From Nonomuraea soli (GTDB lineage: Bacteria; Actinomycetota; Actinomycetes; Streptosporangiales; Streptosporangiaceae), in assembly GCF_013761175.1 (NCBI RefSeq), contig NZ_JACDUR010000007.1:124001-188000 (forward strand): a DNA stretch of 64,000 bases, written 5' to 3'. Numbering within the stretch: position 1 is the stretch's first letter; every line of letters starts with the position of its first letter. The position numbers and the translations under genes were made by a program. The notes under the pieces were generated by a model. It had not been told where the DNA came from. It worked only from the letters and a program-made list of their open reading frames with translations, and did no database searches. Of this stretch, positions 1 through 64,000 are shown in pieces.

Positions 1-85
1 CGGGTGGCGTGGTGGGAGTCTCGGCGGTGACCGAGCTGCAGCCGGGGAGTAGGGCGACGAGAGTGAAGGCCGCGGCACGCCGCAT
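1..85 (-). CDS. N-terminus of a secreted lipoprotein (runs off the window)
   Basis: Reading the minus strand from an ATG at 85-83 gives MRRAAAFTLVALLPGCSSVT, then a Thr/Pro-rich stretch. This is an Arg-rich n-region, a hydrophobic core and a lipobox (L-P-G-C, Cys at residue 16), so a signal-peptidase-II lipoprotein is likely. A GGAGAG ribosome-binding site sits just before the ATG. It lies downstream of fahA on the same strand after a 72-base gap. Only 28 codons are visible, so the function cannot be told. Confidence 0.55.
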   Translation of the reverse strand, partial: MRRAAAFTLVALLPGCSSVTAETPTTPP

Positions 86-157
86 CTGCTCTCCAAATTC
101 AAGGACCGGGGAGAGACAAGAGTAGCGGTGAGTCACGACTTGAGCACACCAAGTCAC

Positions 158-1189
158 CTATCCGACTTTTCCTGACACCTCCCCAAGGCCCGGAGCCGAG
201 ATCGTCACCACGTCGCCGTCCTCCAGGAACGTGCGGGTCGAGCCGTCGCCCAGCTTGACCGGCTCGGCGCCGTTCCACGAGAGCTCGATGAACGAACCGC
301 GCTGCCCGCGCTCGGGGCCCGACACCGTGCCGCTGGCGAACAGGTCGCCTGTGCGCAGCGTCGCGCCGTTGACCGTCATGTGCGCGAGCATCTGGTCGGG
401 CGTCCAGTACATGCCGGAGTACGGCGGACGCGAGACGACCTCGCCGTTCAGCCTGACCTCGAAGGTCAGGTCGAGGCCCCAGTCGCCCTCGCGCTCCAGG
501 TACGGCAGCGGCGCCGGGTCCTGCTCGCGCCCGCGCACACGCGGCACGTCGTCGAGGAAGGTCACCCAGGCCGCCATGGAGGTGGCGAACGACTTGCCCA
601 GGAACGGCCCCAGCGGCACGTACTCCCAGGCCTGGATGTCACGCGCGCTCCAGTCGTTGACCAGCGCGACGCCGAAGACCTTCTCCTCGAAGGCCGAGCC
701 GTTCGGGTCGCCGACGACGAAGCCCAGCTCGGCCTCGATGTCGAGCTTCGCGCTCGGCCCGAACACCCCGGCGCGCAGCTGCCCGTGCGGCCGCTTCACC
801 GGCGTGCCCGAGACCACGACGGTGCCCGCCCTGCCGTGGTAGCCGACCGGCAGGTGCCGCCAGTTCGGCTTCAGCGGCTCCTCGTCGGGGCGGAACATGC
901 GCCCCAGGTTGGAGGCGTGCTCCAGCGAGCAGTAGAAGTCGACGTAGTCGGCCACCTCGATCGGCAGGTGCAGCGTCACCTCGTCGAGCGGATAGGCGGG
1001 CCCGTCGAGCTCCTCCACGGCGGCCCTGGTCTCCAGCCAGCGTGTACGGCCCAGCGCCATGAACGGGTTGAGGCTCGGCGCCGCGAACACCTCGTCGCCG
1101 AGCCCGGCGGCCAGGTCGAGCACCCGCTCGCCGCGCCGTACGCCCACCCGCCGCGGCTCGCCGGGCCGGGAGAACACCCCGAAGTTCAT
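158..1189 (-). CDS. fahA: fumarylacetoacetase
   Basis: Last step of homogentisate (tyrosine/phenylalanine) catabolism: hydrolysis of fumarylacetoacetate to fumarate and acetoacetate, cytosolic. The 343-residue protein carries the FAH N-terminal region (residues about 1-90) and the catalytic FAH fold, with the typical DFY, VGYHGR, LDIEAELGFVVG, VNDWSARDIQ and KSFATS segments; the acidic residues in the DFY and IEAELG segments are the expected metal ligands. It is somewhat shorter than the roughly 400-420 residues usual for the family but has no internal gap. It is last in the hmgA-unknown-fahA run, 13 bases after the preceding gene. Confidence 0.93.
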   Translation of the reverse strand: MNFGVFSRPGEPRRVGVRRGERVLDLAAGLGDEVFAAPSLNPFMALGRTRWLETRAAVEELDGPAYPLDEVTLHLPIEVADYVDFYCSLEHASNLGRMFRPDEEPLKPNWRHLPVGYHGRAGTVVVSGTPVKRPHGQLRAGVFGPSAKLDIEAELGFVVGDPNGSAFEEKVFGVALVNDWSARDIQAWEYVPLGPFLGKSFATSMAAWVTFLDDVPRVRGREQDPAPLPYLEREGDWGLDLTFEVRLNGEVVSRPPYSGMYWTPDQMLAHMTVNGATLRTGDLFASGTVSGPERGQRGSFIELSWNGAEPVKLGDGSTRTFLEDGDVVTISAPGLGEVSGKVG

Positions 1190-1202
1190 CCTTGCTCCAC
1201 TT

Positions 1203-1946
1203 CTAGACGTCCTTTTCGATGAGGCCGAGGGCGATCAGGTCCTCGACGGGAGCGCTGGTGCTGCACGAGCCGTAGGAGACGAGCAGCCGCCTGGCCTCGA
1301 CGGCCGTGCCTGCGGGCACCGCCTGGGCGAGCCGTACCAGGCCGCCCACGTCGGTCGACTTCAGCGCGGCCACCGGATCGCGGCCCTCGACGGCCTCGCA
1401 CACGGCCACGACGAGGTTGAGGAAGCCGTGCCGGTCGACGCCGAGCGTGGCGTCGAAGTGGCGCACGGCGTGGTGCAGTCCGGCCGTGGCCTTGAACGGC
1501 ACGGAGTGCTCGACGCAGAAGCGGATGAAAGCGCCCAGGTTCTCGGCCGAGGGGAAGGCGTCGGCCGTCAGCCCTCCGCACCTGACCTTGAGCCCGACCC
1601 GCTCGGGCAGGCCGGCCACGGCCTTGTCGGGAGCGACCTCGTAGAACAGCCGGACCCCTGGGGGCAGGTCGCCGCCGTCCGGTGAGCGCTCCAGCCGTCT
1701 CTCGACGATGTCGACGGGCAGGTCCGAGAAGTCGGGCACCTGCGGGGTGTCGACGATCAGCCCGATGCGCGCGGGCACATAGGCCGAGCTCCGCAACGTG
1801 TCGAGCTTGCTCGCCGGGCACAGGAAGCGATGGGTCAGCACCGGGCTGGTGTCGTGGCGGTGGCGTTCGAGCGCGTCGCCAAAGGGCAGCGACGTCGGCG
1901 GGAACAGGCCGGCGTCGTCGACCAGGGCCTTGAACAGGGGGTTCAT
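1203..1946 (-). CDS. conserved protein of unknown function between hmgA and fahA
   Basis: A 247-residue protein whose ATG overlaps the hmgA stop (ATGA, 1946-1943), so it is translationally coupled to hmgA and followed by fahA. I do not recognise a named family. It has alternating hydrophobic strands and helices, with segments such as GLIVDTPQ, LKVRCGG and PFKATAGLHH that look like strands and loops of a TIM barrel (inference). The pathway needs a maleylacetoacetate isomerase between HmgA and FahA, and none of the known glutathione-type isomerases is encoded here. A role in that step or in its control is possible but unproven. Confidence 0.8.
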   Translation of the reverse strand: MNPLFKALVDDAGLFPPTSLPFGDALERHRHDTSPVLTHRFLCPASKLDTLRSSAYVPARIGLIVDTPQVPDFSDLPVDIVERRLERSPDGGDLPPGVRLFYEVAPDKAVAGLPERVGLKVRCGGLTADAFPSAENLGAFIRFCVEHSVPFKATAGLHHAVRHFDATLGVDRHGFLNLVVAVCEAVEGRDPVAALKSTDVGGLVRLAQAVPAGTAVEARRLLVSYGSCSTSAPVEDLIALGLIEKDV

Positions 1947-3103
1947 CGGGCCCAGGTCCAGGCGTAGCCGGGGTCCTCGCACGACAGCGCGCCCTGGCCC
2001 AGGTCGAGGGGGCGGAAGGTGTCGACCATCACGGCCATCTCGCTGGTGTGGGTGGCCTTGGACTCGATGACCGCCTCGACCGCGCCGGGCTGCGGCCCGT
2101 GGGTGAAGCCCGCGGGGTGCAGCGAGATCGAGCCCACGTCGATGCCCGAGCCCTTGCGCGCGGAGTAGTCGCCGCCCACGTAGAACATGAACTCGTCGGA
2201 GTCGACGTTGTGGTGGTTGTAGGGGATCGGGATGGCTTCCGGGTGGAAGTCCAGCGGGCGCGGCATGAACGAGCAGACCACGAAGCCGGGGCCCTCGAAG
2301 GTCTGGTGAACGGGCGGCGGCGCGTGGGTCTTCTTCACCACCGGCTCGAAGTCGCTGATGTTGAAGACGAACGGGTAGAGGCAGCCGTCCCAGCCGACCA
2401 CGTCGAACGGGTGGTTGCGGAAGGTCATCCGGGTCAGGCCGCCGCGGGTGCGGACCAGGACCGGCACCTCCTCGCCCTCGACGATCAGCGGCTCGGCAGG
2501 GGCGCGCAGGTCGCGCTCGGAGTACGGGGCGTGCTCCAGGAGCTGGCCGAACTGCGAGAGGTAGCGCTTGGGTGTCCTGATGTGCCCGGAGGCCTCGATG
2601 ACCAGGGCGTTGACGGTGCCCTTCGGCACCCAGCGGTGGATGGTGCCGGTCGGGATGACGACGTAGTCGCCGACCCCGACGTCGAGGGCGCCGTAGGTCG
2701 ACTCGAAGCGGGCCTCGCCCGACTGGATGTAGACGCACTCGTCGCCCTTGGAGTTGCGGTAGAGCTCGCTGGGGGCGTCGGTGGTGGCGTACGACAAGCG
2801 GACGTCGCCGTTGCCGCTCAGCAGCATGCGCCCGGTGACCAGGTCTCCGGCGGACTTGAGGTCCTGGGTGCGGAAGTGGCGCGGCGAGAGCGGGAGGTTG
2901 GCTTCGAGCGAGTCGGGGACGAGTGGCTGGACGGTCTCGGCCTTGATGATCGCGGTCGGCAGGTACCGGTGGTAGAGCAGGGACGAATCGGAGGAGAAGC
3001 CCTCCTCGCCCATCAGCTCCTCGGCGTACAGACCGCCGTCGGGACGCCGGAACTGCACGTGGCGCTTGCGGGGCACGTCACCTACGACGCGGTAGAAAGG
3101 CAT
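1943..3103 (-). CDS. hmgA: homogentisate 1,2-dioxygenase
   Basis: Non-haem Fe(II) dioxygenase opening the ring of homogentisate to maleylacetoacetate. The 386-residue cupin-type protein has the family segments FRNHPFDVVGWDGCLYP, the HHNVDSDEFMFYVGG stretch with metal-binding His and Glu, and a C-terminal SLHPAGFTHGPQPG with further His ligands. It starts at ATG 3103 after GGACGGAG. It lies 49 bases downstream of an IclR-family regulator, and two operator-like repeats occupy that gap, so IclR control of hmgA is likely. Confidence 0.95.
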   Translation of the reverse strand: MPFYRVVGDVPRKRHVQFRRPDGGLYAEELMGEEGFSSDSSLLYHRYLPTAIIKAETVQPLVPDSLEANLPLSPRHFRTQDLKSAGDLVTGRMLLSGNGDVRLSYATTDAPSELYRNSKGDECVYIQSGEARFESTYGALDVGVGDYVVIPTGTIHRWVPKGTVNALVIEASGHIRTPKRYLSQFGQLLEHAPYSERDLRAPAEPLIVEGEEVPVLVRTRGGLTRMTFRNHPFDVVGWDGCLYPFVFNISDFEPVVKKTHAPPPVHQTFEGPGFVVCSFMPRPLDFHPEAIPIPYNHHNVDSDEFMFYVGGDYSARKGSGIDVGSISLHPAGFTHGPQPGAVEAVIESKATHTSEMAVMVDTFRPLDLGQGALSCEDPGYAWTWAR

Positions 3104-3112
3104 CTCAACTCC

Positions 3113-3127
3113 GTCCTTTTATCGGAC
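3113..3127 (-). promoter_or_regulatory. operator-like inverted repeat 2 before hmgA
   Basis: GTCC-N7-GGAC with an AT-rich centre, ten bases before the hmgA ATG. It is the second copy of the repeat at 3134-3148; centres are 21 bp apart, i.e. two helical turns, so the same face of DNA. Probably bound by the adjacent IclR regulator (inference). Confidence 0.5.
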
Positions 3128-3133
3128 ACCTTC

Positions 3134-3148
3134 GTCCTCTATATGGAC
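3134..3148 (-). promoter_or_regulatory. operator-like inverted repeat 1 before hmgA
   Basis: GTCC-N7-GGAC, overlapping a CATATA-like stretch that could be the hmgA -10 element on the minus strand. Together with 3113-3127 it makes a tandem operator in the 49-base gap between iclR and hmgA. Confidence 0.5.
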
Positions 3149-3152
3149 CACT

Positions 3153-3782
3153 CTAGGCGAGAGACGTCTCCAGTTCCACCGCGGCCGCGACGACCTTCTC
3201 GCCGGTGCCCTCGGGCAGGCTCCCGAAGCTGACGACGCCGACCGACGCCTCCAGCCACGGCAGCCCGGTCACCGGGGCCGCCACGCCCTTCGCGCCTTCC
3301 TGGAGCTGCCCCTCGGTCACGAAGAATCCGGACCTGCCCTCGCGCAGCGCCAGGATCGCCTGCCCCGCCGCCCCCTTGGCGAGCGGATGGCGCGACCCCT
3401 CCCGATAGGCGACGTGCATGTTCGTCCACGACGGCTCGACCACCGCCACCGCCAGGCCGTCGCCCCCTTCTGCGACCGTCAGGTGCGCCGTGGCGCCCAC
3501 CTGCTCGGCCAGCCTGCGCAACGTCGGCAGCGCCGCGGCGCGCAGCAGCGGCTGGACGGCCTGGGCCAGCACGAGCACGCCGAAGCCCAGATGCAGCCGC
3601 CCGTCGCTGTCGCGCCTGACGAAGCCCTCGTTGGTCAGCGTGGTCAGCAACCGGTAGACCACCGGCCTGCTGAGACCGAGCTCCTTGGCGAGCTCGGTCG
3701 GAGTGCGCCCGCCCCGCCCGTCGGCGAGGAGTCGCAGCAGGTGGAGCCCGCGTTCGAGGGTCTGAGCTGATTCGGCGGCCAT
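3153..3782 (-). CDS. IclR-family transcriptional regulator of the homogentisate genes
   Basis: A 209-residue protein with an N-terminal winged helix-turn-helix (about residues 8-60, LERGLHLLRLLADG... SRPVVYRLLTTL) and a C-terminal effector domain that is slightly short for the family (usual total about 250). It is upstream of hmgA on the same strand, so it probably senses homogentisate or a related acid and controls hmgA-unknown-fahA. No clear ribosome-binding site precedes the ATG, but GATAAT lies 8 bases before it, so a leaderless transcript is possible. Confidence 0.88.
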   Translation of the reverse strand: MAAESAQTLERGLHLLRLLADGRGGRTPTELAKELGLSRPVVYRLLTTLTNEGFVRRDSDGRLHLGFGVLVLAQAVQPLLRAAALPTLRRLAEQVGATAHLTVAEGGDGLAVAVVEPSWTNMHVAYREGSRHPLAKGAAGQAILALREGRSGFFVTEGQLQEGAKGVAAPVTGLPWLEASVGVVSFGSLPEGTGEKVVAAAVELETSLA

Positions 3783-3787
3783 GGCTT

Positions 3788-3823
3788 GATTATCCAGCGG
3801 TGAGGGTACGAATCCGGATAGTC
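3788..3823. promoter_or_regulatory. imperfect inverted repeat in the iclR divergent promoter
   Basis: GATTATCC (3788-3795) faces GGATAGTC (3816-3823) with one mismatch and a 20-base spacer, between the iclR start and the divergent secreted-protein gene. It differs from the GTCC-N7-GGAC repeats before hmgA. It may be an operator or chance. Confidence 0.25.
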
Positions 3824-3843
3824 AGTGGGGCAGGAGGGATGCG

Positions 3844-4491
3844 TTGCGGGCCAAGTGGGTCGGGTTGCTGGGCGTGGCAGCGGCATGCGCACTCGTTCCC
3901 AGCCTGCCCTCGCTCGGCTCCGAGGCGACGCGGATGGTGCGCGACACCCCGCTGGTGCGCCCGGTGGCGGTCTCGGCGCCCGAGCCGAGCCTGCTGGTGG
4001 AGAACACCTTCCACGTCACCCACGGCATCGAGGTCGGCGACCGGCTGCTGCTCGTCAACGACGATTACGCCATCCGCGCCGGCCAGGTCGCGCCGGGCGT
4101 GGCGGTCGAGGCCGACGGCGACCTGACGGGCTCGCCCGACCGGGTGGGCGTCTACTCCGACACGGTCAGGTTCTGCCGCGGGCCGACCTGTCTCGACGAG
4201 CACATCACCCTGGTGGTTCACAGGAACGTGCCATGGGAGCCGGGTGTGCTGACCTTCCCCGGCAAGGTGGGGGCGATGATCGACAGCGTCATCCAGATCG
4301 ACGGCGGCCCTCCAGACGTGCTGGCCACCTTCACCGTCACCGACGCGTCCAAGCTGCCCGCGAACGTGGCCATCGGGCCCGACGGCCACGTGGGGGGCGT
4401 CCCGGTGAGACCGGGGGTGTCGGAGATCCCGGTGCGGATATGTGTCGCCGGGAACTGTGCTGGAGTGGTGGTCACCCTTATCGTCGTATGA
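3844..4491 (+). CDS. secreted protein with two Ig-like repeats
   Basis: A 215-residue protein starting at TTG 3844, chosen because an AGGAGGG ribosome-binding site lies 5 bases upstream. Residues 1-26 form a signal peptide (MRAKWVGLLGVAAACALVP...). The mature part appears to hold two related beta-rich modules, each with a Cys pair (FCRGPTC and ICVAGNC) and strands of the 'putative Ig' kind, such as LPANVAIGPDGHVGGVPVRPG. Probably extracellular. No enzymatic motif is seen. It is 1 base from the following flavoenzyme gene, so the two may share a transcript, though their functions look unrelated. Confidence 0.75.
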   Translation: MRAKWVGLLGVAAACALVPSLPSLGSEATRMVRDTPLVRPVAVSAPEPSLLVENTFHVTHGIEVGDRLLLVNDDYAIRAGQVAPGVAVEADGDLTGSPDRVGVYSDTVRFCRGPTCLDEHITLVVHRNVPWEPGVLTFPGKVGAMIDSVIQIDGGPPDVLATFTVTDASKLPANVAIGPDGHVGGVPVRPGVSEIPVRICVAGNCAGVVVTLIVV

Positions 4492-4492
4492 C

Positions 4493-5596
4493 ATGAAATC
4501 GGTCATTGTGGTCGGTGCGGGGATTTGGGGTTCGTCGCTGGCGTTGCGGCTGGCCGAAACCGGGTGGCGGGTGACCCTGGTCGAGCAGCACACTCCCGGG
4601 CACGTCCGGCAGTCCAGCGCGGGGGAGACCCGGTTGCTGCGGTGCGCCCACGGACAGGACGACTGGTACGCCTCCCTGGCCTGGCGGGCCCGCGACGGGT
4701 GGCGGGCGCTCGGCGAGCGGGTCGGCGAGCCGCTCTACCTCGAGTCGGGCATGGTGTGGTTCGCCCAGCAGGCCGACGGGTGGGAACGTGCCAGTTCCGC
4801 CGTGCTGGAGCGGCTCGGCATCCCGCACTCCCTGCTGGGGCCCGACGAGGGAACCCGGTTCTTCCCCGATTTCTCCGGCGAGGGGCTGGAGTTCCTGATG
4901 TGGGAGCCGTACGCCGGAGTCATCAGGGCCAGGCGAGCGACCCAGCTCACCGCCCGCCTCGCCGTACAGGAGGGTGTGGAGCTCGTGCGGGGCAGGGCCG
5001 AGCCGCACGGGGACGCGGTGGCCGTCGACGGAGAGGTGATGCGGGCCGACCGGGTCGTGTGGGCGTGCGGCGCGTGGTCGGCTGCGCTCTTCCCTGACCT
5101 GCCGCTGGCCGTCACCAAGCAGGACACCGTGCACTTCGCCGTGCCGCCCGCGTGGAACGGCATCCCGGCGTGGGTCGACTACGGCGCCTCCGCCTACGGG
5201 CACGGTGACGTGGACGGCGTGGGTATGAAGACCACCTCCGACGCCGAGGGGCTGCCGTACGAGCCGGAGACGGGCGCCCGCGTGATCGACCAGGCGAGCC
5301 TGGACGTGGCCTCGTCCTACCTGGCCAGGCGTTTCCCCTCCCTGGCCGGGTCGGCGCCGCTGTTCACGCAGGTGTGCCAGTATTCACTCACCCCCGACGC
5401 CGAGTGGATCATCCACGAGCGCTCGCCCGGTGTGTGGGTGCTCGGCGGCGACTCGGGTCACGGCTTCAAGCACGCTCCCGCGCTGGCCGCGTACGTGGCC
5501 ACGATCCTGGAGGGGGAGCAGGAGCCCGAGAAGCGGTTCGGCCTGCACGAGCGCGTGCCCACACGAGGGCTGCGCACCAGCGGGATGACCACCTGA
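4493..5596 (+). CDS. FAD-dependent amine oxidase of the monomeric sarcosine oxidase family
   Basis: A 367-residue flavoenzyme. The N-terminus has the dinucleotide-binding GAGIWGSSLA motif, followed by SAGETRLLR typical of sarcosine/N-methyl amino acid oxidases. Near the C-terminus GGDSGHGFKHAP matches the flavin-binding end of the family, and the Cys in QVCQYSLTPD lies where monomeric sarcosine oxidase binds FAD covalently. Likely substrate: a secondary amine or N-methyl amino acid; the exact one cannot be read. The ATG at 4493 is one base after the preceding stop and places the Rossmann motif at residue 7; an in-frame upstream ATG at 4442 would add an unlikely tail. Confidence 0.85.
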   Translation: MKSVIVVGAGIWGSSLALRLAETGWRVTLVEQHTPGHVRQSSAGETRLLRCAHGQDDWYASLAWRARDGWRALGERVGEPLYLESGMVWFAQQADGWERASSAVLERLGIPHSLLGPDEGTRFFPDFSGEGLEFLMWEPYAGVIRARRATQLTARLAVQEGVELVRGRAEPHGDAVAVDGEVMRADRVVWACGAWSAALFPDLPLAVTKQDTVHFAVPPAWNGIPAWVDYGASAYGHGDVDGVGMKTTSDAEGLPYEPETGARVIDQASLDVASSYLARRFPSLAGSAPLFTQVCQYSLTPDAEWIIHERSPGVWVLGGDSGHGFKHAPALAAYVATILEGEQEPEKRFGLHERVPTRGLRTSGMTT

Positions 5597-5610
5597 CTCA
5601 CTGTGGTCAT
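5585..5610 (+). promoter_or_regulatory. 8-bp inverted repeat across the end of the flavoenzyme gene
   Basis: ATGACCAC (5585-5592) and GTGGTCAT (5603-5610) pair perfectly around a 10-base loop that contains the stop codon, followed by TTAGTT. It may act as a weak terminator or as an operator for the next gene. Confidence 0.35.
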
Positions 5611-5643
5611 TTAGTTGCACAGAGTGCTGTTAATCTGGCCTCT

Positions 5644-7218
5644 GTGAAGCGGGGTAACGTGCTGACCACCGACATCGCACCGGGCGCGCTCAGCGCGGCC
5701 GACGTGTTGCGGGTCAGCGGAATGGCGCAGATTGCGCGTGACGGCAGGCGGGGGCCCTGCGGTCTGAGGTTCGATCATGTCGGCCTGCTGGTCTTCCCGG
5801 CCTCGGTCGAGGCGGCGCTGGAAGGCCTGCCAGTGCTCAGAACCCTGCCGAGTGTCGTGGTCAAGGACCGCCTGGCCAAGAGGTACGGCCTGACCGGGTT
5901 CGACGTGACGATCGCCCATATCGACGTGGGTCACGGCAGAAGCCTGGAGCTGTTCCTGGCGACGGGCTGCCCTGAGGAGGTGGCCGACGACGAACGGCTG
6001 CACGGCAGGGAGACGCACCTGGCCTTCGAGGCGCCGGTGGGCGACCTCGGCGTCCTGGAGACCCTGCGCGCCGACGGTTTCGTGCCCGACGGGGGCGGAT
6101 TCAACCCGGCAGAGGGCACGACCGGGCGCAGCGTGTTCTACTTCCGCGGCGACGGCGACCGGCTGGAGATCGTGGTCGACGGAACGGCCGCCGCCGAGCT
6201 GGAGCAGCACCTCGGCGGCGGCCAGGAGCGGCGGCGCATGCTGGAGATGCTCACCGGGGCGTGGACGACCCAGGCGCTGAGGGCCGCGGCCGAGCTCGGC
6301 ATTGCCGACCGGCTGTTCGACGGCGACCTGACCCTCGACGAGCTGGCCCAGGCCATCGGCGCGCCCGCCGACCGGGTCGGGCGGCTGGTGCGCTACCTGA
6401 GGCACCTGGGTGTCGTGGAAGACACGAGCGGCGCCAGGATCGCGCTCACCACGCTGGGCGCGACCCTGGCCAGAGACTCCCGCCACTCGCTGCACGGCGT
6501 AGCCCTGCTGTACGGCGGGCTGTTCTACCGCAGCTTCGGCGAGCTGCCCGGCACCGTCAGGAGCGCGACGAGCGGGTTCGAGCTGGCCTACGGCAGCGCG
6601 CCCTTCGACTTCCTCGAAACCGACGCCGACCAGGCGGAGGTGTTCAGGAGGGCGATGTCCGACCAGTGCCGCGACGTCTTCGACGCGATCGCCGGACGGC
6701 TCGACCTGTCGGGCATCGGCACGGTCACCGACATCGGCGGCGGTTCCGGCGCGCTGCTCGGCCGCATCCTCGACATCGCGCCGCACACCACGGGCGTGCT
6801 CTTCGACACCCCCGCCACGGTCACCGCCGCGCAGGCGGAGCTGGCCGCCAGGTACGGCACGCGCATCAGCACCGTCGGCGGCGACCTGTTCACCCAGGTC
6901 CCGGCCGGTGACCTGCTGATCCTCTCGCGCATCCTGCACGACTGGGACGACGAGCAGTGCGCCCGCATCCTGTCGCGCTGCCGCGAGGCGGTGCCCGCGG
7001 GCGCCCGGCTCGCCGTGGTCGAGAGGCTGCTGCCCGACGAGCCGGGGCAGCGCTCCCTGGCCACCGCCTGGGACGTGCACATGATGGTCAACAACGTCGG
7101 CGGCCAGGAGCGCACCCTCGACGGCTACCGTAGGCTGATGCTGGCAGCGGGATTCTCGCTCGTGTCGCAGAGCGGTCTGCCGCTGGAGGTCCATCTCCTG
7201 GAGGCGATCGCGGTCTGA
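5644..7218 (+). CDS. VOC (glyoxalase-fold) domain fused to an O-methyltransferase
   Basis: A 524-residue fusion. Residues about 40-185 form a VOC/glyoxalase-type module with candidate metal ligands His45 (RFDHVGLLV), Glu in SLELF, His in ETHLAF and Glu in LEIVVDG. Residues about 195-524 are a plant-type/polyketide-type O-methyltransferase: a dimerisation winged helix, the SAM motif DIGGGSG at 362-368 and the catalytic His432 in LHDWDDE. GTG 5644 was chosen; GTG 5659 is an alternative. The stop overlaps the ATG of the next monooxygenase gene, so they form an operon, perhaps for tailoring an aromatic metabolite. The fusion is unusual. Confidence 0.8.
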   Translation: MKRGNVLTTDIAPGALSAADVLRVSGMAQIARDGRRGPCGLRFDHVGLLVFPASVEAALEGLPVLRTLPSVVVKDRLAKRYGLTGFDVTIAHIDVGHGRSLELFLATGCPEEVADDERLHGRETHLAFEAPVGDLGVLETLRADGFVPDGGGFNPAEGTTGRSVFYFRGDGDRLEIVVDGTAAAELEQHLGGGQERRRMLEMLTGAWTTQALRAAAELGIADRLFDGDLTLDELAQAIGAPADRVGRLVRYLRHLGVVEDTSGARIALTTLGATLARDSRHSLHGVALLYGGLFYRSFGELPGTVRSATSGFELAYGSAPFDFLETDADQAEVFRRAMSDQCRDVFDAIAGRLDLSGIGTVTDIGGGSGALLGRILDIAPHTTGVLFDTPATVTAAQAELAARYGTRISTVGGDLFTQVPAGDLLILSRILHDWDDEQCARILSRCREAVPAGARLAVVERLLPDEPGQRSLATAWDVHMMVNNVGGQERTLDGYRRLMLAAGFSLVSQSGLPLEVHLLEAIAV

Positions 7219-8405
7219 TGCGCATGCTGATCGCGGGGGCGGGGATCGGAGGGCTGGCCGCCGCCCTCCACCTGCACGCGGCGGGGCTGAGTCCCGAACT
7301 GGTCGAGGCGGCCAGGCGGTGCGAGCCGCTCGGCGTGGGGATCAACCTGCTTCCGGCGGCCGTCGACGAGCTGGTGCGGCTCGGGCTCGGTGACGAACTG
7401 GCCTCGCTCGGGGTGCCCGTCGCCGAGATGGCCCACTTCGACCGGCACGGCAACCTCATCTGGCGTGAGCCGCGCGAGGGCCAGTACTCCATCCATCGGG
7501 GCGAGCTGCAGATGATGCTGCTGCGTGCCGTACAGGATCGGCTCGGAGCCGACGCGGTGCGGTTCGGGTGTTCCGTGGAGGACTTCACGGCGGGTCCGCT
7601 CACGGTGTTGTGCCGTGAGCGTGACTCGGGCCGCGAGGTGACGCTCTCCGCCGACGTGCTGGTCGGCGCCGACGGGCTGCACTCCGCGGTGCGCCGCCGC
7701 CTGCACCCGGGCGAGGGGGAGCCGCTCACCAACGGGATCATGATGTGGCGCGGCATCAGCAGGGGCAGGCCGCTGCGGACCGGGCCGACCGTCGCCGTCT
7801 ACGGCTGCAACGCCCGCGCCAAGCTGGTCGTGTACCCGATCTCCCGCCCAGACGGCGGGCTGGTGCAGCTCAACTGGGTCGCCGAGGCGCGCGGTCCGGT
7901 GCGCGCACCCGGCCGCTCGCAGGATGACGTCCGTGCCGATCTCGCGGCGTGTTTCGAGAGCTGGTCGTTGCCGGGCCTCGACGTCGCCGCCCTGTTCGCG
8001 GCGGCGCCCGAGGTGCTCGAACTGCCCATGACCGACCGCGACCCGCTGGCCACCTGGGGATCGGGGCCGGTCACCCTGCTCGGCGACGCGGCCCATCCCA
8101 TGTTCCCGATCGGGTCGAACGGCGCGTCGCAGGCGATCCTCGACGCCCGCGCCCTGGCCACCGCGCTGTCGCGGGCCGGCGACCCCGAGGAGGGGCTGCG
8201 GGCCTACGAGGCGGAGCGGCTTCCGCTCGCGAACGGCGTCGTCGCCGCGTGCAGGGCCATGCCGGCCGACCGGATCCTCTCCCTGGTCGCCGACCGCGCG
8301 CCCGACGGCTTCAGCGACGTGACCGGAGTGCTGACGGCCGACGAGCTGGCCACCGTGTCAGCGGCCTACCGGCATACCTCGCACAGCGCGGCGGCTACGG
8401 GGTAG
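7218..8405 (+). CDS. FAD-dependent aromatic monooxygenase, PhzS/UbiH-like
   Basis: A 395-residue group A flavin monooxygenase: N-terminal GAGIGGLAAALHL FAD-binding motif, the internal VGADGLHSAVRRRL (DG motif) and the C-terminal GDAAHPMFPIGSNGASQAILDA motif, which is particularly close to PhzS-type phenazine hydroxylases. It hydroxylates an aromatic ring using NAD(P)H. The start codon overlaps the preceding stop (TGATG). It converges on the MFS exporter gene with an 11-base overlap. With the methyltransferase fusion it suggests hydroxylation and methylation of an aromatic compound; the substrate is unknown. Confidence 0.87.
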   Translation: MRMLIAGAGIGGLAAALHLHAAGLSPELVEAARRCEPLGVGINLLPAAVDELVRLGLGDELASLGVPVAEMAHFDRHGNLIWREPREGQYSIHRGELQMMLLRAVQDRLGADAVRFGCSVEDFTAGPLTVLCRERDSGREVTLSADVLVGADGLHSAVRRRLHPGEGEPLTNGIMMWRGISRGRPLRTGPTVAVYGCNARAKLVVYPISRPDGGLVQLNWVAEARGPVRAPGRSQDDVRADLAACFESWSLPGLDVAALFAAAPEVLELPMTDRDPLATWGSGPVTLLGDAAHPMFPIGSNGASQAILDARALATALSRAGDPEEGLRAYEAERLPLANGVVAACRAMPADRILSLVADRAPDGFSDVTGVLTADELATVSAAYRHTSHSAAATG

Positions 8406-9684
8406 CCACGGACTGGGGTGCCTTCAGGCGGCGCACGCCGGGCGCGAGCGCCGCGATCACCGAGACGCCCACCACGATCACCGCGCACCCGATCAGCGCA
8501 GGTTTGGGCCCGATCGCCCCGGCGACGGGCCCTGCCAGCATCAGGCCGATCGGGCCGAACATCAGCGAGCCCAGCGCGTCGTAGGAGCTCACCCGCGACA
8601 GCGCCTCGGCCGGGATTTCGCGCTGCATGGTGGTCTGCCAGAGCACGCCGAAGACGTCGAAGCAGATGCCGAGCACGACGGCGGCGGCCACCACGCTCCA
8701 CAACGGCGCGCTCAGGCCCAGCAGGAGGTAGGGCAGGGCGGTCGGGATGGTGAGCAGCGTGGCGACGAAGATCGGGCGCCGGGGCCGCAGCCGCAGCGCG
8801 ACGGCGACGCCGACGATGGTGCCGACCGCCTCGCCGGTGAGCACGGCGGTCCACGCGGGCGCGCCGCCCAGCTCCTGCTCGGCCAGCGTCGGCCCGAGCA
8901 CACCGTGGGCCGCCTGCATGGCCATCAGCATGATGGCGAACTGGGCGACGACCACCCACAACCACTGGCGCGAGGCGAACTCCCGCCAGCCTTCGCGCAG
9001 GTCCTTGATGACGGAGTGGCTCTTGGAGGACTTCTGGACGGGGGTCAGGCGCAGCAGCGAGATGCACACCCCGGCGACGGCGAACAGCAGGCCGCTGGTC
9101 GCCAGGGCCCAGGCGCCGCCGACCAGCGTCACGGTCGCGCCGCCCAGCACCGCTCCGGCGATGCGTGAGGAGTTGGCGCCCAGCCCCAGCAGGGCGTTGC
9201 CCGCCTGCAGCCGGTCGGGCGGCACCACCTCGGGGATGATGCCCTGGAGCGCGGGGAAGAGCAGCGCGATGGCGATGCCGCTGATGGCGGCCGCGGTCGC
9301 GAGGGCGGGTAGTGGGGTCCAGCCCGTGAACAGCATCGCGGCCAGGGCGAAGAAGGCCAGCGCATTGGTCCACTCGCCGATCATCATCACCCTGTGGCGC
9401 GGGAACCGGTCGGCGATGACGCCTCCGACCAGCATGAACAGCACCATCGGCAGCGCCTCGGCGGTCAGCACCACCGACAGGGTCGTGCTGGTGGCGCCAG
9501 GAAGCCTGAGGATGCCGAAGGCCAGCGCGACCGGTGCGAAGGAGCTGCCCAGCATGGAGATGGTCCGCGCGGTCAGGAGCAGTGCGAAGCGGCGATCTCG
9601 GAGAAGGTGGAGGTCCTGCCGGTAGCTGTGCACAGCAGCCATTGTGTCCTTGGCCACTGACACTTCCGGACTTCGGGTTGTCAT
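8395..9684 (-). CDS. MFS exporter, EntS/MFS_3 type
   Basis: A 429-residue membrane protein with about 12 transmembrane helices and an MFS loop motif (GGVIADRFPRHRVM) between helices 2 and 3; the sequence resembles the enterobactin/macrolide exporter branch (MFS_3). It is probably a proton-driven drug or metabolite exporter. The first 14 residues precede an alternative ATG (MAAVHSYRQ), so the true start may be slightly later. It converges with the PhzS-like gene and diverges from the fatty acyl-AMP ligase operon. Confidence 0.85.
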   Translation of the reverse strand: MTTRSPEVSVAKDTMAAVHSYRQDLHLLRDRRFALLLTARTISMLGSSFAPVALAFGILRLPGATSTTLSVVLTAEALPMVLFMLVGGVIADRFPRHRVMMIGEWTNALAFFALAAMLFTGWTPLPALATAAAISGIAIALLFPALQGIIPEVVPPDRLQAGNALLGLGANSSRIAGAVLGGATVTLVGGAWALATSGLLFAVAGVCISLLRLTPVQKSSKSHSVIKDLREGWREFASRQWLWVVVAQFAIMLMAMQAAHGVLGPTLAEQELGGAPAWTAVLTGEAVGTIVGVAVALRLRPRRPIFVATLLTIPTALPYLLLGLSAPLWSVVAAAVVLGICFDVFGVLWQTTMQREIPAEALSRVSSYDALGSLMFGPIGLMLAGPVAGAIGPKPALIGCAVIVVGVSVIAALAPGVRRLKAPQSVATP

Positions 9685-9782
9685 CCTGTTAACAAGAGCG
9701 GTTCTGGAATGTGCGGGCGTTTGGCAAGACTCGCGAAGACTTCTCCCGTAATTTGCTGTATCCGCCGTTGGGAGGGGTTTCG

Positions 9783-11408
9783 ATGCTTCTTGCCCGCGTA
9801 GCGCAGTGGGCTCGGGAGATCCCGGACGCTCCCGCCTACACCTTCGTGGACCACCTCGGCGACGGCGCCCGGCACACCCTCACCTGGCGGCAGGCCGACC
9901 TCAAGGCGCGGGCCCTGGCCGTACGGCTCGGCGAGGTGGCCGGGCCGGGCGACCGGGTGGCGCTGCTCCTGCCGCAGGGGCTGTCGTACGTGGTGGCGAT
10001 GCTCGGCACGCTCTACGCGGGGCTCGTCGCGGTGCCGCTGTTCTCGCCCGACCTGCCGGGGCACGCCTCGCGGCTGGACCACGCCTTCGCCGACGCCGCC
10101 CCCTCGGTGGTGCTCACGACACGTGCCACGCTGCCGCTGGTCACCGAGTTCGGGGAATCGGTGGTGCTCGTCGACACCGTCTCCGACCTGCTCGCCGACG
10201 AGTTCGCCGGGCTGCCCGACCTCGACCAGGACGACCTGGCCTACTTGCAGTACACCTCAGGCTCCACCAGGGCGCCGGCCGGCGTCGAGATCACCCACGG
10301 CAACGTCTCCGCCAACGCCGCCCAGCTCTACTCCGCCTTCCGCGGGACGCCGCGCACCTCCACGGCCGCGCTCTGGTTGCCCCTCTTCCACGACATGGGC
10401 CTCATCGCGACGATCATGGCGCCGATCGTCGGCGGCAACCACGTGGCCTTCATGGACCCGGTGGCCTTCGTCATGAAGCCGTCGCGCTGGTTCGAGCTGC
10501 TCGCCTCCTTCGACGACGTCTTCACCGGCGGGCCCAACTTCGCCTATGAGTACTGCCTGGCCCGCTGCACCGACGACGAGCTGGCCGGGCTGGACCTGTC
10601 GGGCGTGCAGGTCATGCTCAACGGCGCCGAGCCCGTGCGCCCGGCGACCGTCGAGCGCTTCAACGCCCGCTTCGCCCCGTACGGCCTGCGCCCCGAGGCC
10701 CACACCCCCGCCTACGGCCTGGCCGAGGCCACCGTCTTCGTCACCGCCACCGGACGCGACGAGCCCGCCCGCTTCACCCGCTTCTGCCGCGACTCGCTCA
10801 ACGCCGGGCGTGCCGTACCCCACACGGGCGACGGGCCCTCCAGCACGCTCGTCTCCTGCGGCAGGCCGTACGGGCAGGAGATCAAGATCGCCGCGGACGG
10901 CGGCCACGTCGGTGAGATCTGGGTGAAGGGCCCCAACGTCGCCCGCGCCTACTGGCAGGACCCGGAGCGCACGGCGGAGGTCTTCACCGGCGACGGCTGG
11001 CTGCGCACCGGCGACCTCGGCGTGATCCACGACGGCGAGCTCTACGTGACGGGCAGGGTCAAGGACCTGGTGATCGTGGACGGCCGCAACCACTATCCAC
11101 AGGACATCGAGACGACGATCCAGGAGGCCGACGAGTCGATAAGAAGGGACCATGTCGCAGCCTTCGCCGTGCAGGGCGACGAGACCGAGCGCCTCGTCGT
11201 CGTGGCGGAGCGCTCCCGACGCGGCGCCGGCGTCCCGGCCGAGGAGATCGCGGGCAGGGTCAGGGCGGCCGTCGCGGGCGGACACAACCTGGCCGTCCAT
11301 GACTTCGTCCTGGTCGAGGCGGGTGAGGTGCCACGCACCTCCAGCGGGAAGATCGCCAGACGAGCCTGCCGGGAGGCCTACCTGGCAGGGGCGCTCTCAG
11401 GTGTTTGA
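9783..11408 (+). CDS. fatty acyl-AMP ligase, FadD32-like
   Basis: A 541-residue adenylate-forming enzyme that should activate a fatty acid as acyl-AMP and load it on a carrier protein. The core motif at residues 154-168 reads YLQYTSGSTRAPAGV; the TRxPAGV variant is what I recall from mycobacterial FadD32 in place of the usual PKGV. PAYGLAEAT, NGAEPVRP, RTGDLG and GRVKDLVIVDGRNHYPQDIE follow, with the last typical of FAALs. The C-terminal Lys is in TSSGKIARRA. The ATG at 9783 follows GGGAGGGG. It leads an operon with an MMPL transporter, whose GTG overlaps the stop by 8 bases. Confidence 0.9.
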   Translation: MLLARVAQWAREIPDAPAYTFVDHLGDGARHTLTWRQADLKARALAVRLGEVAGPGDRVALLLPQGLSYVVAMLGTLYAGLVAVPLFSPDLPGHASRLDHAFADAAPSVVLTTRATLPLVTEFGESVVLVDTVSDLLADEFAGLPDLDQDDLAYLQYTSGSTRAPAGVEITHGNVSANAAQLYSAFRGTPRTSTAALWLPLFHDMGLIATIMAPIVGGNHVAFMDPVAFVMKPSRWFELLASFDDVFTGGPNFAYEYCLARCTDDELAGLDLSGVQVMLNGAEPVRPATVERFNARFAPYGLRPEAHTPAYGLAEATVFVTATGRDEPARFTRFCRDSLNAGRAVPHTGDGPSSTLVSCGRPYGQEIKIAADGGHVGEIWVKGPNVARAYWQDPERTAEVFTGDGWLRTGDLGVIHDGELYVTGRVKDLVIVDGRNHYPQDIETTIQEADESIRRDHVAAFAVQGDETERLVVVAERSRRGAGVPAEEIAGRVRAAVAGGHNLAVHDFVLVEAGEVPRTSSGKIARRACREAYLAGALSGV

Positions 11409-13749
11409 GGCGCTCGGCCGGATCGTCTACCGGGGCAGATGGACACTGCTGACCCTCAGCGCGGTGGTGGCGATCCTGGTCGCGCCGTTCGGCCTGGAGC
11501 TGTTCGGCCGCATGGCCGACGGCGGCTTCGAGGACCCAGGAGCGCAGTCCACGACGGCCGCCGAATGGAGCGACGACTGGTACGGCGGCAGCACGCCCGA
11601 CGTCGTGGTGCTCTACCGCCACACCACGGTCGAGGTCGGCGACGACAGATACAGAAACGCCGTCCACGACTCGCTCAAGGCCCTGCCGGGCGAACACGTC
11701 GAACGCATCGTCACCTACTGGACGAGCGGCGAGGCCACGCTCGTCTCGAAGGACGAACGCTCCACCTACGCGGTGATCACCCTCAAGGGCGGCGACCAGA
11801 CCAAGCAGAACGGCTACGCCGCGATCAAGGACCGGCTGGCCGTCCAGAACCTCCAGGTGACGGTCGGCGGCACCGTCCCGCTGCTCAAGGCGCTCAACGA
11901 CCAGACCGCCGCCGACCTGCTGCGGGCCGAGGCCATCTCGATGCCGGTCGTCCTGGTCCTGCTGGTGATCGTCTTCGGCAGCCTCGTCGCCGCCGGGCTG
12001 CCGCTGGTCGTCGGCCTGCTGTCCGTCCTGGGCGCGCTGGTGCTGCTGCGCCTGCTCACCGAGGTCACCGAGGTGTCGGTGTTCTCGCTCAACGTGGTCA
12101 CCATGCTCGGCCTCGGCCTGGCGATCGACTACTCGCTGTTCGTGCTGGCCGCCTTCCGCGAGGAGATCAGGCGCGGCGTCACGGTGGAGGAGGCGGTGGT
12201 CACGACCATGGCCACCGCCGGCCGTACGGTGGCCTTCTCCGGTCTGACCGTGGCCACGGCCCTGCTCGGACTGCTGCTGTTCCCGCAGATGTTCCTGCGC
12301 TCGATCGGCATGGGCGCCGCGGCCGTGGTGGTGGTCGCCATGCTGGCCGCGCTCGTGGTGCTGCCGGCGCTGCTGGCGGTCCTGGGCAGGCGGGTCGACG
12401 CCCTGCGCGTGCTGCCCGACTTCGGCCTCACCGGCGGGTTCTGGCACCGCGTCGCCTCCAGCGTGATGCGGCGCCCGGTGCTGTACCTTCTCGCGGTGGG
12501 CGCGGTGCTCGTCTCGCTGGCCCTGCCGTTCCTGCGCGTGGAGTTCGGCAACGTCGACCACCGCGTGCTGCCCGCCTCGGTCGAGAGCCGCCAGGTGGCC
12601 GAGGCCATCGACCGCGACTTCGCCACGAACTCCATGGCGGCCATCGACGTGCACGTCCTGGTCGAGCGAGAGTTCGCCGCCGAGCCGCGCTCCGGGCCCT
12701 GGCACACCGAGCTCGTCACCCCCGTCGTCCCGGTCGACGTCAAGCCGTTCGTCACCCGCCTGGAGGACCTCGACGGGGTCACCGGCGTCGACTACACGGG
12801 CTTCTCCCAGGACAACGGCGCCGTACGGCTCGCGGTCCGCTACTCCTGGGACCCGCTCGACGAACGCACCCGGAAGCTCGTCTCCCTGATCCGCTCGATG
12901 GAGCCGGAGCCGAACATGCGCTCGGTGGTGGTCGGCGGCTCGACCGCCGCGCAGATGGACCTGATCGACAGCCTCGGCTCCCGGCTGCCCTGGATGCTGC
13001 TGTTCGTCGGCGGCGTCACCTTCCTGCTGCTCTTCGCCGCCTTCGGCTCCCTGCTCCTGCCGCTGAAGGCCCTGATCATGAACGTGCTGTCGATCGGCGC
13101 CTCCTTCGGCGTGATCGTCTGGGCGTTCCAGGACGGCGCCCTCGCCTCCGTGCTGGGCTTCACCGTGACCGGCTCCATCGAGGCCACCGTCACCGTGCTG
13201 ATCCTGGCCGTGGTCTTCGGCCTGTCGATGGACTACGAGCTCTTCCTGCTGTCGAGAGTGCGGCTGGAATGGCTGCGCACCGGCGACAACACCGCTGCGG
13301 TGGCCGCGGGCCTGCAGAAGACCGGCGGGATCATCACCAGCGCGGCGCTGCTGCTCCTGGTGGTGATCGGGGCCTTCTCCACGGCGGGCATCACCATCGT
13401 CAAGCTGCTCGGCGTGGGCATGTTCGTGGCCATCGTGGTCGACGCCACCCTGGTCAGGGCGCTGCTGGTGCCGGCGACCATGCGGCTCATGGGCGGCGCG
13501 AACTGGTGGCTGCCCGGCTGGTTGCGCGGCTTCCACCGCAGGATCGAGATCAGGGAGCACGAGCCGCCCGCACCACCCGCACCACCCGCGCCCGCGTTGC
13601 CTCCTGGGCTTGTCTTCGGCGCCGACACCGATCCGCACCCCGTGGGGCGCCAGGAGGAGCGGCCGGACGGCTGGGTGAGGGTGACCGCATCAAGGCCCAG
13701 GGTGGTCAGGCCCGAAGGCGAGGGCTGGACCTGGGCGGAGACCGACTGA
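11401..13749 (+). CDS. MMPL-family (RND) lipid transporter
   Basis: A 782-residue RND transporter with two MMPL halves, each with one large extracytoplasmic domain and about six helices. The Asp-Tyr proton-relay pairs described for MmpL3 are kept in both halves: Asp243-Tyr244 (GLAIDYSLF) and Asp611-Tyr612 (LSMDYELF). The C-terminal tail is cytoplasmic and Pro-rich. The GTG start at 11401 lies inside the end of the acyl-AMP ligase gene. Family members flip or export lipids such as trehalose monomycolate. The gene order FAAL-MMPL supports export of the lipid made with that ligase (inference). Confidence 0.9.
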   Translation: MFEALGRIVYRGRWTLLTLSAVVAILVAPFGLELFGRMADGGFEDPGAQSTTAAEWSDDWYGGSTPDVVVLYRHTTVEVGDDRYRNAVHDSLKALPGEHVERIVTYWTSGEATLVSKDERSTYAVITLKGGDQTKQNGYAAIKDRLAVQNLQVTVGGTVPLLKALNDQTAADLLRAEAISMPVVLVLLVIVFGSLVAAGLPLVVGLLSVLGALVLLRLLTEVTEVSVFSLNVVTMLGLGLAIDYSLFVLAAFREEIRRGVTVEEAVVTTMATAGRTVAFSGLTVATALLGLLLFPQMFLRSIGMGAAAVVVVAMLAALVVLPALLAVLGRRVDALRVLPDFGLTGGFWHRVASSVMRRPVLYLLAVGAVLVSLALPFLRVEFGNVDHRVLPASVESRQVAEAIDRDFATNSMAAIDVHVLVEREFAAEPRSGPWHTELVTPVVPVDVKPFVTRLEDLDGVTGVDYTGFSQDNGAVRLAVRYSWDPLDERTRKLVSLIRSMEPEPNMRSVVVGGSTAAQMDLIDSLGSRLPWMLLFVGGVTFLLLFAAFGSLLLPLKALIMNVLSIGASFGVIVWAFQDGALASVLGFTVTGSIEATVTVLILAVVFGLSMDYELFLLSRVRLEWLRTGDNTAAVAAGLQKTGGIITSAALLLLVVIGAFSTAGITIVKLLGVGMFVAIVVDATLVRALLVPATMRLMGGANWWLPGWLRGFHRRIEIREHEPPAPPAPPAPALPPGLVFGADTDPHPVGRQEERPDGWVRVTASRPRVVRPEGEGWTWAETD

Positions 13750-15188
13750 TGGCCGTCGCGATCGTCCGCGGCCGTACGACCGGCTGGCCGCTCCACCTCG
13801 TCGTGGGGCTCGCGGGATTCGTCACCACCCTCGACAACACCGTGGTGACCGTCGCCCTGCCCAGCATCCAGCAGGACCTGGCGGCCAGGCTGCCCGCACT
13901 GGAGTGGGTGGCGACGGGCTACATCATGACCTTCGCCGGGCTGATGCTCGCCGGCGGCCGGGTGGCCGATATGCACGGGAACCGGCGGGCGATGATCTCC
14001 GGCCTGGCGCTCTTCACCGCCGCCTCCCTCGCCGCGGGCCTGGCCACCGACATCGCGGCCCTGATCGCCGCCCGCCTGGCGCAGGGCGTGGGGGCGGCGC
14101 TGACCTTGCCGGCCACGCTCGCGGTCCTGGCCGGTCAGGACGAACGGCGCCGCTCCCAGGGGGTGGCCGTCTGGATGGCGGCGGGCGCGGGAGCACTCGC
14201 CCTGGGCCCGGTGGTGGGCGGCTACCTGAGCCAGCACGCGCACTGGAGCTGGGTGTTCCTGATCAACGTGCCGATCGGGCTGGTGACGATCGGCCTGGCC
14301 CTGGTCGCGGTGCCCGGCCGGGACGGCGTCCGGGACGGACCGGACGGTGGCCAGGGCCGGGGCAGCGGTCGGGACGACGGTCGGGGCGGTGGTCAGGGCA
14401 GCGGTCGGGGCGGCGGGGCCGCGGGGGCACGGCTGGACCTGCGCGGACTGGCGAGCTCGGCCGTGGTGCTCGCGGCGGGCACCTTCGCGCTCATCCACGG
14501 TCCGCAGTACGGCTGGACGTCGCCCGTCATCGTGGCCACCGCCGCGGCGGCCGCGGTCGCCGCGGTCGCCTTCGTGGCCGTGGAGCGCCGGGCCGCCGAC
14601 CCGATGGTGGATCCGGCGCTGTTCAGGAACAAGGTGTTCACCGGCGGAGTGCTCGCGCAGGTGTTGTGGGGGCTGGGCGTCAACGGGGTGTTCTTCTTCA
14701 CCGCGATCTTCCTCCAGGGCGTGCTCGGCTTCACCCCGACGGCGGCGGGCGTGGCCTTCGTGCCGCTGGCGCTGCTGGTGGTGCTGGTCACGCCCCTGGC
14801 CCCGGTGGTGGAACGCCGGCTCGGCCCCGGGCACACGGTGGCGCTCGGCCTGGTCATGGTGGCGGCCGGCATGGCGATGGTCGCCTTCCTGAGGCCGGGC
14901 GACGGCTGGGCGCAACTGCTGCCCGCGGTCTGCCTGATCGGCGCGGGCTCGGCGCTGACGATGCCGCTCGGTTCCGCCGTGCTCGGCGCCGCGCCGGAGG
15001 GGCGGGGCGGGATCGCGGGCGGGGTGTTCACGGTCAGCAGGGAGATCTCCGGCCTGTTCGGCATCGCCCTGATCGGCGTGATCGTGCACGAGGCGGGCAC
15101 CTTCTCGTACGGCTACGCGCTGGGCCTGCTGGCCGCCGCGCTGCTGGTGGTGGTCGGGGCGCTGATCAGCCTGGCGACGCTGCCATGA
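13749..15188 (+). CDS. MFS exporter, DHA2 (14-TM) family
   Basis: A 479-residue transporter with the DHA2 hallmarks: LDNTVVTVALPSIQ in helix 1, GGRVADMHGNRRAM loop, ALTLPATLAVL and a motif-C-like GPVVGGYLSQ. Its start overlaps the MMPL stop (TGATG). A low-complexity Gly/Arg/Asp insert (about residues 191-226) lies in the central cytoplasmic loop and comes from short imperfect GGTCGGG-type repeats. Probably exports a hydrophobic product of the same operon, or gives resistance. Confidence 0.87.
   Translation: MAVAIVRGRTTGWPLHLVVGLAGFVTTLDNTVVTVALPSIQQDLAARLPALEWVATGYIMTFAGLMLAGGRVADMHGNRRAMISGLALFTAASLAAGLATDIAALIAARLAQGVGAALTLPATLAVLAGQDERRRSQGVAVWMAAGAGALALGPVVGGYLSQHAHWSWVFLINVPIGLVTIGLALVAVPGRDGVRDGPDGGQGRGSGRDDGRGGGQGSGRGGGAAGARLDLRGLASSAVVLAAGTFALIHGPQYGWTSPVIVATAAAAAVAAVAFVAVERRAADPMVDPALFRNKVFTGGVLAQVLWGLGVNGVFFFTAIFLQGVLGFTPTAAGVAFVPLALLVVLVTPLAPVVERRLGPGHTVALGLVMVAAGMAMVAFLRPGDGWAQLLPAVCLIGAGSALTMPLGSAVLGAAPEGRGGIAGGVFTVSREISGLFGIALIGVIVHEAGTFSYGYALGLLAAALLVVVGALISLATLP
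14320..14421 (+). repeat. low-complexity G/C repeat encoding the Gly-rich loop of the DHA2 exporter
   Basis: Imperfect units built from GGTCGGG, GGCAGC and GGACGG code for an R/D/G/Q-rich loop between transmembrane halves. Such repeats change length easily; the reading frame is intact. Confidence 0.5.
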
Positions 15189-16387
15189 GGATCGCGGTCC
15201 TGGCGCTCGGGTCGCGCGGCGACACCCAGCCCTGCGTGGCGCTCGGACAGGAGCTGGCGGGCAGGGGCCACGAGGTCACCGTGGTCGCGTCGCACCGCTA
15301 CGCGCCCCTGGTGACGAGCCCGCTCACGATGGCGCCGCTCTCCGTCGACCCCGCGGCGATCGTGGAGAGCGAGGAGGGCAGGGCGTGGCTGCGCAGCGGC
15401 CCGCTCGGATTCGTCAGGGGATTGCGCACAGTGGTGGAACCGCTGGCGGAGAAGCTCGTGCTGGAGGTCGACGCCGCGTGCAAGGGGGCCGAGTTGGTGC
15501 TGGCCCCGGCTCTGGGGGCCTTCGGCAGGCACCTGTCGGAGAGGTACGGCATGCGGCACGTGCTGCTGCACTTCCAGCCGAGCGAGCCGACCCGGTGCTT
15601 CCCGAACCCGCTCATCCCCGTCAGGACGCTCGGCGCGACGGCGAACCGGGCCAGCTACCTCCTGCTGGAGCGGCTGGCGTGGGCGGTGCTCGGGCGCCTG
15701 GCCGACCGGCTGCGGGCGGGCGTGCTCGGGCTGCCCGCGCTGAAGGGCGATCCGTTCACGCTGGACCGGGCGGAACGTGTGCCGGTGTTGTGCGGGGTCA
15801 GCCCGCTCGTGGTGCCGAGGCCTCCCGACTGGCCCGGACACGTCCACCTGACCGGCTACTGGCGATTGGCGGGAGGCGGACTCCCAGGAGACTTGGAGGA
15901 TTTCCTTCAGGCGGGCCCGCCTCCGGTCTACGTGGGTTTCGGCAGCATGGCGGTCACTCCTCGGCTGGGCGAACAGGTGGTGGAGGCGCTGAGGCTGGCG
16001 AAGGTCAGGGCGGTGGTCCAGGGACTGGAGGTGCGGCACTCCGACGACCTGGTGATCGTCGGAGAAGTGCCGCATGATCAGCTGTTTTCCCGGATGGCGG
16101 CGGTCGTGCACCATGGCGGGGCGGGCACGACGGGCACCGCTCTGACGGCGGGGGTGCCGAGCGTGGTCTGCCCGTTCTTCGCCGATCAGCCCTTCTGGGG
16201 GAGGAGAGTCAGGGAGCTCGGCGCGGGGCCGGAGCCGCTGCCGGTGAGGGGGCTCCGGGCGGGGGCGCTAGCTGGGCGTTTGCAGCATGCCGTACAGAAA
16301 TGTCGTGAAAAATCAGCTCAACTGGGTAGACGACTGGCTGTCGAGAATGGCGTGAAGAACGCGGCTGATCTCATTGAACAGCGATGA
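15185..16387 (+). CDS. glycosyltransferase, GT1 (MGT/sterol-glucosyltransferase-like)
   Basis: A 400-residue GT-B enzyme. The N-terminal ALGSRGDTQPCVALGQEL loop is typical of UDP-sugar:sterol/lipid and glycopeptide glucosyltransferases; the C-terminal half has VYVGFGSM and the nucleotide-sugar motif HHGGAGTTGTALTAGVP followed by PFFADQPFWG. The ATG overlaps the exporter stop (ATGA). As last gene of the FAAL-MMPL-MFS operon it may glycosylate the lipid product. A macrolide-type acceptor is an alternative. Confidence 0.88.
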   Translation: MRIAVLALGSRGDTQPCVALGQELAGRGHEVTVVASHRYAPLVTSPLTMAPLSVDPAAIVESEEGRAWLRSGPLGFVRGLRTVVEPLAEKLVLEVDAACKGAELVLAPALGAFGRHLSERYGMRHVLLHFQPSEPTRCFPNPLIPVRTLGATANRASYLLLERLAWAVLGRLADRLRAGVLGLPALKGDPFTLDRAERVPVLCGVSPLVVPRPPDWPGHVHLTGYWRLAGGGLPGDLEDFLQAGPPPVYVGFGSMAVTPRLGEQVVEALRLAKVRAVVQGLEVRHSDDLVIVGEVPHDQLFSRMAAVVHHGGAGTTGTALTAGVPSVVCPFFADQPFWGRRVRELGAGPEPLPVRGLRAGALAGRLQHAVQKCREKSAQLGRRLAVENGVKNAADLIEQR

Positions 16388-16439
16388 TCGTCCAGATAGT
16401 GTGCAACATGCCCCAAGTGTCCCCCCAGGAGCATGCGTG

Positions 16440-17702
16440 ATGACCAAGCGGAAGATCCTCACAGCCGGACTCGCCCTCGCACTGCTCGGCATCGTCGCCC
16501 CCACCTCGGCGCAGGCCCAGCCCGCTCGCCCCTGTGAGCTCCCGCCAGGGACCCCGTCGTACGTCGTGTGCACGTGGCTGGCCACCCCCGAGGAGGCCGC
16601 CGAGATCGCCAAGTTCTGGCTGGGCAACGACGGTCAGAACCTGGTCGACGCCAGCCCGTACCCTGGTGTGACCGTCGACTGCGGTCCCGACTGCGCCCCG
16701 GGCGCGGAAGGCGACGGTCAGCCGCACGACGACGGCGACCCCGACGTGCCGCCCGGTGAGGTCGACGACCCGCCGAAGTGCGCCGACGGCACCTCGGGCA
16801 GCTGCGCGATCGACCCGGCGGCCATCGCCAAGGCGGCGGCCTCCGCCCAGGGCCAGACGATCAAGTCGATCGCCGAACACGGCATGCGTGTCTGGATCGA
16901 CACCGAACTCGCCGACGACTGGAAGGCGGGCAAGCTCGCCGAGGCGGTCCAGCGGGTCGGCGCCCTGGCCGCCCAGCCCGGCGTCGTGGGCATCCGCTTC
17001 ACCTCGCAGCTCGGCTACAACCAGAACCTCGCGACCACCGAGGAGATCGAGAAGTTCGTCGGCGAGACCTCGGCCGCGCTGCGTGCCGCGCTGCCCGGCA
17101 AGAAGCTCGCCGCGCACACGGTCCTGCCCGTGCTGGGCTGCGGCGGCAGCGACGTCTGCAAGACCGAGCTGACCGAGAAGTACCCCCTGCTCAACCCCGA
17201 CACCTTCGGCGCCTTCCTGTCGCGCGGCCAGATCGACCAGCTCGGCCTCGACAACGGTCACCTGGCCACCGAGTACACCGCCTGGAACATCGAGGCGGCC
17301 GACGCCCAGCGCAACCAGTGGATCGAGGTGCGCGCCAGGGCCTGGGACTCCTACGGTCACATCGCCGCCGAGGACGCCGTGCTCACCGCGCCCGGTTCGT
17401 CGCAGCTCACCGAGGACCAGGCGACCAAGGCGATCACCGACAGGGTCGTCGCGCCGCTGCAGGCCGACGCGGCCGAGAGCGTCGTGTTGTGGACCCGCTG
17501 GCAGGCGGGCGACGGCACCGTCCACCGGGTGCTCGGCGAGAAGCTGGCCGACAACGCGACGTGGGGGCAGCTGCGCAAGCTCACCGCCGTCAAGCCCAGG
17601 CTGGCCACGATCTACGACCCGGCCACCCCCGAGGTCGACGCCGCGACCGACCTGAAGAAGCTGGCGGAGGTCTTCGGCCAGGTCTACCTGCGCTCCGAGT
17701 AG
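16440..17702 (+). CDS. secreted protein of unknown function
   Basis: A 420-residue exported protein: MTKRKILTAGLALALLGIVAPTSAQAQ is a signal peptide with an AQA-type cleavage site. Next come a Cys-rich, acidic Pro/Asp linker (residues about 70-130, Cys in VDCGPDC and DDPPKC) and a C-terminal domain with alternating helices and strands (GMRVWIDTEL, VVGIRFTSQLGYN, AAHTVLPVLGCGG) that may be TIM-barrel-like (inference). I do not recognise the family. ATG 16440 is 8 bases after AGGAG; GTG 16437 would also fit. It overlaps the convergent gene by 19 bases. Confidence 0.75.
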   Translation: MTKRKILTAGLALALLGIVAPTSAQAQPARPCELPPGTPSYVVCTWLATPEEAAEIAKFWLGNDGQNLVDASPYPGVTVDCGPDCAPGAEGDGQPHDDGDPDVPPGEVDDPPKCADGTSGSCAIDPAAIAKAAASAQGQTIKSIAEHGMRVWIDTELADDWKAGKLAEAVQRVGALAAQPGVVGIRFTSQLGYNQNLATTEEIEKFVGETSAALRAALPGKKLAAHTVLPVLGCGGSDVCKTELTEKYPLLNPDTFGAFLSRGQIDQLGLDNGHLATEYTAWNIEAADAQRNQWIEVRARAWDSYGHIAAEDAVLTAPGSSQLTEDQATKAITDRVVAPLQADAAESVVLWTRWQAGDGTVHRVLGEKLADNATWGQLRKLTAVKPRLATIYDPATPEVDAATDLKKLAEVFGQVYLRSE

Positions 17703-18157
17703 GCCTTCCAGATCCGGCTCAGCAGGTCGGATCCACGCACCAGCTGGATTCGCCACGGCTCCAGGCGCATCACGTGCAGCTTGGGGTCGTCGGGCGAACG
17801 CCAGAAGTTGCCGAGCGGATAGCCCGCACCCAGCGGGCTGGTCCGCTCGTACAGGCCCCACACGTGCGCCTTGGTCTCGCGGTCGTCGACCCATCCGGCG
17901 ACCGCGTCGATCGCCACCGAGTTCAGGCCACGTCCCAGGTAGGAGAAGTTGACGTGCGGGTTGCCCGCGATGTGGGCGGCCTTCACGGGGGTCCGATAGG
18001 TCGCCAGCCAACCCAGCGGCTCGCCCTCGACCGTCTCCCACACGGGGATCAGCACCCTGGTCCTGGGCCGTCCCTTGTTGTCGACGGTGACCATCGTCGC
18101 GTAGTTCGTGCGCCCCACGTAGGCGTTGAAGTCTTCCTCGATCTCACTGAAGTTCAT
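17684..18157 (-). CDS. pyridoxamine 5'-phosphate oxidase-like flavin split-barrel protein
   Basis: A 157-residue single-domain protein of the FMN/F420-binding split-barrel superfamily: YATMVTVDNKGRPRTRVLIPVW forms the first strands, followed by AAHIAGNPHVNFSYLG. Function is probably FMN- or F420-linked reduction or binding; the substrate is unknown. It is divergent from an HxlR regulator, and a perfect 9-bp inverted repeat lies between them, so it is probably that regulator's target. ATG 18157 follows AAGGAAC. Confidence 0.82.
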   Translation of the reverse strand: MNFSEIEEDFNAYVGRTNYATMVTVDNKGRPRTRVLIPVWETVEGEPLGWLATYRTPVKAAHIAGNPHVNFSYLGRGLNSVAIDAVAGWVDDRETKAHVWGLYERTSPLGAGYPLGNFWRSPDDPKLHVMRLEPWRIQLVRGSDLLSRIWKAYSERR

Positions 18158-18163
18158 TTTTGT

Positions 18164-18190
18164 TCCTTAGTTCCTTCTTGTAACTAAGGA
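18164..18190. promoter_or_regulatory. HxlR operator-like perfect inverted repeat
   Basis: TCCTTAGTT (18164-18172) and AACTAAGGA (18182-18190) are perfect 9-bp arms with a 9-base spacer, in the 57-base region between the split-barrel gene and hxlR. HxlR dimers bind such dyads, and the position would block both promoters. Confidence 0.6.
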
Positions 18191-18214
18191 CATCCTGGAG
18201 CAGGATGGACTGTC

Positions 18215-18640
18215 ATGGAAGACGGCACTTGGAAGGCACCGAGTTACTGCACGGGAACCGACGATGACGTGCGGCAATGGGACACCCGCGAAGACTGCGA
18301 GGTGCGCCAGATCCTCGACCGGATCGCCGACAAGTGGTCGCTGCTCGTCATCGCCCTGCTCGACCGGCGCACCATGCGCTTCACCGAGCTGCGCAAGGAG
18401 ATCGACGGGGTCAGCCAGCGCATGCTCACCGTCACCCTGCGACAGCTCGAACGCGACGGATTGATCAAGCGGACCGTCTACCCGGTCTCGCCCCCGCGCG
18501 TCGACTACGAGCTCACCGCGCTGGGCAACTCGCTCCAGGAGGTCACCAAGGCGCTGGTGGTGTGGACGGAGCGGCACCAGCAGGAGATCTCGGAGGCTCG
18601 CACCGAATACGACCAGCGGGAGATCCTGCCCGTCTCCTGA
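18215..18640 (+). CDS. HxlR-family transcriptional regulator
   Basis: A 141-residue winged-helix regulator: Cys in EDCEVRQILDRIADKWSLLVI (the Cys near the start of the domain often serves redox or electrophile sensing in HxlR/HypR/YodB proteins), then MRFTELRKEIDGVSQRMLTVTLRQLERDGLIKR. Divergent from the flavin split-barrel gene, which it probably represses through the 18164-18190 dyad. Confidence 0.9.
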   Translation: MEDGTWKAPSYCTGTDDDVRQWDTREDCEVRQILDRIADKWSLLVIALLDRRTMRFTELRKEIDGVSQRMLTVTLRQLERDGLIKRTVYPVSPPRVDYELTALGNSLQEVTKALVVWTERHQQEISEARTEYDQREILPVS

Positions 18641-18662
18641 GGCACCCGCCGGTCCGCGATCG

Positions 18663-19994
18663 TCAGATGACCTTCCCGGGGTTGAGGATTCCCGCCGGGT
18701 CCAGGGCCGCCTTGACCGCCCGGTGCATGGCGAGCACGTCCTGGCCCAGCTCGGTGTGCATGCCGCGCATCTTGAGCAGGCCCACGCCGTGCTCGCCGGT
18801 GACGGTGCCGCCCAGATCGAGGCAGTCGTCGATGATCAGGTCGAAGACGATCTGCGCCTTGGCGGGGTCCTCGGCGATGATCAGCGGGTGCAGGTTCCCG
18901 TCGCCGGCGTGGGCGATGTTGGCCACGTGCACGCCGTGCGCCTGGCCGTGGCGCTCGATGCGGGCGAGCATCTCGGGGACGAGCGCGCGGGGCACGCACA
19001 CGTCCTCGGTGAGCACCGGGCCGAGCCGTTCCAGCGCCGGGTAGGCCAGGCGGCGGGCGGCGAACAGCGCCTCCGCCTCCTCCTCGTCGGTGGAGTAGGT
19101 GCTGAAGACCGCTCCCGCCGCGTCGAAGGCGTCCTGGATCGCGGCCTCCTCCGTGCTGCTCCTGGCCAGCAGGAGCACGTCGCCCAGGTCGGCCAGGCCC
19201 ATGTTCTTCCACTCGTCGACCGCCTGGAGGCAGTAGCGGTCGACCAGCTCCAGCGCGTCGGGTGTCAGGCCACGCCTGGCCACCTCGGCGACGGCCTCGC
19301 CCGCGGCGACCAGCGAGCCGAAGGCGCCGACAATGGTGTGCGGCTTGCGCGGGAGCGGCAGCAGCCGCACGGTCAGCTCGGTGATCACGCCGAGCGTGCC
19401 CTCGGAGCCGATCATCAGGGCGGTCAGGTCGTAGCCTGCCACGCCCTTGCGTGTGCGCCTGCCGAGCCGTACGAGCTTGCCCTCGCCGGTCACCACCTGC
19501 AGGCCCAGCACGTAGTCGCGGGTGACGCCGTACTTCAGACAGCACACGCCGCCCGCGTTGGTCGCGGCGTTGCCGCCGAGCGTGGACCACGGGGAGCTGG
19601 CCGGGTCGGGCGGATACCACAGACCGTGCTCGGCGACGGCCGCGCGCAGGTCGTCGTTGACCACGCCCGGCTGGACCACGGCCAGCTGCTCGGCGGTGTC
19701 GATCTCCAGGACCCGGTTCATGCCTTCGAGCGAGAGGACGACGCACTCGTCGACGGCGTTGGCGCCGCCCGACAGGCCCGTGCCTGCCCCGCGCGCGACC
19801 ACCGGCACGCGGTGGACGAAGCAGAGCTCGACGACCCGGCGCACCTCCTCGGCGTCGGCCGGGCGCACCAGCAGCGCGGCCTTGCCCGCCGGGGCCCAGG
19901 CGGCCTGGTCGTTGGAGTAGGCGGCGATGACGTCCGGGTCGTCGACGATGCGGTGCGGGGGCAGTGCGGCGGCCAGCGCGGCTCTGAACGGCAT
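18663..19994 (-). CDS. FAD-linked oxidase, glycolate oxidase GlcD-like
   Basis: A 443-residue flavoprotein of the VAO/PCMH family: FAD-binding domain with VPVVARGAGTGLSGGA and DPASSPWSTLGGNAATNAGG, and C-terminal FAD-linked oxidase domain ending HAGDGNLHPLI... TGEHGVG. It is likely a D-2-hydroxyacid (glycolate or lactate) dehydrogenase. The partner subunits GlcE and GlcF are not encoded nearby. The ATG at 19994 lacks a clear ribosome-binding site. Confidence 0.88.
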   Translation of the reverse strand: MPFRAALAAALPPHRIVDDPDVIAAYSNDQAAWAPAGKAALLVRPADAEEVRRVVELCFVHRVPVVARGAGTGLSGGANAVDECVVLSLEGMNRVLEIDTAEQLAVVQPGVVNDDLRAAVAEHGLWYPPDPASSPWSTLGGNAATNAGGVCCLKYGVTRDYVLGLQVVTGEGKLVRLGRRTRKGVAGYDLTALMIGSEGTLGVITELTVRLLPLPRKPHTIVGAFGSLVAAGEAVAEVARRGLTPDALELVDRYCLQAVDEWKNMGLADLGDVLLLARSSTEEAAIQDAFDAAGAVFSTYSTDEEEAEALFAARRLAYPALERLGPVLTEDVCVPRALVPEMLARIERHGQAHGVHVANIAHAGDGNLHPLIIAEDPAKAQIVFDLIIDDCLDLGGTVTGEHGVGLLKMRGMHTELGQDVLAMHRAVKAALDPAGILNPGKVI

Positions 19995-20059
19995 GCATGG
20001 AAAGTTAACAACGCCTCGTGGCCCGCGGTGAGGCGGGGTTGCTCCACCTCGGAGCGTGG

Positions 20060-21181
20060 TCAGCGCAGTTTCCACTCGCCGACCTCGGCGGGGCCGCCTC
20101 CCGGCAGGCCCAGCGCGCCCAGGATCATCGGGAAGGAGTTGCGGAACTCCCGGTACCAGTACGGCCAGGTGTGGGTGCCGTTGCCGTACAGGTTGAGCGT
20201 GTGCTCGATGCCCAGGCCGGTCAGCCGCCGGCTGAAGGCCTTGGCGGTGTAGGCGGAGATCGGCTCGCCCAGGTGAGCGGGATGCCACGGGGTGCCGGGC
20301 GGGTCGAGCTCGCCCTGGCCGCTGGTGGTGCCGCTGGAGATGTAGAGGCTGACGCCCTTGAGGTTGGGGGCGAGCACCATGGGGTCGTTGGCGGCCCACA
20401 CCTTCTTGTTCCGAGACGGGTCGCCCCACAGCGCCAGGGGATCCTGCTTCTCGCTGGCCTGGGCGTTCATGATGAGCTGCGGGATGCCGGGCAGCTGGGT
20501 CGCCATGATGCCGCTGTAGGCGCCGGCGAAGCGGAACATGCCCCTGTACGCGGCGGCGTACTTCATCGCGCCGTAGGCGCCCATCGACAGGCCCGCGATC
20601 GCCCTGCGGGCCCCGGCGCGGTAGCCGACCTCCAGCAGGCGGCGCACCTCGTAGGTGTGGAAGGTGGCCCAGGCGGGCGGCCCGCCCTTGCCGCGGTTGT
20701 GCCAGTCGGAGTAGTTGCCCGCGCGGCCCGCCTCCGGCATGACGACGATCGCGTCCACGTCCTGCGTCAGCGCGGCGACGTCGGTCATGCGCGTCCACGA
20801 GGTGTAGTCGTCGGCTCCGCCGTGCAGCAGGTAGAGCACGGGCCAGGTGCGGCGTGCCTGCTTGGACCAGCCGCGCGGCAGCAGCAGGCGTACCGGCAGC
20901 AGGCGGCCGACCGCACGGGAGGAGATCAGCACGTCGAGCGTGCGCGGACCGGACCAGCGCTCGGCGACGACCCGCGCGGTGCCGGGCAGGGCCGGTTGCC
21001 AGGCGGCGTACCCTCCAGAGGACTTCTCCTGAGCGGCGGGCAGCTGGGTGGGCTGCTGCGCCGGCTGCTGGCCGCCGGGCCGGCCGTCGGGGACCAGTGA
21101 CCAGTCGGGGTCGGCGGCCGCCGGGGCAGGAGCGAGTCCCACCGCGAGCGCGGCGGTGATGGCCAGCAGGGCACGACGCAT
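20060..21181 (-). CDS. secreted alpha/beta-hydrolase, antigen 85/esterase D-like
   Basis: A 373-residue exported esterase with a signal peptide (residues 1-23, ending AAAD), a Pro/Gln-rich linker (about 33-52) and an alpha/beta-hydrolase domain. VLYLLHGGADDYTSW precedes the nucleophile elbow GLSMG; the C-terminal catalytic His lies in YGNGTHTWPYWYREF, which resembles the NGTHSWEYWG region of mycobacterial antigen 85 mycolyltransferases. It is divergent from the Pks13-like gene, so it may transfer or hydrolyse that lipid product outside the cell (inference). Simple esterase activity is the alternative. Confidence 0.88.
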   Translation of the reverse strand: MRRALLAITAALAVGLAPAPAAADPDWSLVPDGRPGGQQPAQQPTQLPAAQEKSSGGYAAWQPALPGTARVVAERWSGPRTLDVLISSRAVGRLLPVRLLLPRGWSKQARRTWPVLYLLHGGADDYTSWTRMTDVAALTQDVDAIVVMPEAGRAGNYSDWHNRGKGGPPAWATFHTYEVRRLLEVGYRAGARRAIAGLSMGAYGAMKYAAAYRGMFRFAGAYSGIMATQLPGIPQLIMNAQASEKQDPLALWGDPSRNKKVWAANDPMVLAPNLKGVSLYISSGTTSGQGELDPPGTPWHPAHLGEPISAYTAKAFSRRLTGLGIEHTLNLYGNGTHTWPYWYREFRNSFPMILGALGLPGGGPAEVGEWKLR

Positions 21182-21269
21182 GGGGCGAGGCTAGGGAGCG
21201 GGCCCGTCCCCGGCTATGCGCTGGGGCAACGAAAGCCGGTCACCGATGCGCCGCGCCGGACAAAAGCCG

Positions 21270-21287
21270 TTATCACCGCCGTGACAA
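21270..21287. promoter_or_regulatory. imperfect dyad in the esterase/PKS divergent promoter region
   Basis: TTATCAC-CGCC-GTGACAA, 6 of 7 arm positions pairing, midway in the 201-base gap between the esterase and PKS starts. Candidate shared operator. The rest of the gap holds only weak promoter-like TTGACC (near 21343) and the PKS ribosome-binding site. Confidence 0.3.
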
Positions 21288-21382
21288 ATCGTCGGACCGG
21301 AATGTGAGGCGGGCGTCTGCCCCCGTCGTGGAGTTCTCGGTAGGTTGACCGATCACTTCTCTCTCGGCGACGTGGAGGACGA

Positions 21383-26925
<5,543 letters not shown>

Positions 26926-26929
<4 letters not shown>

Positions 26930-28161
26930 GGGCAGCGTACGTCCACAAGGAAGACGTCGGGATGTTCGGCAAGACGCCGCACGGGACGGACGGGGTCGAC
27001 AAGGACGTCAGGCGCTCCATCCGGGTGGGCGAGGTGCCCGTGCCCGAGTTGCTTCCCGACGAGGTGCTCGTCCAGGTCATGGCCAGCGCGATCAACTTCA
27101 ACACGGTGTGGACGGCGATGTTCGAGCCGATCCCCAGCTTCGCCTTCCTCGAACGGCTCGGCCGCACCGACCCGCGCCACGACCTGCCCACCCACGTGCT
27201 CGGCTCGGACGCCTCCGGTGTCGTCGTCACGACCGGCGAGGCCGTACGGCACTGGCGGCCGGGTCAGAAGGTCGTCACGACCCCCGCCTACGTCGACTCC
27301 CAGGACCCGATCACCCACCACGACAGCATGCTCGCCGCCGATCTCAGAGCCTGGGGCTTCGAGACCAACTTCGGCGGCCTGGCGGAGTACGCCGTGGTCA
27401 AGGCCACCCAGCTGCTCCCCAAGCCCGCCCACCTGACGTGGGAGGAGGCGGCCTGCTCGATGCTCTGCGCCTCGACCGCCTACCGCATGCTGGTCAGCGA
27501 CAACGGCGCCAGGATGAAGCAGGGCGACGTGGTCCTCGTCTGGGGCGCGACCGGCGGGCTCGGCTCGTACGGCGTGCAGCTGGTCAGGAACGGCGGCGGC
27601 ATCCCGGTGGGCGTCGTCGGCACCGAGGCCAAGGCGGCGCTGCTGAAGCGTATGGGCTGCGAGCACGTCATCGACCGCTCCCAGTTCGAGCATTTCGACG
27701 ACGAGAAGGCCTGGCGCGCCCTGGGCGCCGAGATCAGGCGGCTCGTGGGGGAGGACCCCGACATCGTCTTCGAGCACACCGGCAAGGAGACCTTCGGAGC
27801 CTCCGTCTACGTCGCCAGGAAGGGCGGCAAGATCGTGACGTGCGGGTCGTCGAGCGGCTACGCCCACGAGTACGACAACCGGCACCTGTGGATGAAGCTG
27901 AAGAGCATCATCGGCTCGCACGGCGCCAACTACCAGGAATGCCACGAGGTCAACCGGCTCATCGACAAGGGCATGATCCACCCGACGCTGTCGGCGGTCT
28001 ATCCGCTGGAGGAGGCGGCCGAGGCGGCGCGTGCCGTCCAGACCAACCGGCACGTCGGGAAGGTGGGCGTGCTCGTCCAGGCCGAGCGTGAGGGGCTCGG
28101 GGTCGACGATCCCGGCAAGCGGGCCAGGATCGGGGAGGAGAGGCTCAGGCTGTTTCGCTGA
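26926..28161 (+). CDS. ccr: crotonyl-CoA carboxylase/reductase
   Basis: A 411-residue zinc-free MDR enzyme that reductively carboxylates 2-enoyl-CoAs to alkylmalonyl-CoA using NADPH and CO2. The CO2-pocket residues described for CCRs are present: Asn57/Asn59 (INFNTVW), Phe145-Glu146 (GFETNFGG) and His332 (GSHGANY). The cofactor motif is WGATGGLGSYGVQL. The GTG start overlaps the PKS stop (GTGA), so both are co-translated and CCR probably makes the PKS extender unit. The chain length is not readable. It overlaps the convergent regulator by 17 bases. Confidence 0.92.
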
Positions 28162-29323
28162 CCGCGACGGCCTGGCGGGCGCGCAGCACGATCTCCAGCT
28201 CGAAGCGGATGTCGGGATCGTGCAACTGCTCGCCGTACAGCTCCTCCAGCTGGCGTAACCGGTAGCGCACGGTCTGCGGGTGCACGTGGAGGCGGGCGGC
28301 CACCTCGCCGGCGCCTCTGCCGTACCGCAGCCAGGCCAGCAGCGTCTCGGCCAGCCGGTCCTGCTGCGTGGGCCGCAGGTGCGACAGCGGCGCGAGGCGC
28401 GTGGCGGCCAGCGCGCTGACCAGCTCCTCGTCCTTGAAGACGATCAGCGTGGCCATGTGCTCCGCGCACCTCAGCAAGCGCCTGCCGTGGTCGAGCACGC
28501 CGCGCCTGGCCAGGCCGAGGGCCTCGGTCGCCCAGCGCAGCGACGACGCGGCCGCCGCGAGCGGCACGGCGGGCCCGACCGAGGCCTGCCAGCCGCGCAG
28601 GGCGTGTTCGAGCAGCTGCGCCTGCCCCGGTCCTGCGGGATCGGGCACCAGCAGGCACGGCACCGGCCGGTCGAGCCCCTGGAGCACGTCCTGGTGCAGC
28701 ACCGGCGGCCGGTAGCCGTTCTGCTCCTCCAGCGCGACGGCGGCGACCGTCTTGGGCAGCCGCCACCCGGCCGCCTTGGCCAGGTCGGAGACGGCGTCGA
28801 GGGAGGCGGCGGGGCTCAGCAGCAGATCGAGCAGCCTGCGCCGGCGCCGCTCCATCTCGCCTGCCGCGTGCGCCCTGGCCTCCTGGTATCCCTCCGCGGC
28901 GGCGTCGGCCAGCTGGTCGAGGTAGACGAAGATCGCCTCGCCCATGTCGTAGAGCGACTGCGGGGTCAGGCCGAGCGGCACCGCGAGCTCTGTCAGCCGC
29001 CGCCATCCCACCCGCGCGCCCAGGCGCATGGCGGCCTGCAGGGGTTCGAGGTTGCGCCCCTCGTGCGCCTCGCCGCGCCCGATCATGCGGAACGGCTCGG
29101 CCTCCCAGGGCGCCTCCGGGTTCTCGATGTGGTCGAGGAAGCCCTCGATGGCCTGCTCGACCGCCATCCTGATGATCTTTATATAGGTCTCGTCCGAGGG
29201 CCGGGCGTACTCCGGGATACGGGCCTGGATCTCCTCGATCACCTCGCACGAGACCGTGTCGATGCCCTGCCTGAGCGTCTTGACGACGTCAGATGGGACA
29301 CGGATGTCACTCCTGATAGCCAT
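28145..29323 (-). CDS. PucR/CdaR-family transcriptional regulator
   Basis: A 392-residue regulator: N-terminal helical sensor region (about 1-165), a GGDEF-like middle and the C-terminal PucR helix-turn-helix ETLLAWLRYGRGAGEVAARLHVHPQTVRYRLRQLEELYG. ATG 29323 is chosen because AGGAGGGACG directly precedes it; an upstream ATG would add six residues. It is convergent with ccr and may regulate the PKS-ccr unit, but no operator was recognised. Confidence 0.88.
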   Translation of the reverse strand: MAIRSDIRVPSDVVKTLRQGIDTVSCEVIEEIQARIPEYARPSDETYIKIIRMAVEQAIEGFLDHIENPEAPWEAEPFRMIGRGEAHEGRNLEPLQAAMRLGARVGWRRLTELAVPLGLTPQSLYDMGEAIFVYLDQLADAAAEGYQEARAHAAGEMERRRRRLLDLLLSPAASLDAVSDLAKAAGWRLPKTVAAVALEEQNGYRPPVLHQDVLQGLDRPVPCLLVPDPAGPGQAQLLEHALRGWQASVGPAVPLAAAASSLRWATEALGLARRGVLDHGRRLLRCAEHMATLIVFKDEELVSALAATRLAPLSHLRPTQQDRLAETLLAWLRYGRGAGEVAARLHVHPQTVRYRLRQLEELYGEQLHDPDIRFELEIVLRARQAVAVSETA

Positions 29324-29362
29324 CGTCCCTCCTGCCGCCATTAAAGCGACAGAAGTTCTGGT

Positions 29363-29959
29363 CTACCAGGGGGCCCACTGCGGGTCGCGGCCGATGAAGG
29401 CGAGCAGCCGGTCCTGCGGCGAGGCGTCCTCCCCGATCGGCACCTCGGGGCCGAACACCTCCACGCCCGGGCCGAACGCGCCGGGTGTGCGGAACTTCTC
29501 CAGCAGGTCGGCGGGCAGTCCGGTGATGGCCGACCAGTGGTAGGCCACGTCGGCGGGGTCGATCGTGTCGTCCTGGCCGGTGGCCCTGGCGAGGTCCCAT
29601 CCGTGGAGCGGGAGGTCGGAGCTCGGGACCTTGTCGATGTGCTCCTCGATCGTCATCGTCCCGGTCGGCGTCTCGCACGCGGTGCTCGCCAGGGACGGGT
29701 CGTCCAGGATCGCCTCGACGTCGGCCCGGGCGGAACGGAACGCCGCGACCGGGTCCTCGTCGACCGTCGGCGCGGTGGTGAGCCGGCGGCCGAGCGGGCG
29801 CAGGATCACGCCGTGCATGTCGATGATGTGCCGGACCACGTCCCTGGCGGTCCACTTCTCGCACGGGGACGGGTTGTCCCACTGGCCGGGGCGGACGGCC
29901 GCGACCTTGCGGTCGAAGGCGTCCGCACGCCGCCGGTAGCTGTCGGCGATCTCACCCAT
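29363..29959 (-). CDS. TIGR03086/DinB-fold (maleylpyruvate-isomerase-N-like) protein
   Basis: A 198-residue helical-bundle protein of the actinobacterial DinB_2 / mycothiol-dependent maleylpyruvate isomerase N-domain type: W-x-x-PSPCEKWTARDVVRHIIDMHG holds the first metal His, with DLPLHGWDLARATG carrying the later His. Possibly a mycothiol-linked thiol transferase, but many members have no known role. ATG 29959 follows GGAGGAGACG. The dyad at 29986-30001 upstream matches the one at the lysR gene. Confidence 0.82.
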   Translation of the reverse strand: MGEIADSYRRRADAFDRKVAAVRPGQWDNPSPCEKWTARDVVRHIIDMHGVILRPLGRRLTTAPTVDEDPVAAFRSARADVEAILDDPSLASTACETPTGTMTIEEHIDKVPSSDLPLHGWDLARATGQDDTIDPADVAYHWSAITGLPADLLEKFRTPGAFGPGVEVFGPEVPIGEDASPQDRLLAFIGRDPQWAPW

Positions 29960-29985
29960 CGTCTCCTCCATAACCTTCGAGTTCG

Positions 29986-30001
29986 ATAACCCTTTGGTTA
30001 T
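29986..30001. promoter_or_regulatory. LysR-box-like dyad, copy 1
   Basis: ATAACC-N4-GGTTAT, 26 bases upstream of the DinB-fold gene start; a further ATAACC lies between. The same arms occur at 31118-31132 over the lysR start codon, with a 3-base instead of 4-base spacer. Confidence 0.45.
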
Positions 30002-30030
30002 ATAACGCGCCTAGCGTCGATGGGAAGAAG

Positions 30031-30050
30031 CCCCGGCGTTCCCGCCGGGG
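30031..30050 (-). terminator. rho-independent-type hairpin after the EF-hand gene
   Basis: CCCCGGCG and CGCCGGGG form a perfect 8-bp GC stem with a 4-base loop, 9 bases beyond the stop of the EF-hand gene. The following minus-strand sequence (CTTCTTCCC) is only moderately U-rich, as is common in actinomycetes. Confidence 0.6.
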
Positions 30051-30058
30051 AAAGAGAT

Positions 30059-30260
30059 TCACCAGTCCAGGAAGTTGCCCAGCTCCTGAACGTTGATCAG
30101 TCCGTCGCCGTCGAGGTCGAGTTGCTTGACGGCCGCCTCCGCCCGCTCGATGGTGATCGGCTGGCCGAGGATGTCCATCAGCCTGACCAGCTCGTCGGGG
30201 GAGATCAACCCGTCGCCGTCCGCGTCGAGCAGCTTGAACGTGGTCTCGTAATCGCTCATG
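30059..30260 (-). CDS. small EF-hand calcium-binding protein
   Basis: A 66-residue protein made of two EF-hands. The loops [12 protein letters not shown] and [12 protein letters not shown] have all the usual Ca2+ ligands at positions 1, 3, 5 and 12. It resembles the short actinomycete calcium-binding proteins (CabD type). ATG 30260 is used; GTG 30265 would add two residues. A strong hairpin follows it. Cytosolic, probably a Ca2+ sensor or buffer with an unknown partner. Confidence 0.88.
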
Positions 30261-30300
30261 TTCACGCACCTTATTGGAGAGCATCAAGAAATGCCCTGAT

Positions 30301-31119
30301 TTATGGGCGAGAATCCTCTGAGCGCCAGGCGATGGCGAGCTCGGCCGGCGCGAGGCCGGTCACCGGCCGGTAGACCACGCCGGGACGGCGGTAGAGCTGG
30401 GCGTTGCCCTCGGCCACCAGCGCCACGCCGAGGCCGCTGGTGATCGCCTCGAAGGTCTCGTCGGCGGTCGAGGCCGTCACGCCGACGATCGAGCCCGGCC
30501 CGCCGAGCCAGAACTCCCGCAGCGGCCCCGCCGACGCCGGCAGGGCGATGAAGGGCTCCGATCCCAGCTGCTCGAAGGCGATCTCCTCCAGCGCCGCCAG
30601 CGGATGACCCTCGGCCAGGGCGACCCAGCGGCGCTCGACGGCGAGCACCCGCGTCGTGATCCCCGGCACCGCCGGCAGCCAGACGAAGGCCACGTCCGAG
30701 CTCCCGTCGGCCAGTCCGCCGCTCGGGTCGTCCCAGCCGACCAGCCGCAGCGAGACCTCCCAGCCCGGCATCGCCGAGCGGAAACGCCGCACCGCCTCCT
30801 GCTGGATGCCGCGCCCCACGGCGGTCTGCATGCCCACGACCAGGGTGCCGCTCGGCGCGGCGGCCCGCGCCGCCTCGACGCCGGCGTTCCACCCGGCCAG
30901 GGTCTCCCGCGCGTACGGCAGCAGCGCGGCACCCGGCTGCGTCAGCGCCATCCCGCTGTGCACCCGCTCGAACAGGGCGAAGCCGAGCTGCCGCTCCAGC
31001 ATCCGCAGCTGCTTCGACAACGCCGGCTGGGAGACGAACAGGCGCTCTGCCGCCCGGGTGACGTTCAGCTCCTCGGCCACGGCGACGAAGTAGCGCAGAT
31101 CCCGCAGGTGCACGTCCAT
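30301..31119 (-). CDS. LysR-family transcriptional regulator
   Basis: A 272-residue regulator with the LysR winged helix at residues 1-60 (LRYFVAVAEELNVTRAAERLFVSQPALSKQLRMLERQLG) and a somewhat short substrate-binding domain. It is divergent from an aldo/keto reductase gene. The dyad ATAACC-N3-GGTTAT overlaps its own start codon, which suggests autoregulation and control of the reductase. Confidence 0.9.
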   Translation of the reverse strand: MDVHLRDLRYFVAVAEELNVTRAAERLFVSQPALSKQLRMLERQLGFALFERVHSGMALTQPGAALLPYARETLAGWNAGVEAARAAAPSGTLVVGMQTAVGRGIQQEAVRRFRSAMPGWEVSLRLVGWDDPSGGLADGSSDVAFVWLPAVPGITTRVLAVERRWVALAEGHPLAALEEIAFEQLGSEPFIALPASAGPLREFWLGGPGSIVGVTASTADETFEAITSGLGVALVAEGNAQLYRRPGVVYRPVTGLAPAELAIAWRSEDSRP

Positions 31120-31132
31120 AACCGTTGGTTAT
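31118..31132. promoter_or_regulatory. LysR-box-like dyad, copy 2
   Basis: ATAACC-N3-GGTTAT, a 15-bp dyad overlapping the lysR start codon in the divergent lysR/aldo-keto-reductase region. Matches the dyad at 29986-30001 apart from spacer length. Confidence 0.5.
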
Positions 31133-31181
31133 AGCAAAGGGTCTTGGACGGCGTTCACGGCCCGGCCGCAGGATGATGCCC

Positions 31182-32156
31182 ATGAGAACCCTTGGAACCC
31201 TGAACGTCCCCGCCGTCGGTTACGGCGCGATGGTGCTCTCGCCCGGCATCTACGGCGAGGTCGACGACGCCCGCGGTGAGCGTGCGATCAAGGCGGCCCT
31301 CGACGCGGGCGCCACCCACATCGACACCAGCGACGCCTACGGCCCGGACGGGCACAACGAGCGGCTGGTCGGGCGGGCCGTCAAGGGCCGTCGTGAGGAC
31401 GTGGTGGTGGCGACGAAGTTCGGCCTGGCCGTACCTGACGGAGAGGACAGCCGCTCCTTCCCCGTGGGCTACGCCTTCGGCGAGTTGCGGGTGAACGGCG
31501 AGGCGCGCCTGGTGCGGCGTTACGCCGAGCGCAGCCTGGCCAACCTGGGGACCGAGGTGATCGACCTCTACTACGCCCACTACCCCGACCCGGGCGTGGA
31601 GATCGAGGAAACCGTGGGGGCGATGGCCGAGCTGGTCAAGGACGGCCTGGTCAGGCACCTCGGGCTCTCCAACGTGACCGCCGGGCAACTGCGGCGCGCG
31701 CATGCCGTGCACCCGATCGCGGCGGTGCAGAACGAGTGGTCGATGTGGCGTCCGGCCGACACCGAGCTGCGCCGGGCGGCGGAGGAACTCGGCGTGGGGA
31801 TCGTCGCGTGGAGCCCGCTGGGCAACGGCTTCCTGACCGGCACCGTGCGGGAGCTCGGCGACGGCGACTTCCGGCACAACGCGCCGCGCTTCTCCGCCGA
31901 GAACCTGGCGGCCAACAACGACAGGTACGCGCCCGTGCGCGATCTCGCGGTGGATCTGGGCATCACGCCTGCCCAGCTGGCCCTGGCCTGGCTGCTGCAC
32001 CAGGACGAGCACGTGGTGGCCATCCCCGGCAGCCGCACACCCGCCCACATCGAGGAGAACACCGCCGCCGCCGACATCCGGCTGCACCCCGACACCCTTG
32101 CCCGCATCGACCAGGCGCTGGCCAGGTTCGAGGTCACCGGGGGAACGCTGCTGTGA
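31182..32156 (+). CDS. aldo/keto reductase
   Basis: A 324-residue NADPH-dependent TIM-barrel oxidoreductase: HIDTSDAYGPDGHNERLVGRAVKGRREDVVVATKFG includes the catalytic Asp and Tyr, the Lys is in TKFG, and HYPDPGVEIEETVGAM supplies the His. C-terminal PGSRTPAHIEENTAA binds NADPH. ATG 31182 is preceded by AGG at 9 bases; ATG codons at 31173 and 31176 are alternatives. Divergent from lysR, probably its target. The carbonyl substrate is unknown. Confidence 0.9.
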   Translation: MRTLGTLNVPAVGYGAMVLSPGIYGEVDDARGERAIKAALDAGATHIDTSDAYGPDGHNERLVGRAVKGRREDVVVATKFGLAVPDGEDSRSFPVGYAFGELRVNGEARLVRRYAERSLANLGTEVIDLYYAHYPDPGVEIEETVGAMAELVKDGLVRHLGLSNVTAGQLRRAHAVHPIAAVQNEWSMWRPADTELRRAAEELGVGIVAWSPLGNGFLTGTVRELGDGDFRHNAPRFSAENLAANNDRYAPVRDLAVDLGITPAQLALAWLLHQDEHVVAIPGSRTPAHIEENTAAADIRLHPDTLARIDQALARFEVTGGTLL

Positions 32157-32196
32157 GGCGGCTGATGGCAGTACGCCGGTTGATACTGTTCGAACC

Positions 32197-32943
32197 ATGC
32201 TCATCGCATCCGCGCCGAACCTGCGTGACCTGGGCGGACACCGCACCACCGACGGACGCAAGGTCCGCACGGGGATCGGTTTCCGCTCCGGCGCGCTCAA
32301 CGTGCTGACCCCGGACGAACAGCAGCAGCTGCTCGCCGCCGGAGTCAGGCTCGTCTGCGACCTGCGCACCGACAAGGAACGCGAGGACGGCCCCGACCTG
32401 CTCCCTGAAGGCGTCGAGTACAGAGTGCTCGACGTGCAGCGCCACGGCGGCCACGGAGCCGACATCGCCGCCCTGTTCGCCGCGCCGGAGCAGGCCGAGG
32501 CGCTGCGTTCGCCGCAGTCGGCCGAACGGTTCCTCACCGAGGTCTACCGCGCCTTCGTCACCACCTCCGACGCCCACGAGGCCTACCGCGACCTGCTCCG
32601 AGCGTTGCGGCGGCCAGGCACGCTGATGCACTGCACGGCGGGCAAGGACCGCACCGGCTGGGGGACGGCCGTCCTGCTCTCCCTGCTCGGGGTGGACCGC
32701 GACACGATCATGACCGACTACCTGGAGAGCAACGTGCACCTGAGCGGCCCCTACGGCCCGCTCATCGCCCTGGCGCCCGACCCCGAGGTGATCCGCCCGC
32801 TGCTGGAGGTGCGCGAGGTCTACCTCCAGGCCGCCTTCGACACCGCCGAGCAGCACTACGGCGGCCTGGAGGGATACGCGCGCCAGGCGCTGGAGCTCAC
32901 GGAGGACGACCTGGCCGCCCTCCGCGAGCTCTACCTGCACTAG
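32197..32943 (+). CDS. tyrosine-protein phosphatase, DSP-like (Y_phosphatase3 type)
   Basis: A 248-residue phosphatase. N-terminal NLRDLGGHRTTDGRKVRTGIGFRSG is typical of the MptpB/LipA family, and the active-site P-loop is HCTAGKDRTG (Cys nucleophile, Arg). Cytosolic; it may act on phosphotyrosine or phosphoinositides. GATACT lies 9 bases before the ATG and no ribosome-binding site is visible, so a leaderless transcript is likely. Its stop overlaps the convergent secDF end by 4 bases. Confidence 0.9.
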   Translation: MLIASAPNLRDLGGHRTTDGRKVRTGIGFRSGALNVLTPDEQQQLLAAGVRLVCDLRTDKEREDGPDLLPEGVEYRVLDVQRHGGHGADIAALFAAPEQAEALRSPQSAERFLTEVYRAFVTTSDAHEAYRDLLRALRRPGTLMHCTAGKDRTGWGTAVLLSLLGVDRDTIMTDYLESNVHLSGPYGPLIALAPDPEVIRPLLEVREVYLQAAFDTAEQHYGGLEGYARQALELTEDDLAALRELYLH

Positions 32944-35102
32944 ACGACGGCTCCCGGCCGGATCCTCTCCTTCTGTACGGCGGGCGGAGGAGTCCGGTCG
33001 CGCCCTTCCAGCTCGACGGCCAGCGGCCCCGCCACGAAGCACGACGACAACGTGCCCGTGACGATGCCGATGAGCAGCGCGAGCGCGAAGTCACGCAACG
33101 AGTCGCCTCCCAGCAGCGCCAGCGCCACCAGGATGAACAGCGCCCCCAGCCCGGTGTTCACCGTGCGCGGCACGGTCTGCAGGATCGCCCTGTTGACCGT
33201 GCGCTGGAAGGGCGCCGCGCCCACCCACAGCTCGCGCACCCGGTCGAAGACCACGACCTTGTCGTTGACGGAGTAGCCGACGACGGTGAGCATCGCGGCC
33301 AGGAAGACGCCGTCGATCGGCTTGCCCAGCCAGGCGAAGGCGCCGACGACGATCGCGGCGTCGACGAAGAGCGCCGCCACGGCCGCGGCGCCGAACGTCC
33401 ACCGGAAACGCAGCGCCAGGTAGACGAGCTGCGCCGCCAGCGCCATGGCGAGCGCGATGACGGCGTTGCGCCGCAGTTCCTCGCCGAGTGAGGGTCCGAT
33501 CAGCTCGTCGCGGACCACGGGCCCGAGCACCTCGCCGATCCTGGCGGCGTCGTCGCCGGAGATCTGCCCGGTCCGCACCGCGATGCGCCCTTCTGAGGCC
33601 TGGACGACCGCCGAGGGAAAGCCCGCTTCGCCGACGGCCTGCCGGGCCGCGTCGACCCCCATCGTGGAGGAGAACTCCATGACCCGGCCGCCGGTGAACT
33701 CCACGCCGAAGTCGAGCCCCCGGACGGCCAGCCCGGCGAAGGCCACCACCAGCAGCCCGCCCGCGACGGCCAGCCAGAGCCTGCCGCGGCGCATGACGAA
33801 CGGGTCGCGCTCGGTCAGCCAGGTCCGCAGCCTGCCCACCGAGCCCAGCCCCGACAGCCGGGCGGGCATGCGCCCGATCGTCCACTGGGTGAGCACGCGA
33901 GTGATGAGCAACGCCGACACCAGCGAGGCCAGCACGCCGATGGAGAGCGTCACGCCGAAGCCCTTGACCGGTCCCGACGCCAGCCAGAACAGGAGCCCGG
34001 CCGAGAGCAGCGTGGTCACATTGGAGTCGGCGATGGCGCTCCAGGCCTTCTTGAAGCCGAGGTCGAGCGCCGGCCGCAGGGAGCCGCGATACTCCTCCCT
34101 GGCCCGCTCGAAGACCAGCACGTTGGCGTCGACGGCCATGCCGATCGCCAGCACGAACCCGGCCAGCCCCGGCAGGGTGAGCGTCGCGCCGACCGCGATC
34201 AGCGCCGCGTAGGCGATCAGCCCGTAGCAGGCCAGCGCCAGCGCGGCCAGCAGGCCCACGAGCCGGTAGACGAGCACGATGAACAGCCCGGTGGCCAGCA
34301 CGCCGATGACGGCCGCCTGCCAGCTCGCCTCGATGGCCGCGGCGCCGAGCGTCGGGCCGACGACCCGCTGCTCGACGATCTCCAGCGGCACCGGCAGCGC
34401 GCCGCCCTTGATCAGCACGGCCAGGTTCTGCGCCTCCTCGGCGGTGAAGCGCCCGCTGATCGTGGTCGATCCGCCCTGCTGGCCGGCCTTGCAGGGGGTG
34501 TCGTCGCCGACGACGGGGGAGGAGATGACCTTCCCGTCGAGCACGATCGCCACCCGCCGCGCCGGGTCGTCGTAGGGCCGGCAGGCCGCCTCGCCGGTGA
34601 GGCGCTGCCACGGACCGGGTTCCGCGAAGGCGACGTCGACGAACCAGCCAGGTCCGCGCTGGGGGTCGGTGCGGGCGACGGCGTCGGTGACCCCGTCACC
34701 CGAGATGACCGCGGGACCGGTCGTCAGCGGCTGCCCACTCTCGTCGGTGAGCTGCTGACCCTCCGGGCCCGCTGACGCCAGCACGGGGTGGAACGACAGC
34801 TGGGCGGTGCGCCCCATGACCGCGGCCGCCTCGCGCGGGTCGAGCACGCCGGGCAGCTCGACGATGATGCGCGCGTCGCCGGAGCGCACCAGGGTGGGTT
34901 CGGCCACGCCGAGCCCGTTGGCCCGCCGTTCGAGCACGTCGCGGGCGCGGTCGACGGCTTCGGGTGAGGCCTCGCCCTGGGCCTCGAAGACGATCTGGGT
35001 GCCGCCGCGCAGGTCGAGGCCGAGACGCGGGGCCATGGTGAATGCCAGGAACAACGAAGAAACGATGACGGCAAGGGCCGCCACCGCACGCCAAACAGGC
35101 AT
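32940..35102 (-). CDS. secDF: fused protein-export membrane protein SecDF
   Basis: A 720-residue RND-type membrane protein that uses the proton gradient to help preprotein leave the Sec channel. SecD half: helix 1, LGLDLRGGTQIVFEA, large P1 domain, then GLAGFVLAIGMAVDANVLVFERAREE. SecF half: GLDFGVEFTGGRVMEF, later VGYSVNDKVVVFDRVREL. Actinomycetes usually carry separate secD and secF, so this fused copy is probably an accessory set (knowledge-based inference). ATG 35102 follows GGAGG at 35115-35111. A small exported protein with an RAPP end and a hairpin lie directly upstream. Confidence 0.93.
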   Translation of the reverse strand: MPVWRAVAALAVIVSSLFLAFTMAPRLGLDLRGGTQIVFEAQGEASPEAVDRARDVLERRANGLGVAEPTLVRSGDARIIVELPGVLDPREAAAVMGRTAQLSFHPVLASAGPEGQQLTDESGQPLTTGPAVISGDGVTDAVARTDPQRGPGWFVDVAFAEPGPWQRLTGEAACRPYDDPARRVAIVLDGKVISSPVVGDDTPCKAGQQGGSTTISGRFTAEEAQNLAVLIKGGALPVPLEIVEQRVVGPTLGAAAIEASWQAAVIGVLATGLFIVLVYRLVGLLAALALACYGLIAYAALIAVGATLTLPGLAGFVLAIGMAVDANVLVFERAREEYRGSLRPALDLGFKKAWSAIADSNVTTLLSAGLLFWLASGPVKGFGVTLSIGVLASLVSALLITRVLTQWTIGRMPARLSGLGSVGRLRTWLTERDPFVMRRGRLWLAVAGGLLVVAFAGLAVRGLDFGVEFTGGRVMEFSSTMGVDAARQAVGEAGFPSAVVQASEGRIAVRTGQISGDDAARIGEVLGPVVRDELIGPSLGEELRRNAVIALAMALAAQLVYLALRFRWTFGAAAVAALFVDAAIVVGAFAWLGKPIDGVFLAAMLTVVGYSVNDKVVVFDRVRELWVGAAPFQRTVNRAILQTVPRTVNTGLGALFILVALALLGGDSLRDFALALLIGIVTGTLSSCFVAGPLAVELEGRDRTPPPAVQKERIRPGAVV

Positions 35103-35119
35103 GCGGACTACCTCCACAT

Positions 35120-35149
35120 ACGAAATCGAAAAATATGGTCAGATTTCGT
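35120..35149 (-). promoter_or_regulatory. RNA hairpin between the RAPP peptide and secDF
   Basis: On the minus strand ACGAAATC pairs perfectly with GATTTCGT around a 14-base loop. The 5' arm lies in the last three codons of the upstream peptide gene; the 3' arm ends 4 bases before the secDF ribosome-binding site GGAGG. A ribosome stalled at RAPP would cover the 5' arm. Confidence 0.6.
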
Positions 35150-35468
35150 GAGTGGCGGGAGGAGCGCGGGCCGAAACTCCCCGCGGAGAGGCGCCCGGTG
35201 TGAAATCCGTGGCTTCTGCCGTACCGGCAAGGAACCGGCCGCCCGCGCTCGCGGCCGGGGTGACGGACGGCACGGCCAGGCCGGAGGCGTGGCCGTGCGA
35301 CGGCGCGGAGACCCGCGGGGTGACCGGGGCGGGACTGCCCGCCTGGTGCTGCGCCGGGCAGTCGAGGACGGCGGCGCTCTGCACGACGGTGACAGGCGCC
35401 CGCACGCCGGTCACCAGGAAGATCGAGGACAGCAGAAGGACCAGCGCCGCGGGCAGTCTGATCCTCAC
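35139..35468 (-). CDS. small exported protein ending in RAPP, candidate arrest peptide controlling secDF
   Basis: A 109-residue protein from GTG 35468 (GGTGA upstream). Residues 5-24 are a hydrophobic signal or anchor (LPAALVLLLSSIFLVTGVRA). The rest is Ala/Pro/Ser-rich and probably unfolded. Residues 101-104 are RAPP, five codons before the stop. RAPP motifs stall ribosomes in known arrest peptides that monitor Sec/YidC insertion (RAPP-type arrest peptides; compare Vibrio VemP-SecDF2). It lies 36 bases before secDF with the hairpin 35120-35149 between. Gene reality is inferred from position and coupling; the function is a hypothesis. Confidence 0.7.
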   Translation of the reverse strand: MRIRLPAALVLLLSSIFLVTGVRAPVTVVQSAAVLDCPAQHQAGSPAPVTPRVSAPSHGHASGLAVPSVTPAASAGGRFLAGTAEATDFTPGASPRGVSARAPPATHEI

Positions 35469-35506
35469 GCGTTCACCGTAGCCTGGTTCGGGGTAGCGGT
35501 GGCGCC

Positions 35507-37168
35507 ATGCGACTCACCTCTACCTCCGACCTGTGGTGGAAGAACGCCGTCGTCTACTGCCTGGACGTGGAGACCTTCAAGGACGGCAACGACGATGGCG
35601 TCGGCGACTTCCGCGGCCTGACCCAGCAGATCGACTACCTCGCCGGCCTGGGCGTGACCTGCCTGTGGCTGATGCCGTTCTTCCCGACGCCCAACCGCGA
35701 CGACGGCTACGACATCACCGACTTCTACTCCATCGACCCCCGCCTGGGCACCCTGGGCGACTTCGTGGAGTTCATGCGCACCGCCAAGGACCGCGGCCTG
35801 CGGGTCATCGCCGACCTGGTGGTCAACCACACCTCGATCGAGCACCCCTGGTTCAAGCAGGCACGGTCGAGCCGCGACAACCCCTTCCGCGAGTGGTACG
35901 TCTGGTCGGACACCCCCGAACCCGACGACCCCAAGCAGGTGGTCTTCCCCGACAAGGAGGACTCCTTCTGGGAGTACGACGAGAAGACCAAGCAGTACTA
36001 CCTGCACAGTTTCTACAAGCACCAGCCCGACCTGAACGTCGGCAACCCCGAGGTGCGCGACGAGATCACCAGGATCCTGGGCTTCTGGATGGAGCTGGGG
36101 CTGAGCGGCTTCCGCGTCGACGCGGTGCCGTTCCTGATCGAGAACATCAGCCCGAAGTTGCCCGACCCGCACGAGTTCCTGGCGGACCTGCGGGCCTTCA
36201 TGGGCCGCAGGGAAGGCAGCTCGATCCTGCTGGGCGAGGTCAACGTGCCCTACGACGACCTGCTGGACTACTTCGGCGACGGCAACGGCACCGAGCTGAC
36301 CATGTGCTTCGACTTCATCGCGATGCAGCGCGCCTGGTTGTCGCTGGCCAGGTGCGAGGGCGAACCGCTGGCCTCGGCGCTGCGCGAGCGGCCCAAGGCG
36401 CCCAAGGACAGCCAGTGGGCCACGTTCCTGCGCAACCACGACGAGCTCACCCTGGACAAGCTCACCGAGGACGAACGGCAGGAGATCTTCGACGCCTTCG
36501 GGCCCGAGAAGGACATGCAGATCTTCGGCCGGGGCCTGCGCAGGAGGCTGCCCACGATGCTCGGCGGCGACCTGCGGCGCATCAAGATGGCCTACAGCCT
36601 GCTGTTCTCCCTGCCGGGCACCCCGGTGATCTTCTACGGGGAGGAGATCGGGCTGGGGGAGAACCTGGAGGCCGAGGGCCGGATGGCCGTGCGCGTGCCG
36701 ATGCAGTGGGCGCCCGAGGGCGGCTTCAGCCAGGTCGAGCCCGATCGTCAGCCACCCGACGGCGCCTACGCGCCCGACCGGATCAACGTGGCCGACCAGA
36801 AGCGCGACACCGACTCGCTGCTGCGCTGGTTCCAGCTGCTCATCGAGCGCTACCGCGAGTGCCCCGAGCTGGCCTGGGGCGAGCACACCGTCCTCGACTG
36901 CGCCCATCAGGGCGTCGTGGGCTGGCGCTGCGATGCCGAGGACGCCTGCGTGGTGGTGGTGCACAACTTGACTGACACCGCCACTGACGCGACCTTGACC
37001 CTCAAGGGCCAGGGCTCGAAACGGCTGACCGATCTGCTCACCGATGCCACGTTCGACATCTCGGCGAAAGGCCAGGTCGAACTGCCGATGGATCCGCACG
37101 GTTCGCGCTGGCTGAGGGTCTCGACGCCCGACGTGCCTCCGGAGGACGCCTCAGTCAAGGCACGATGA
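35507..37168 (+). CDS. GH13 alpha-amylase-family enzyme, trehalose-synthase-like
   Basis: A 553-residue alpha-glucan-active enzyme. Catalytic residues: Asp nucleophile in GFRVDAVPF, Glu acid/base in LLGEVNVP and Asp in LRNHDELT; DLVVNHTS is conserved region I. The N-terminus (WWKNAVVYCLDVETFKDGNDDGVGDFRGL) resembles trehalose synthase or oligo-glucosidase enzymes, and a beta-sandwich C-domain follows at about residue 470. No signal peptide, so cytosolic. TreS activity is possible, but the fused maltokinase is absent and alpha-glucosidase activity is an alternative. Confidence 0.88.
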   Translation: MRLTSTSDLWWKNAVVYCLDVETFKDGNDDGVGDFRGLTQQIDYLAGLGVTCLWLMPFFPTPNRDDGYDITDFYSIDPRLGTLGDFVEFMRTAKDRGLRVIADLVVNHTSIEHPWFKQARSSRDNPFREWYVWSDTPEPDDPKQVVFPDKEDSFWEYDEKTKQYYLHSFYKHQPDLNVGNPEVRDEITRILGFWMELGLSGFRVDAVPFLIENISPKLPDPHEFLADLRAFMGRREGSSILLGEVNVPYDDLLDYFGDGNGTELTMCFDFIAMQRAWLSLARCEGEPLASALRERPKAPKDSQWATFLRNHDELTLDKLTEDERQEIFDAFGPEKDMQIFGRGLRRRLPTMLGGDLRRIKMAYSLLFSLPGTPVIFYGEEIGLGENLEAEGRMAVRVPMQWAPEGGFSQVEPDRQPPDGAYAPDRINVADQKRDTDSLLRWFQLLIERYRECPELAWGEHTVLDCAHQGVVGWRCDAEDACVVVVHNLTDTATDATLTLKGQGSKRLTDLLTDATFDISAKGQVELPMDPHGSRWLRVSTPDVPPEDASVKAR

Positions 37169-37225
37169 CTGCGAATCACCTTCACGGGTGATGTCGGCCG
37201 CCCGGTGGTCGCCTACGCTCGCACC

Positions 37226-37456
37226 ATGACTCTCGCCGAGGAGCTGAGCGACCTGGCCCACATCGTCAGCGCGATGACGATGCAGGCAGGTGCGGTCCGG
37301 CTGCGCCTCAAGCAGGATCAGACGACCGAGCGGGAGATGCTGACCCTCATCGAGGGGGCGGGCAGGGAGGCGGTGGAGGAGCTGCGCCGCATGATGACCT
37401 CAGCCCAGCTCCTCGAAGAGGGTCAGCTGAAGTCCGGCGGGCCCCTCAAGCCGTGA
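37226..37456 (+). CDS. orphan histidine-kinase dimerisation-like small protein lacking the phospho-His
   Basis: A 76-residue protein resembling an isolated HisKA_3 dimerisation helix pair (LAHIVSAMTMQAGAVRLRL...GREAVEELRRMM). In true kinases the first helix has RELHDxxAH, whose first His is phosphorylated; here it reads EELSDLAH, with Ser in that place and one residue missing. No ATPase domain follows. Its 3' end overlaps the convergent VOC gene by 57 bases. ATG 37226 is chosen because the fold begins there. It could be a decoy partner or a relic. Confidence 0.6.
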   Translation: MTLAEELSDLAHIVSAMTMQAGAVRLRLKQDQTTEREMLTLIEGAGREAVEELRRMMTSAQLLEEGQLKSGGPLKP

Positions 37457-37789
37457 GTTCAGCGAGTTCCACGGGGTGCGGGTCGGCTCGGCGACGACCT
37501 CGGCCCCTGCCTGCTCCAGCCGCGCCGTCATCGCCCGCGAGTCGTCGACCTCCAGGGCGACCCTGATGTGCCCGGCCACCCGCCTGCCGACCTCCACCTC
37601 GTCGATGAACTCCGCGTGGCCTGGATCGGTGATCTCCAGGGTGGCCCGGCCCGCCTCCAGGATGGTCACCCGGCCGTCGGGGGAGGAGAAGGCGGCCCGC
37701 TCCGGCAGGCCGAGCACGTCGCGGTAGAAGCGCAACGCCTCCTCGTAGTCGGAGGCGGTGACGACCAGACGAAGTTCGCGAACAGTCAT
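37400..37789 (-). CDS. VOC/glyoxalase-fold protein
   Basis: A 129-residue single VOC module with two beta-alpha-beta-beta-beta repeats: ELRLVVTASDYEEALRFYRDVLGLPE, RATLEITDP, IRVALEVDD and LQLTLFEEL. The usual first metal His is replaced (RLVVT), so it may be a drug-binding or resistance-type member rather than a metalloenzyme. Followed after 4 bases by the 3' end of cydB on the same strand. Confidence 0.8.
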   Translation of the reverse strand: MTVRELRLVVTASDYEEALRFYRDVLGLPERAAFSSPDGRVTILEAGRATLEITDPGHAEFIDEVEVGRRVAGHIRVALEVDDSRAMTARLEQAGAEVVAEPTRTPWNSLNSRLEGPAGLQLTLFEELG

Positions 37790-37793
37790 GCGA

Positions 37794-38516
37794 TCAAAGA
37801 TACGAGGGGCCGGTGACGCGCCCGCGGAAGGTCCACCACACCCAGGCCTGGGCGGCCACCAGGAACGGGATGATCGCCAGGATCACCGGCGTGATCATGC
37901 TCCCGGCGGTTGACAGATCCAGATGCAGGCCGCTCACCACGGCGATGACCGCGATGGCCGAGGCGGTCAGCGCGTACGCCGGCCACTCGCCGGTGCCGCC
38001 CAGCAGCGCCCCCGCCCGCCGCCGGAGCGTGCCGCTCAGCCGCAGCGACGCGAAGGCCAGGCCGTGCAACGCGAAGATCAGGGCGATCACCAGTCCTGCC
38101 AGGAGCGGCATGTCGAGCACGGTGCCCGCCAGCACGAGGCCGAGCGACACCGCCAGGCCCCAGCTGCCCGCCACCAGAACGCCGTCCCACAGCAGCTGCC
38201 AGCCGCGGCCGGGCACCCGCCCGCGCAGCCACAACGCCATGTCGCGCAGGATCCACGAGCCCAGCAGCGCGACGACCGCCACGTAGTTGCCGCTGAGCAG
38301 CTCGCCCTCCACGATCGGGAAGAGCCCGGCCAGCACGCCCACGGTGGCGACCAGCCACACCTCGTTGCCGAGGAAGAAGGGGGCGATGGCGGCGATCACC
38401 TCGCGCCGTTCCCGCGGCGAGCGGCCCAGGTACGGCAGGAGCATGCCGACGCCGATGTCGGCGCCTCCCAGGACGAGGTAGCCGAGGCCGAAGAAGGCCA
38501 GGATGAACGGTTCCAC
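37794..38516 (-). CDS. cydB: cytochrome bd oxidase subunit II, short form
   Basis: A 240-residue membrane protein with about seven helices. The N-terminus (LGGADIGVGMLLPYLG), the GNEVWLVATVGVLAGLFP segment and the C-terminal LAAQ-like AQAWVWWTFRGRV match CydB, but it is about 90 residues shorter than the usual 330-380. GTG 38516 lies 10 bases after the cydA stop. The assembly genes cydCD are not next to it. Confidence 0.87.
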   Translation of the reverse strand: MEPFILAFFGLGYLVLGGADIGVGMLLPYLGRSPRERREVIAAIAPFFLGNEVWLVATVGVLAGLFPIVEGELLSGNYVAVVALLGSWILRDMALWLRGRVPGRGWQLLWDGVLVAGSWGLAVSLGLVLAGTVLDMPLLAGLVIALIFALHGLAFASLRLSGTLRRRAGALLGGTGEWPAYALTASAIAVIAVVSGLHLDLSTAGSMITPVILAIIPFLVAAQAWVWWTFRGRVTGPSYL

Positions 38517-38526
38517 AGCGGGCTCC

Positions 38527-39777
38527 TCAGTAGGTCAGGGCGGGGGCGGGGGTCTCGATCGGCTTGTCGGAGCCGAGAGCCACGTCGGAGGGGTCACGCC
38601 TGGCGGTCCTGGCCAGCAGCCAGTAGTTGACCAGCATGAGCAGGCCGAACAGGGTGCTGAAGACGATCAGCGAGGTGAGCATCTGCCCCTGGGTGACGTG
38701 CGAGACGGCGTCCTCGGTCCTGAGCAGGCCGAAGACCGCCCACGGCTGGCGGCCCAGCTCTCGGAAGAGCCAGCCGGCGATGGTGGTCAGGAAGGGGATC
38801 GGGATGGCCAGCATGAGCATCCAGTGCAGGACGCGGGATCGCCGCACCGCCCCGCGGAAGCTCATCAGGATCACGCCGATGGCGGAGACGATGAACATCA
38901 CGATGGCGAGAATCACCATCGCCATCCCCGCCCCCTGCACCGCCCCGGCCGGAGGAAGGTAGTCGCCCGGTCCGAGCTGGGCGGCCATCTGCGCCTGCGC
39001 CTCCGACAACCGCTCCTGGTCGCCCGCCCAGGCGGCGATCTTCGTGGGCTGCAGGAAGTCGAAGGAGACGCCGCCGAAGGAGATGGCCAGGAAGACGGCG
39101 GGCAGGCTCAGCCCGAGCCCGAGGCGGAGCGACTTGCGGAAGAACTCCTGCTCGTGGGTGCCCCTGCGCAGGTGCCAGGCGCTGACTCCGGCCATGAAGA
39201 ACGTACCGACGACCAGGCCCGCGCTCATCACGTGCCCGAACGCGGTCAGGGCGCCCTCGTTGATCAGTGCCCCGAAGTCGGTCAGCTCCAGCCGGTCGCC
39301 GCTCTGCTCGTACCCGACGGGGTTCTGCAGGAAGCTGTTGGAGATCATGATCCAGAAGGCCGACGCGTAGGCCGTCAGCGTGACGACCCAGATCAGCGCC
39401 AGGTGCGCCCAGCGGTTCAACCGGCCCCAGCCGAAGATCCACAGTCCGAGGAAGGTGGACTCGACGAAGAAGGCCACCAGTGTCTCCAGCGCCAGCGAGG
39501 CCCCGAAGACATCTCCGGCGAAGTGCGTCAGCCCGCTCCACGACAGCCCGAACTGGAACTCCATCACGATGCCGGTGACGATGCCCATGGCGTAGTTGAT
39601 GATGTAGAGCTGGCCCCAGAAGCGCACCATGCGGGTGTGGACGGGGCTGTTCGACAGGGTGGCGCGGGTCTGCGTGATCGCCACCAGCGTGGCCAGTCCC
39701 AGCGTCAGCGCGACGAACAGGAAGTGGGCGCCTGCGGTGACCGCGAACTGCAGGCGCGCGAGCTCTACTGTTTCCAT
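38527..39777 (-). CDS. cydA: cytochrome bd oxidase subunit I
   Basis: A 416-residue quinol oxidase subunit with RLQFAVTAGAHFLFVALTLGL (haem b595 His), NYAMGIVTGIVMEFQFG (conserved Glu), and the quinol-side motif GRQPWAVFGLLRTEDAVS. It lacks the long Q-loop, so a short Q-loop type. Together with CydB it reduces O2 at high affinity and bypasses the cytochrome bc1-aa3 branch. Confidence 0.95.
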   Translation of the reverse strand: METVELARLQFAVTAGAHFLFVALTLGLATLVAITQTRATLSNSPVHTRMVRFWGQLYIINYAMGIVTGIVMEFQFGLSWSGLTHFAGDVFGASLALETLVAFFVESTFLGLWIFGWGRLNRWAHLALIWVVTLTAYASAFWIMISNSFLQNPVGYEQSGDRLELTDFGALINEGALTAFGHVMSAGLVVGTFFMAGVSAWHLRRGTHEQEFFRKSLRLGLGLSLPAVFLAISFGGVSFDFLQPTKIAAWAGDQERLSEAQAQMAAQLGPGDYLPPAGAVQGAGMAMVILAIVMFIVSAIGVILMSFRGAVRRSRVLHWMLMLAIPIPFLTTIAGWLFRELGRQPWAVFGLLRTEDAVSHVTQGQMLTSLIVFSTLFGLLMLVNYWLLARTARRDPSDVALGSDKPIETPAPALTY

Positions 39778-39874
39778 GCTGCGATGGTGCTGGTACGGCT
39801 ACCGCCACCGCGTCATGCCTGGGCTGGCACCGGGACTACTCCCGCAGTCTCATCTCGCTCCCGCGGTGTACGCC

Positions 39875-40543
39875 TCAGGAGGTAAGCCAGCCCGGCGTGA
39901 CCATCCCGGCTTCGTAGGCGAGCACCACCAGCTGCGCCCTGTCGCGGGTGCCGAGCTTGGTCATGATGCGGCTGACGTGGGTCTTGGCCGTGGCCGGGCT
40001 GAGCACGAGCGTGGCGGCGATCTCGTCGTTGGACAGGCCCTGGCCGACCAGCACCATGACCTCGCGCTCGCGGTCGGTGAGGCCGTTGAGCTCGGGTCCT
40101 GGGTCGGGCCGCTTGACCCGCCCGGCGAACTCCGAGATCAGCCGCTTGGTGATGGCGGGGGCGATCAGCGCGTCGCCGCGGGCGACCACCCGCACGCCGT
40201 GGATCAGCTCGGCCGGCTCGGTGTCCTTGACCAGGAATCCGCTGGCTCCGGCGCGCAGCGCACCGTAGACGTAGTCGTCGAGGTCGAAGGTGGTCAGGAT
40301 GATGACCTTGACCGCGTCGAGCCGTGAGTCGGTGACGATCTGCTGGGTCGCCTCCAGGCCGTCGAGCTCGGGCATGCGGATGTCCATCAGCACCACGTCG
40401 GGGCGCAGCTCGCGGGCCAGCGAGACGGCCTCGCGGCCGTTGCCCGCCTCGGCGACCACCTCGATGTCGTCCTCGTCGCTGAGGATCGAGCGGAACCCGG
40501 CCCGCACCAGGTTCTGGTCGTCGGCGAGCAGGACGCGGATCAT
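39875..40543 (-). CDS. NarL/LuxR-type response regulator
   Basis: A 222-residue regulator: receiver domain (MIRVLLADDQNLVRAGF, phospho-Asp in PDVVLMDIRMPELDG, Lys in GFLVKD) and a C-terminal LuxR helix-turn-helix (LTDREREVMVLVGQGLSNDEIAATLVLSPATAKTHVSRIMTKLG). Its ATG overlaps the end of the sensor kinase gene by 4 bases. The targets are unknown; it faces the cydAB operon on the same strand, upstream of it. Confidence 0.94.
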   Translation of the reverse strand: MIRVLLADDQNLVRAGFRSILSDEDDIEVVAEAGNGREAVSLARELRPDVVLMDIRMPELDGLEATQQIVTDSRLDAVKVIILTTFDLDDYVYGALRAGASGFLVKDTEPAELIHGVRVVARGDALIAPAITKRLISEFAGRVKRPDPGPELNGLTDREREVMVLVGQGLSNDEIAATLVLSPATAKTHVSRIMTKLGTRDRAQLVVLAYEAGMVTPGWLTS

Positions 40544-41625
40544 GCTGTTCCCTTCAGTGGAAGCTCGGCGATCACGTGGAAGCCGCTCGGAGTGCGTGGC
40601 CCGGCCACCAGGGAGCCGCCGAGCGCGGCGGCGCGCTCGCGCATGCCCTGCAGGCCGAAGCCGGTGCCGTCGGTGAAGCTGGCGCCGGGGCCGTCGTCCT
40701 CGACCCTGACGGTGAGCAGGTCGGGGTCGCGGGTGACGGTCATCGTGGCGCTGTCGCCTCCCGAGTGGCGCACGACGTTGGTCAGCGCCTCCTTGACGAT
40801 GCGCGCGGCGGCCAGGTCGACCTCGGCGGGCAGGTCGTGCAGCGAGCCGGTGACCCTGGTGACGACCCGCAGCCCGCTGGCCCTGGTCAGCTCGTCGAGG
40901 CGGGCCAGGCTGGCGGCGGGTGCGATGGGGGCGTCCTCGTCGACCTGGCGCAGCATGCCCAGCGTGGAGCGCAGTTGCCGCAGGGTCTCCTTGCTGGTGT
41001 CCTTGATCGTCCGCAGGGCCTCCTCGGCCTCCTCCGGGCGCTTCTTGAACCCGTGGAGCGCCGAGCCCGCCTGCACGTTGATCATGGAGATGTTGTGGCC
41101 GATGACGTCGTGCAGCTCGCGGGCGATGCGCAGGCGCTCCTCGGCCTCGCCGCGCTGGGCCTCCTGCGCGATGCGCCTGTCGACCTCCTGGCGGTAGGCG
41201 CGCCAGCTGCGGGTGACGCCGCCCGCCGCGATGGTGGCGACCATGCCCTCGGCGATCATGATGAAGCCGGTGTTGCTCACGTGGCGGGTGCCGCCCAGCT
41301 CGCCCAGTCCCATGAGCAGCAGCGCCGTGGCGCCGGTCGTGATGGCGGCCAGGAGGTAGCCCTGGGCGGCGGCGGAGTAGAGGGCCATGACGGGCAGCGC
41401 CATCATCGGCCCGTCCATCCGGGCGTAGGGGTAGTAGGCGAGCGTGCAGAGCGTGACCACGATGAGCACGGCCACCGGGTAGCGCTTCTGGAAGAACATC
41501 GCCGTGCACGCGATCAGCGGCAACACGAAGTCGAGGGCATTGGGGGTGCGGTCGGGCCGCACCAGGAAGGTGATGATCGTGCCGAGCACGACCCCGGCCA
41601 CGACCACGATCGTCGCGATCCGCAT
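40540..41625 (-). CDS. sensor histidine kinase, HisKA_3 family
   Basis: A 361-residue kinase: four to five membrane helices in residues 1-140, then the dimerisation/phosphoacceptor helix RIARELHDVIGHNISMINVQAGSAL (phospho-His in ELHD) and an ATPase domain with VKEALTNVVRHSGG, VRVEDDGPGA and GFGLQGMRERAAALGG. ATG 41625 is preferred over GTG 41631 for ribosome-binding-site spacing. Forms a two-component pair with the downstream response regulator. Confidence 0.93.
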   Translation of the reverse strand: MRIATIVVVAGVVLGTIITFLVRPDRTPNALDFVLPLIACTAMFFQKRYPVAVLIVVTLCTLAYYPYARMDGPMMALPVMALYSAAAQGYLLAAITTGATALLLMGLGELGGTRHVSNTGFIMIAEGMVATIAAGGVTRSWRAYRQEVDRRIAQEAQRGEAEERLRIARELHDVIGHNISMINVQAGSALHGFKKRPEEAEEALRTIKDTSKETLRQLRSTLGMLRQVDEDAPIAPAASLARLDELTRASGLRVVTRVTGSLHDLPAEVDLAAARIVKEALTNVVRHSGGDSATMTVTRDPDLLTVRVEDDGPGASFTDGTGFGLQGMRERAAALGGSLVAGPRTPSGFHVIAELPLKGTA

Positions 41626-41634
41626 GGCCACACC

Positions 41635-42648
41635 CTACTTGCGCAGGGGCGCACCCACCTCATGCAGGTGCCGCAGTGCCTGGCCGTAGGAGCCGAGCAG
41701 GCCCGCCTCTTCGTACGGCACGCCGAGAGCGGCGCAGTAGTCGCGCACGATCGGCTGGGCGTGGCGCAGGTTGGGGGTGGGCATGTTCGGGAACAGGTGG
41801 TGCTCGATCTGGTAGTTGAGCCCGCCCATCGCCACGTCGATGATCACCCCGCCCCGCACGTTGCGCGCGGTGAGCACCTGCTTGCGCAGATAGTCGAGCT
41901 TGCTCTCGCTGGTCAGCGTGGGCATGCCCTTGTGGTTGGGCGCGAAGGTGCTGCCCAGGTAGAGCCCGAAGAGGGCCTGGTGCACGGCCAGGAAGGCCAG
42001 AGCCTTGACCGGCGAGAGCACGGTGAAGATCAGCGCCAGGTACCACGCGAAGTGGCCGGTCAGCAGGGCCAGCTCCAGCCACCGGTGCTTGGCGCCACGG
42101 CGGAAGAGCGCCTTGTAGCTGGCGATGTGGAGGTGCCAGGCCTCGAGGGTGAGGATCGGGAAGAACAGGTAGGCCTGGTAGCGCGCGAGGAAGCGGGGCA
42201 GGCCGCGGCTCTGCCGTAGCTGGTCCTGCGACCAGACGATGACGGCGGGCGAGACGTCGGGGTCGTGGTCCTCGTGGTTGGGGTTGGCATGGTGGCGGGT
42301 GTGCTTGTCGGTCCACCACTCCCAGCCCAGGCCGATGCCCAGGTTGCCGAAGATCCGGCCCGCGATCGTGCTGGGGCCGCGACGGCGGAAGACCTGGAGG
42401 TGTCCCAGGTCGTGGGAGACGAATCCGATCTGCCCGAAGGCGAAGGCCAGGAACGCCGCCACCGCCAGAGTCCACCAGGAGTCGCCCACCCAGACGAACG
42501 CCACCAGACCGGCCACGACCGTAAGCACGCACAGGCTCATCCGGATCGCGTAATACACCGGACGCCGGTCGAGCAGACCGGCGTCGGAGATCTTTCTGGC
42601 TAGCTTGGCGAAATCACTGCCACGTGCCTCGACTGCACTCGTGGTCAC
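41635..42648 (-). CDS. membrane fatty acid/acyl-lipid desaturase
   Basis: A 337-residue di-iron membrane desaturase with three His boxes: HDLGH, HTRHH and QIEHH. The Gln in the third box is typical of front-end (delta-6-like) or bacterial acyl-CoA/lipid desaturases without fused cytochrome b5. It is 9 bases upstream of the kinase gene. GTG 42648 follows AAGGGAGGT, a strong ribosome-binding site. It probably tunes membrane fluidity, and the adjacent two-component system could regulate it. Confidence 0.92.
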   Translation of the reverse strand: MTTSAVEARGSDFAKLARKISDAGLLDRRPVYYAIRMSLCVLTVVAGLVAFVWVGDSWWTLAVAAFLAFAFGQIGFVSHDLGHLQVFRRRGPSTIAGRIFGNLGIGLGWEWWTDKHTRHHANPNHEDHDPDVSPAVIVWSQDQLRQSRGLPRFLARYQAYLFFPILTLEAWHLHIASYKALFRRGAKHRWLELALLTGHFAWYLALIFTVLSPVKALAFLAVHQALFGLYLGSTFAPNHKGMPTLTSESKLDYLRKQVLTARNVRGGVIIDVAMGGLNYQIEHHLFPNMPTPNLRHAQPIVRDYCAALGVPYEEAGLLGSYGQALRHLHEVGAPLRK

Positions 42649-42703
42649 CGGACCTCCCTTGATCGGCACACGACACTGTACGGCACGCGTCTGTGAGGTC
42701 TAC

Positions 42704-43130
42704 CTAACCAGTTTTCGGGCTAGGACAGAATCCCAGATCGCCACGCCCCAAATGATGACCGTGGCCGCCACGGTCATTGCCAGGGGAGGCAGGCCGAACG
42801 GCATCAGCGCACCCATCGCGAGGATCGCCGGCACCCGGTTGACCGGAACGTAGCCGAAGACGGCCCGCTTGAACATGGCGTGCCCGGCCAGGAAGAGCAT
42901 CGGACCGCCCAGGATCATCGCGGCCGTCCCGCGATGGTGGTGGAGCGGTTCGGCGATGGCCAGTTCGTCGCCGACGGCCGCCTGCGAACCACAGGGCCCC
43001 GGCCTGCGAGGTGAAGGCCTGCGGCAGCGCCGCCATCACCAGCCCGGCCAGCATGACGCCGACCAGCACGAAGCGGATCGCCGGATGGTCAGGGTGCAGG
43101 TAGTTGGTGGCCGCCCAGGCCGCTTCGCGA
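42704..43130 (-). pseudogene. decayed low-temperature-requirement A (LtrA) gene
   Basis: Two pieces of an LtrA-family membrane protein lie in different minus-strand frames. The upstream piece (about 43130-42985) reads WAATNYLHPDHPAIRFVLVG and on to ALWFAG, matching an early helix pair. The downstream piece (about 42990-42704) reads VGDELAIAEPL...AAMILGGPMLFLAGHAMFK, matching the C-terminal helices. The first about 55 residues and a middle block of about 200 residues are missing and the frame shifts at the join, so no functional protein is expected. Confidence 0.75.
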
Positions 43131-43172
43131 TCGCAGGATCTCAGCCGGCACGGCTCACCCCTCACATGACGG

Positions 43173-44300
43173 TCACATCGGCACAGCAGAGCCCAGCCGG
43201 TAGACCGCCGCGGGTCGCTGGAGGGCGGTGATGTCCTGGCCGGGATCGCCGTCGAAGGCGACCAGGTCGGCGTCGAAGCCGGGCGCGATCCTGCCCTTGC
43301 GGTGGCCCACCCGGCAGACCCGGGCGGCCCGCGCGGTGATCGCGCGCAGCACCTCCAGCTCGGACCAGCCGAAGTCGGTGAGCATCTTGGCGCCGTGCGG
43401 CAGCACGCCGTGCGGTTTGGGCGGCCCGATGCCCGCGTCCGTGCCGATCACGAAGTCCACGCCGTGCTCGCGGAAGGCGGCGATGACGCGCATGATGCCG
43501 GGCAGCCGCTTGACGATGCCGGGCGGCGGCGGGCCGCCGACGGGCAGCATGCCGGCGGTGACCGAGACGACCGAACCCGCCGCCACCAGGCGGGCGAGCA
43601 GCTCGTGGTCGGGTTCCGCCGACTCCTCCGTCATGAACGAGCAGTGCTCGATCGTGTCGAACCCCGCCTCGATCGCCTGAGCGATGCCCTCGGCGCCGTG
43701 GGCGTGCCCGGCGATCGGCAGGCCGTGCGCGTGCGCCTCGTCGGCGGCGGCCTTCGCCTCGGCCAGGGTGAACTGCGGCAGGTGCGAGTGGGTGCCCTCG
43801 GTCATCTCGCCGCCGGTGAGCATCATCTTGACCACGTGCGCGCCGCGTCCGGCGCGTTCCCGTACGGCTTCGCGCACGCCTTCCTCGCCGCTCACCTCGC
43901 CGCCGAGGAACCAGCAGTGTCCCTTGACGGTGGTGATCGGGGGACCGGCCGCCAGCACCTCGGGCCCGCCGTCGAGCCGCAGCGCCAGGAAGCTCCGGTC
44001 GCCGAGATCGCGCACGGTGGTCACGCCGGCGGCCAGGTGCCTGGCGGCCGATCGGCGCATCAGCTCCAGCACCTGGGCGTCGTCGAGCTCCGCCAGGGTG
44101 GCGACGGGGTCGGGTCCGGCGTCGAAGGCCAGGTGGACATGGCAGTCGATGAGCCCGGGCAGCAGCGTCGCGTCGCCCAGGTCGACCTCGGCCGCGTGGC
44201 CGGGAGCGACCTGGACGACACGTCCGTCGTGGACGGTGACCACCTGGTCGTCCAGGAAGTCATGGCCGTCGAACAGGCGGCGGGCACGAATGGTGAGCAT
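43173..44300 (-). CDS. amidohydrolase-superfamily protein, Xaa-Pro dipeptidase-like
   Basis: A 375-residue metal-dependent hydrolase: LLPGLIDCHVHL (HxH metal pair), KMMLTGG (Lys likely carboxylated), PIAGHAHG and IEHCSFM (His ligands) and GTDAGI (Asp). The C-terminal GRIAPGFDADLVAFDGDP closes the beta-sandwich. Close in style to prolidase-like amidohydrolases and the imidazolonepropionase neighbours; the substrate is unknown. Cytosolic, single gene. Confidence 0.88.
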   Translation of the reverse strand: MLTIRARRLFDGHDFLDDQVVTVHDGRVVQVAPGHAAEVDLGDATLLPGLIDCHVHLAFDAGPDPVATLAELDDAQVLELMRRSAARHLAAGVTTVRDLGDRSFLALRLDGGPEVLAAGPPITTVKGHCWFLGGEVSGEEGVREAVRERAGRGAHVVKMMLTGGEMTEGTHSHLPQFTLAEAKAAADEAHAHGLPIAGHAHGAEGIAQAIEAGFDTIEHCSFMTEESAEPDHELLARLVAAGSVVSVTAGMLPVGGPPPPGIVKRLPGIMRVIAAFREHGVDFVIGTDAGIGPPKPHGVLPHGAKMLTDFGWSELEVLRAITARAARVCRVGHRKGRIAPGFDADLVAFDGDPGQDITALQRPAAVYRLGSAVPM

Positions 44301-44344
44301 AGGGCCAGCGTGCGCCTGTCGTGGTCGGGGCGCTTGAGTATGGA

Positions 44345-44557
44345 CTACTCAATCGCCAGGCGGTCGAACAGCTCGATGGCCGCCTGCCGTACCTCCTGTG
44401 GTGCCAGGCCGTCGAGCGTCTGCCTGGCCTGCTCGGTGTCGCGGGTGGTGGCGCAGGTGATGGCCACCGAGTGCGCCGCCACCCGGTCCAGCGAGCCCGC
44501 GGGGGCTCCATCGGCCAGCCGCTGAGCCTCCTCGGCCAGGTCGAGGTTGTTTCTCAC
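44345..44557 (-). CDS. small protein of unknown function
   Basis: A 70-residue acidic, helical protein from GTG 44557, with GAGGAGC upstream. It contains no motif I recognise; it ends RQAAIELFDRLAIE. It lies 29 bases beyond trpD on the same strand, so it may share the trpD transcript. The start and ribosome-binding site are convincing, the function is not. Confidence 0.6.
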   Translation of the reverse strand: MRNNLDLAEEAQRLADGAPAGSLDRVAAHSVAITCATTRDTEQARQTLDGLAPQEVRQAAIELFDRLAIE

Positions 44558-44586
44558 GTGTGCTCCTCTCGGGGGTCCTCATTGCA

Positions 44587-45597
44587 TCACCTGAGCACCT
44601 GGAGAATCCACCGCTCCAGCGTGGCCGCCGCCCTGCCGTCGTCGATCGCGGCCGCCGCCCTGGTGAGGGCGAGGCCGAGCCGCGCGGTCAGCTCGCGTGG
44701 TTCCGGCGCACCCTCGGCGGCCACCAGCGCGGCGGCCGCGTTGAGGAGCACGATGTCCCGCACGGGGCCCGGCTTGCCGTCGAGGAGCTCGCGGGCGATC
44801 CTGGCGTTCTGTACGGCGTCGCCGCCCCTGAGCTGGCCGGGCGTGGCGCGCCTGATGCCCAGGTCGGCCGGGTCGAGCCGGGTGTCGGTGACGGCGCCGT
44901 GCCGTACCAGCCAGATCTGCGACGGCGCGCACGTGGTCAGCTCGTCGAGGCCGTCGTCGCCGCGGAAGACGATCGAGGAGCATCCGCGCCCGGCCAGCAC
45001 CTCGGCCACGGTCGGGGCAAGGCTCCGGCTGGCGACGCCGACGGCCTGGGCCGTGGGCCTGGCCGGGTTGGTCAGCGGGGCGAGAAAGTTGAATACGGTC
45101 GGCACGCCCAGATCGCGGCGGGCCTTCGAGGCGTGCTTGAGCGCGGGGTGGTAGCGCGGTGCGAACAGGAAGCTGATCTCCGCGTCGGGCCTGGGCACGG
45201 CCTCGATGTCGATGCCCAGCTCTTCGAGCAGGTCGGCGGCGCCGCACAACGAGGAGGCCGAGCGGCCGCCGTGCTTGGCCACCCTGACCCCGCAGGCGGC
45301 CACGACGATCGCGGCCATGGTCGAGACGTTGACCGTGTGGGCCTGGTCGCCGCCGCTGCCGACGATGTCGACCACGTCGCCGTCGAGGTGGAGCGGGGTG
45401 CTGTGGGCCAGCAGCGCGTCGGCCAGCCCGGCCAGCTCTTCCGGGCTCTCGCCCTTGGCCCTGAGCGCGACGGCGAGGCCGGCGATCTGGGCGTCGGTGG
45501 CCCGGCCGGCGACGATCTCGTTCATCGCCCAGGCGGCCTGCTCCCTGGTGAGCGGGGATCGGGCGAGCAGGTGGGTCAGGAGGGTCGGCCAGGTCAT
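44587..45597 (-). CDS. trpD: anthranilate phosphoribosyltransferase
   Basis: Second committed step of tryptophan synthesis: anthranilate plus PRPP to phosphoribosyl anthranilate. A 336-residue enzyme with VDIVGSGGDQAHTVNVSTMAAIV (PRPP loop), KHGGRSASSLCGAADLLEELG, FLFAPRYHPALKH and TVFNFLAPLTNPARP. Other trp genes are not nearby. A Trp-Trp leader peptide and a terminator-like hairpin precede it, so it is probably under transcription attenuation. Confidence 0.96.
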   Translation of the reverse strand: MTWPTLLTHLLARSPLTREQAAWAMNEIVAGRATDAQIAGLAVALRAKGESPEELAGLADALLAHSTPLHLDGDVVDIVGSGGDQAHTVNVSTMAAIVVAACGVRVAKHGGRSASSLCGAADLLEELGIDIEAVPRPDAEISFLFAPRYHPALKHASKARRDLGVPTVFNFLAPLTNPARPTAQAVGVASRSLAPTVAEVLAGRGCSSIVFRGDDGLDELTTCAPSQIWLVRHGAVTDTRLDPADLGIRRATPGQLRGGDAVQNARIARELLDGKPGPVRDIVLLNAAAALVAAEGAPEPRELTARLGLALTRAAAAIDDGRAAATLERWILQVLR

Positions 45598-45635
45598 CGT
45601 GGTGCCTTTCCGTCGTCAGCGGCGAAGGCGCCCAG

Positions 45636-45668
45636 AAAACGACGATGGCCGCCTCACCGGGCGGCCAT
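45636..45668 (-). terminator. trpD attenuator hairpin
   Basis: ATGGCCGCC (minus strand, 45668-45660) pairs with GGCGGCCAT (45653-45645) around a 6-base loop, followed by GTCGTTTTC. A 9-bp GC-rich stem plus T-run between the trp leader peptide and trpD is the expected attenuator terminator. Confidence 0.75.
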
Positions 45669-45682
45669 GGTGATGAACCGCC

Positions 45683-45721
45683 TCAGGGGGCGTGCCACCA
45701 GAAGGTGCGGTTCACGATCAT
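45683..45721 (-). CDS. trpL: tryptophan leader peptide
   Basis: A 12-codon open frame reading MIVNRTFWWHAP then TGA, with tandem Trp codons at positions 8-9, 85 bases before trpD. When Trp-tRNA is low, a ribosome stalled at the Trp codons would prevent the 45636-45668 terminator. Its ATG overlaps the stop of the upstream FhuF-like gene (ATGA, 45721-45718), so it is translationally coupled to that gene, an odd arrangement. Confidence 0.85.
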   Translation of the reverse strand: MIVNRTFWWHAP

Positions 45722-46455
45722 GCCCGTGACCTTAGCACCTCGCGGTAGGCGGCGATCCGCTCGTCCCGGCTGGTGAGACAGCAGCTCGCGCAGAGGCCGC
45801 CGTGCTCGGCCGTGTAGAAGAGGCAGCAGGATTCGCGCAGGTAGAACAGGCCTTCCCGGTCGCCCTCGCGCAGGCGCACGAGCTCGCCGAGCGTTGCGTA
45901 CTCCGGCGGGCAGGCGGCGATGAACGTCTTGTGGGCCCGCTCCCGCTGCCCGGCGTCGGCCGCGCGGGCGGCGGCGAAGGCGGCGGCGCATCCGTGGGTG
46001 ATGCCGCCGCGCAGCTGGTGCAGGCTCGCCTTGGTGGCCAGGTGCATGGCGGCGGCCAGCGGCTCCAGGTGGCCGTGGACGATCTGCTCGACCAGGTCGT
46101 CGACCCCGCCGCTCTCGACCTCTTCGCGGCGCACCGCCACGCCGTCGAAGCCGTGTTCCTCGCCGGGCAGGACCAGGACGTTGCCGGGGCGCAGGTCCGG
46201 CCACTGTCCGTGAAGAGCCCATGACAGGAGGGCAGCGGCAGTGACAGTTCCGGCATATACCGCCATAACCGTCAGCGCGGTGGCGTGCGCTGAGACCTGG
46301 CCGCTGGCTACCCTTTCGGCGTCGAGTACGGCTGCCAGTTCGGGGGAACGATGATCGAGCAGTCGGTCGGCGGCAATCCACCCCTCGCCGGGTTCGGGGA
46401 CGACCTGGAGCCGGTAGCGCTCGCCGTACGAGGCCAGCGTCCGATAGATGTCCAT
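45718..46455 (-). CDS. FhuF-like (2Fe-2S) ferric siderophore reductase
   Basis: A 245-residue protein whose C-terminus has the CC-x10-C-x2-C pattern (ESCCLFYTAEHGGLCASCC) that binds the unusual 2Fe-2S cluster of FhuF-type iron reductases. The N-terminal three-quarters is mostly helical, as in the family. It would release iron from ferric siderophores in the cytosol. ATG 46455 follows GGGGGT. It diverges from a solute-binding lipoprotein with only 23 bases between starts. Confidence 0.78.
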   Translation of the reverse strand: MDIYRTLASYGERYRLQVVPEPGEGWIAADRLLDHRSPELAAVLDAERVASGQVSAHATALTVMAVYAGTVTAAALLSWALHGQWPDLRPGNVLVLPGEEHGFDGVAVRREEVESGGVDDLVEQIVHGHLEPLAAAMHLATKASLHQLRGGITHGCAAAFAAARAADAGQRERAHKTFIAACPPEYATLGELVRLREGDREGLFYLRESCCLFYTAEHGGLCASCCLTSRDERIAAYREVLRSRA

Positions 46456-46478
46456 GTTGATACCCCCGGGAGGTTCCT

Positions 46479-47879
46479 GTGTGCCGACGAACCTTAGCAT
46501 CGCTCGTGCTCGTCGCCGCACTCGCCGCCTGCGGCTCAGAGGAGGCGGCGCCCCAGGCCGATCCGCCCGTGCACCTCACGATCGCCGTGTCGGCGGGCTT
46601 TCCCAAGAACAGCGAGCTGATCTTCGACTCGCTGGTGATGGCCAAGGGCGACGACGTGCTCCCGCTGCTGGCCACGGCCGTCGCGGCCGAGAGCAACAAC
46701 CGGATTTTCAGCCTGCCGCTGCGCAAGGGGGTGACCTGGCACGACGGCAAGCCGCTCACCGCCGACGACGTGGCGGCCAGCCTGCGGCGGGCGGGGGTGC
46801 AGCAGATCCAGAGCGTCGTGCCCAACGGCGACAGCGTCACCGTCAACCTGAAGGCCCCCGACCCCGAGTTCCCCCGGCGTGTCCTGGCCCGCACGCCGAT
46901 CATGCGGCCGGGCGACGCCAAGACCGGCACCGGACCGTACAAGCTGACCGCCCCCGACACCCTCACCGCCAACGCCTCCTACTTCGGCGGCAAGCCCCAG
47001 GTCGCCACCATCAAGGCGACGGTCATCCCGCAGGCCGCCGCCCAGCTCGCGGCGCTGCGCGGCGGCAAGGTGCACCTGATCGCCGGCGCGCTGCCCGCCC
47101 GGTACGTCGAGGAGCTCAGGAAGCAGGACCAGATCGGCGTCGCGCAGGGCACCGAGTTCGGCGCCACGACCCTGACGTTCAACACCGCGCGACCGCCCTT
47201 CGACCGGCCCGAGGTGCGCCGCGCCGTCGCCCGGGGCGTCGACGTCGAGGAGCTGGTCAACACCGCGCTCTACGGCCAGGGCACCCCGGGCAGCCCGGGC
47301 TTCGTGCACATCGAGTCGCCCCTGCAGGGCATGCCGCAGCCGCTGCTGTTCGACCCCGAGCAGGGCAGGCGCGAGCTCGACTCGCTGGGCGCCAAGGCCG
47401 GCCCGGGAGGCGTGCGGGTGCTGGAGGGCAAGGCCATGCGCTACCGGCTGATCATCGACTCCGGGTCGTCGGAGCGGCTGCGCGCCGCCGAGCTCATCCG
47501 CGACAAGCTCCACGACATCGGCATCGCCGTCGAGGTCAAGCCCGTCGCCGACGTGCGCAAGATCAGCGCCTACGACATGGCGTTGCGGGAGTGGCCCGCC
47601 CCCGTCCAGCTCAGCGGCGCGGGCCTGTCGTGGATGCTGAACACCGCGGGCTTCGAGAGCCCGGCGCTGCGGACCCTGACCACCTCGCCCGTCCTGCAGA
47701 CGCGCATCGACGCGGCTGGAACGCTACAGAACCAGATCGCCCAGCAGGTGCCGTTCCTGACGCTCTACTACCCGTACGGCTCCTACGCCTTCCGCAAGGA
47801 CGTCTACGACGGCTGGCGCTGGCAGAACGGCGCGACCCTGCTGAACCGCCTGTCCTTCGTGGAGTACGAGCTGGACTAG
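46479..47879 (+). CDS. ABC-transporter substrate-binding lipoprotein, SBP_bac_5 family
   Basis: A 466-residue exported lipoprotein: lipobox LAAC with Cys18, then the family 5 (peptide/nickel/OppA) fold: LPLRKGVTWHDGKPLTADDVAASL, GTGPYKLT, TLTFNTARPPFDRPEVRRAVARGVD. No permease or ATPase genes are adjacent, so it is an orphan binding protein. GTG 46479 follows GGGAGG. Divergence from the FhuF-like gene hints at siderophore or metal-chelate binding, but peptide binding is equally possible. Confidence 0.87.
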   Translation: MCRRTLASLVLVAALAACGSEEAAPQADPPVHLTIAVSAGFPKNSELIFDSLVMAKGDDVLPLLATAVAAESNNRIFSLPLRKGVTWHDGKPLTADDVAASLRRAGVQQIQSVVPNGDSVTVNLKAPDPEFPRRVLARTPIMRPGDAKTGTGPYKLTAPDTLTANASYFGGKPQVATIKATVIPQAAAQLAALRGGKVHLIAGALPARYVEELRKQDQIGVAQGTEFGATTLTFNTARPPFDRPEVRRAVARGVDVEELVNTALYGQGTPGSPGFVHIESPLQGMPQPLLFDPEQGRRELDSLGAKAGPGGVRVLEGKAMRYRLIIDSGSSERLRAAELIRDKLHDIGIAVEVKPVADVRKISAYDMALREWPAPVQLSGAGLSWMLNTAGFESPALRTLTTSPVLQTRIDAAGTLQNQIAQQVPFLTLYYPYGSYAFRKDVYDGWRWQNGATLLNRLSFVEYELD

Positions 47880-48748
47880 TAGGCGCAGCGGAAGCCCATG
47901 TGGCCGGTCGCGGAGTCGGGGGTGTTCGCCGTGCGGGCCGCCACCCGGTAGCGGTTGCAGTACGAGTCGTGGCACATGTACGAGCCGCCCCTGATGACCT
48001 TGTGCGCGTCGTCCCAGGAGTCGCTCGTCCACTCCCAGACGTTGCCGGAGACGTTGTAGAGGCCGTAGCCGTTGGGCTGGTACGACTTGACTGGCACCGT
48101 GCCCCTGCTCGGGGCGGTGGGGAAGGGGCCCTGCCAGATGTTGCAGCGCTCGCGCCCGTTCGGCGCGAGCTCGTCGCCCCAGGGGTACCTCTTGCGCTCC
48201 AGCCCGCCCCTGGCGGCGTACTCCCACTCGGCCTCGGTCGGCAGCCGCTTGCCCGCCCATGCCGCGTAGGCCCCGGCGTCGTGCCACGACACGTGCACCA
48301 CCGGATGGTTCTGCCGGTCGGCCACGCTCGACCCGGGGCCCTCCGGCGCACGCCACGTCGCGCCCTCGACGCCCACCCACCACGGCGCCTGTGGCACGCT
48401 CGCCTCCATGATCCCGTGCCTGGCGAACTGCCTGAAGACGAACGACCAGCCGATGCGCTCGGACTCGGTGACGTAGCCGGTGGCCTTCACGAAGGCCGCG
48501 AACTTGGCGTTGCTCACGCACACCGGATCGATGAGGAAGGGCTCGACCTCGACCGCCCTGACCGGACCCTCGCCGTCTTCCGGCCTGGCCAGCTCGTCGT
48601 CGTTGCCCATGTGGAACGTGCCGCCGGGGACGCGGACCATGCCGCGCGGCTCGGGGCCGCGCCTGACCGCCGGCGGGACGGACGGCACGGCTGAGGGTTC
48701 GCGGCCGGGGCCGCAACACGCGTGCTGGGTGTGCGCTGACACGCGCAC
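47876..48748 (-). CDS. formylglycine-generating enzyme (sulfatase modifying factor)
   Basis: A 290-residue FGE-type enzyme that oxidises a Cys in sulfatases (CxPxR motif) to formylglycine. GGTFHMGNDDE opens the domain, then PVCVSNAKFAAFVKATGY, LPTEAEWEYAARGG, GYGLYNVSGNVWEWTSD and the active-site Cys pair in CHDSYCNRYRVAARTANTPDS. The pair binds copper in aerobic FGEs. No sulfatase gene occurs in this window. The GTG start is 4 bases after the RsbW-like stop; GTG 48742 is an alternative. Confidence 0.92.
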   Translation of the reverse strand: MRVSAHTQHACCGPGREPSAVPSVPPAVRRGPEPRGMVRVPGGTFHMGNDDELARPEDGEGPVRAVEVEPFLIDPVCVSNAKFAAFVKATGYVTESERIGWSFVFRQFARHGIMEASVPQAPWWVGVEGATWRAPEGPGSSVADRQNHPVVHVSWHDAGAYAAWAGKRLPTEAEWEYAARGGLERKRYPWGDELAPNGRERCNIWQGPFPTAPSRGTVPVKSYQPNGYGLYNVSGNVWEWTSDSWDDAHKVIRGGSYMCHDSYCNRYRVAARTANTPDSATGHMGFRCAY

Positions 48749-48751
48749 ACC

Positions 48752-49138
48752 CTACTGGCCCACCTCGAACCAGACGGTCGTGCCCTCGGGGTCCAGCCGC
48801 ACACCCCAGTCGACGGCCAGCTGCTCGACGAGCATCAGTCCGCGCCCTCCGAGGCTCTCGGGCCGGGGATAACGCCTGACGGGCAGGCCGTGGCCGGGAT
48901 CGTGCACCTCGACGCGGATCGTGCCGTCCATCGCCGACAACGCCACGGTGACGCGGCCGTGCGAGCCGTGCTTGACGGCGTTGGTCACCAGCTCGCTCAC
49001 CATCAGCTCGACGTCCTGGGCGGTGGCGACCGACTCGGTCTGGTCGGAAAGTGCCCGGCGGGCCCACCGTCGAGCGGCAGGAACTGACGAGGGCTCGCCG
49101 GGAAAGGAGCGCAGGTCGGCGTGGACGACGGTAAGCAT
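48752..49138 (-). CDS. RsbW-like anti-sigma-factor/ATP-binding regulatory kinase
   Basis: A 128-residue HATPase_c_2 protein with N-box ELMVSELVTNAVKHG, G1 box VHDPGHGLP and G2 box GGRGLMLVEQLAVDWGV. Family members phosphorylate anti-anti-sigma factors or bind sigma factors; no partner is encoded nearby. ATG 49138 follows GAGGAG. Short in-frame extension upstream is not needed. Confidence 0.88.
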   Translation of the reverse strand: MLTVVHADLRSFPGEPSSVPAARRWARRALSDQTESVATAQDVELMVSELVTNAVKHGSHGRVTVALSAMDGTIRVEVHDPGHGLPVRRYPRPESLGGRGLMLVEQLAVDWGVRLDPEGTTVWFEVGQ

Positions 49139-49270
49139 CTGATCTCCTCGTAGGGACCCGCAGCACCGTGCCGGCGAGGCTGCCCTGGGCCGCACCGGCA
49201 CGGTTGCTCCCGCTAAGCACCTTCGGTGACGAGGCGTACCGGTGTCTATCCGTATCGAGGTCCGTAGGGC

Positions 49271-49291
49271 TACGTGATTTCCCTTCACGTA
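49271..49291. promoter_or_regulatory. 7-bp inverted repeat before the pseudokinase gene
   Basis: TACGTGA (49271-49277) and TCACGTA (49285-49291), perfect arms with a 7-base spacer, 17 bases before the pseudokinase start. Candidate operator or a leader hairpin. The rest of 49139-49308 shows nothing else. Confidence 0.4.
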
Positions 49292-49308
49292 CGGGGTGAT
49301 ACGTCGTT

Positions 49309-50514
49309 ATGGTCGGAATCCTTATGAACGGGGACTACGAACTGGCAGCCGTGCTCGGCAGGGGCGGACAGGGTGCGGCCTATCTCGGCAGGGCGGCCGA
49401 CGGCGCGTACGTGCAGGGGACGTCCCTGGAGGAACTGGTCCTCCAGGCCGGTCCGCTGGACGCGAACACCCTGCACCGGCTGGCCCTCGCGACGGCCGGC
49501 GCACTGGCCGAGCTGCACCGCGCCGGGGTCGTCCACGGTGACCTGCGGCCCGCCAACGTCCTGGTCGCCACCGGCGGTCCGCGAGTGGCGGGCTACGAGG
49601 TCCGCACCGACCTGCCGCCCGGGTGGTACGGCACGCCCGACTACCTGGCGCCCGAGCAGGTCGCCGGGTACGCGCCGGGGTACGCCTCCGACCTGTTCTC
49701 CTGGGCCGCCACGATGACCTGGGCCGCCACCGGACGGCATCCCTTCGGGGGAGCCGACGCGCAGGAGATGGCCTACCGCGTGGGGAACCTGCCCGCCGAC
49801 CTGTCACAGGTGCCGTTCGGCGTGCGGGTGGTGCTGGACCGGTGCCTGGCCAAGCAGCCGCAGCACCGCCCGACGGCGCAGGACGCCTCGGGCATGCTCG
49901 CGGGCGGCCAGCCGGGGTTCGTGCCGCATCAGGGCGGGCCCTCACCGACGTTGCGCATGCCGGTCGCCGAGACGCAGGCCGCACCGCGCAAGAGCTCGGC
50001 CGGGCTCGTCGTGGCGCTCGTGCTGGGACTGCTCGTCCTGGTCGGCGGGGGCGCCTTCGCCACGGTCACCCTGACGGGCGACAAGGATCCGGCGCCGCTC
50101 ACCCACGTGCCCGTGACCGCCGAACCCTCGACGGCCGCCGCCGAACCGACCTCATCGGGGAAACCGGAGAGCCCGGAGATCTCGGTGGCCGGCACGTGGA
50201 CCGGCACCTACATGTGCAACCAGGGCAAGACCGCGCTCGAACTCACGATCACCGACGCGGGATCCGGCGAGCTGGAGGCCACCTTCGCCTTCAAGGCCGA
50301 CCCCAGCAACCCCGACGTGCCCTCGGGCTCCTTCGCCATGCGCGGCCGCCTGACCGGGCCCGTCCTGGAGCTGACCGGCGACCGCTGGATCGACCAGCCG
50401 GGCGAGTACCTCATGGTCGACCTGAAAGCCGCCATCGAGGGCGACAAGCCCACCGCGATCAGGGGAGTCGTCGACTCCGACGGGTGCAGCACCTTCGAGG
50501 TGCGCCGCCGATGA
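49309..50514 (+). CDS. membrane Ser/Thr pseudokinase
   Basis: A 401-residue protein derived from an eukaryotic-type kinase. The Gly-rich loop VLGRGGQGAAYLG is followed at once by the hinge region VQGTSLEELV, so beta-3 to beta-5, with the VAIK Lys and the helix-C Glu, is missing. The catalytic loop reads HGDLRPANV (76-84) and the DFG motif is GYE (95-97). C-lobe segments YGTPDYLAPEQV and SDLFSWAATM remain. A helix at about 228-252 is followed by an extracellular beta domain. Phosphorylation activity is unlikely; signal binding or scaffold function is inferred. The next start overlaps its stop (ATGA). Confidence 0.85.
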   Translation: MVGILMNGDYELAAVLGRGGQGAAYLGRAADGAYVQGTSLEELVLQAGPLDANTLHRLALATAGALAELHRAGVVHGDLRPANVLVATGGPRVAGYEVRTDLPPGWYGTPDYLAPEQVAGYAPGYASDLFSWAATMTWAATGRHPFGGADAQEMAYRVGNLPADLSQVPFGVRVVLDRCLAKQPQHRPTAQDASGMLAGGQPGFVPHQGGPSPTLRMPVAETQAAPRKSSAGLVVALVLGLLVLVGGGAFATVTLTGDKDPAPLTHVPVTAEPSTAAAEPTSSGKPESPEISVAGTWTGTYMCNQGKTALELTITDAGSGELEATFAFKADPSNPDVPSGSFAMRGRLTGPVLELTGDRWIDQPGEYLMVDLKAAIEGDKPTAIRGVVDSDGCSTFEVRRR

Positions 50515-51293
50515 GGGATCCCGCCGCCGACCGGCGGGTGCCGTTCTTCCGCTGGGCGTGCGTCGTGGCGGCGGGCGCGATCCTGCTCAACCTGATCCCC
50601 GGGCCCGCCGCCGTCGCCACGCGGCAGCCCGATCCGCTGCTGACGGCGGTCGCGCGGTCGGCCGTACGGCTGCAGCCGTACGGGAGGTTCTTCCACCTGC
50701 GCACGGTCTCCACCCAGACCTTCGACATGGGCGGCTACCGCCTGGTACGCGCCTTCCGCGTGGACCGCGTCCACGACCTGCAGAACGGCAAGTACGCCGA
50801 GCAGGCCTTCCCCGCGCGGCTGCGGCCCGCCACGGTCGCCGACGCGACCGCATGGGACCGGGCGGGCAGGCCCCTGCCCGCCGAGGTCGTCAAGGTCAGG
50901 CGGCTGCGTGATCCGGCCACCAGGCGCTGGCGGCACCACGAGGGCTGGTTCATCGGCTGGACCGGGCTCGACTCCTCGCAACTGCGCGAGCTCGACCCGA
51001 ACGACGAGGCGCTGCGCGGGTGGGTCGACGAGGCCGCGCTCGACCTGGTGCGCGCGCCCATCTCGCCCGCGCTGCGATCCCGCGTCTACGGCGTGCTGGC
51101 CGTCACACCCGGCGTGCGCGCGGAGCGGGCGGCGTTCGACGGGCGGTGGGCGCTGCGGGTGAGCGTGGGCGGCCAGAGCTTCTGGCTGGATCCGCGCACC
51201 GGCGCCTACCTGGGGACGGACTCGCTGCGGGTCGAGGTGATGGAGTTCACGGACGTGGCCCCGGAGTTCGTCGACCCGGCGACGCTGGTGTGA
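50511..51293 (+). CDS. exported or membrane-anchored protein of unknown function
   Basis: A 260-residue protein with a cytoplasmic Arg-rich start and one hydrophobic helix (about residues 15-33, ACVVAAGAILLNLIPG), then an extracytoplasmic domain rich in Arg and Asp, with YRLVRAFRVDRVHDLQNGKYAEQ and a C-terminal beta region (GGQSFWLDPRTGAYLG). I do not recognise its family, although the last part resembles CU044_5270-type lipoprotein-like domains. Co-translated with the pseudokinase through an ATGA overlap, so it may be its partner. Confidence 0.75.
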   Translation: MRDPAADRRVPFFRWACVVAAGAILLNLIPGPAAVATRQPDPLLTAVARSAVRLQPYGRFFHLRTVSTQTFDMGGYRLVRAFRVDRVHDLQNGKYAEQAFPARLRPATVADATAWDRAGRPLPAEVVKVRRLRDPATRRWRHHEGWFIGWTGLDSSQLRELDPNDEALRGWVDEAALDLVRAPISPALRSRVYGVLAVTPGVRAERAAFDGRWALRVSVGGQSFWLDPRTGAYLGTDSLRVEVMEFTDVAPEFVDPATLV

Positions 51294-51297
51294 CCGC

Positions 51298-51933
51298 TCA
51301 GGCGCGGGCGGCCTGCGGCAGGGGGAAGAGCGTGAGGAAACGCGCCACCACGCCCGTGGGGTCGTCGGACGGGCGGGGACCGTCGTCCCACAACGCGGCC
51401 GCGAGGGTGTCGGGATCGGTCTCGAGCACGGCGTCGGCCTCGGGGCTCTCGTCGCGGGCGACGGCGAGCCCGCCGTCGTCGACGCGGACGCGGAAGCGGT
51501 GCTCGCCCAGGTGGAGGGCGATCGTCGCGGTGTAGCCGCGGGCGGCCTCGGGGTCGAACAGCGCCTTCAGCGAGAGCACGAGCGAGTCGGCGCCGATGGG
51601 CGCGTCCCGCCGCAGCGCGGGGGAGCGGCTGCTCCAGCGGCCGAGCTGGATGACGATGGGTTCGAGCTCGCGCCCCCATGCGGTCAGCTCGTAGACCCAG
51701 GAGGCGGCCGGGGGCGCCAGCCTGCGCCGCCGTACGACCCCCGAGTCGCCGAGCTCGCGCAGCCGCTGGGTCAGCATGTCGGCGCTGGCTCCGCGCAGCC
51801 CGGCACGCAGGTCGGTGAACCGTTTGGGGCCGAGCAGAAGCTCGCGCACGATCAGCAGCGCCCACCGCTCGCCCAGCAGGTCGAGCCCGTGGGCCACCGC
51901 GCACCCGTCGTCGTACTTCCTCCGGCCGGTCAT
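51298..51933 (-). CDS. HxlR-family regulator with a C-terminal SCP2-like domain
   Basis: A 211-residue regulator: N-terminal HxlR winged helix (Cys in DGCAVAHGLDLLGERWALLIVRELLLGPKRFTDLRAGL) and a C-terminal sterol-carrier-like/ligand-binding half. It is divergent from the tautomerase gene; a 7-bp inverted repeat lies over that start. Probably represses the tautomerase and perhaps the LLM oxidoreductase beyond it. Confidence 0.88.
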   Translation of the reverse strand: MTGRRKYDDGCAVAHGLDLLGERWALLIVRELLLGPKRFTDLRAGLRGASADMLTQRLRELGDSGVVRRRRLAPPAASWVYELTAWGRELEPIVIQLGRWSSRSPALRRDAPIGADSLVLSLKALFDPEAARGYTATIALHLGEHRFRVRVDDGGLAVARDESPEADAVLETDPDTLAAALWDDGPRPSDDPTGVVARFLTLFPLPQAARA

Positions 51934-51949
51934 GGCTGCATCCTACTTG

Positions 51950-51991
51950 ATGGTTGTTTTTTCCAACTATCTAGTTCTACTATCCAACCAT
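51950..51991. promoter_or_regulatory. long-spaced inverted repeat over the tautomerase start
   Basis: ATGGTTG (51950-51956) and CAACCAT (51985-51991) are perfect arms 28 bases apart; the right arm contains the first two bases of the tautomerase ATG. A nested GTTG-N7-CAAC lies at the left arm. Probable HxlR binding region. Confidence 0.45.
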
Positions 51992-52358
51992 GCCACAGTT
52001 ACTGATCGAGGCGCCCGCCGGCATCGGCGAGGGCGCCAAGCAGCAGATGATGAAGCGGATCACCGAAGCGGTCGACGCCGCCTTCAGCCAGCCCGACGTG
52101 CGGATCTGGCTGCGTGAGTACCAGCCGGGCAACGTCGCCCAGGACGGCAGGATCGGCGCGGAGCCCGTGCGTCCGCTGTGCTTCCTGGAGGTGCCCGAAC
52201 TGTCCGACCTCGACGCCAAGCGGGAGATGGTGGGGGTCATCCACGCCGCGATCGCCGAGGCCTACGAGGGGCTGGCCAACACCGACGAGACGCTCATCCT
52301 GATGAACCACTACCCGCTGGAGAACGCCGGATGGGCAGGGCGGCTCATGGCGGAATAA
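51990..52358 (+). CDS. tautomerase-superfamily protein
   Basis: A 122-residue protein beginning Met-Pro, so removal of Met would expose the catalytic Pro1 of 4-oxalocrotonate tautomerase/cis-CaaD-like enzymes. The fold repeats a beta-alpha-beta unit (residues 1-60 and 61-122). It would interconvert keto and enol forms or dehalogenate; the substrate is unknown. Divergent from the HxlR regulator; followed by an LLM oxidoreductase after 63 bases. Confidence 0.78.
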   Translation: MPQLLIEAPAGIGEGAKQQMMKRITEAVDAAFSQPDVRIWLREYQPGNVAQDGRIGAEPVRPLCFLEVPELSDLDAKREMVGVIHAAIAEAYEGLANTDETLILMNHYPLENAGWAGRLMAE

Positions 52359-52421
52359 GTGGACACATCGTCCGGTTTCCGCTGGTGTCGTGATCGATAC
52401 GTCATCGGAAGGACGTGAGTC

Positions 52422-53408
52422 GTGGACATCGGCATCGTGTTCGGCAGCCTGACCCCTCCGGAGCACCTGGCGGAGGGAGCGGCACTGGCGGAACGGCTGG
52501 GCTTCGGCGAGGTGTGGTTCTCCGAGGACTGCTTCTTCACCGGCGGGCTGTCGGGGCTGACGCAGTTACTCGAGGCCACCCGGTCCGTGCCCGCGGGGCT
52601 CGGGCTGGCCAGCGTGATGACCAGGCATCCCGCCATCCTGGCCATGGAACTGGCCGGGCTCGCCAGGACCCATCCCGGGCGGGTGCGGGCCGCCGTCGGC
52701 CTGGGCAACAGCCACTGGCTGCGGCAGCTGGGCCTGCTACCGCCGCGCCCGCTCACCGCGGTCGTCGAGACCTTCGACGTGCTGCGCGAGCTCCTCGACG
52801 GGCGCGGCGTCGACCGGCACACCGGCACCCACGAGTTCAACGGCGTCAGGCTCGACTTCCCGCCGGAGCAGCCGCCTCAGCTGTGGATCGGCGCGGTCAA
52901 CGAGCGCGCCCTGCGCGCCGCGGGGGCCAGGGCCGACGGCATCCTGCTGTCGGTCCTGGCCGGACCGTCGTACACGGCCTGGGCGAGGAAGACCGCCGGG
53001 TTCGGTCCCGCGGGGGCGGATCGCACCGGCACGGCCGCCGGCGGCCGGGGCGGGCGGATCACCGCCTTCGTGCTCGCCTCCATCGCCGACGACGGCCGGC
53101 AGGCCAGGGAGGCCGTGCGCGACGCGGGCGGCTTCTTCCTCAAGGCGGAGGCGCACACGGCCCTCGTCGGCCGGTCGCGGCACGGCGCCGAGATCCGGCG
53201 GCGCGTCGCTGCCTTGACCGCCGGTGAGCCGCTCGCCGTCGAGGACGAGTGGATCGACGAGTTCGCCGCCGCGGGAACGCCCGGCGAGGTCGGGCAGCGG
53301 CTCCAGGCACTGCTCGACGCGGGCGCGGACTCGCTCGGGCTGTGGCTGTTCCCGCCCGGCCGCCTGGCCGAGCAGCTCCATCGCGCCTCGGCGTTCCTCA
53401 CTTCCTGA
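52422..53408 (+). CDS. LLM-class oxidoreductase, probably F420-dependent
   Basis: A 328-residue TIM-barrel enzyme: MDIGIVFGSLTPPEHLAEGAALAERLGFGEVWFSED at the N-terminus, PPQLWIGAVNERALRAAGARADGILLS in the middle. It matches F420-dependent reductases/dehydrogenases (Mer/G6PDH type); FMN use cannot be excluded. GTG 52422 follows GGAAGG. Overlaps the convergent YdcZ gene by 11 bases. Confidence 0.86.
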   Translation: MDIGIVFGSLTPPEHLAEGAALAERLGFGEVWFSEDCFFTGGLSGLTQLLEATRSVPAGLGLASVMTRHPAILAMELAGLARTHPGRVRAAVGLGNSHWLRQLGLLPPRPLTAVVETFDVLRELLDGRGVDRHTGTHEFNGVRLDFPPEQPPQLWIGAVNERALRAAGARADGILLSVLAGPSYTAWARKTAGFGPAGADRTGTAAGGRGGRITAFVLASIADDGRQAREAVRDAGGFFLKAEAHTALVGRSRHGAEIRRRVAALTAGEPLAVEDEWIDEFAAAGTPGEVGQRLQALLDAGADSLGLWLFPPGRLAEQLHRASAFLTS

Positions 53409-53814
53409 GCAGGGGCAGGCACAGCCCGGCGAGCACGAGTGCCACCCCGGCGAGGCGCAGCGGTGAGGGGAGCGCCGCCTGCCGTACGCAGTCGATCACC
53501 ACGGCCGACAGCACCTGGCCGGCGATCACCAGGACGGCGGCGCTCATCGCTCCGAGCCGGGGGAAGACGTAGCTGTTGACCGCCACGAACAGCGCGCCGA
53601 ACACGCCGCCGGCGTAGGCGGCGACGGGAACCCGCGTGACGTCGGGCCAGACCCGCATGACCAGCAGCACCACGCTCAGGAAGGCCAGCCCGACGACGTG
53701 GTTCCAGACCGAGGCGGCGAAGGCGCCCCTGCGGGTGCTGAGCCGGCCGTTGATCGTACGGCTCACGCCGATGAGCAGGCCGTTGCTCAGGGCCAGGACG
53801 ACGAAGAACAGCAT
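53398..53814 (-). CDS. YdcZ/DMT-type small membrane transporter subunit, first copy
   Basis: A 138-residue DUF606 (YdcZ) protein with four to five helices: NGLLIGVSRTINGRLS, GAFAASVWNHVVGLAFL and AAYAGGVFGALFVAVNSYVFPRLGAMSAAVLVIAGQ. Such half-size members pair as oppositely oriented partners; the neighbouring gene encodes the second. Likely exports a small molecule. Three bases separate the two genes. Confidence 0.85.
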   Translation of the reverse strand: MLFFVVLALSNGLLIGVSRTINGRLSTRRGAFAASVWNHVVGLAFLSVVLLVMRVWPDVTRVPVAAYAGGVFGALFVAVNSYVFPRLGAMSAAVLVIAGQVLSAVVIDCVRQAALPSPLRLAGVALVLAGLCLPLLRK

Positions 53815-53817
53815 GGG

Positions 53818-54258
53818 TCACGCCCCGCCGAGCACGATCAGCACCGCGCCTGACAACACGCAGCCGGCGACGGCGAGGTCGGTGCCGGTGATCGGGCGTC
53901 TGGGGGTGTCGAGGAGGCCGAGATGGTCGGAGACGGCGCCGAAGATCACCTGGCCGGTCAGCATCAGCGCGATGGTGCCGGACAGGGCCAGCTCGCTGTT
54001 GACCGCGATGGCCGAGAGGACCACGACCAGCGCTCCCGGGATGCCGCCCAGGTAGTACCAGAGCGGTGTCCTGCCCTCGGGTGTGGCAGTACGCGGGGTG
54101 ACGAGGAGGAGCAGCAGCGCGACGACGGCGCCGATGCCGTGCGCGGCCCAGGAGGCGAACACCGCGCCGGTGTGCTGGGCGAGCACGGCGTTGGTCAGGG
54201 TCATGAGCGTGAGCAGCACGCCCGCCGCCATCGCGAGCAGCCCTGTCGTCAGGCGCAT
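53818..54258 (-). CDS. YdcZ/DMT-type small membrane transporter subunit, second copy
   Basis: A 146-residue DUF606 protein: NAVLAQHTGAVFASWAAHGIGAVVALLLLL and WYYLGGIPGALVVVLSAIAVNSELALSGTIALMLTGQVIFG. Paired with the adjacent copy; the two probably form a heterodimer. It starts after GAGAGGATGCC and lies 9 bases after the stop of an LLM monooxygenase gene, so the three genes form an operon. Confidence 0.85.
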   Translation of the reverse strand: MRLTTGLLAMAAGVLLTLMTLTNAVLAQHTGAVFASWAAHGIGAVVALLLLLVTPRTATPEGRTPLWYYLGGIPGALVVVLSAIAVNSELALSGTIALMLTGQVIFGAVSDHLGLLDTPRRPITGTDLAVAGCVLSGAVLIVLGGA

Positions 54259-54267
54259 GGCATCCTC

Positions 54268-55311
54268 TCATCGCAGCAGGGGCAGCAACTGCTCTCCCTG
54301 ACGCTTGATCTCCGGCAGGTAGGGCGTGTCGGAGAGCACGAAGTGGGTGATGCCGAGCGCTTGGTACTTGCGCAGTGACCGCGCCACGTCGTCCGCGGAG
54401 CCGACCAGCCACGTGGTGCCCGCACCGCCCCCGCCGACCTTACCCGGCGTCGTGTAGAGGTTGTCGTCGAGCACCTCTCCCCGGGCGGCGAGGTCGAGCA
54501 GCCGTTGCTGGCCGACGGCGGGCCGCCTGAGCGGGTCGCGTGCGATGCCGCCCTTGGCCATCTCCTGGACCTTGGCCTCGGCGTCGGCCCAGGCCTGCTC
54601 GGTGGTGTCGCGCACCAGCGTGGTGATCCGCAGCCCGAACTCCAGCGGCGCGTGCTCGCGCCCGAGCTTCTCGGAGAGGTTGCGCAGCCGGTCGATGCGC
54701 TCGGCGACGCCGTCCAGGGGCTCGCCCCAGAAGAGCTGGACGTCGGCCTCGGTGGCCGAGACTCGCTCGGCGGCCTCCGAGGCGCCGCCGAAGTAGAGCC
54801 TGGGGTGGCCGTTGCCCAGGCGCGGTACCACGGTGGAACCGGTGACGCCGAAGTGCTCGCCCTCGTAGGTGACGTTCTCCTCGGTCCACAACCTGCGGAC
54901 GAGCCGCAGGAACTCCTTGGTGCGCGCGTAGCGGTCGGCCTGGCCGCCCTCGCTGTCGCCGTACGCGGCCAGGTCGTCCTTGCCCGACACGATGTTGACC
55001 AGCACGCGCCCGCCGGTGAGGTGGTGCAGGGTGGCGGCGGCCGAGGCGAAGTTGGCGGGGTGCCAGTAGCCCGGCCTGACGGCGATGAGCGGGCGGAAGG
55101 TCGTGGTCCGCGCGGCCAGCGCGGTGGCGACCGTGAACGTGTCGGGGCGTCCCCATCCGGTGCCGATGAGCGCCCCGCCCCAGCCGTGCTCTTCCAGCGC
55201 CCTGGCGTGGGTGGTGAGGGTGTCGAGCGAGTTGTGGTCGTTGACGACGTCGTCGCCCCGGTGACCGGGCTGGGCTTGGTTCGGGATGTACCAGAGGAAC
55301 TCAAGGCTCAT
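54268..55311 (-). CDS. LLM-class flavin monooxygenase, alkanesulfonate monooxygenase-like
   Basis: A 347-residue FMNH2-dependent monooxygenase: MSLEFLWYIPNQ at the start, then GWGGALIGTGWGRPDTFTVATALAARTTTFRPLIAVRPGYWHPANFASAAATLHHLTGGRVLVNIVSG, which matches SsuD. The ARC-binding end YAR-TKEFLRLVRRLW is present. It would release sulfite from an alkanesulfonate, but other LLM substrates are possible. ATG 55311 is 9 bases after TAGG; an in-frame ATG 21 bases upstream is an alternative. Operon with two YdcZ-like genes. Confidence 0.87.
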   Translation of the reverse strand: MSLEFLWYIPNQAQPGHRGDDVVNDHNSLDTLTTHARALEEHGWGGALIGTGWGRPDTFTVATALAARTTTFRPLIAVRPGYWHPANFASAAATLHHLTGGRVLVNIVSGKDDLAAYGDSEGGQADRYARTKEFLRLVRRLWTEENVTYEGEHFGVTGSTVVPRLGNGHPRLYFGGASEAAERVSATEADVQLFWGEPLDGVAERIDRLRNLSEKLGREHAPLEFGLRITTLVRDTTEQAWADAEAKVQEMAKGGIARDPLRRPAVGQQRLLDLAARGEVLDDNLYTTPGKVGGGGAGTTWLVGSADDVARSLRKYQALGITHFVLSDTPYLPEIKRQGEQLLPLLR

Positions 55312-55319
55312 GCCATAAA

Positions 55320-55338
55320 ACCTACTCTTCATGTAGGT
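55320..55338. promoter_or_regulatory. inverted repeat in the LLM/marR divergent region, left copy
   Basis: ACCTAC-N7-GTAGGT, 9 bases before the LLM start. A second dyad with the same 7-base spacer, ATCTA-N7-TAGAT, lies at 55348-55364. Both may be MarR operators. Confidence 0.4.
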
Positions 55339-55347
55339 AATGTGTAA

Positions 55348-55364
55348 ATCTACTGGATTTAGAT
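55348..55364. promoter_or_regulatory. inverted repeat in the LLM/marR divergent region, right copy
   Basis: ATCTA-N7-TAGAT, 26 bases before the marR start; similar geometry to 55320-55338. Confidence 0.35.
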
Positions 55365-55389
55365 CCTTAGCAGAGCTAATATTCCGGGC

Positions 55390-55848
55390 ATGGTGGCAGA
55401 GGAGTTGCCCGGCCTGCTGGCCGGCATCCATCGCCTGGTGCGCAGGCGCCTGGTGCGCAGGCGCCTGCGGCGCGACCTGCCCGGACCCCGGCTGCGCGGC
55501 GCCGAGGTCGAGCTGCTGCGCCTGGTCGCCGCCCGGCCCGGCATCGGGGTCTCGGCCGCGGCCAAGGAGCTCTACCTGGCGGGCAACTCGGTGTCGACCC
55601 TCGTCAACAAGCTCACCGCCGCCGGGCTCCTGCACCGCGAGACCAGCGACGCCGACCGGCGCTCGGCCAGGCTGCTGATCACGCCGCAGGCCGAGGCTCG
55701 GCTCGGCGACTGGGAGCTGCGGCGCGCCGCCCTGGTCAGAGACCACATCGTCCGGCTCGGCGACGACGACAGGGCGGCGCTCGCAGCCGCGCTCCCCGCC
55801 CTGCAGCGACTCGCCGACGGCCTGCGCGAGGAGATGGAGGGGACGTGA
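55390..55848 (+). CDS. MarR-family regulator of the DrrAB-like exporter
   Basis: A 152-residue winged-helix regulator: RGAEVELLRLVAARPGIGVSAAAKELYLAGNSVSTLVNKLTAAGLLHRETSDADRRSARLLIT is the MarR DNA-binding region. An Arg-rich N-terminal helix comes from a perfect tandem duplication of 15 bases (55432-55461) giving LVRRR-LVRRR. Its stop overlaps the GTG of the ABC ATPase (GTGA), so it probably autoregulates the exporter operon. Confidence 0.9.
   Translation: MVAEELPGLLAGIHRLVRRRLVRRRLRRDLPGPRLRGAEVELLRLVAARPGIGVSAAAKELYLAGNSVSTLVNKLTAAGLLHRETSDADRRSARLLITPQAEARLGDWELRRAALVRDHIVRLGDDDRAALAAALPALQRLADGLREEMEGT
55432..55461 (+). repeat. 15-bp perfect tandem duplication in marR
   Basis: CGCCTGGTGCGCAGG occurs twice head to tail and keeps frame. 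The extra five residues lengthen the basic N-terminal helix. Confidence 0.85.
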
Positions 55849-56666
55849 CGGACGCGCTCGGTCTGACAGGACTGCGCTACCGCTTCGGCAAGGTCGAAGC
55901 GGTGGCGGGAGTCGACCTGACGGTGGCGGAAGGAGAGATCTTCGGCCTGCTCGGACCCAACGGAGCGGGCAAGACCACCGCCATCAGGTGCATCACCACG
56001 TTGTTACCCGTGCCCTCCGGCATGGTCAGGGTCTTCGGGCACGACGCCTCCCGCGAACGCATGGCGGTGCGCAGGCTCCTGGGATACGTGCCGCAACAGC
56101 TGTCCGCCGACGGCAACCTCACCGGGCGCGAGAACGTGGCGATGTTCGCCAGGGTCTTCGACGTGCCACGCCGCGAGCGCGCCGCCCGCGTCGAGCAGGC
56201 GCTCACCGCCGTCGGCCTGGCCGAGGCCTCGGGCCGCATGGCCGCCACCTACTCCGGCGGCATGGTGCGCCGGCTCGAACTGGCCCAGGCGCTGGTCAGC
56301 GCGCCCCGGCTGCTCATACTCGACGAGCCCACCATCGGGCTCGACCCGATCGCCAGGACCGGCGTGTGGGAGCACATCAACGCCGTCCGCGCGGCCACCG
56401 GCATGACCGTGCTGGTCACCACCCACTACATGGACGAGGCCGACCAGTACTGCGACCGCATCGGCCTCATGCACCGCGGCGTCCTGCGTGCCTGCGCCAC
56501 GCCGTACCGGCTGAAGGAGGACCTGCGCGCCCGGCAGGGCGGCGACGGCGTACCGACCCTGGAAGAGGTCTTCCGCGACCTGGCGGGCAGCGGCCTCGAA
56601 GGCGAGCTCGAAGGAGGATTCCGCGATGTCCGCAGCACCCGCCGCACCGCAACCCGCCTCGGCTGA
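55845..56666 (+). CDS. ABC exporter ATPase, DrrA-like
   Basis: A 273-residue ABC ATPase: Walker A GPNGAGKTT, Q-loop YVPQQ, signature YSGGMVRRLELAQAL (variant of LSGGQ), Walker B LLILDEPTIGLDP and H-loop TTHYMDEA. The C-terminal tail with LEEVFRDL is typical of daunorubicin-type and ABC-2 exporters. Its start overlaps marR, and its end overlaps the permease gene by 41 bases. Exports a drug or lipid. Confidence 0.94.
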   Translation: MTDALGLTGLRYRFGKVEAVAGVDLTVAEGEIFGLLGPNGAGKTTAIRCITTLLPVPSGMVRVFGHDASRERMAVRRLLGYVPQQLSADGNLTGRENVAMFARVFDVPRRERAARVEQALTAVGLAEASGRMAATYSGGMVRRLELAQALVSAPRLLILDEPTIGLDPIARTGVWEHINAVRAATGMTVLVTTHYMDEADQYCDRIGLMHRGVLRACATPYRLKEDLRARQGGDGVPTLEEVFRDLAGSGLEGELEGGFRDVRSTRRTATRLG

Positions 56667-57471
56667 CCAGCTCGACCTGCTGCTCACCCCGCCGCGACCG
56701 CTCACCGGATGGCGGGTGCTGCCGGCCAGGATCGCCGCCATGTGCGTGGTCGAGCTGCAGAAGCTGCGCCACGACCGCAGCGAGCTGTACACCAGGGCCA
56801 TCCAGCCCGCCCTGTGGCTGCTGATCTTCGGGATGACGTTCACCAGGATCGGGCTGATCCCCAGCGACGGCATCCCCTACCTCGACTACCTGGCCGCCGG
56901 GATCATCGCCCAGTCGGCCATGTTCATCTCGATCTTCTACGGCATCCAGATCATCTGGGAACGTGACGCGGGCGTGCTGAACAAGCTGCTCGTCACGCCC
57001 ACCCCCCGCGCCGCCCTCGTCGCCGGCAAGGCGTTCGCCGCCGGCATCAAGGCGCTCATCCAGGCCCTGGTCATCGTGGTCCTCGCCGCCGTGCTCGGGG
57101 TGGGGATCAGCTGGAACCCCCTGCGCCTGCTCGGCGTCGCGGTCGCCGTCGTGCTCGGGGCGGCGTTCTTCTCGTGCCTGTCGGTGGCGATCGCCGGAAT
57201 CGTGCGCAACCGTGATCGCCTGATGGGCATCGGGCAGGCGATCACCATGCCGCTCTTCTTCGCCTCCAACGCGCTGTACCCGACCAGCCTGATGCCCGGA
57301 TGGCTGCAGGCGCTGAGCGCCGTCAACCCGCTCAGCTACCAGGTCGACGCGCTGCGCGGGCTGCTGCTCGGCACCCCGGCGCACCTGCCGCTCGACTTCG
57401 CCGTGCTGGCCGTGTCGGCGGTGCTCGGGATCGCCGCCGCCTCCGCGCTGCTGCCGAGGCTGGCGCGATGA
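56626..57471 (+). CDS. ABC-2 type exporter permease, DrrB-like
   Basis: A 281-residue permease with six helices after a long cytoplasmic N-terminal tail: RAIQPALWLLIFGMTFTRIG, LAAGIIAQSAMFISIFYGI, and the ABC-2 segment LNKLLVTPTPRAALVAGKAF near the coupling helix; C-terminal NALYPTSLMPGWLQALSAVNPLSYQVDALRGLLLG. Pairs with the preceding ATPase to make a dimeric exporter. Confidence 0.93.
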   Translation: MSAAPAAPQPASADQLDLLLTPPRPLTGWRVLPARIAAMCVVELQKLRHDRSELYTRAIQPALWLLIFGMTFTRIGLIPSDGIPYLDYLAAGIIAQSAMFISIFYGIQIIWERDAGVLNKLLVTPTPRAALVAGKAFAAGIKALIQALVIVVLAAVLGVGISWNPLRLLGVAVAVVLGAAFFSCLSVAIAGIVRNRDRLMGIGQAITMPLFFASNALYPTSLMPGWLQALSAVNPLSYQVDALRGLLLGTPAHLPLDFAVLAVSAVLGIAAASALLPRLAR

Positions 57472-57477
57472 CGGGCG

Positions 57478-57837
57478 TCAGGTGGCGATATCCGGGTACG
57501 GCAGGCCGAACCGTGCCAGCCTCCGCGCGTACTCCAGCTGGAACCCCAGCGGCGGATGGTCCCGCTCGAACACGGCGATGAACAACGTCAGCGTGAGAAA
57601 CGGATGCGCCCCCAGCTCGAACAGCGCCGGGTAGTCGTGCGAGGCCAGCGCCTCACGCTCGGCGTCGTCGAACTCCAGCCAGGTCGACGACTCCACCTCC
57701 GGGCAGTTGAGCAGCCGGTTGGCCTGCGTCTCCTCCCACCACCGCACGGTGGCGGCGGGGTCCTCGCGGTACCTCTCGACCAGCTCGGGATCGCGGTCCA
57801 CGGTGAACAGGAACTTGTTCAGAAGGTATTTGCTCAT
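57478..57837 (-). CDS. LigA-like small subunit of an extradiol dioxygenase
   Basis: A 119-residue helical protein of the protocatechuate 4,5-dioxygenase alpha-subunit (LigA) family: MSKYLLNKFLFTVDRDPELVERYREDP... GAHPFLTLTLF. Its ATG overlaps the LigB-like stop (ATGA, 57837-57834), so the two subunits are co-translated. It caps the active site of the beta subunit. Confidence 0.87.
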   Translation of the reverse strand: MSKYLLNKFLFTVDRDPELVERYREDPAATVRWWEETQANRLLNCPEVESSTWLEFDDAEREALASHDYPALFELGAHPFLTLTLFIAVFERDHPPLGFQLEYARRLARFGLPYPDIAT

Positions 57838-58685
57838 CTCGGATACCAGGTGAAGTAGGCCTCCATGGTGTGGAACAGGTCGTACGTGTCGACGTAGTCG
57901 GCCTTCACGCCTTCCCCCGCCACGCCCATCATCAGCATGAAGTCCATGAACCCGTGGGTGGCGTTGCCCGGCAGGTGCAGGCTGTCGAGGGTGACCTCGG
58001 CCAGGCAGCCCTCCAGGTCGCCCGAGGCGATCCACTCCACGGCCTTGCGGTCGAACTCGGGGTCGGGCCCGTGCGGGCCGAACTGGCGCGGCCCGCCCAG
58101 TTCGAGCGACAGGTGGCCGGTGCCGATGACGGCGACCCGCTCGCCGGACGGCCACGACTCGACCAGTTCCCTGATCAGCCGCCCGAGCTGGACGAACCGG
58201 CGGGGGCGCGGCAGCGGCGGGGCGAAGATGTTGGTGTAGACGGGAACGATCGGCAGGTCGTTCTGCGGGCGCAGGGTGATGATCGGGCACGTGATGGAGT
58301 GGTCGATGCGCAGCTCGTTGGAGAAGGCCAGGTCGAAGCCGGCGTCGAGGCCGCCGCGCAGCAGGTGGGCCGACAGGTCCTCCTGCCCGGCCATCACCAT
58401 GCGCGGCAGGCCGAACTCACGCTCCTCGTTGTACCAGTTGGCGTCGTAGCGGGGTGCCTTGCCGATGAGGAACTGAGGCATGTTGTCGAGCCACAACTGG
58501 TGGAAGTGGTCGGAGCCGACCATGACGAGCACGTCGGGCCGTGCCCTGGTCAGCGTCTCGCGGAAGGCCAGCACCTTGCGCACCCACTCGTCGGCGAACG
58601 GCGGGCGCTCCTCGCCGGTGGAGATGCTGGCGCGGTAGTAGAAGGGGTGGTGGGTGGACGCGATGACCGCGACCAGTTCAGCCAT
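57834..58685 (-). CDS. LigB-like catalytic subunit of a class III extradiol dioxygenase
   Basis: A 283-residue Fe(II) dioxygenase: STHHPFYYRAS near the N-terminus gives the two metal His, VMVGSDHFHQLW includes the acid-base His/Asp, and the third-ligand Glu lies in EEREFG. The C-terminal IGTGHLSLELGG carries the catalytic His. It cleaves a catechol-type ring at the 4,5 position, substrate probably a protocatechuate/gallate-like acid (family inference). It overlaps the citryl-CoA-lyase-like gene by 8 bases. Confidence 0.88.
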   Translation of the reverse strand: MAELVAVIASTHHPFYYRASISTGEERPPFADEWVRKVLAFRETLTRARPDVLVMVGSDHFHQLWLDNMPQFLIGKAPRYDANWYNEEREFGLPRMVMAGQEDLSAHLLRGGLDAGFDLAFSNELRIDHSITCPIITLRPQNDLPIVPVYTNIFAPPLPRPRRFVQLGRLIRELVESWPSGERVAVIGTGHLSLELGGPRQFGPHGPDPEFDRKAVEWIASGDLEGCLAEVTLDSLHLPGNATHGFMDFMLMMGVAGEGVKADYVDTYDLFHTMEAYFTWYPR

Positions 58686-59478
58686 ACGAGCCTCCGGGGC
58701 CTCCAGGGGGGACGGGGCGGTGGTTCAGGTCCACGGACAGGAAGATCTCGTTGGCCACGGGGCGGTGCAGCTCCTCGGCGAGCTGGCCGATCAGCCCCGC
58801 CGTACGGGCCAGCAGGGCGAAGCCGCGCAGGAGTTCGAGCGGCAGCCCCAGGTCGGCCAGGGCGGCGCCGCAGGCGCCCGCGCCGTTGAGCGGCAGCGTC
58901 TTGCCGAGCAGCCGGGGGTGCACCCGCCCGATGGCGGCGAACAGCGACAGGTGCGGACCGAACAGGCCCTCCTCGGCGGCGATCCGCATCAGGCGCGGGG
59001 TGCGCGGGTCGCCGTCCTTGTGCAGGTGGTGGCCGAGTCCGGGGATCCTGGCGCCGCCCTGGGCGCGCAGGACGTCGCGCGCCAGCGTGTCCCAGGCGGT
59101 GTCGTCGGCGGGCAGCGGATCGGGCAGGTGCCGGTGCAGGAAGCGGGCGCTGTCCTCGGTGACGCCGAGGAAGCGTGAGCCGCCGCCGAGCAGCCCGGCG
59201 GCGAGCGCGCCCTGCACGGAGTCGGGGGCGGACAGGTAGGTCAGGCGGGTGACGATCGCGGTCGGGGTGAAGCCGTGGTCGGCGAGGGCGGCCAGGACCG
59301 CCTCGAAGACGCGGGTCTCGCCGGTGGTGGGCCTGCGCTGGGCGGCCAGCCAGAAGGCCAGCTCGCCGAATCCGACCTTGCCCATGATGTCGCCGGCCAG
59401 GTCGGCGCCGAGCAGGGTGATCGTTTCCGGGGTGGAGGCGCCCAGGGCGGTGGGATAGCCGTCGGCGTGATCAGGCAT
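58678..59478 (-). CDS. citrate-synthase-family protein, citryl-CoA-lyase-like
   Basis: A 266-residue short citrate-synthase-fold protein: RIPGLGHHLHKDGDPRTPRLMRIA keeps a catalytic-His-type region and NGAGACGAALADLGLPLE the CoA-side residues, but it is about 150 residues shorter than citrate synthase, so it resembles the lyase/CitE-like or citryl-CoA-lyase branch. Co-translated with the CoA-transferase (8-base overlap). It may split a CoA ester of a citrate-like ring-fission product. Confidence 0.75.
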   Translation of the reverse strand: MPDHADGYPTALGASTPETITLLGADLAGDIMGKVGFGELAFWLAAQRRPTTGETRVFEAVLAALADHGFTPTAIVTRLTYLSAPDSVQGALAAGLLGGGSRFLGVTEDSARFLHRHLPDPLPADDTAWDTLARDVLRAQGGARIPGLGHHLHKDGDPRTPRLMRIAAEEGLFGPHLSLFAAIGRVHPRLLGKTLPLNGAGACGAALADLGLPLELLRGFALLARTAGLIGQLAEELHRPVANEIFLSVDLNHRPVPPGGPGGSYG

Positions 59479-60646
59479 GGCCGTCCTCGCGGATCTCGGG
59501 GAGCTCGCGGATCTCGGGGAGCTCGGGGGAGGCGAGCCATGCGCGCAGGTGGTCCCCGTGCTCGTCGAGCGCGGGCGGCGGGAGCGTGTAGGCGACGGGC
59601 GTCTCGGAGAAGCGGATCGGGTTGCGCGTCGTGGGCACGCCGCCCACCTCGACGATGGGATCGAGCCCGAACCTCTCCGCCATGGCGAACCCGCCGTCGA
59701 TGGTCTGGATCGGCCCGCACGGCACCCCGGCCTTGACCAGCAGGTCGAACCACTCGACGGCGCCGCGCCCGGCCAGCCGCTCCTCCAGCAGCGGCCGCAG
59801 GACGGCGCGGTTGGCGGTGCGGGCCACGTTCGTGGCGAACCGCTCGTCGTCGGCGACCCCGGGGATGCCGAGCACCTCGCACAGCTTGCGGAACTGCCCG
59901 TCGTTGGCGGCCGCGACGATGATCTCGTCGTCGGCCGTCGGCAGCGGCTCGTACGGGAAGACGCTGGGATGGGCGTTGCCCATCCGGTACGGCACGACGC
60001 CGCCGGAAACGTAGGCGGAGCTGTGGTTGACCAGCCCGGTGAGCGCCGAGGACAGCAGGTTGATCTCGACGAGCTGCCCGGTTCCCGTCGCCTCGCGGTG
60101 CCGGAGCGCCGCGAGGATGCCGATGACCGCGTGGTTGCCCGCCATCACGTCGAAGACCGAGATTCCTGACCGGTACGGCGGGCCCTCGGCGTCGCCTGTG
60201 AGGCTCATCAGCCCCGACATCGCCTGCACCATGAGGTCGTATCCCGGCACGTGCCGCCCGGCTCCCGAGCCGAATCCGCTGATGGAGGTGTACACGATGG
60301 CCGGGTTGGCCGCCCGCACGCTGTCGTAGTCGAGTCCGAAGCGGGCCAGCCCGCCGGGCTTGAAGTTCTCCACCAGCACGTCGGCGCGCCCGGCCAGTTC
60401 CCTGGCGGCCCGGAGGTCGGCCTCCTCACGCAGGTCGAGCGCGATGGAGCGCTTGCCGCGGTTGACGCCCAGGTAGTAGGTCGAGGTCTGGCCGCGCACC
60501 GGAGGCATCCATCCGCGGGTGTCGTCGCCGCGCGGGCCCTCGACCTTGACGACGTCGGCGCCCAGGTCGGCCAGGAGCATCGTGGCGTACGGCCCGGCCA
60601 GGATCCGGGAGAAGTCGGCTACCAGCACACCGGACAGCGGTCCCAT
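59471..60646 (-). CDS. class III (CaiB/BaiF) CoA-transferase
   Basis: A 391-residue enzyme that moves CoA between carboxylic acids: GVLVADFSRILAGPYATMLLADLGADVVKVEGPRGDDTRGWMPPV at the start, the catalytic Asp in GYDLMVQAMSGLMSLTG, and the second part EIINLLSSALTGLVN... ending in a 6-residue tandem LPEIRE. ATG 60646 follows GGAGGGAC. It is the first gene of the minus-strand unit with the lyase and LigBA, and diverges from an amidohydrolase. Confidence 0.9.
   Translation of the reverse strand: MGPLSGVLVADFSRILAGPYATMLLADLGADVVKVEGPRGDDTRGWMPPVRGQTSTYYLGVNRGKRSIALDLREEADLRAARELAGRADVLVENFKPGGLARFGLDYDSVRAANPAIVYTSISGFGSGAGRHVPGYDLMVQAMSGLMSLTGDAEGPPYRSGISVFDVMAGNHAVIGILAALRHREATGTGQLVEINLLSSALTGLVNHSSAYVSGGVVPYRMGNAHPSVFPYEPLPTADDEIIVAAANDGQFRKLCEVLGIPGVADDERFATNVARTANRAVLRPLLEERLAGRGAVEWFDLLVKAGVPCGPIQTIDGGFAMAERFGLDPIVEVGGVPTTRNPIRFSETPVAYTLPPPALDEHGDHLRAWLASPELPEIRELPEIREDGHA
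59486..59521 (-). repeat. 18-bp tandem duplication at the 3' end of the CoA-transferase gene
   Basis: CTCGCGGATCTCGGGGAG is repeated head to tail (59486-59503 and 59504-59521), encoding two copies of a six-residue unit at the C-terminus. A partial third unit follows. The frame is kept. Confidence 0.7.
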
Positions 60647-60667
60647 GTCCCTCCAGCGATCGTAGAA

Positions 60668-60681
60668 CGGACATATGTCCG
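60668..60681. promoter_or_regulatory. 14-bp perfect palindrome, probable IclR operator
   Basis: CGGACATATGTCCG lies in the 111-base divergent region between the CoA-transferase and amidohydrolase genes, 22 bases before the CoA-transferase start. The half-site GCGGACA recurs near 60732, and a TTGACA box is at 60695-60700. The IclR gene at 62214 is the natural candidate. Confidence 0.5.
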
Positions 60682-60757
60682 CCATGGTAACTCGTTGACA
60701 CGAGCGCGTCTCCACCTCAGATTGACCGTATAGCGGACAAGTGACCGGAGGTAGCCG

Positions 60758-62203
60758 ATGAACGACAGGACCCCCTTCCAGCCCGGCCGCCCGGTGGTCC
60801 TGCGCGGCGGCACGGTGCTGCCGATGGACGACGGCCGCCAGGTGCTCCGCGGCGCCGACGTCCTGGTCGCCGACGACCGCATCGCTGCCGTCGGCCCCGG
60901 CCTGGAGGCGCCCGCCGACGCGCTGGAGATCGACGCCACCGGCGGCATCGTCATGCCCGGCATGATCGACACGCATCGCCACATGTGGCAGACCGTCATG
61001 CGCGGCTACGGCGCCGACTGGACCCTCACGCAGTACTTCGTCTGGAACTACCTGGAGCACGGCAAGCTGTTCCGCCCCGACGACATCCACGCCGGCAACG
61101 TCCTGGCCGCCCTGGAGGCCCTGGAAGCGGGCGTCACCACCGTCGTCGACTGGTCGCACAACCTGCAGAGCGCCGAACACGCCGACGCCGCGGCCGACGC
61201 CCTCCAGTCGGTGCCCGGCCGGTTCGTCCTCGCCTACGGCAACATCCAGCAGGCCCCCGCGGAGTGGGCGACCTCGGCCGCGTTCCGCGACTTCGTCTCC
61301 CGCCGCATCACCGGCGACGACCTACTCGGCTTCCAGCTCGCCTTCGACGTGCTCGGCGACCCCGCCTTCCCGGAGAAGCCCGCCTTCGACGTGGCCCGCG
61401 AACTGGGCGTCCCGGTCACCACCCACGCCGGGGTCTGGGGCGCCACCAGCGACGCGGGCATCCAGCTGATGTACGACCACGGCTTCATGACGCCGCGGAC
61501 CGTGTACGTGCACGCCGCCTCGCTGTCGACCGACTCCTACCACCGCATCGCCGCGACCGGCGGATCCGTCTCGGTGTCCACCGAGAGCGAGCAGAGCGCC
61601 GGCCAGGGATACCCGCCCACCTGGCGCATCCGCTCCCACGGCATCCCCGTCTCGCTGTCGATGGACACCAGCGTCTGGTGGAGCGGCGACCTGTTCTCCG
61701 CCATGCGCGCCACCCTCAGCGCCGACCGCTCACGCGAGCACCTGGAGGCCCACGCCAACGGCGGCACCGTCACCCACGCGGGGCTGCGCGCCGACCAGGT
61801 CGTGGAATGGGCGACCAGGGGCGGGGCGCAGGCCATCGGCCGCTCCGACCTCGGACGGCTGGAGCCGGGCTACAAGGCCGACCTCGTGCTCATCAAGAAC
61901 GACCACTCGCCGGTGAGCTTCCCGCTGCACCACCCGTACGGCCACGTCGTCTTCCAGGCGCAGCGCGGCGACGTACACACCGTGATCGTCAACGGCCGCG
62001 TGGTCAAGTACGAGCACCGCCTGGTCGGGGCCGACCTGGACGCCGCCAGGCGCGCGGCCGAGCGGTCGGTGGAGCACCTGCGCTCGGCCATGGGGCAGGA
62101 GGCGTGGGAGCGCGGGATGAACCCCGACGTGCCCGAGTCCAAGATCCTCGACAACCCGTACACCTACACCGACTACAGCAGTGCCGACACCCACAGCCTC
62201 TAG
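60758..62203 (+). CDS. amidohydrolase/deaminase-family enzyme (guanine deaminase/atrazine-hydrolase-like)
   Basis: A 481-residue metal-dependent hydrolase: PGMIDTHRHMWQT (HxH metal ligands), VTTHAGVWG and VYVHAASLS (further His), SLSMDTSVWW (Asp). The C-terminal GRLEPGYKADLVLIKND closes the beta-domain. Related to chlorohydrolases and aminohydrolases acting on ring-substituted amines. It diverges from the CoA-transferase genes and has CCGGAGG upstream. Substrate unknown; it probably feeds the ring-cleavage genes. Confidence 0.9.
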   Translation: MNDRTPFQPGRPVVLRGGTVLPMDDGRQVLRGADVLVADDRIAAVGPGLEAPADALEIDATGGIVMPGMIDTHRHMWQTVMRGYGADWTLTQYFVWNYLEHGKLFRPDDIHAGNVLAALEALEAGVTTVVDWSHNLQSAEHADAAADALQSVPGRFVLAYGNIQQAPAEWATSAAFRDFVSRRITGDDLLGFQLAFDVLGDPAFPEKPAFDVARELGVPVTTHAGVWGATSDAGIQLMYDHGFMTPRTVYVHAASLSTDSYHRIAATGGSVSVSTESEQSAGQGYPPTWRIRSHGIPVSLSMDTSVWWSGDLFSAMRATLSADRSREHLEAHANGGTVTHAGLRADQVVEWATRGGAQAIGRSDLGRLEPGYKADLVLIKNDHSPVSFPLHHPYGHVVFQAQRGDVHTVIVNGRVVKYEHRLVGADLDAARRAAERSVEHLRSAMGQEAWERGMNPDVPESKILDNPYTYTDYSSADTHSL

Positions 62204-62213
62204 AGTCTGAGCC

Positions 62214-63014
62214 ATGGCACGCGGCGACACTGGACCCGACTTCATCGAGGCACTGGCCCGAGGTCTCGAGGTCATCCGGGCGTTCCAGCCGGGACGCCCG
62301 GTGATGACCCTCACCGAGGTCGCCACCGCCACGGGACTGGCCAGGCCGACCGCCCGGCGCATCCTGCTGACGCTGACCGAGATGGGCTACGCCAGGACCG
62401 AGCGGGGCGGCTTCGCCCTCACACCCCGGGTGCTCGAACTCGGCGTGTCCTACGTGCGCTCGATGGGACTGTGGGAGGTGGCCAGGCCGCACCTCGAACG
62501 GCTGGTGGCCACCACCGGCGAATCCTGCTCGATCGCCCAGCTCGACGGCTCCGACATCGTCTACGTCGCGCGCGTCGCCGTACCCAGGATCGTGACGCTG
62601 TCGGTGCAGATCGGGACCCGCTTCCCGGCGCTGCAGACCTCGCTGGGCAAGGTGCTGCTGGCCGCGCTGCCGCCCGCCGAGGTCGACCGGGTACTGGCCG
62701 AGCCGAGCCGCTCGGGCATCGAGCCACGGTGGCGGCCCTCGGCGGGCGAACGCGAGGCGGCGCTGCGTGCCGTACGGGCCAGGGGGTGGGCGGTGACGGA
62801 CGAGGAGCTCGCGCTCGGCATCCGGTCGGTCGCCGCCCCCCTGCGCGACGGCCTCGGCCACGTGATCGCGGCCGTCAACGTCAACGCCCACGCGGCCGAG
62901 ACGACGGTCGAGAAGCTGACCGAGGAGCACCTGCCCGTCCTGCTGTCGACGGCCGCCGCGATCAGCGCCGACTGGGCCCTGTACGAAGCGGTGCCGCACG
63001 TCACCGCCTCCTAG
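62214..63014 (+). CDS. IclR-family transcriptional regulator of the ring-cleavage cluster
   Basis: A 266-residue regulator: N-terminal HTH with LEVIRAFQPGRPVMTLTEVATATGLARPTARRILLTLTEMGYARTE and effector domain with ESCSIAQLDGSDIVYVARV and ARGWAVTDEELALGIRSVAAPLRDG. The shape is like PcaR/PobR aromatic-acid regulators. It follows the amidohydrolase by 10 bases and converges on the TctA gene with a 4-base overlap. Confidence 0.92.
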   Translation: MARGDTGPDFIEALARGLEVIRAFQPGRPVMTLTEVATATGLARPTARRILLTLTEMGYARTERGGFALTPRVLELGVSYVRSMGLWEVARPHLERLVATTGESCSIAQLDGSDIVYVARVAVPRIVTLSVQIGTRFPALQTSLGKVLLAALPPAEVDRVLAEPSRSGIEPRWRPSAGEREAALRAVRARGWAVTDEELALGIRSVAAPLRDGLGHVIAAVNVNAHAAETTVEKLTEEHLPVLLSTAAAISADWALYEAVPHVTAS

Positions 63015-64000
63015 TCGTCCTCGGTGAACACCACCTCGCGGCGCTTGCGGATCGCCGGCAGGACGGCGAGCACGAGGGCGCCGGCGGCCAGCGCCAGCAG
63101 GACCGCCGACAGGGGCCTGGTCAGGAAGACCGTCGCGTCGCCGCGCGAGATGATCATCGCGCGGCGCAGGTTCTCCTCGATGAGCGGCCCGAGGACGAAC
63201 CCGAGCAGCAGCGGCGCCGGCTCGCACCCGCACTTGATCAGGACGTATCCCAGCAGACCGAAGAAGACGATCGCGTAGACGTCGAAGGCGTTGAACCCGA
63301 GCGAGTAGGTCCCGATCGCGGCGAACAGGATGATCATCGGGAACAGCACCTGGTACGGGATGCGCAGCATGCGCACCCAGATGCCGATCAGCGGCAGGTT
63401 GAGCAGCACCAGCAGCACGTTGCCGATCCACATCGACGCGATCAGGCCCCAGAACAACGCGGGCTCGTCGGCGATCACGTTCGGTCCCGGGGTGATGCCG
63501 TGCACGATGAACGCGCCGACCATCAGCGCCATCACCGGGTGGGCGGGCAGCCCCAGGGTGAGCAGCGGGATGAACGAGGTCTGGGCGGCGGCGTTGTTGG
63601 CCGACTCCGGTCCTGCCACGCCCTCGATCGCGCCGTGCCCGAACTCCTGCTGCCGCTTGCTGACCCGCTTCTCGACGGCGTAGGAGGTGAACGAGGCGAG
63701 CACGTGGCCGCCGCCGGGCAGCACGCCGAGCGCGGAGCCGAGCACGGTGCCCCGGGCGATCGGCGCGACGATCCTGCGCCGGTCCTCGCGGGTGGGCCAG
63801 AGGTTGCGCACCGTGCTCACCAGGGCCGTACGGCCGGCCTCGTTCTCCAGGTTGCGCAGGATCTCGGCCACGCCGAACATGCCCACCGCGACGGAGACGA
63901 AGTCGATGCCGCCGTACAGCTCGCGCTGGTCGAAGGTGAAGCGGGGCTCGCCGGTGTAGAGGTCCTGGCCGACGGTGCCGAGCAGCACGCCGAGCGCGAT
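63011..64000 (-). CDS. TctA-family tricarboxylate transporter large permease (N-terminus outside the window)
   Basis: The C-terminal 330 or so residues of a TctA permease, which normally has about 500; the frame runs off the window's right end through IALGVLLGTVGQDLYTG. Diagnostic segments: GTVLGSALGVLPGGGHVLASFTSYAVEKRVS, GVAGPESANNAAAQTSFIPLLTLGLP and GPLIEENLRRAMIIS. Part of a tripartite TctABC uptake system; TctB and TctC may lie outside. Probably imports the aromatic or tricarboxylate substrate of the adjacent cluster. Confidence 0.93.
   Translation of the reverse strand: MALGVLLGTVGQDLYTGEPRFTFDQRELYGGIDFVSVAVGMFGVAEILRNLENEAGRTALVSTVRNLWPTREDRRRIVAPIARGTVLGSALGVLPGGGHVLASFTSYAVEKRVSKRQQEFGHGAIEGVAGPESANNAAAQTSFIPLLTLGLPAHPVMALMVGAFIVHGITPGPNVIADEPALFWGLIASMWIGNVLLVLLNLPLIGIWVRMLRIPYQVLFPMIILFAAIGTYSLGFNAFDVYAIVFFGLLGYVLIKCGCEPAPLLLGFVLGPLIEENLRRAMIISRGDATVFLTRPLSAVLLALAAGALVLAVLPAIRKRREVVFTEDD

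Follow-up and report, generated by a model that had tools for sequence, protein, structure and literature searches.

Export-linked arrest peptides and ApdA

ApdA is the closest described class of arrest peptide to the one considered here. Stalling, toeprints and a cryo-EM structure have been reported for other members, which arrest with the third residue of the motif in the P-site (available text of PMC7897499 and PMC10951233), and Streptosporangiales and Streptomycetales are among the orders that yielded the 398 published ApdA sequences (available text of PMC7897499, PMC10987492 and PMC10951233). The locus studied in the ApdA papers is that of Amycolatopsis japonica. Streptomyces lividans has an apdA-secDF2 locus and, besides it, RAPP uORFs at copper and thioredoxin-like genes (PMC12992588). 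In the accessible part of PMC7897499, structure prediction gave the discoverers no hairpin able to hide the downstream ribosome-binding site, and they proposed a mechanism other than SD sequestration. In SecM-secA and MifM-yidC2, arrest of a ribosome close to the end of the upstream ORF (uORF) holds open a stem that would otherwise hide the SD of an export gene (available portions of PMC10987492 and PMC13183943), while in CliM-yidC2 of Clostridia the stem spans the uORF 3' end and the start site of the next gene, and its disruption leads to high constitutive expression (PMC13183943). In Alteromonas, secDF2 is preceded by a RAPP-like uORF (uDF_RQH_Enterobacterales), and a stem-loop there masks part of the SD; this stem-loop was examined with a reporter and stem mutations (PMC10987492, available text). 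In Vibrio, VemP is a secretion monitor upstream of secD2/F2.

The locus described here lies in a 64,000-nucleotide stretch of Nonomuraea soli DNA, which we call the window. As in ApdA, a small exported protein with a C-terminal RAPP, and with its signal far from the arrest site, directly precedes a second fused secDF; unlike published ApdA, the locus has a predicted SD-sequestering structure whose counterpart covaries in relatives, none being reported in the available text of PMC7897499, PMC10987492 and PMC10951233. The stem logic is that of SecM and MifM, but peptides and targets differ, as SecM ends in RAGP and MifM has another arrest sequence; CliM likewise arrests by another sequence, and its target is a YidC. 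The Alteromonas system is gammaproteobacterial and was put apart from ApdA by its authors, and the accessible text of PMC10987492 does not mention covariation. VemP, which the original prediction had named as the precedent, holds as an analogue with no homology claimed, and its arrest element differs by its published description; SecM, MifM, CliM and the Alteromonas uORF are nearer precedents.

The apdA-secDF2 locus

32940..35102, minus strand: secDF2, fused SecD-SecF, 720 aa, ATG start at 35102-35100, with Pfam and NCBIfam matches
35139..35468, minus strand: apdA, exported arrest-peptide ORF, 109 aa, GTG start, ending RAPP-ATHEI-stop
35157..35168, minus strand: RAPP codons CGC GCT CCT CCC (R101-A102-P103-P104), read from the sequence

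Profile searches of secDF2 returned the Pfam domains SecD_1st, SecDF_P1_head, SecD_SecF_C and Sec_GG and the NCBIfam family NF009583. On contig C6 the genome has another two SecD/SecF-type ORFs side by side, and the fused gene behind apdA is, judged by sequence, its second secDF. Shortly after the start of secDF2, at 35087-35062 of the minus strand, lie three overlapping terminator-like matches (shuffles average 0.3).

The apdA ORF runs from a GTG (35468-35466) to a stop codon at 35141-35139, 36 nt before the secDF2 ATG. It had been predicted as a small ORF with an N-terminal export signal and with RAPP at residues 101-104, five codons ahead of the stop; coordinates and residues are confirmed, the five codons encoding A, T, H, E and I, and the N-terminus contains the hydrophobic stretch VRIRLPAALVLLLSSIFLVTG (best 15-residue Kyte-Doolittle mean 2.59, starting at residue 5). 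This stretch ends at about residue 21, more than 40 residues from the predicted arrest at residue 103, where P103 (35162-35160) would occupy the P-site and P104 (35159-35157) the A-site, a position taken from other members (PMC7897499, PMC10951233, available text). Pfam and NCBIfam searches with the peptide gave no match at E 0.1. By its sequence, apdA fits the published ApdA class of arrest peptides upstream of actinobacterial secDF, with a uORF directly before a secondary secDF, a hydrophobic N-terminus and a RAPP end common to its homologues.

A leaderless apdA start was considered as a family trait and rejected: the window (TACGGT, 6 nt, GTG) and locus L006 look leaderless, yet this holds for just 19 of 196 loci (out-of-frame controls, 0.002 per codon).

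A predicted stem over the secDF2 SD

35152..35158, minus strand: CC-G-CCAC, SD-covering part of the anti-SD arm, beginning within the A-site codon and running into the next codons (predicted fold)
35142..35149, minus strand: upper 5' arm ACGAAATC, 5' side of the 8-bp hairpin (sequence and predicted fold)
35128..35141, minus strand: 14-nt loop TGACCATATTTTTC, containing the apdA stop codon (sequence and predicted fold)
35120..35127, minus strand: upper 3' arm GATTTCGT, 3' side of the 8-bp hairpin (sequence and predicted fold)
35111..35117, minus strand: sequestered secDF2 SD region GTGGAGG, GTGG and GG paired, A mismatched (predicted fold)

The original prediction had described a perfect 8-bp hairpin at 35120-35149, and its arms are exact (ACGAAATC at 35149-35142 and GATTTCGT at 35127-35120). 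The 5' arm begins after 7 bases past the A-site codon, at nt +8 to +15, and the 3' arm ends 4 bases ahead of the SD GGAGG (35115-35111), both as proposed. Taken alone, this hairpin is only mildly unlikely: when the 49 nt downstream were shuffled by mononucleotide, 7 of 100 shuffles gave a helix just as good. None of the 249 other loci searched has it, both matches being the window's own locus. The hairpin tops a longer stem in which a 2x2 internal loop is followed by CCAC/GTGG, one mismatch and CC/GG, covering the SD; in the predicted fold, the pairs that hide the SD are thus CCAC/GTGG and CC/GG, below the 8-bp helix. The whole stem has a predicted energy of -16.9 kcal/mol compared to -6.6 for the 8-bp part, and the 93-nt region folds with a z of -3.5, matched by 0 of 200 shuffles. 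CC-G-CCAC at 35152..35158 is the window counterpart of the arm that covaries in relatives, and the GTGGAGG region is its SD-side partner.

RAPP conservation and covariation with the SD

The related loci comprised 231 with a located SecDF2 start, excluding L083, the own-genome pieces L001-L004, L005 (no usable match) and L227 (no match). The RAPP end had been expected to be conserved in orthologues, and it is: an R[AG]PP uORF tail is present in 201 of 231 loci (RAPP 169, RGPP 32); reversed sequences, used as a control under looser placement, gave 13 of 231. Some RGPP tails (e.g. L126, L127, L134) may be chance picks and were kept in these counts. From 209 loci with a RAPP-like uORF, three were removed by eye (L204, L213, L225) and 17 more had no recognisable SD, which left 189 loci, 172 of them unique (95 from the first set and 77 from a later-fetched set drawn from L116-L238; the two sets have genera in common and are not separate in lineage). 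The congeneric loci L107 and L093 match Nonomuraea loci L011 and L012 exactly in the apdA-secDF2 region.

Across the loci compared, bases from the last RAPP codon or just behind it are complementary to the secDF2 SD region. In duplex energy, a locus's own SD beats the SDs of other loci when the pairing segment begins between -12 and +6 relative to the end of RAPP, the largest advantage being -3.63 kcal/mol (s.e. 0.29) at a start of -3; elsewhere in the ORFs there is little or no advantage, and 12-30 nt behind RAPP the own SD is slightly worse, by up to 1.1 kcal/mol. In a register-free test that required contact with the SD region, the contiguous helix score was 7.47 for native pairs compared to 5.73 (sd 0.098) for 2000 permutations of the 172 loci, and a score of at least 7 was reached by 121 of 172 native loci compared to 26% of swaps. 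Scores fell below 5.5 in 36 of 172 loci, among them the window, which scores just 4 bp because its stem is interrupted, and the score of L012, kept as it stood, was lowered because the script picked a different RAPP frame. This scoring and a tighter anchor were adopted because a first anchored register (excess at pairs 1-4, none at 5-6), since discarded, had latched onto TCC triplets that occur by chance after the stop codon.

Such a pattern might arise as a by-product of common ancestry and GC-rich composition, as related loci have both arms in common, independent changes per column on the tree are few, and the two sets of loci overlap in lineage. Column-wise independent-pair tests had too few events on the tree for significance; a tree-based null took their place (110 loci with a full SecDF2, 89 of these with the TCC anchor). 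At the first three pairs beyond UCC:GGA, 78, 79 and 71 of 89 loci are Watson-Crick compared to 51, 52 and 25 expected, levels reached in 1, 0 and 0 of 2000 runs, while pairs 4 and 5 show no excess in the 89 loci (412 and 723 of 2000). The helix excess recurs in the 77 later-fetched loci (6.86 versus 5.13; 0 of 5000 permutations) and with one locus per SecDF-tree cluster (28 clusters; 7.75 versus 5.93; 0 of 5000). Permutation within eight clades (77 loci) gave 8.16 versus 7.72 (0 of 2000), and weakened in finer clades, where 32 and then 1320 of 2000 reached the native value. Arm and SD flank change together as TCCACAG/CTGTGGA, CTCCAAC/GTTGGAG, CTCACG/CGTGAG, CTCCGGCA/TGCCGGAG and CTCCAGCA/TGCTGGAG. 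One of the seven same-branch double changes breaks its pair (A:T to C:A). The tree-based null, the one-per-cluster and coarse within-clade permutations, and the scarcity of pairing elsewhere in the same ORFs all favour real pairing, which makes a by-product of ancestry and composition highly improbable.

The inverted repeat might instead be a transcriptional element, either an attenuator or an operator read as DNA, a reading to which the terminator-like matches at 35087-35062 lend some colour. None of them coincides with the repeat, an operator would be expected to keep near-fixed spacing whereas arm and SD are separated by loops of 26-356 nt (133 loci with a helix of at least 6), and an Rfam search found no match. 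The helix excess over other loci's SDs also counts against a transcriptional role, which we hold to be very improbable; SD overlap itself is not independent evidence, because the test scored only helices that touch the SD region. In the predicted folds, the window stem is a local variant of the SD-overlapping helix kept in relatives at and behind RAPP. The expectation that hairpin and peptide co-vary therefore stands in many loci for this helix, and fails for the 8-bp hairpin, which among the loci compared is unique to the window locus.

A stalled ribosome and predicted SD opening

A stalled ribosome was assumed to cover -3 to +10 of the RAPP end. This footprint contains 89% of the paired 5'-arm bases (133 loci with a helix of at least 6). 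In predicted folds of 165 loci (7 of the 172 were left out for length or truncation), more than half of the SD region is paired with the arm in 110, and the median cost of opening the SD is 10.1 kcal/mol for free RNA, 9.2 with a ribosome 20 nt upstream and 6.1 with the stalled ribosome; with the arm shuffled, the medians are 7.0 and 6.4 kcal/mol. At the window, masking the stalled footprint lowers the SD-opening energy from 9.0 to 6.1 kcal/mol, but the mean SD unpaired probability goes from 0.23 to 0.13 because a weaker fold takes over. Of the eight bases of the named 5' arm, only three fall within the assumed footprint, and it is the predicted lower stem that covers the SD.

Frames, families and other possible couplings

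ApdA might stall and yet be coupled to secDF2 otherwise, by termination-reinitiation, mRNA stability or ribosome queueing, in which case the complementarity would be a side effect of a conserved RAPP-ST tail and SD flank. The suggestion of a distinct mechanism by its discoverers (PMC7897499, available text) agrees with this, as does the near restriction of the TCCAC arm to one frame (frame 0 in 62 of 67 loci). However, three loci carry the arm in frame 1 and two in frame 2, where it encodes other tail peptides (LHR and SPQV versus STGF), arm and SD flank change jointly, and pairing holds across the whole range of loop lengths. The scored loci of families f19 and f26 have RAPP or RGPP uORFs and lack the anti-SD arm, as this alternative would allow (helix of at least 6 in 0 of 10 and 0 of 2; f28, 1 of 3). 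On balance, a coupling of another kind is unlikely, and SD unmasking by the stalled ribosome is preferred.

A substitute hairpin behind RAPP in f19 and f26 was considered and rejected: L078, L222, L224, L226, L187, L195 and L197 have helices that 0-6 of 100 shuffles reach, and the other 18 of 25 rows have none as uncommon. L078 and L224 have the same sequence.

The same RNA switch was sought in ApdP of alphaproteobacteria, where 9 scored loci gave no significant covariation (native 5.06 versus swap 4.74; 1042 of 5000 permutations attained the native value). These came from 12 plasmid loci (L239-L250), 10 of them with a RAPP/RGPP uORF; L250 had no fixed start, and in L240 and L249 no RAPP/RGPP uORF passed the filter.

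A model for secDF2 control

The reading of this locus as an arrest peptide and hairpin before secDF is supported, with a conserved RAPP end in a class already published as ApdA. The window locus is very probably a SecM-type switch that joins an ApdA arrest peptide to an SD-sequestering RNA stem. RAPP conservation, localised complementarity, covariation and position inside the presumed footprint form its computed basis, and from these we infer stalling of the window peptide, its force-dependent release and its effect on SecDF2 synthesis. When secDF2 is not needed, the chain would be exported, the pull would relieve the RAPP stall, and the ribosome would complete apdA and depart, whereupon bases of the last RAPP codon and those that follow immediately would pair with the secDF2 SD and damp initiation. 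When Sec export is slow, the ribosome would remain stalled at RAP|P with the arm bases within its mRNA channel, which would leave the SD free and secDF2 translated. As the arm would pair with the SD unless a ribosome is stalled, the codons behind RAPP may thus serve mainly as RNA.

To conclude, the new part appears to be the SD-hiding RNA pairing with its covariation in the ApdA class, the peptide class itself being already published. ApdA is well studied by stalling assays, toeprinting and cryo-EM, yet how arrest controls secDF2 was left open in the literature. Two short arms 26-356 nt apart emerge only by comparison of loci, which suggests why folding one sequence at a time could overlook switches of this kind. 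Codons at the RAPP stall and after it probably have a dual use: they would form an anti-SD that evolves fast and in step with the SD flank of secDF2 in Nonomuraea and its relatives, Actinomadura and Streptomyces. ApdA would thus be an SD-unmasking switch supported by covariation, and other families of actinobacteria would have kept the RAPP peptide and lost or replaced the RNA half. If true, this would overturn the published suggestion that ApdA acts without SD sequestration. In many loci the covarying arm would explain in concrete terms, down to defined bases, how the switch works, and evolution has already supplied compensatory changes.

The apdA-secDF2 pair and its relatives

ApdA was discovered by Sakiyama et al. 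(2021; PMC7897499), and the class was widened to 398 sequences by Fujiwara et al. (2024; PMC10987492). One of seven RAPP/RGPP arrest peptides tested is a Streptomyces lividans ApdA homologue (PMC12992588). In the window, the upstream ORF apdA precedes a fused secDF gene:

35468 to 35139, minus strand: apdA, 109 codons from GTG to stop, read from the sequence
35102-35100, minus strand: ATG, preferred start of secDF2, with GGAGG upstream at 35115-35111

The apdA product starts with a hydrophobic signal, is rich in Ala, Pro and Ser in its middle part and terminates in ARAPPATHEI. These are the features of ApdA, which makes the peptide a further member of the published class; the ORF has no match in Pfam or NCBIfam at E 0.1. 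The downstream product is SecDF by Pfam and NCBIfam matches, and since two adjacent SecD/SecF-type ORFs lie elsewhere in the genome on another contig, the window's gene represents a second set, secDF2. The apdA stop and the secDF2 ATG are 36 nt apart. An ORF-finder listing starts secDF2 at GTG 35117, which is disfavoured as this codon falls inside the Shine-Dalgarno (SD) sequence itself. In this region the sequences of two loci from the same genus, L107 and L093, exactly match those of the named Nonomuraea loci L011 and L012, from which the genome is inferred to be a Nonomuraea.

Six nucleotides 5' of the apdA GTG lies TACGGT (35475-35480, minus strand), which resembles the pattern of leaderless actinobacterial genes; L006 has TATGGT at matching spacing, and such an element occurs in only 19 of 196 loci. 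In the predicted fold, a second hairpin, CCGCATGCC/GGCGTGCGG (35084-35106, minus strand), surrounds the secDF2 start codon and may merely reflect conserved coding sequence. Three overlapping terminator-like hits just within secDF2 (35062-35087, minus strand; shuffles average 0.3) are probably coding sequence, a role in attenuation being less likely.

The SecDF2 loci compared come from three sources: named genomes, where 80 of 582 relatives were retained; further genomes belonging to the family, where 98 of 150 gave a match; and class-level genomes, where 99 of 394 gave a match at E 1e-120 and 123 at E 1e-60. Another 100 upstream regions were fetched in addition. The set does not include the Amycolatopsis locus of the original ApdA papers. 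A SecDF2 start could be placed in 231 loci, 201 of which have an upstream ORF ending near RAPP (169) or RGPP (32); an RxPP tail is absent upstream of SecDF2 in 22 of the 231. Among the SecDF2 relatives without such a tail are L184, L186, L188, L192 and L198-L201, mostly of family f26. At E 1e-60, SecDF2 went unmatched in one genome of the window's genus (G141; 11.3 Mb, completeness 100), and part of the genus may therefore lack the pair.

A covarying arm complementary to the SD

Comparison of the RAPP-to-secDF2 sequences between loci revealed that bases at and just behind the last RAPP codon, here called the anti-SD arm, mirror the SD.

Arm and SD pairs in individual loci
TCCACAG / CTGTGGA
TCCACG / CGTGGA
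CCTCCGGCA / TGCCGGAGG
CCTCCAGCA / TGCTGGAGG
CTCCAAC / GTTGGAG (L046)
CTCCTGCGG / CCGCAGGAG (L124)
CTCACG / CGTGAG (where the SD is GAGAGG)

In an 18-nt scan, pairing with the locus's own SD exceeded pairing with the SDs of other loci for windows whose first base lies between -12 and +6 relative to the end of RAPP, with a peak at -3, whereas windows farther behind paired slightly worse with their own SD than with swapped ones. The longest contiguous helix averaged 7.47 in 172 unique loci versus 5.73 after permutation, and 6.86 versus 5.13 (0/5000) in 77 loci fetched after the pattern was noticed, whose lineages overlap the first set. In this later set, a helix of at least 6 was found in 31/41 f1, 15/19 f18, 1/2 f9, 1/3 f28, 0/10 f19 and 0/2 f26 loci.

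Because these permutations ignore ancestry, a SecDF tree was built (FastTree, 110 loci). With one locus for each of 28 tree clusters the excess persists (7.75 versus 5.93, 0/5000), as it does under permutation within 8 clades (77 loci; 8.16 versus 7.72, 0/2000); finer clades gave 32/2000 and the finest, where arms barely differ, 1320/2000. A tree-based null that holds each column to as many changes as were observed there leaves a clear excess at three variable pairs adjoining UCC:GGA, and none at pairs 4 and 5. Among seven double changes that fall on single branches, six preserve the pairing (C:G to G:C or A:T to G:C, for example) and one disrupts it. Each column offers 1-6 independent pairs, too few for a sign test to reach significance.

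By the stall site published for other ApdA members (PMC7897499, PMC10951233), residues behind RAPP lie outside the stalled chain. Of the loci with a TCCAC arm, 62 have it in frame 0 and 3 and 2 have it in the two other frames, so that the tails differ (STGF, LHR, SPQV); the loop between the arms ranges from 26 to 356 nt. Both kinds of variation agree more closely with an RNA stem than with a DNA operator or a conserved peptide at the tail.

The arm is absent from all 10 scored f19 loci, a family that includes Haloactinopolyspora (L210, the same as L082), and from both scored f26 loci; many f26 loci combine a short RAPP/RGPP tail with the lack of a recognisable SD. Across the loci without the arm, no element was seen to take its place consistently. 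Some single loci among them (L078, L222, L224, L226, L187) have a strong hairpin of 7-14 bp behind RAPP, such as CTGGACAG/CTGTCCAG in L226, with its 3' arm distant from the SD. In nine scored loci of the alphaproteobacterial ApdP the helix averaged 5.06, versus 4.74 with swapped SDs, a level reached in 1042/5000 permutations.

The presumed stall footprint and the window's own predicted stem

If a stalled ribosome covers 10 nt past the A-site codon, as in general toeprinting practice, 89% of paired arm bases fall within the footprint (133 loci with a helix of at least 6). Masking the footprint lowers the median predicted SD opening cost from 10.1 to 6.1 kcal/mol (shuffled arm, 7.0 to 6.4), and with a ribosome placed 20 nt upstream the cost is still 9.2 kcal/mol. 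The cost drops by at least 5 in 58 of 165 loci and in 2 with shuffled arms, and the mean unpaired probability of the SD region, 0.13 before masking, is 0.38 after it (0.29 and 0.36 with the arm shuffled).

In the window, the consensus CTCCAC/GTGGAG is remodelled, and CC-G-CCAC is predicted to pair with GTGG-A-GG across the SD, followed by a 2x2 internal loop and then a perfect 8-bp helix (35149-35142/35127-35120). The original prediction took this helix to be the regulatory hairpin; it does exist, but as the upper part of a larger stem (-16.9 kcal/mol for the whole stem, -6.6 for the helix alone), and it recurs in none of 249 other loci. The tree neighbour L095 likewise folds over its SD with different letters, GGCTCGC/GCGAGCC running into the SD. 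As to the further proposal, that a ribosome stalled at RAP|P holds the helix open, the assumed footprint ends at about 35147, over CCAC and only the first three upper-arm bases, so that the SD-covering pairs would be unable to form. Masking the footprint brings the cost of opening this SD down from 9.0 to 6.1 kcal/mol, but the unpaired probability goes from 0.23 to 0.13, staying low because the SD finds a weaker predicted partner within the former loop.

To conclude, the proposal of an arrest-peptide switch for Sec export was right in kind, and the window's apdA-secDF2 is a putative switch of this type. SD unmasking is already described for SecM, MifM, CliM and an Alteromonas uORF (PMC10987492, PMC13183943). 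For ApdA, structure prediction had given no hairpin able to hide the downstream ribosome-binding site (PMC7897499), and a search of main texts in the open-licence PMC literature (including PMC10987492, PMC12992588 and PMC13183943) turned up no subsequent description of a structure that hides the SD. The anti-SD arm that is conserved and covaries in ApdA loci appears not to have been described before and goes against that negative result; the peptide class and the unmasking principle are themselves known.
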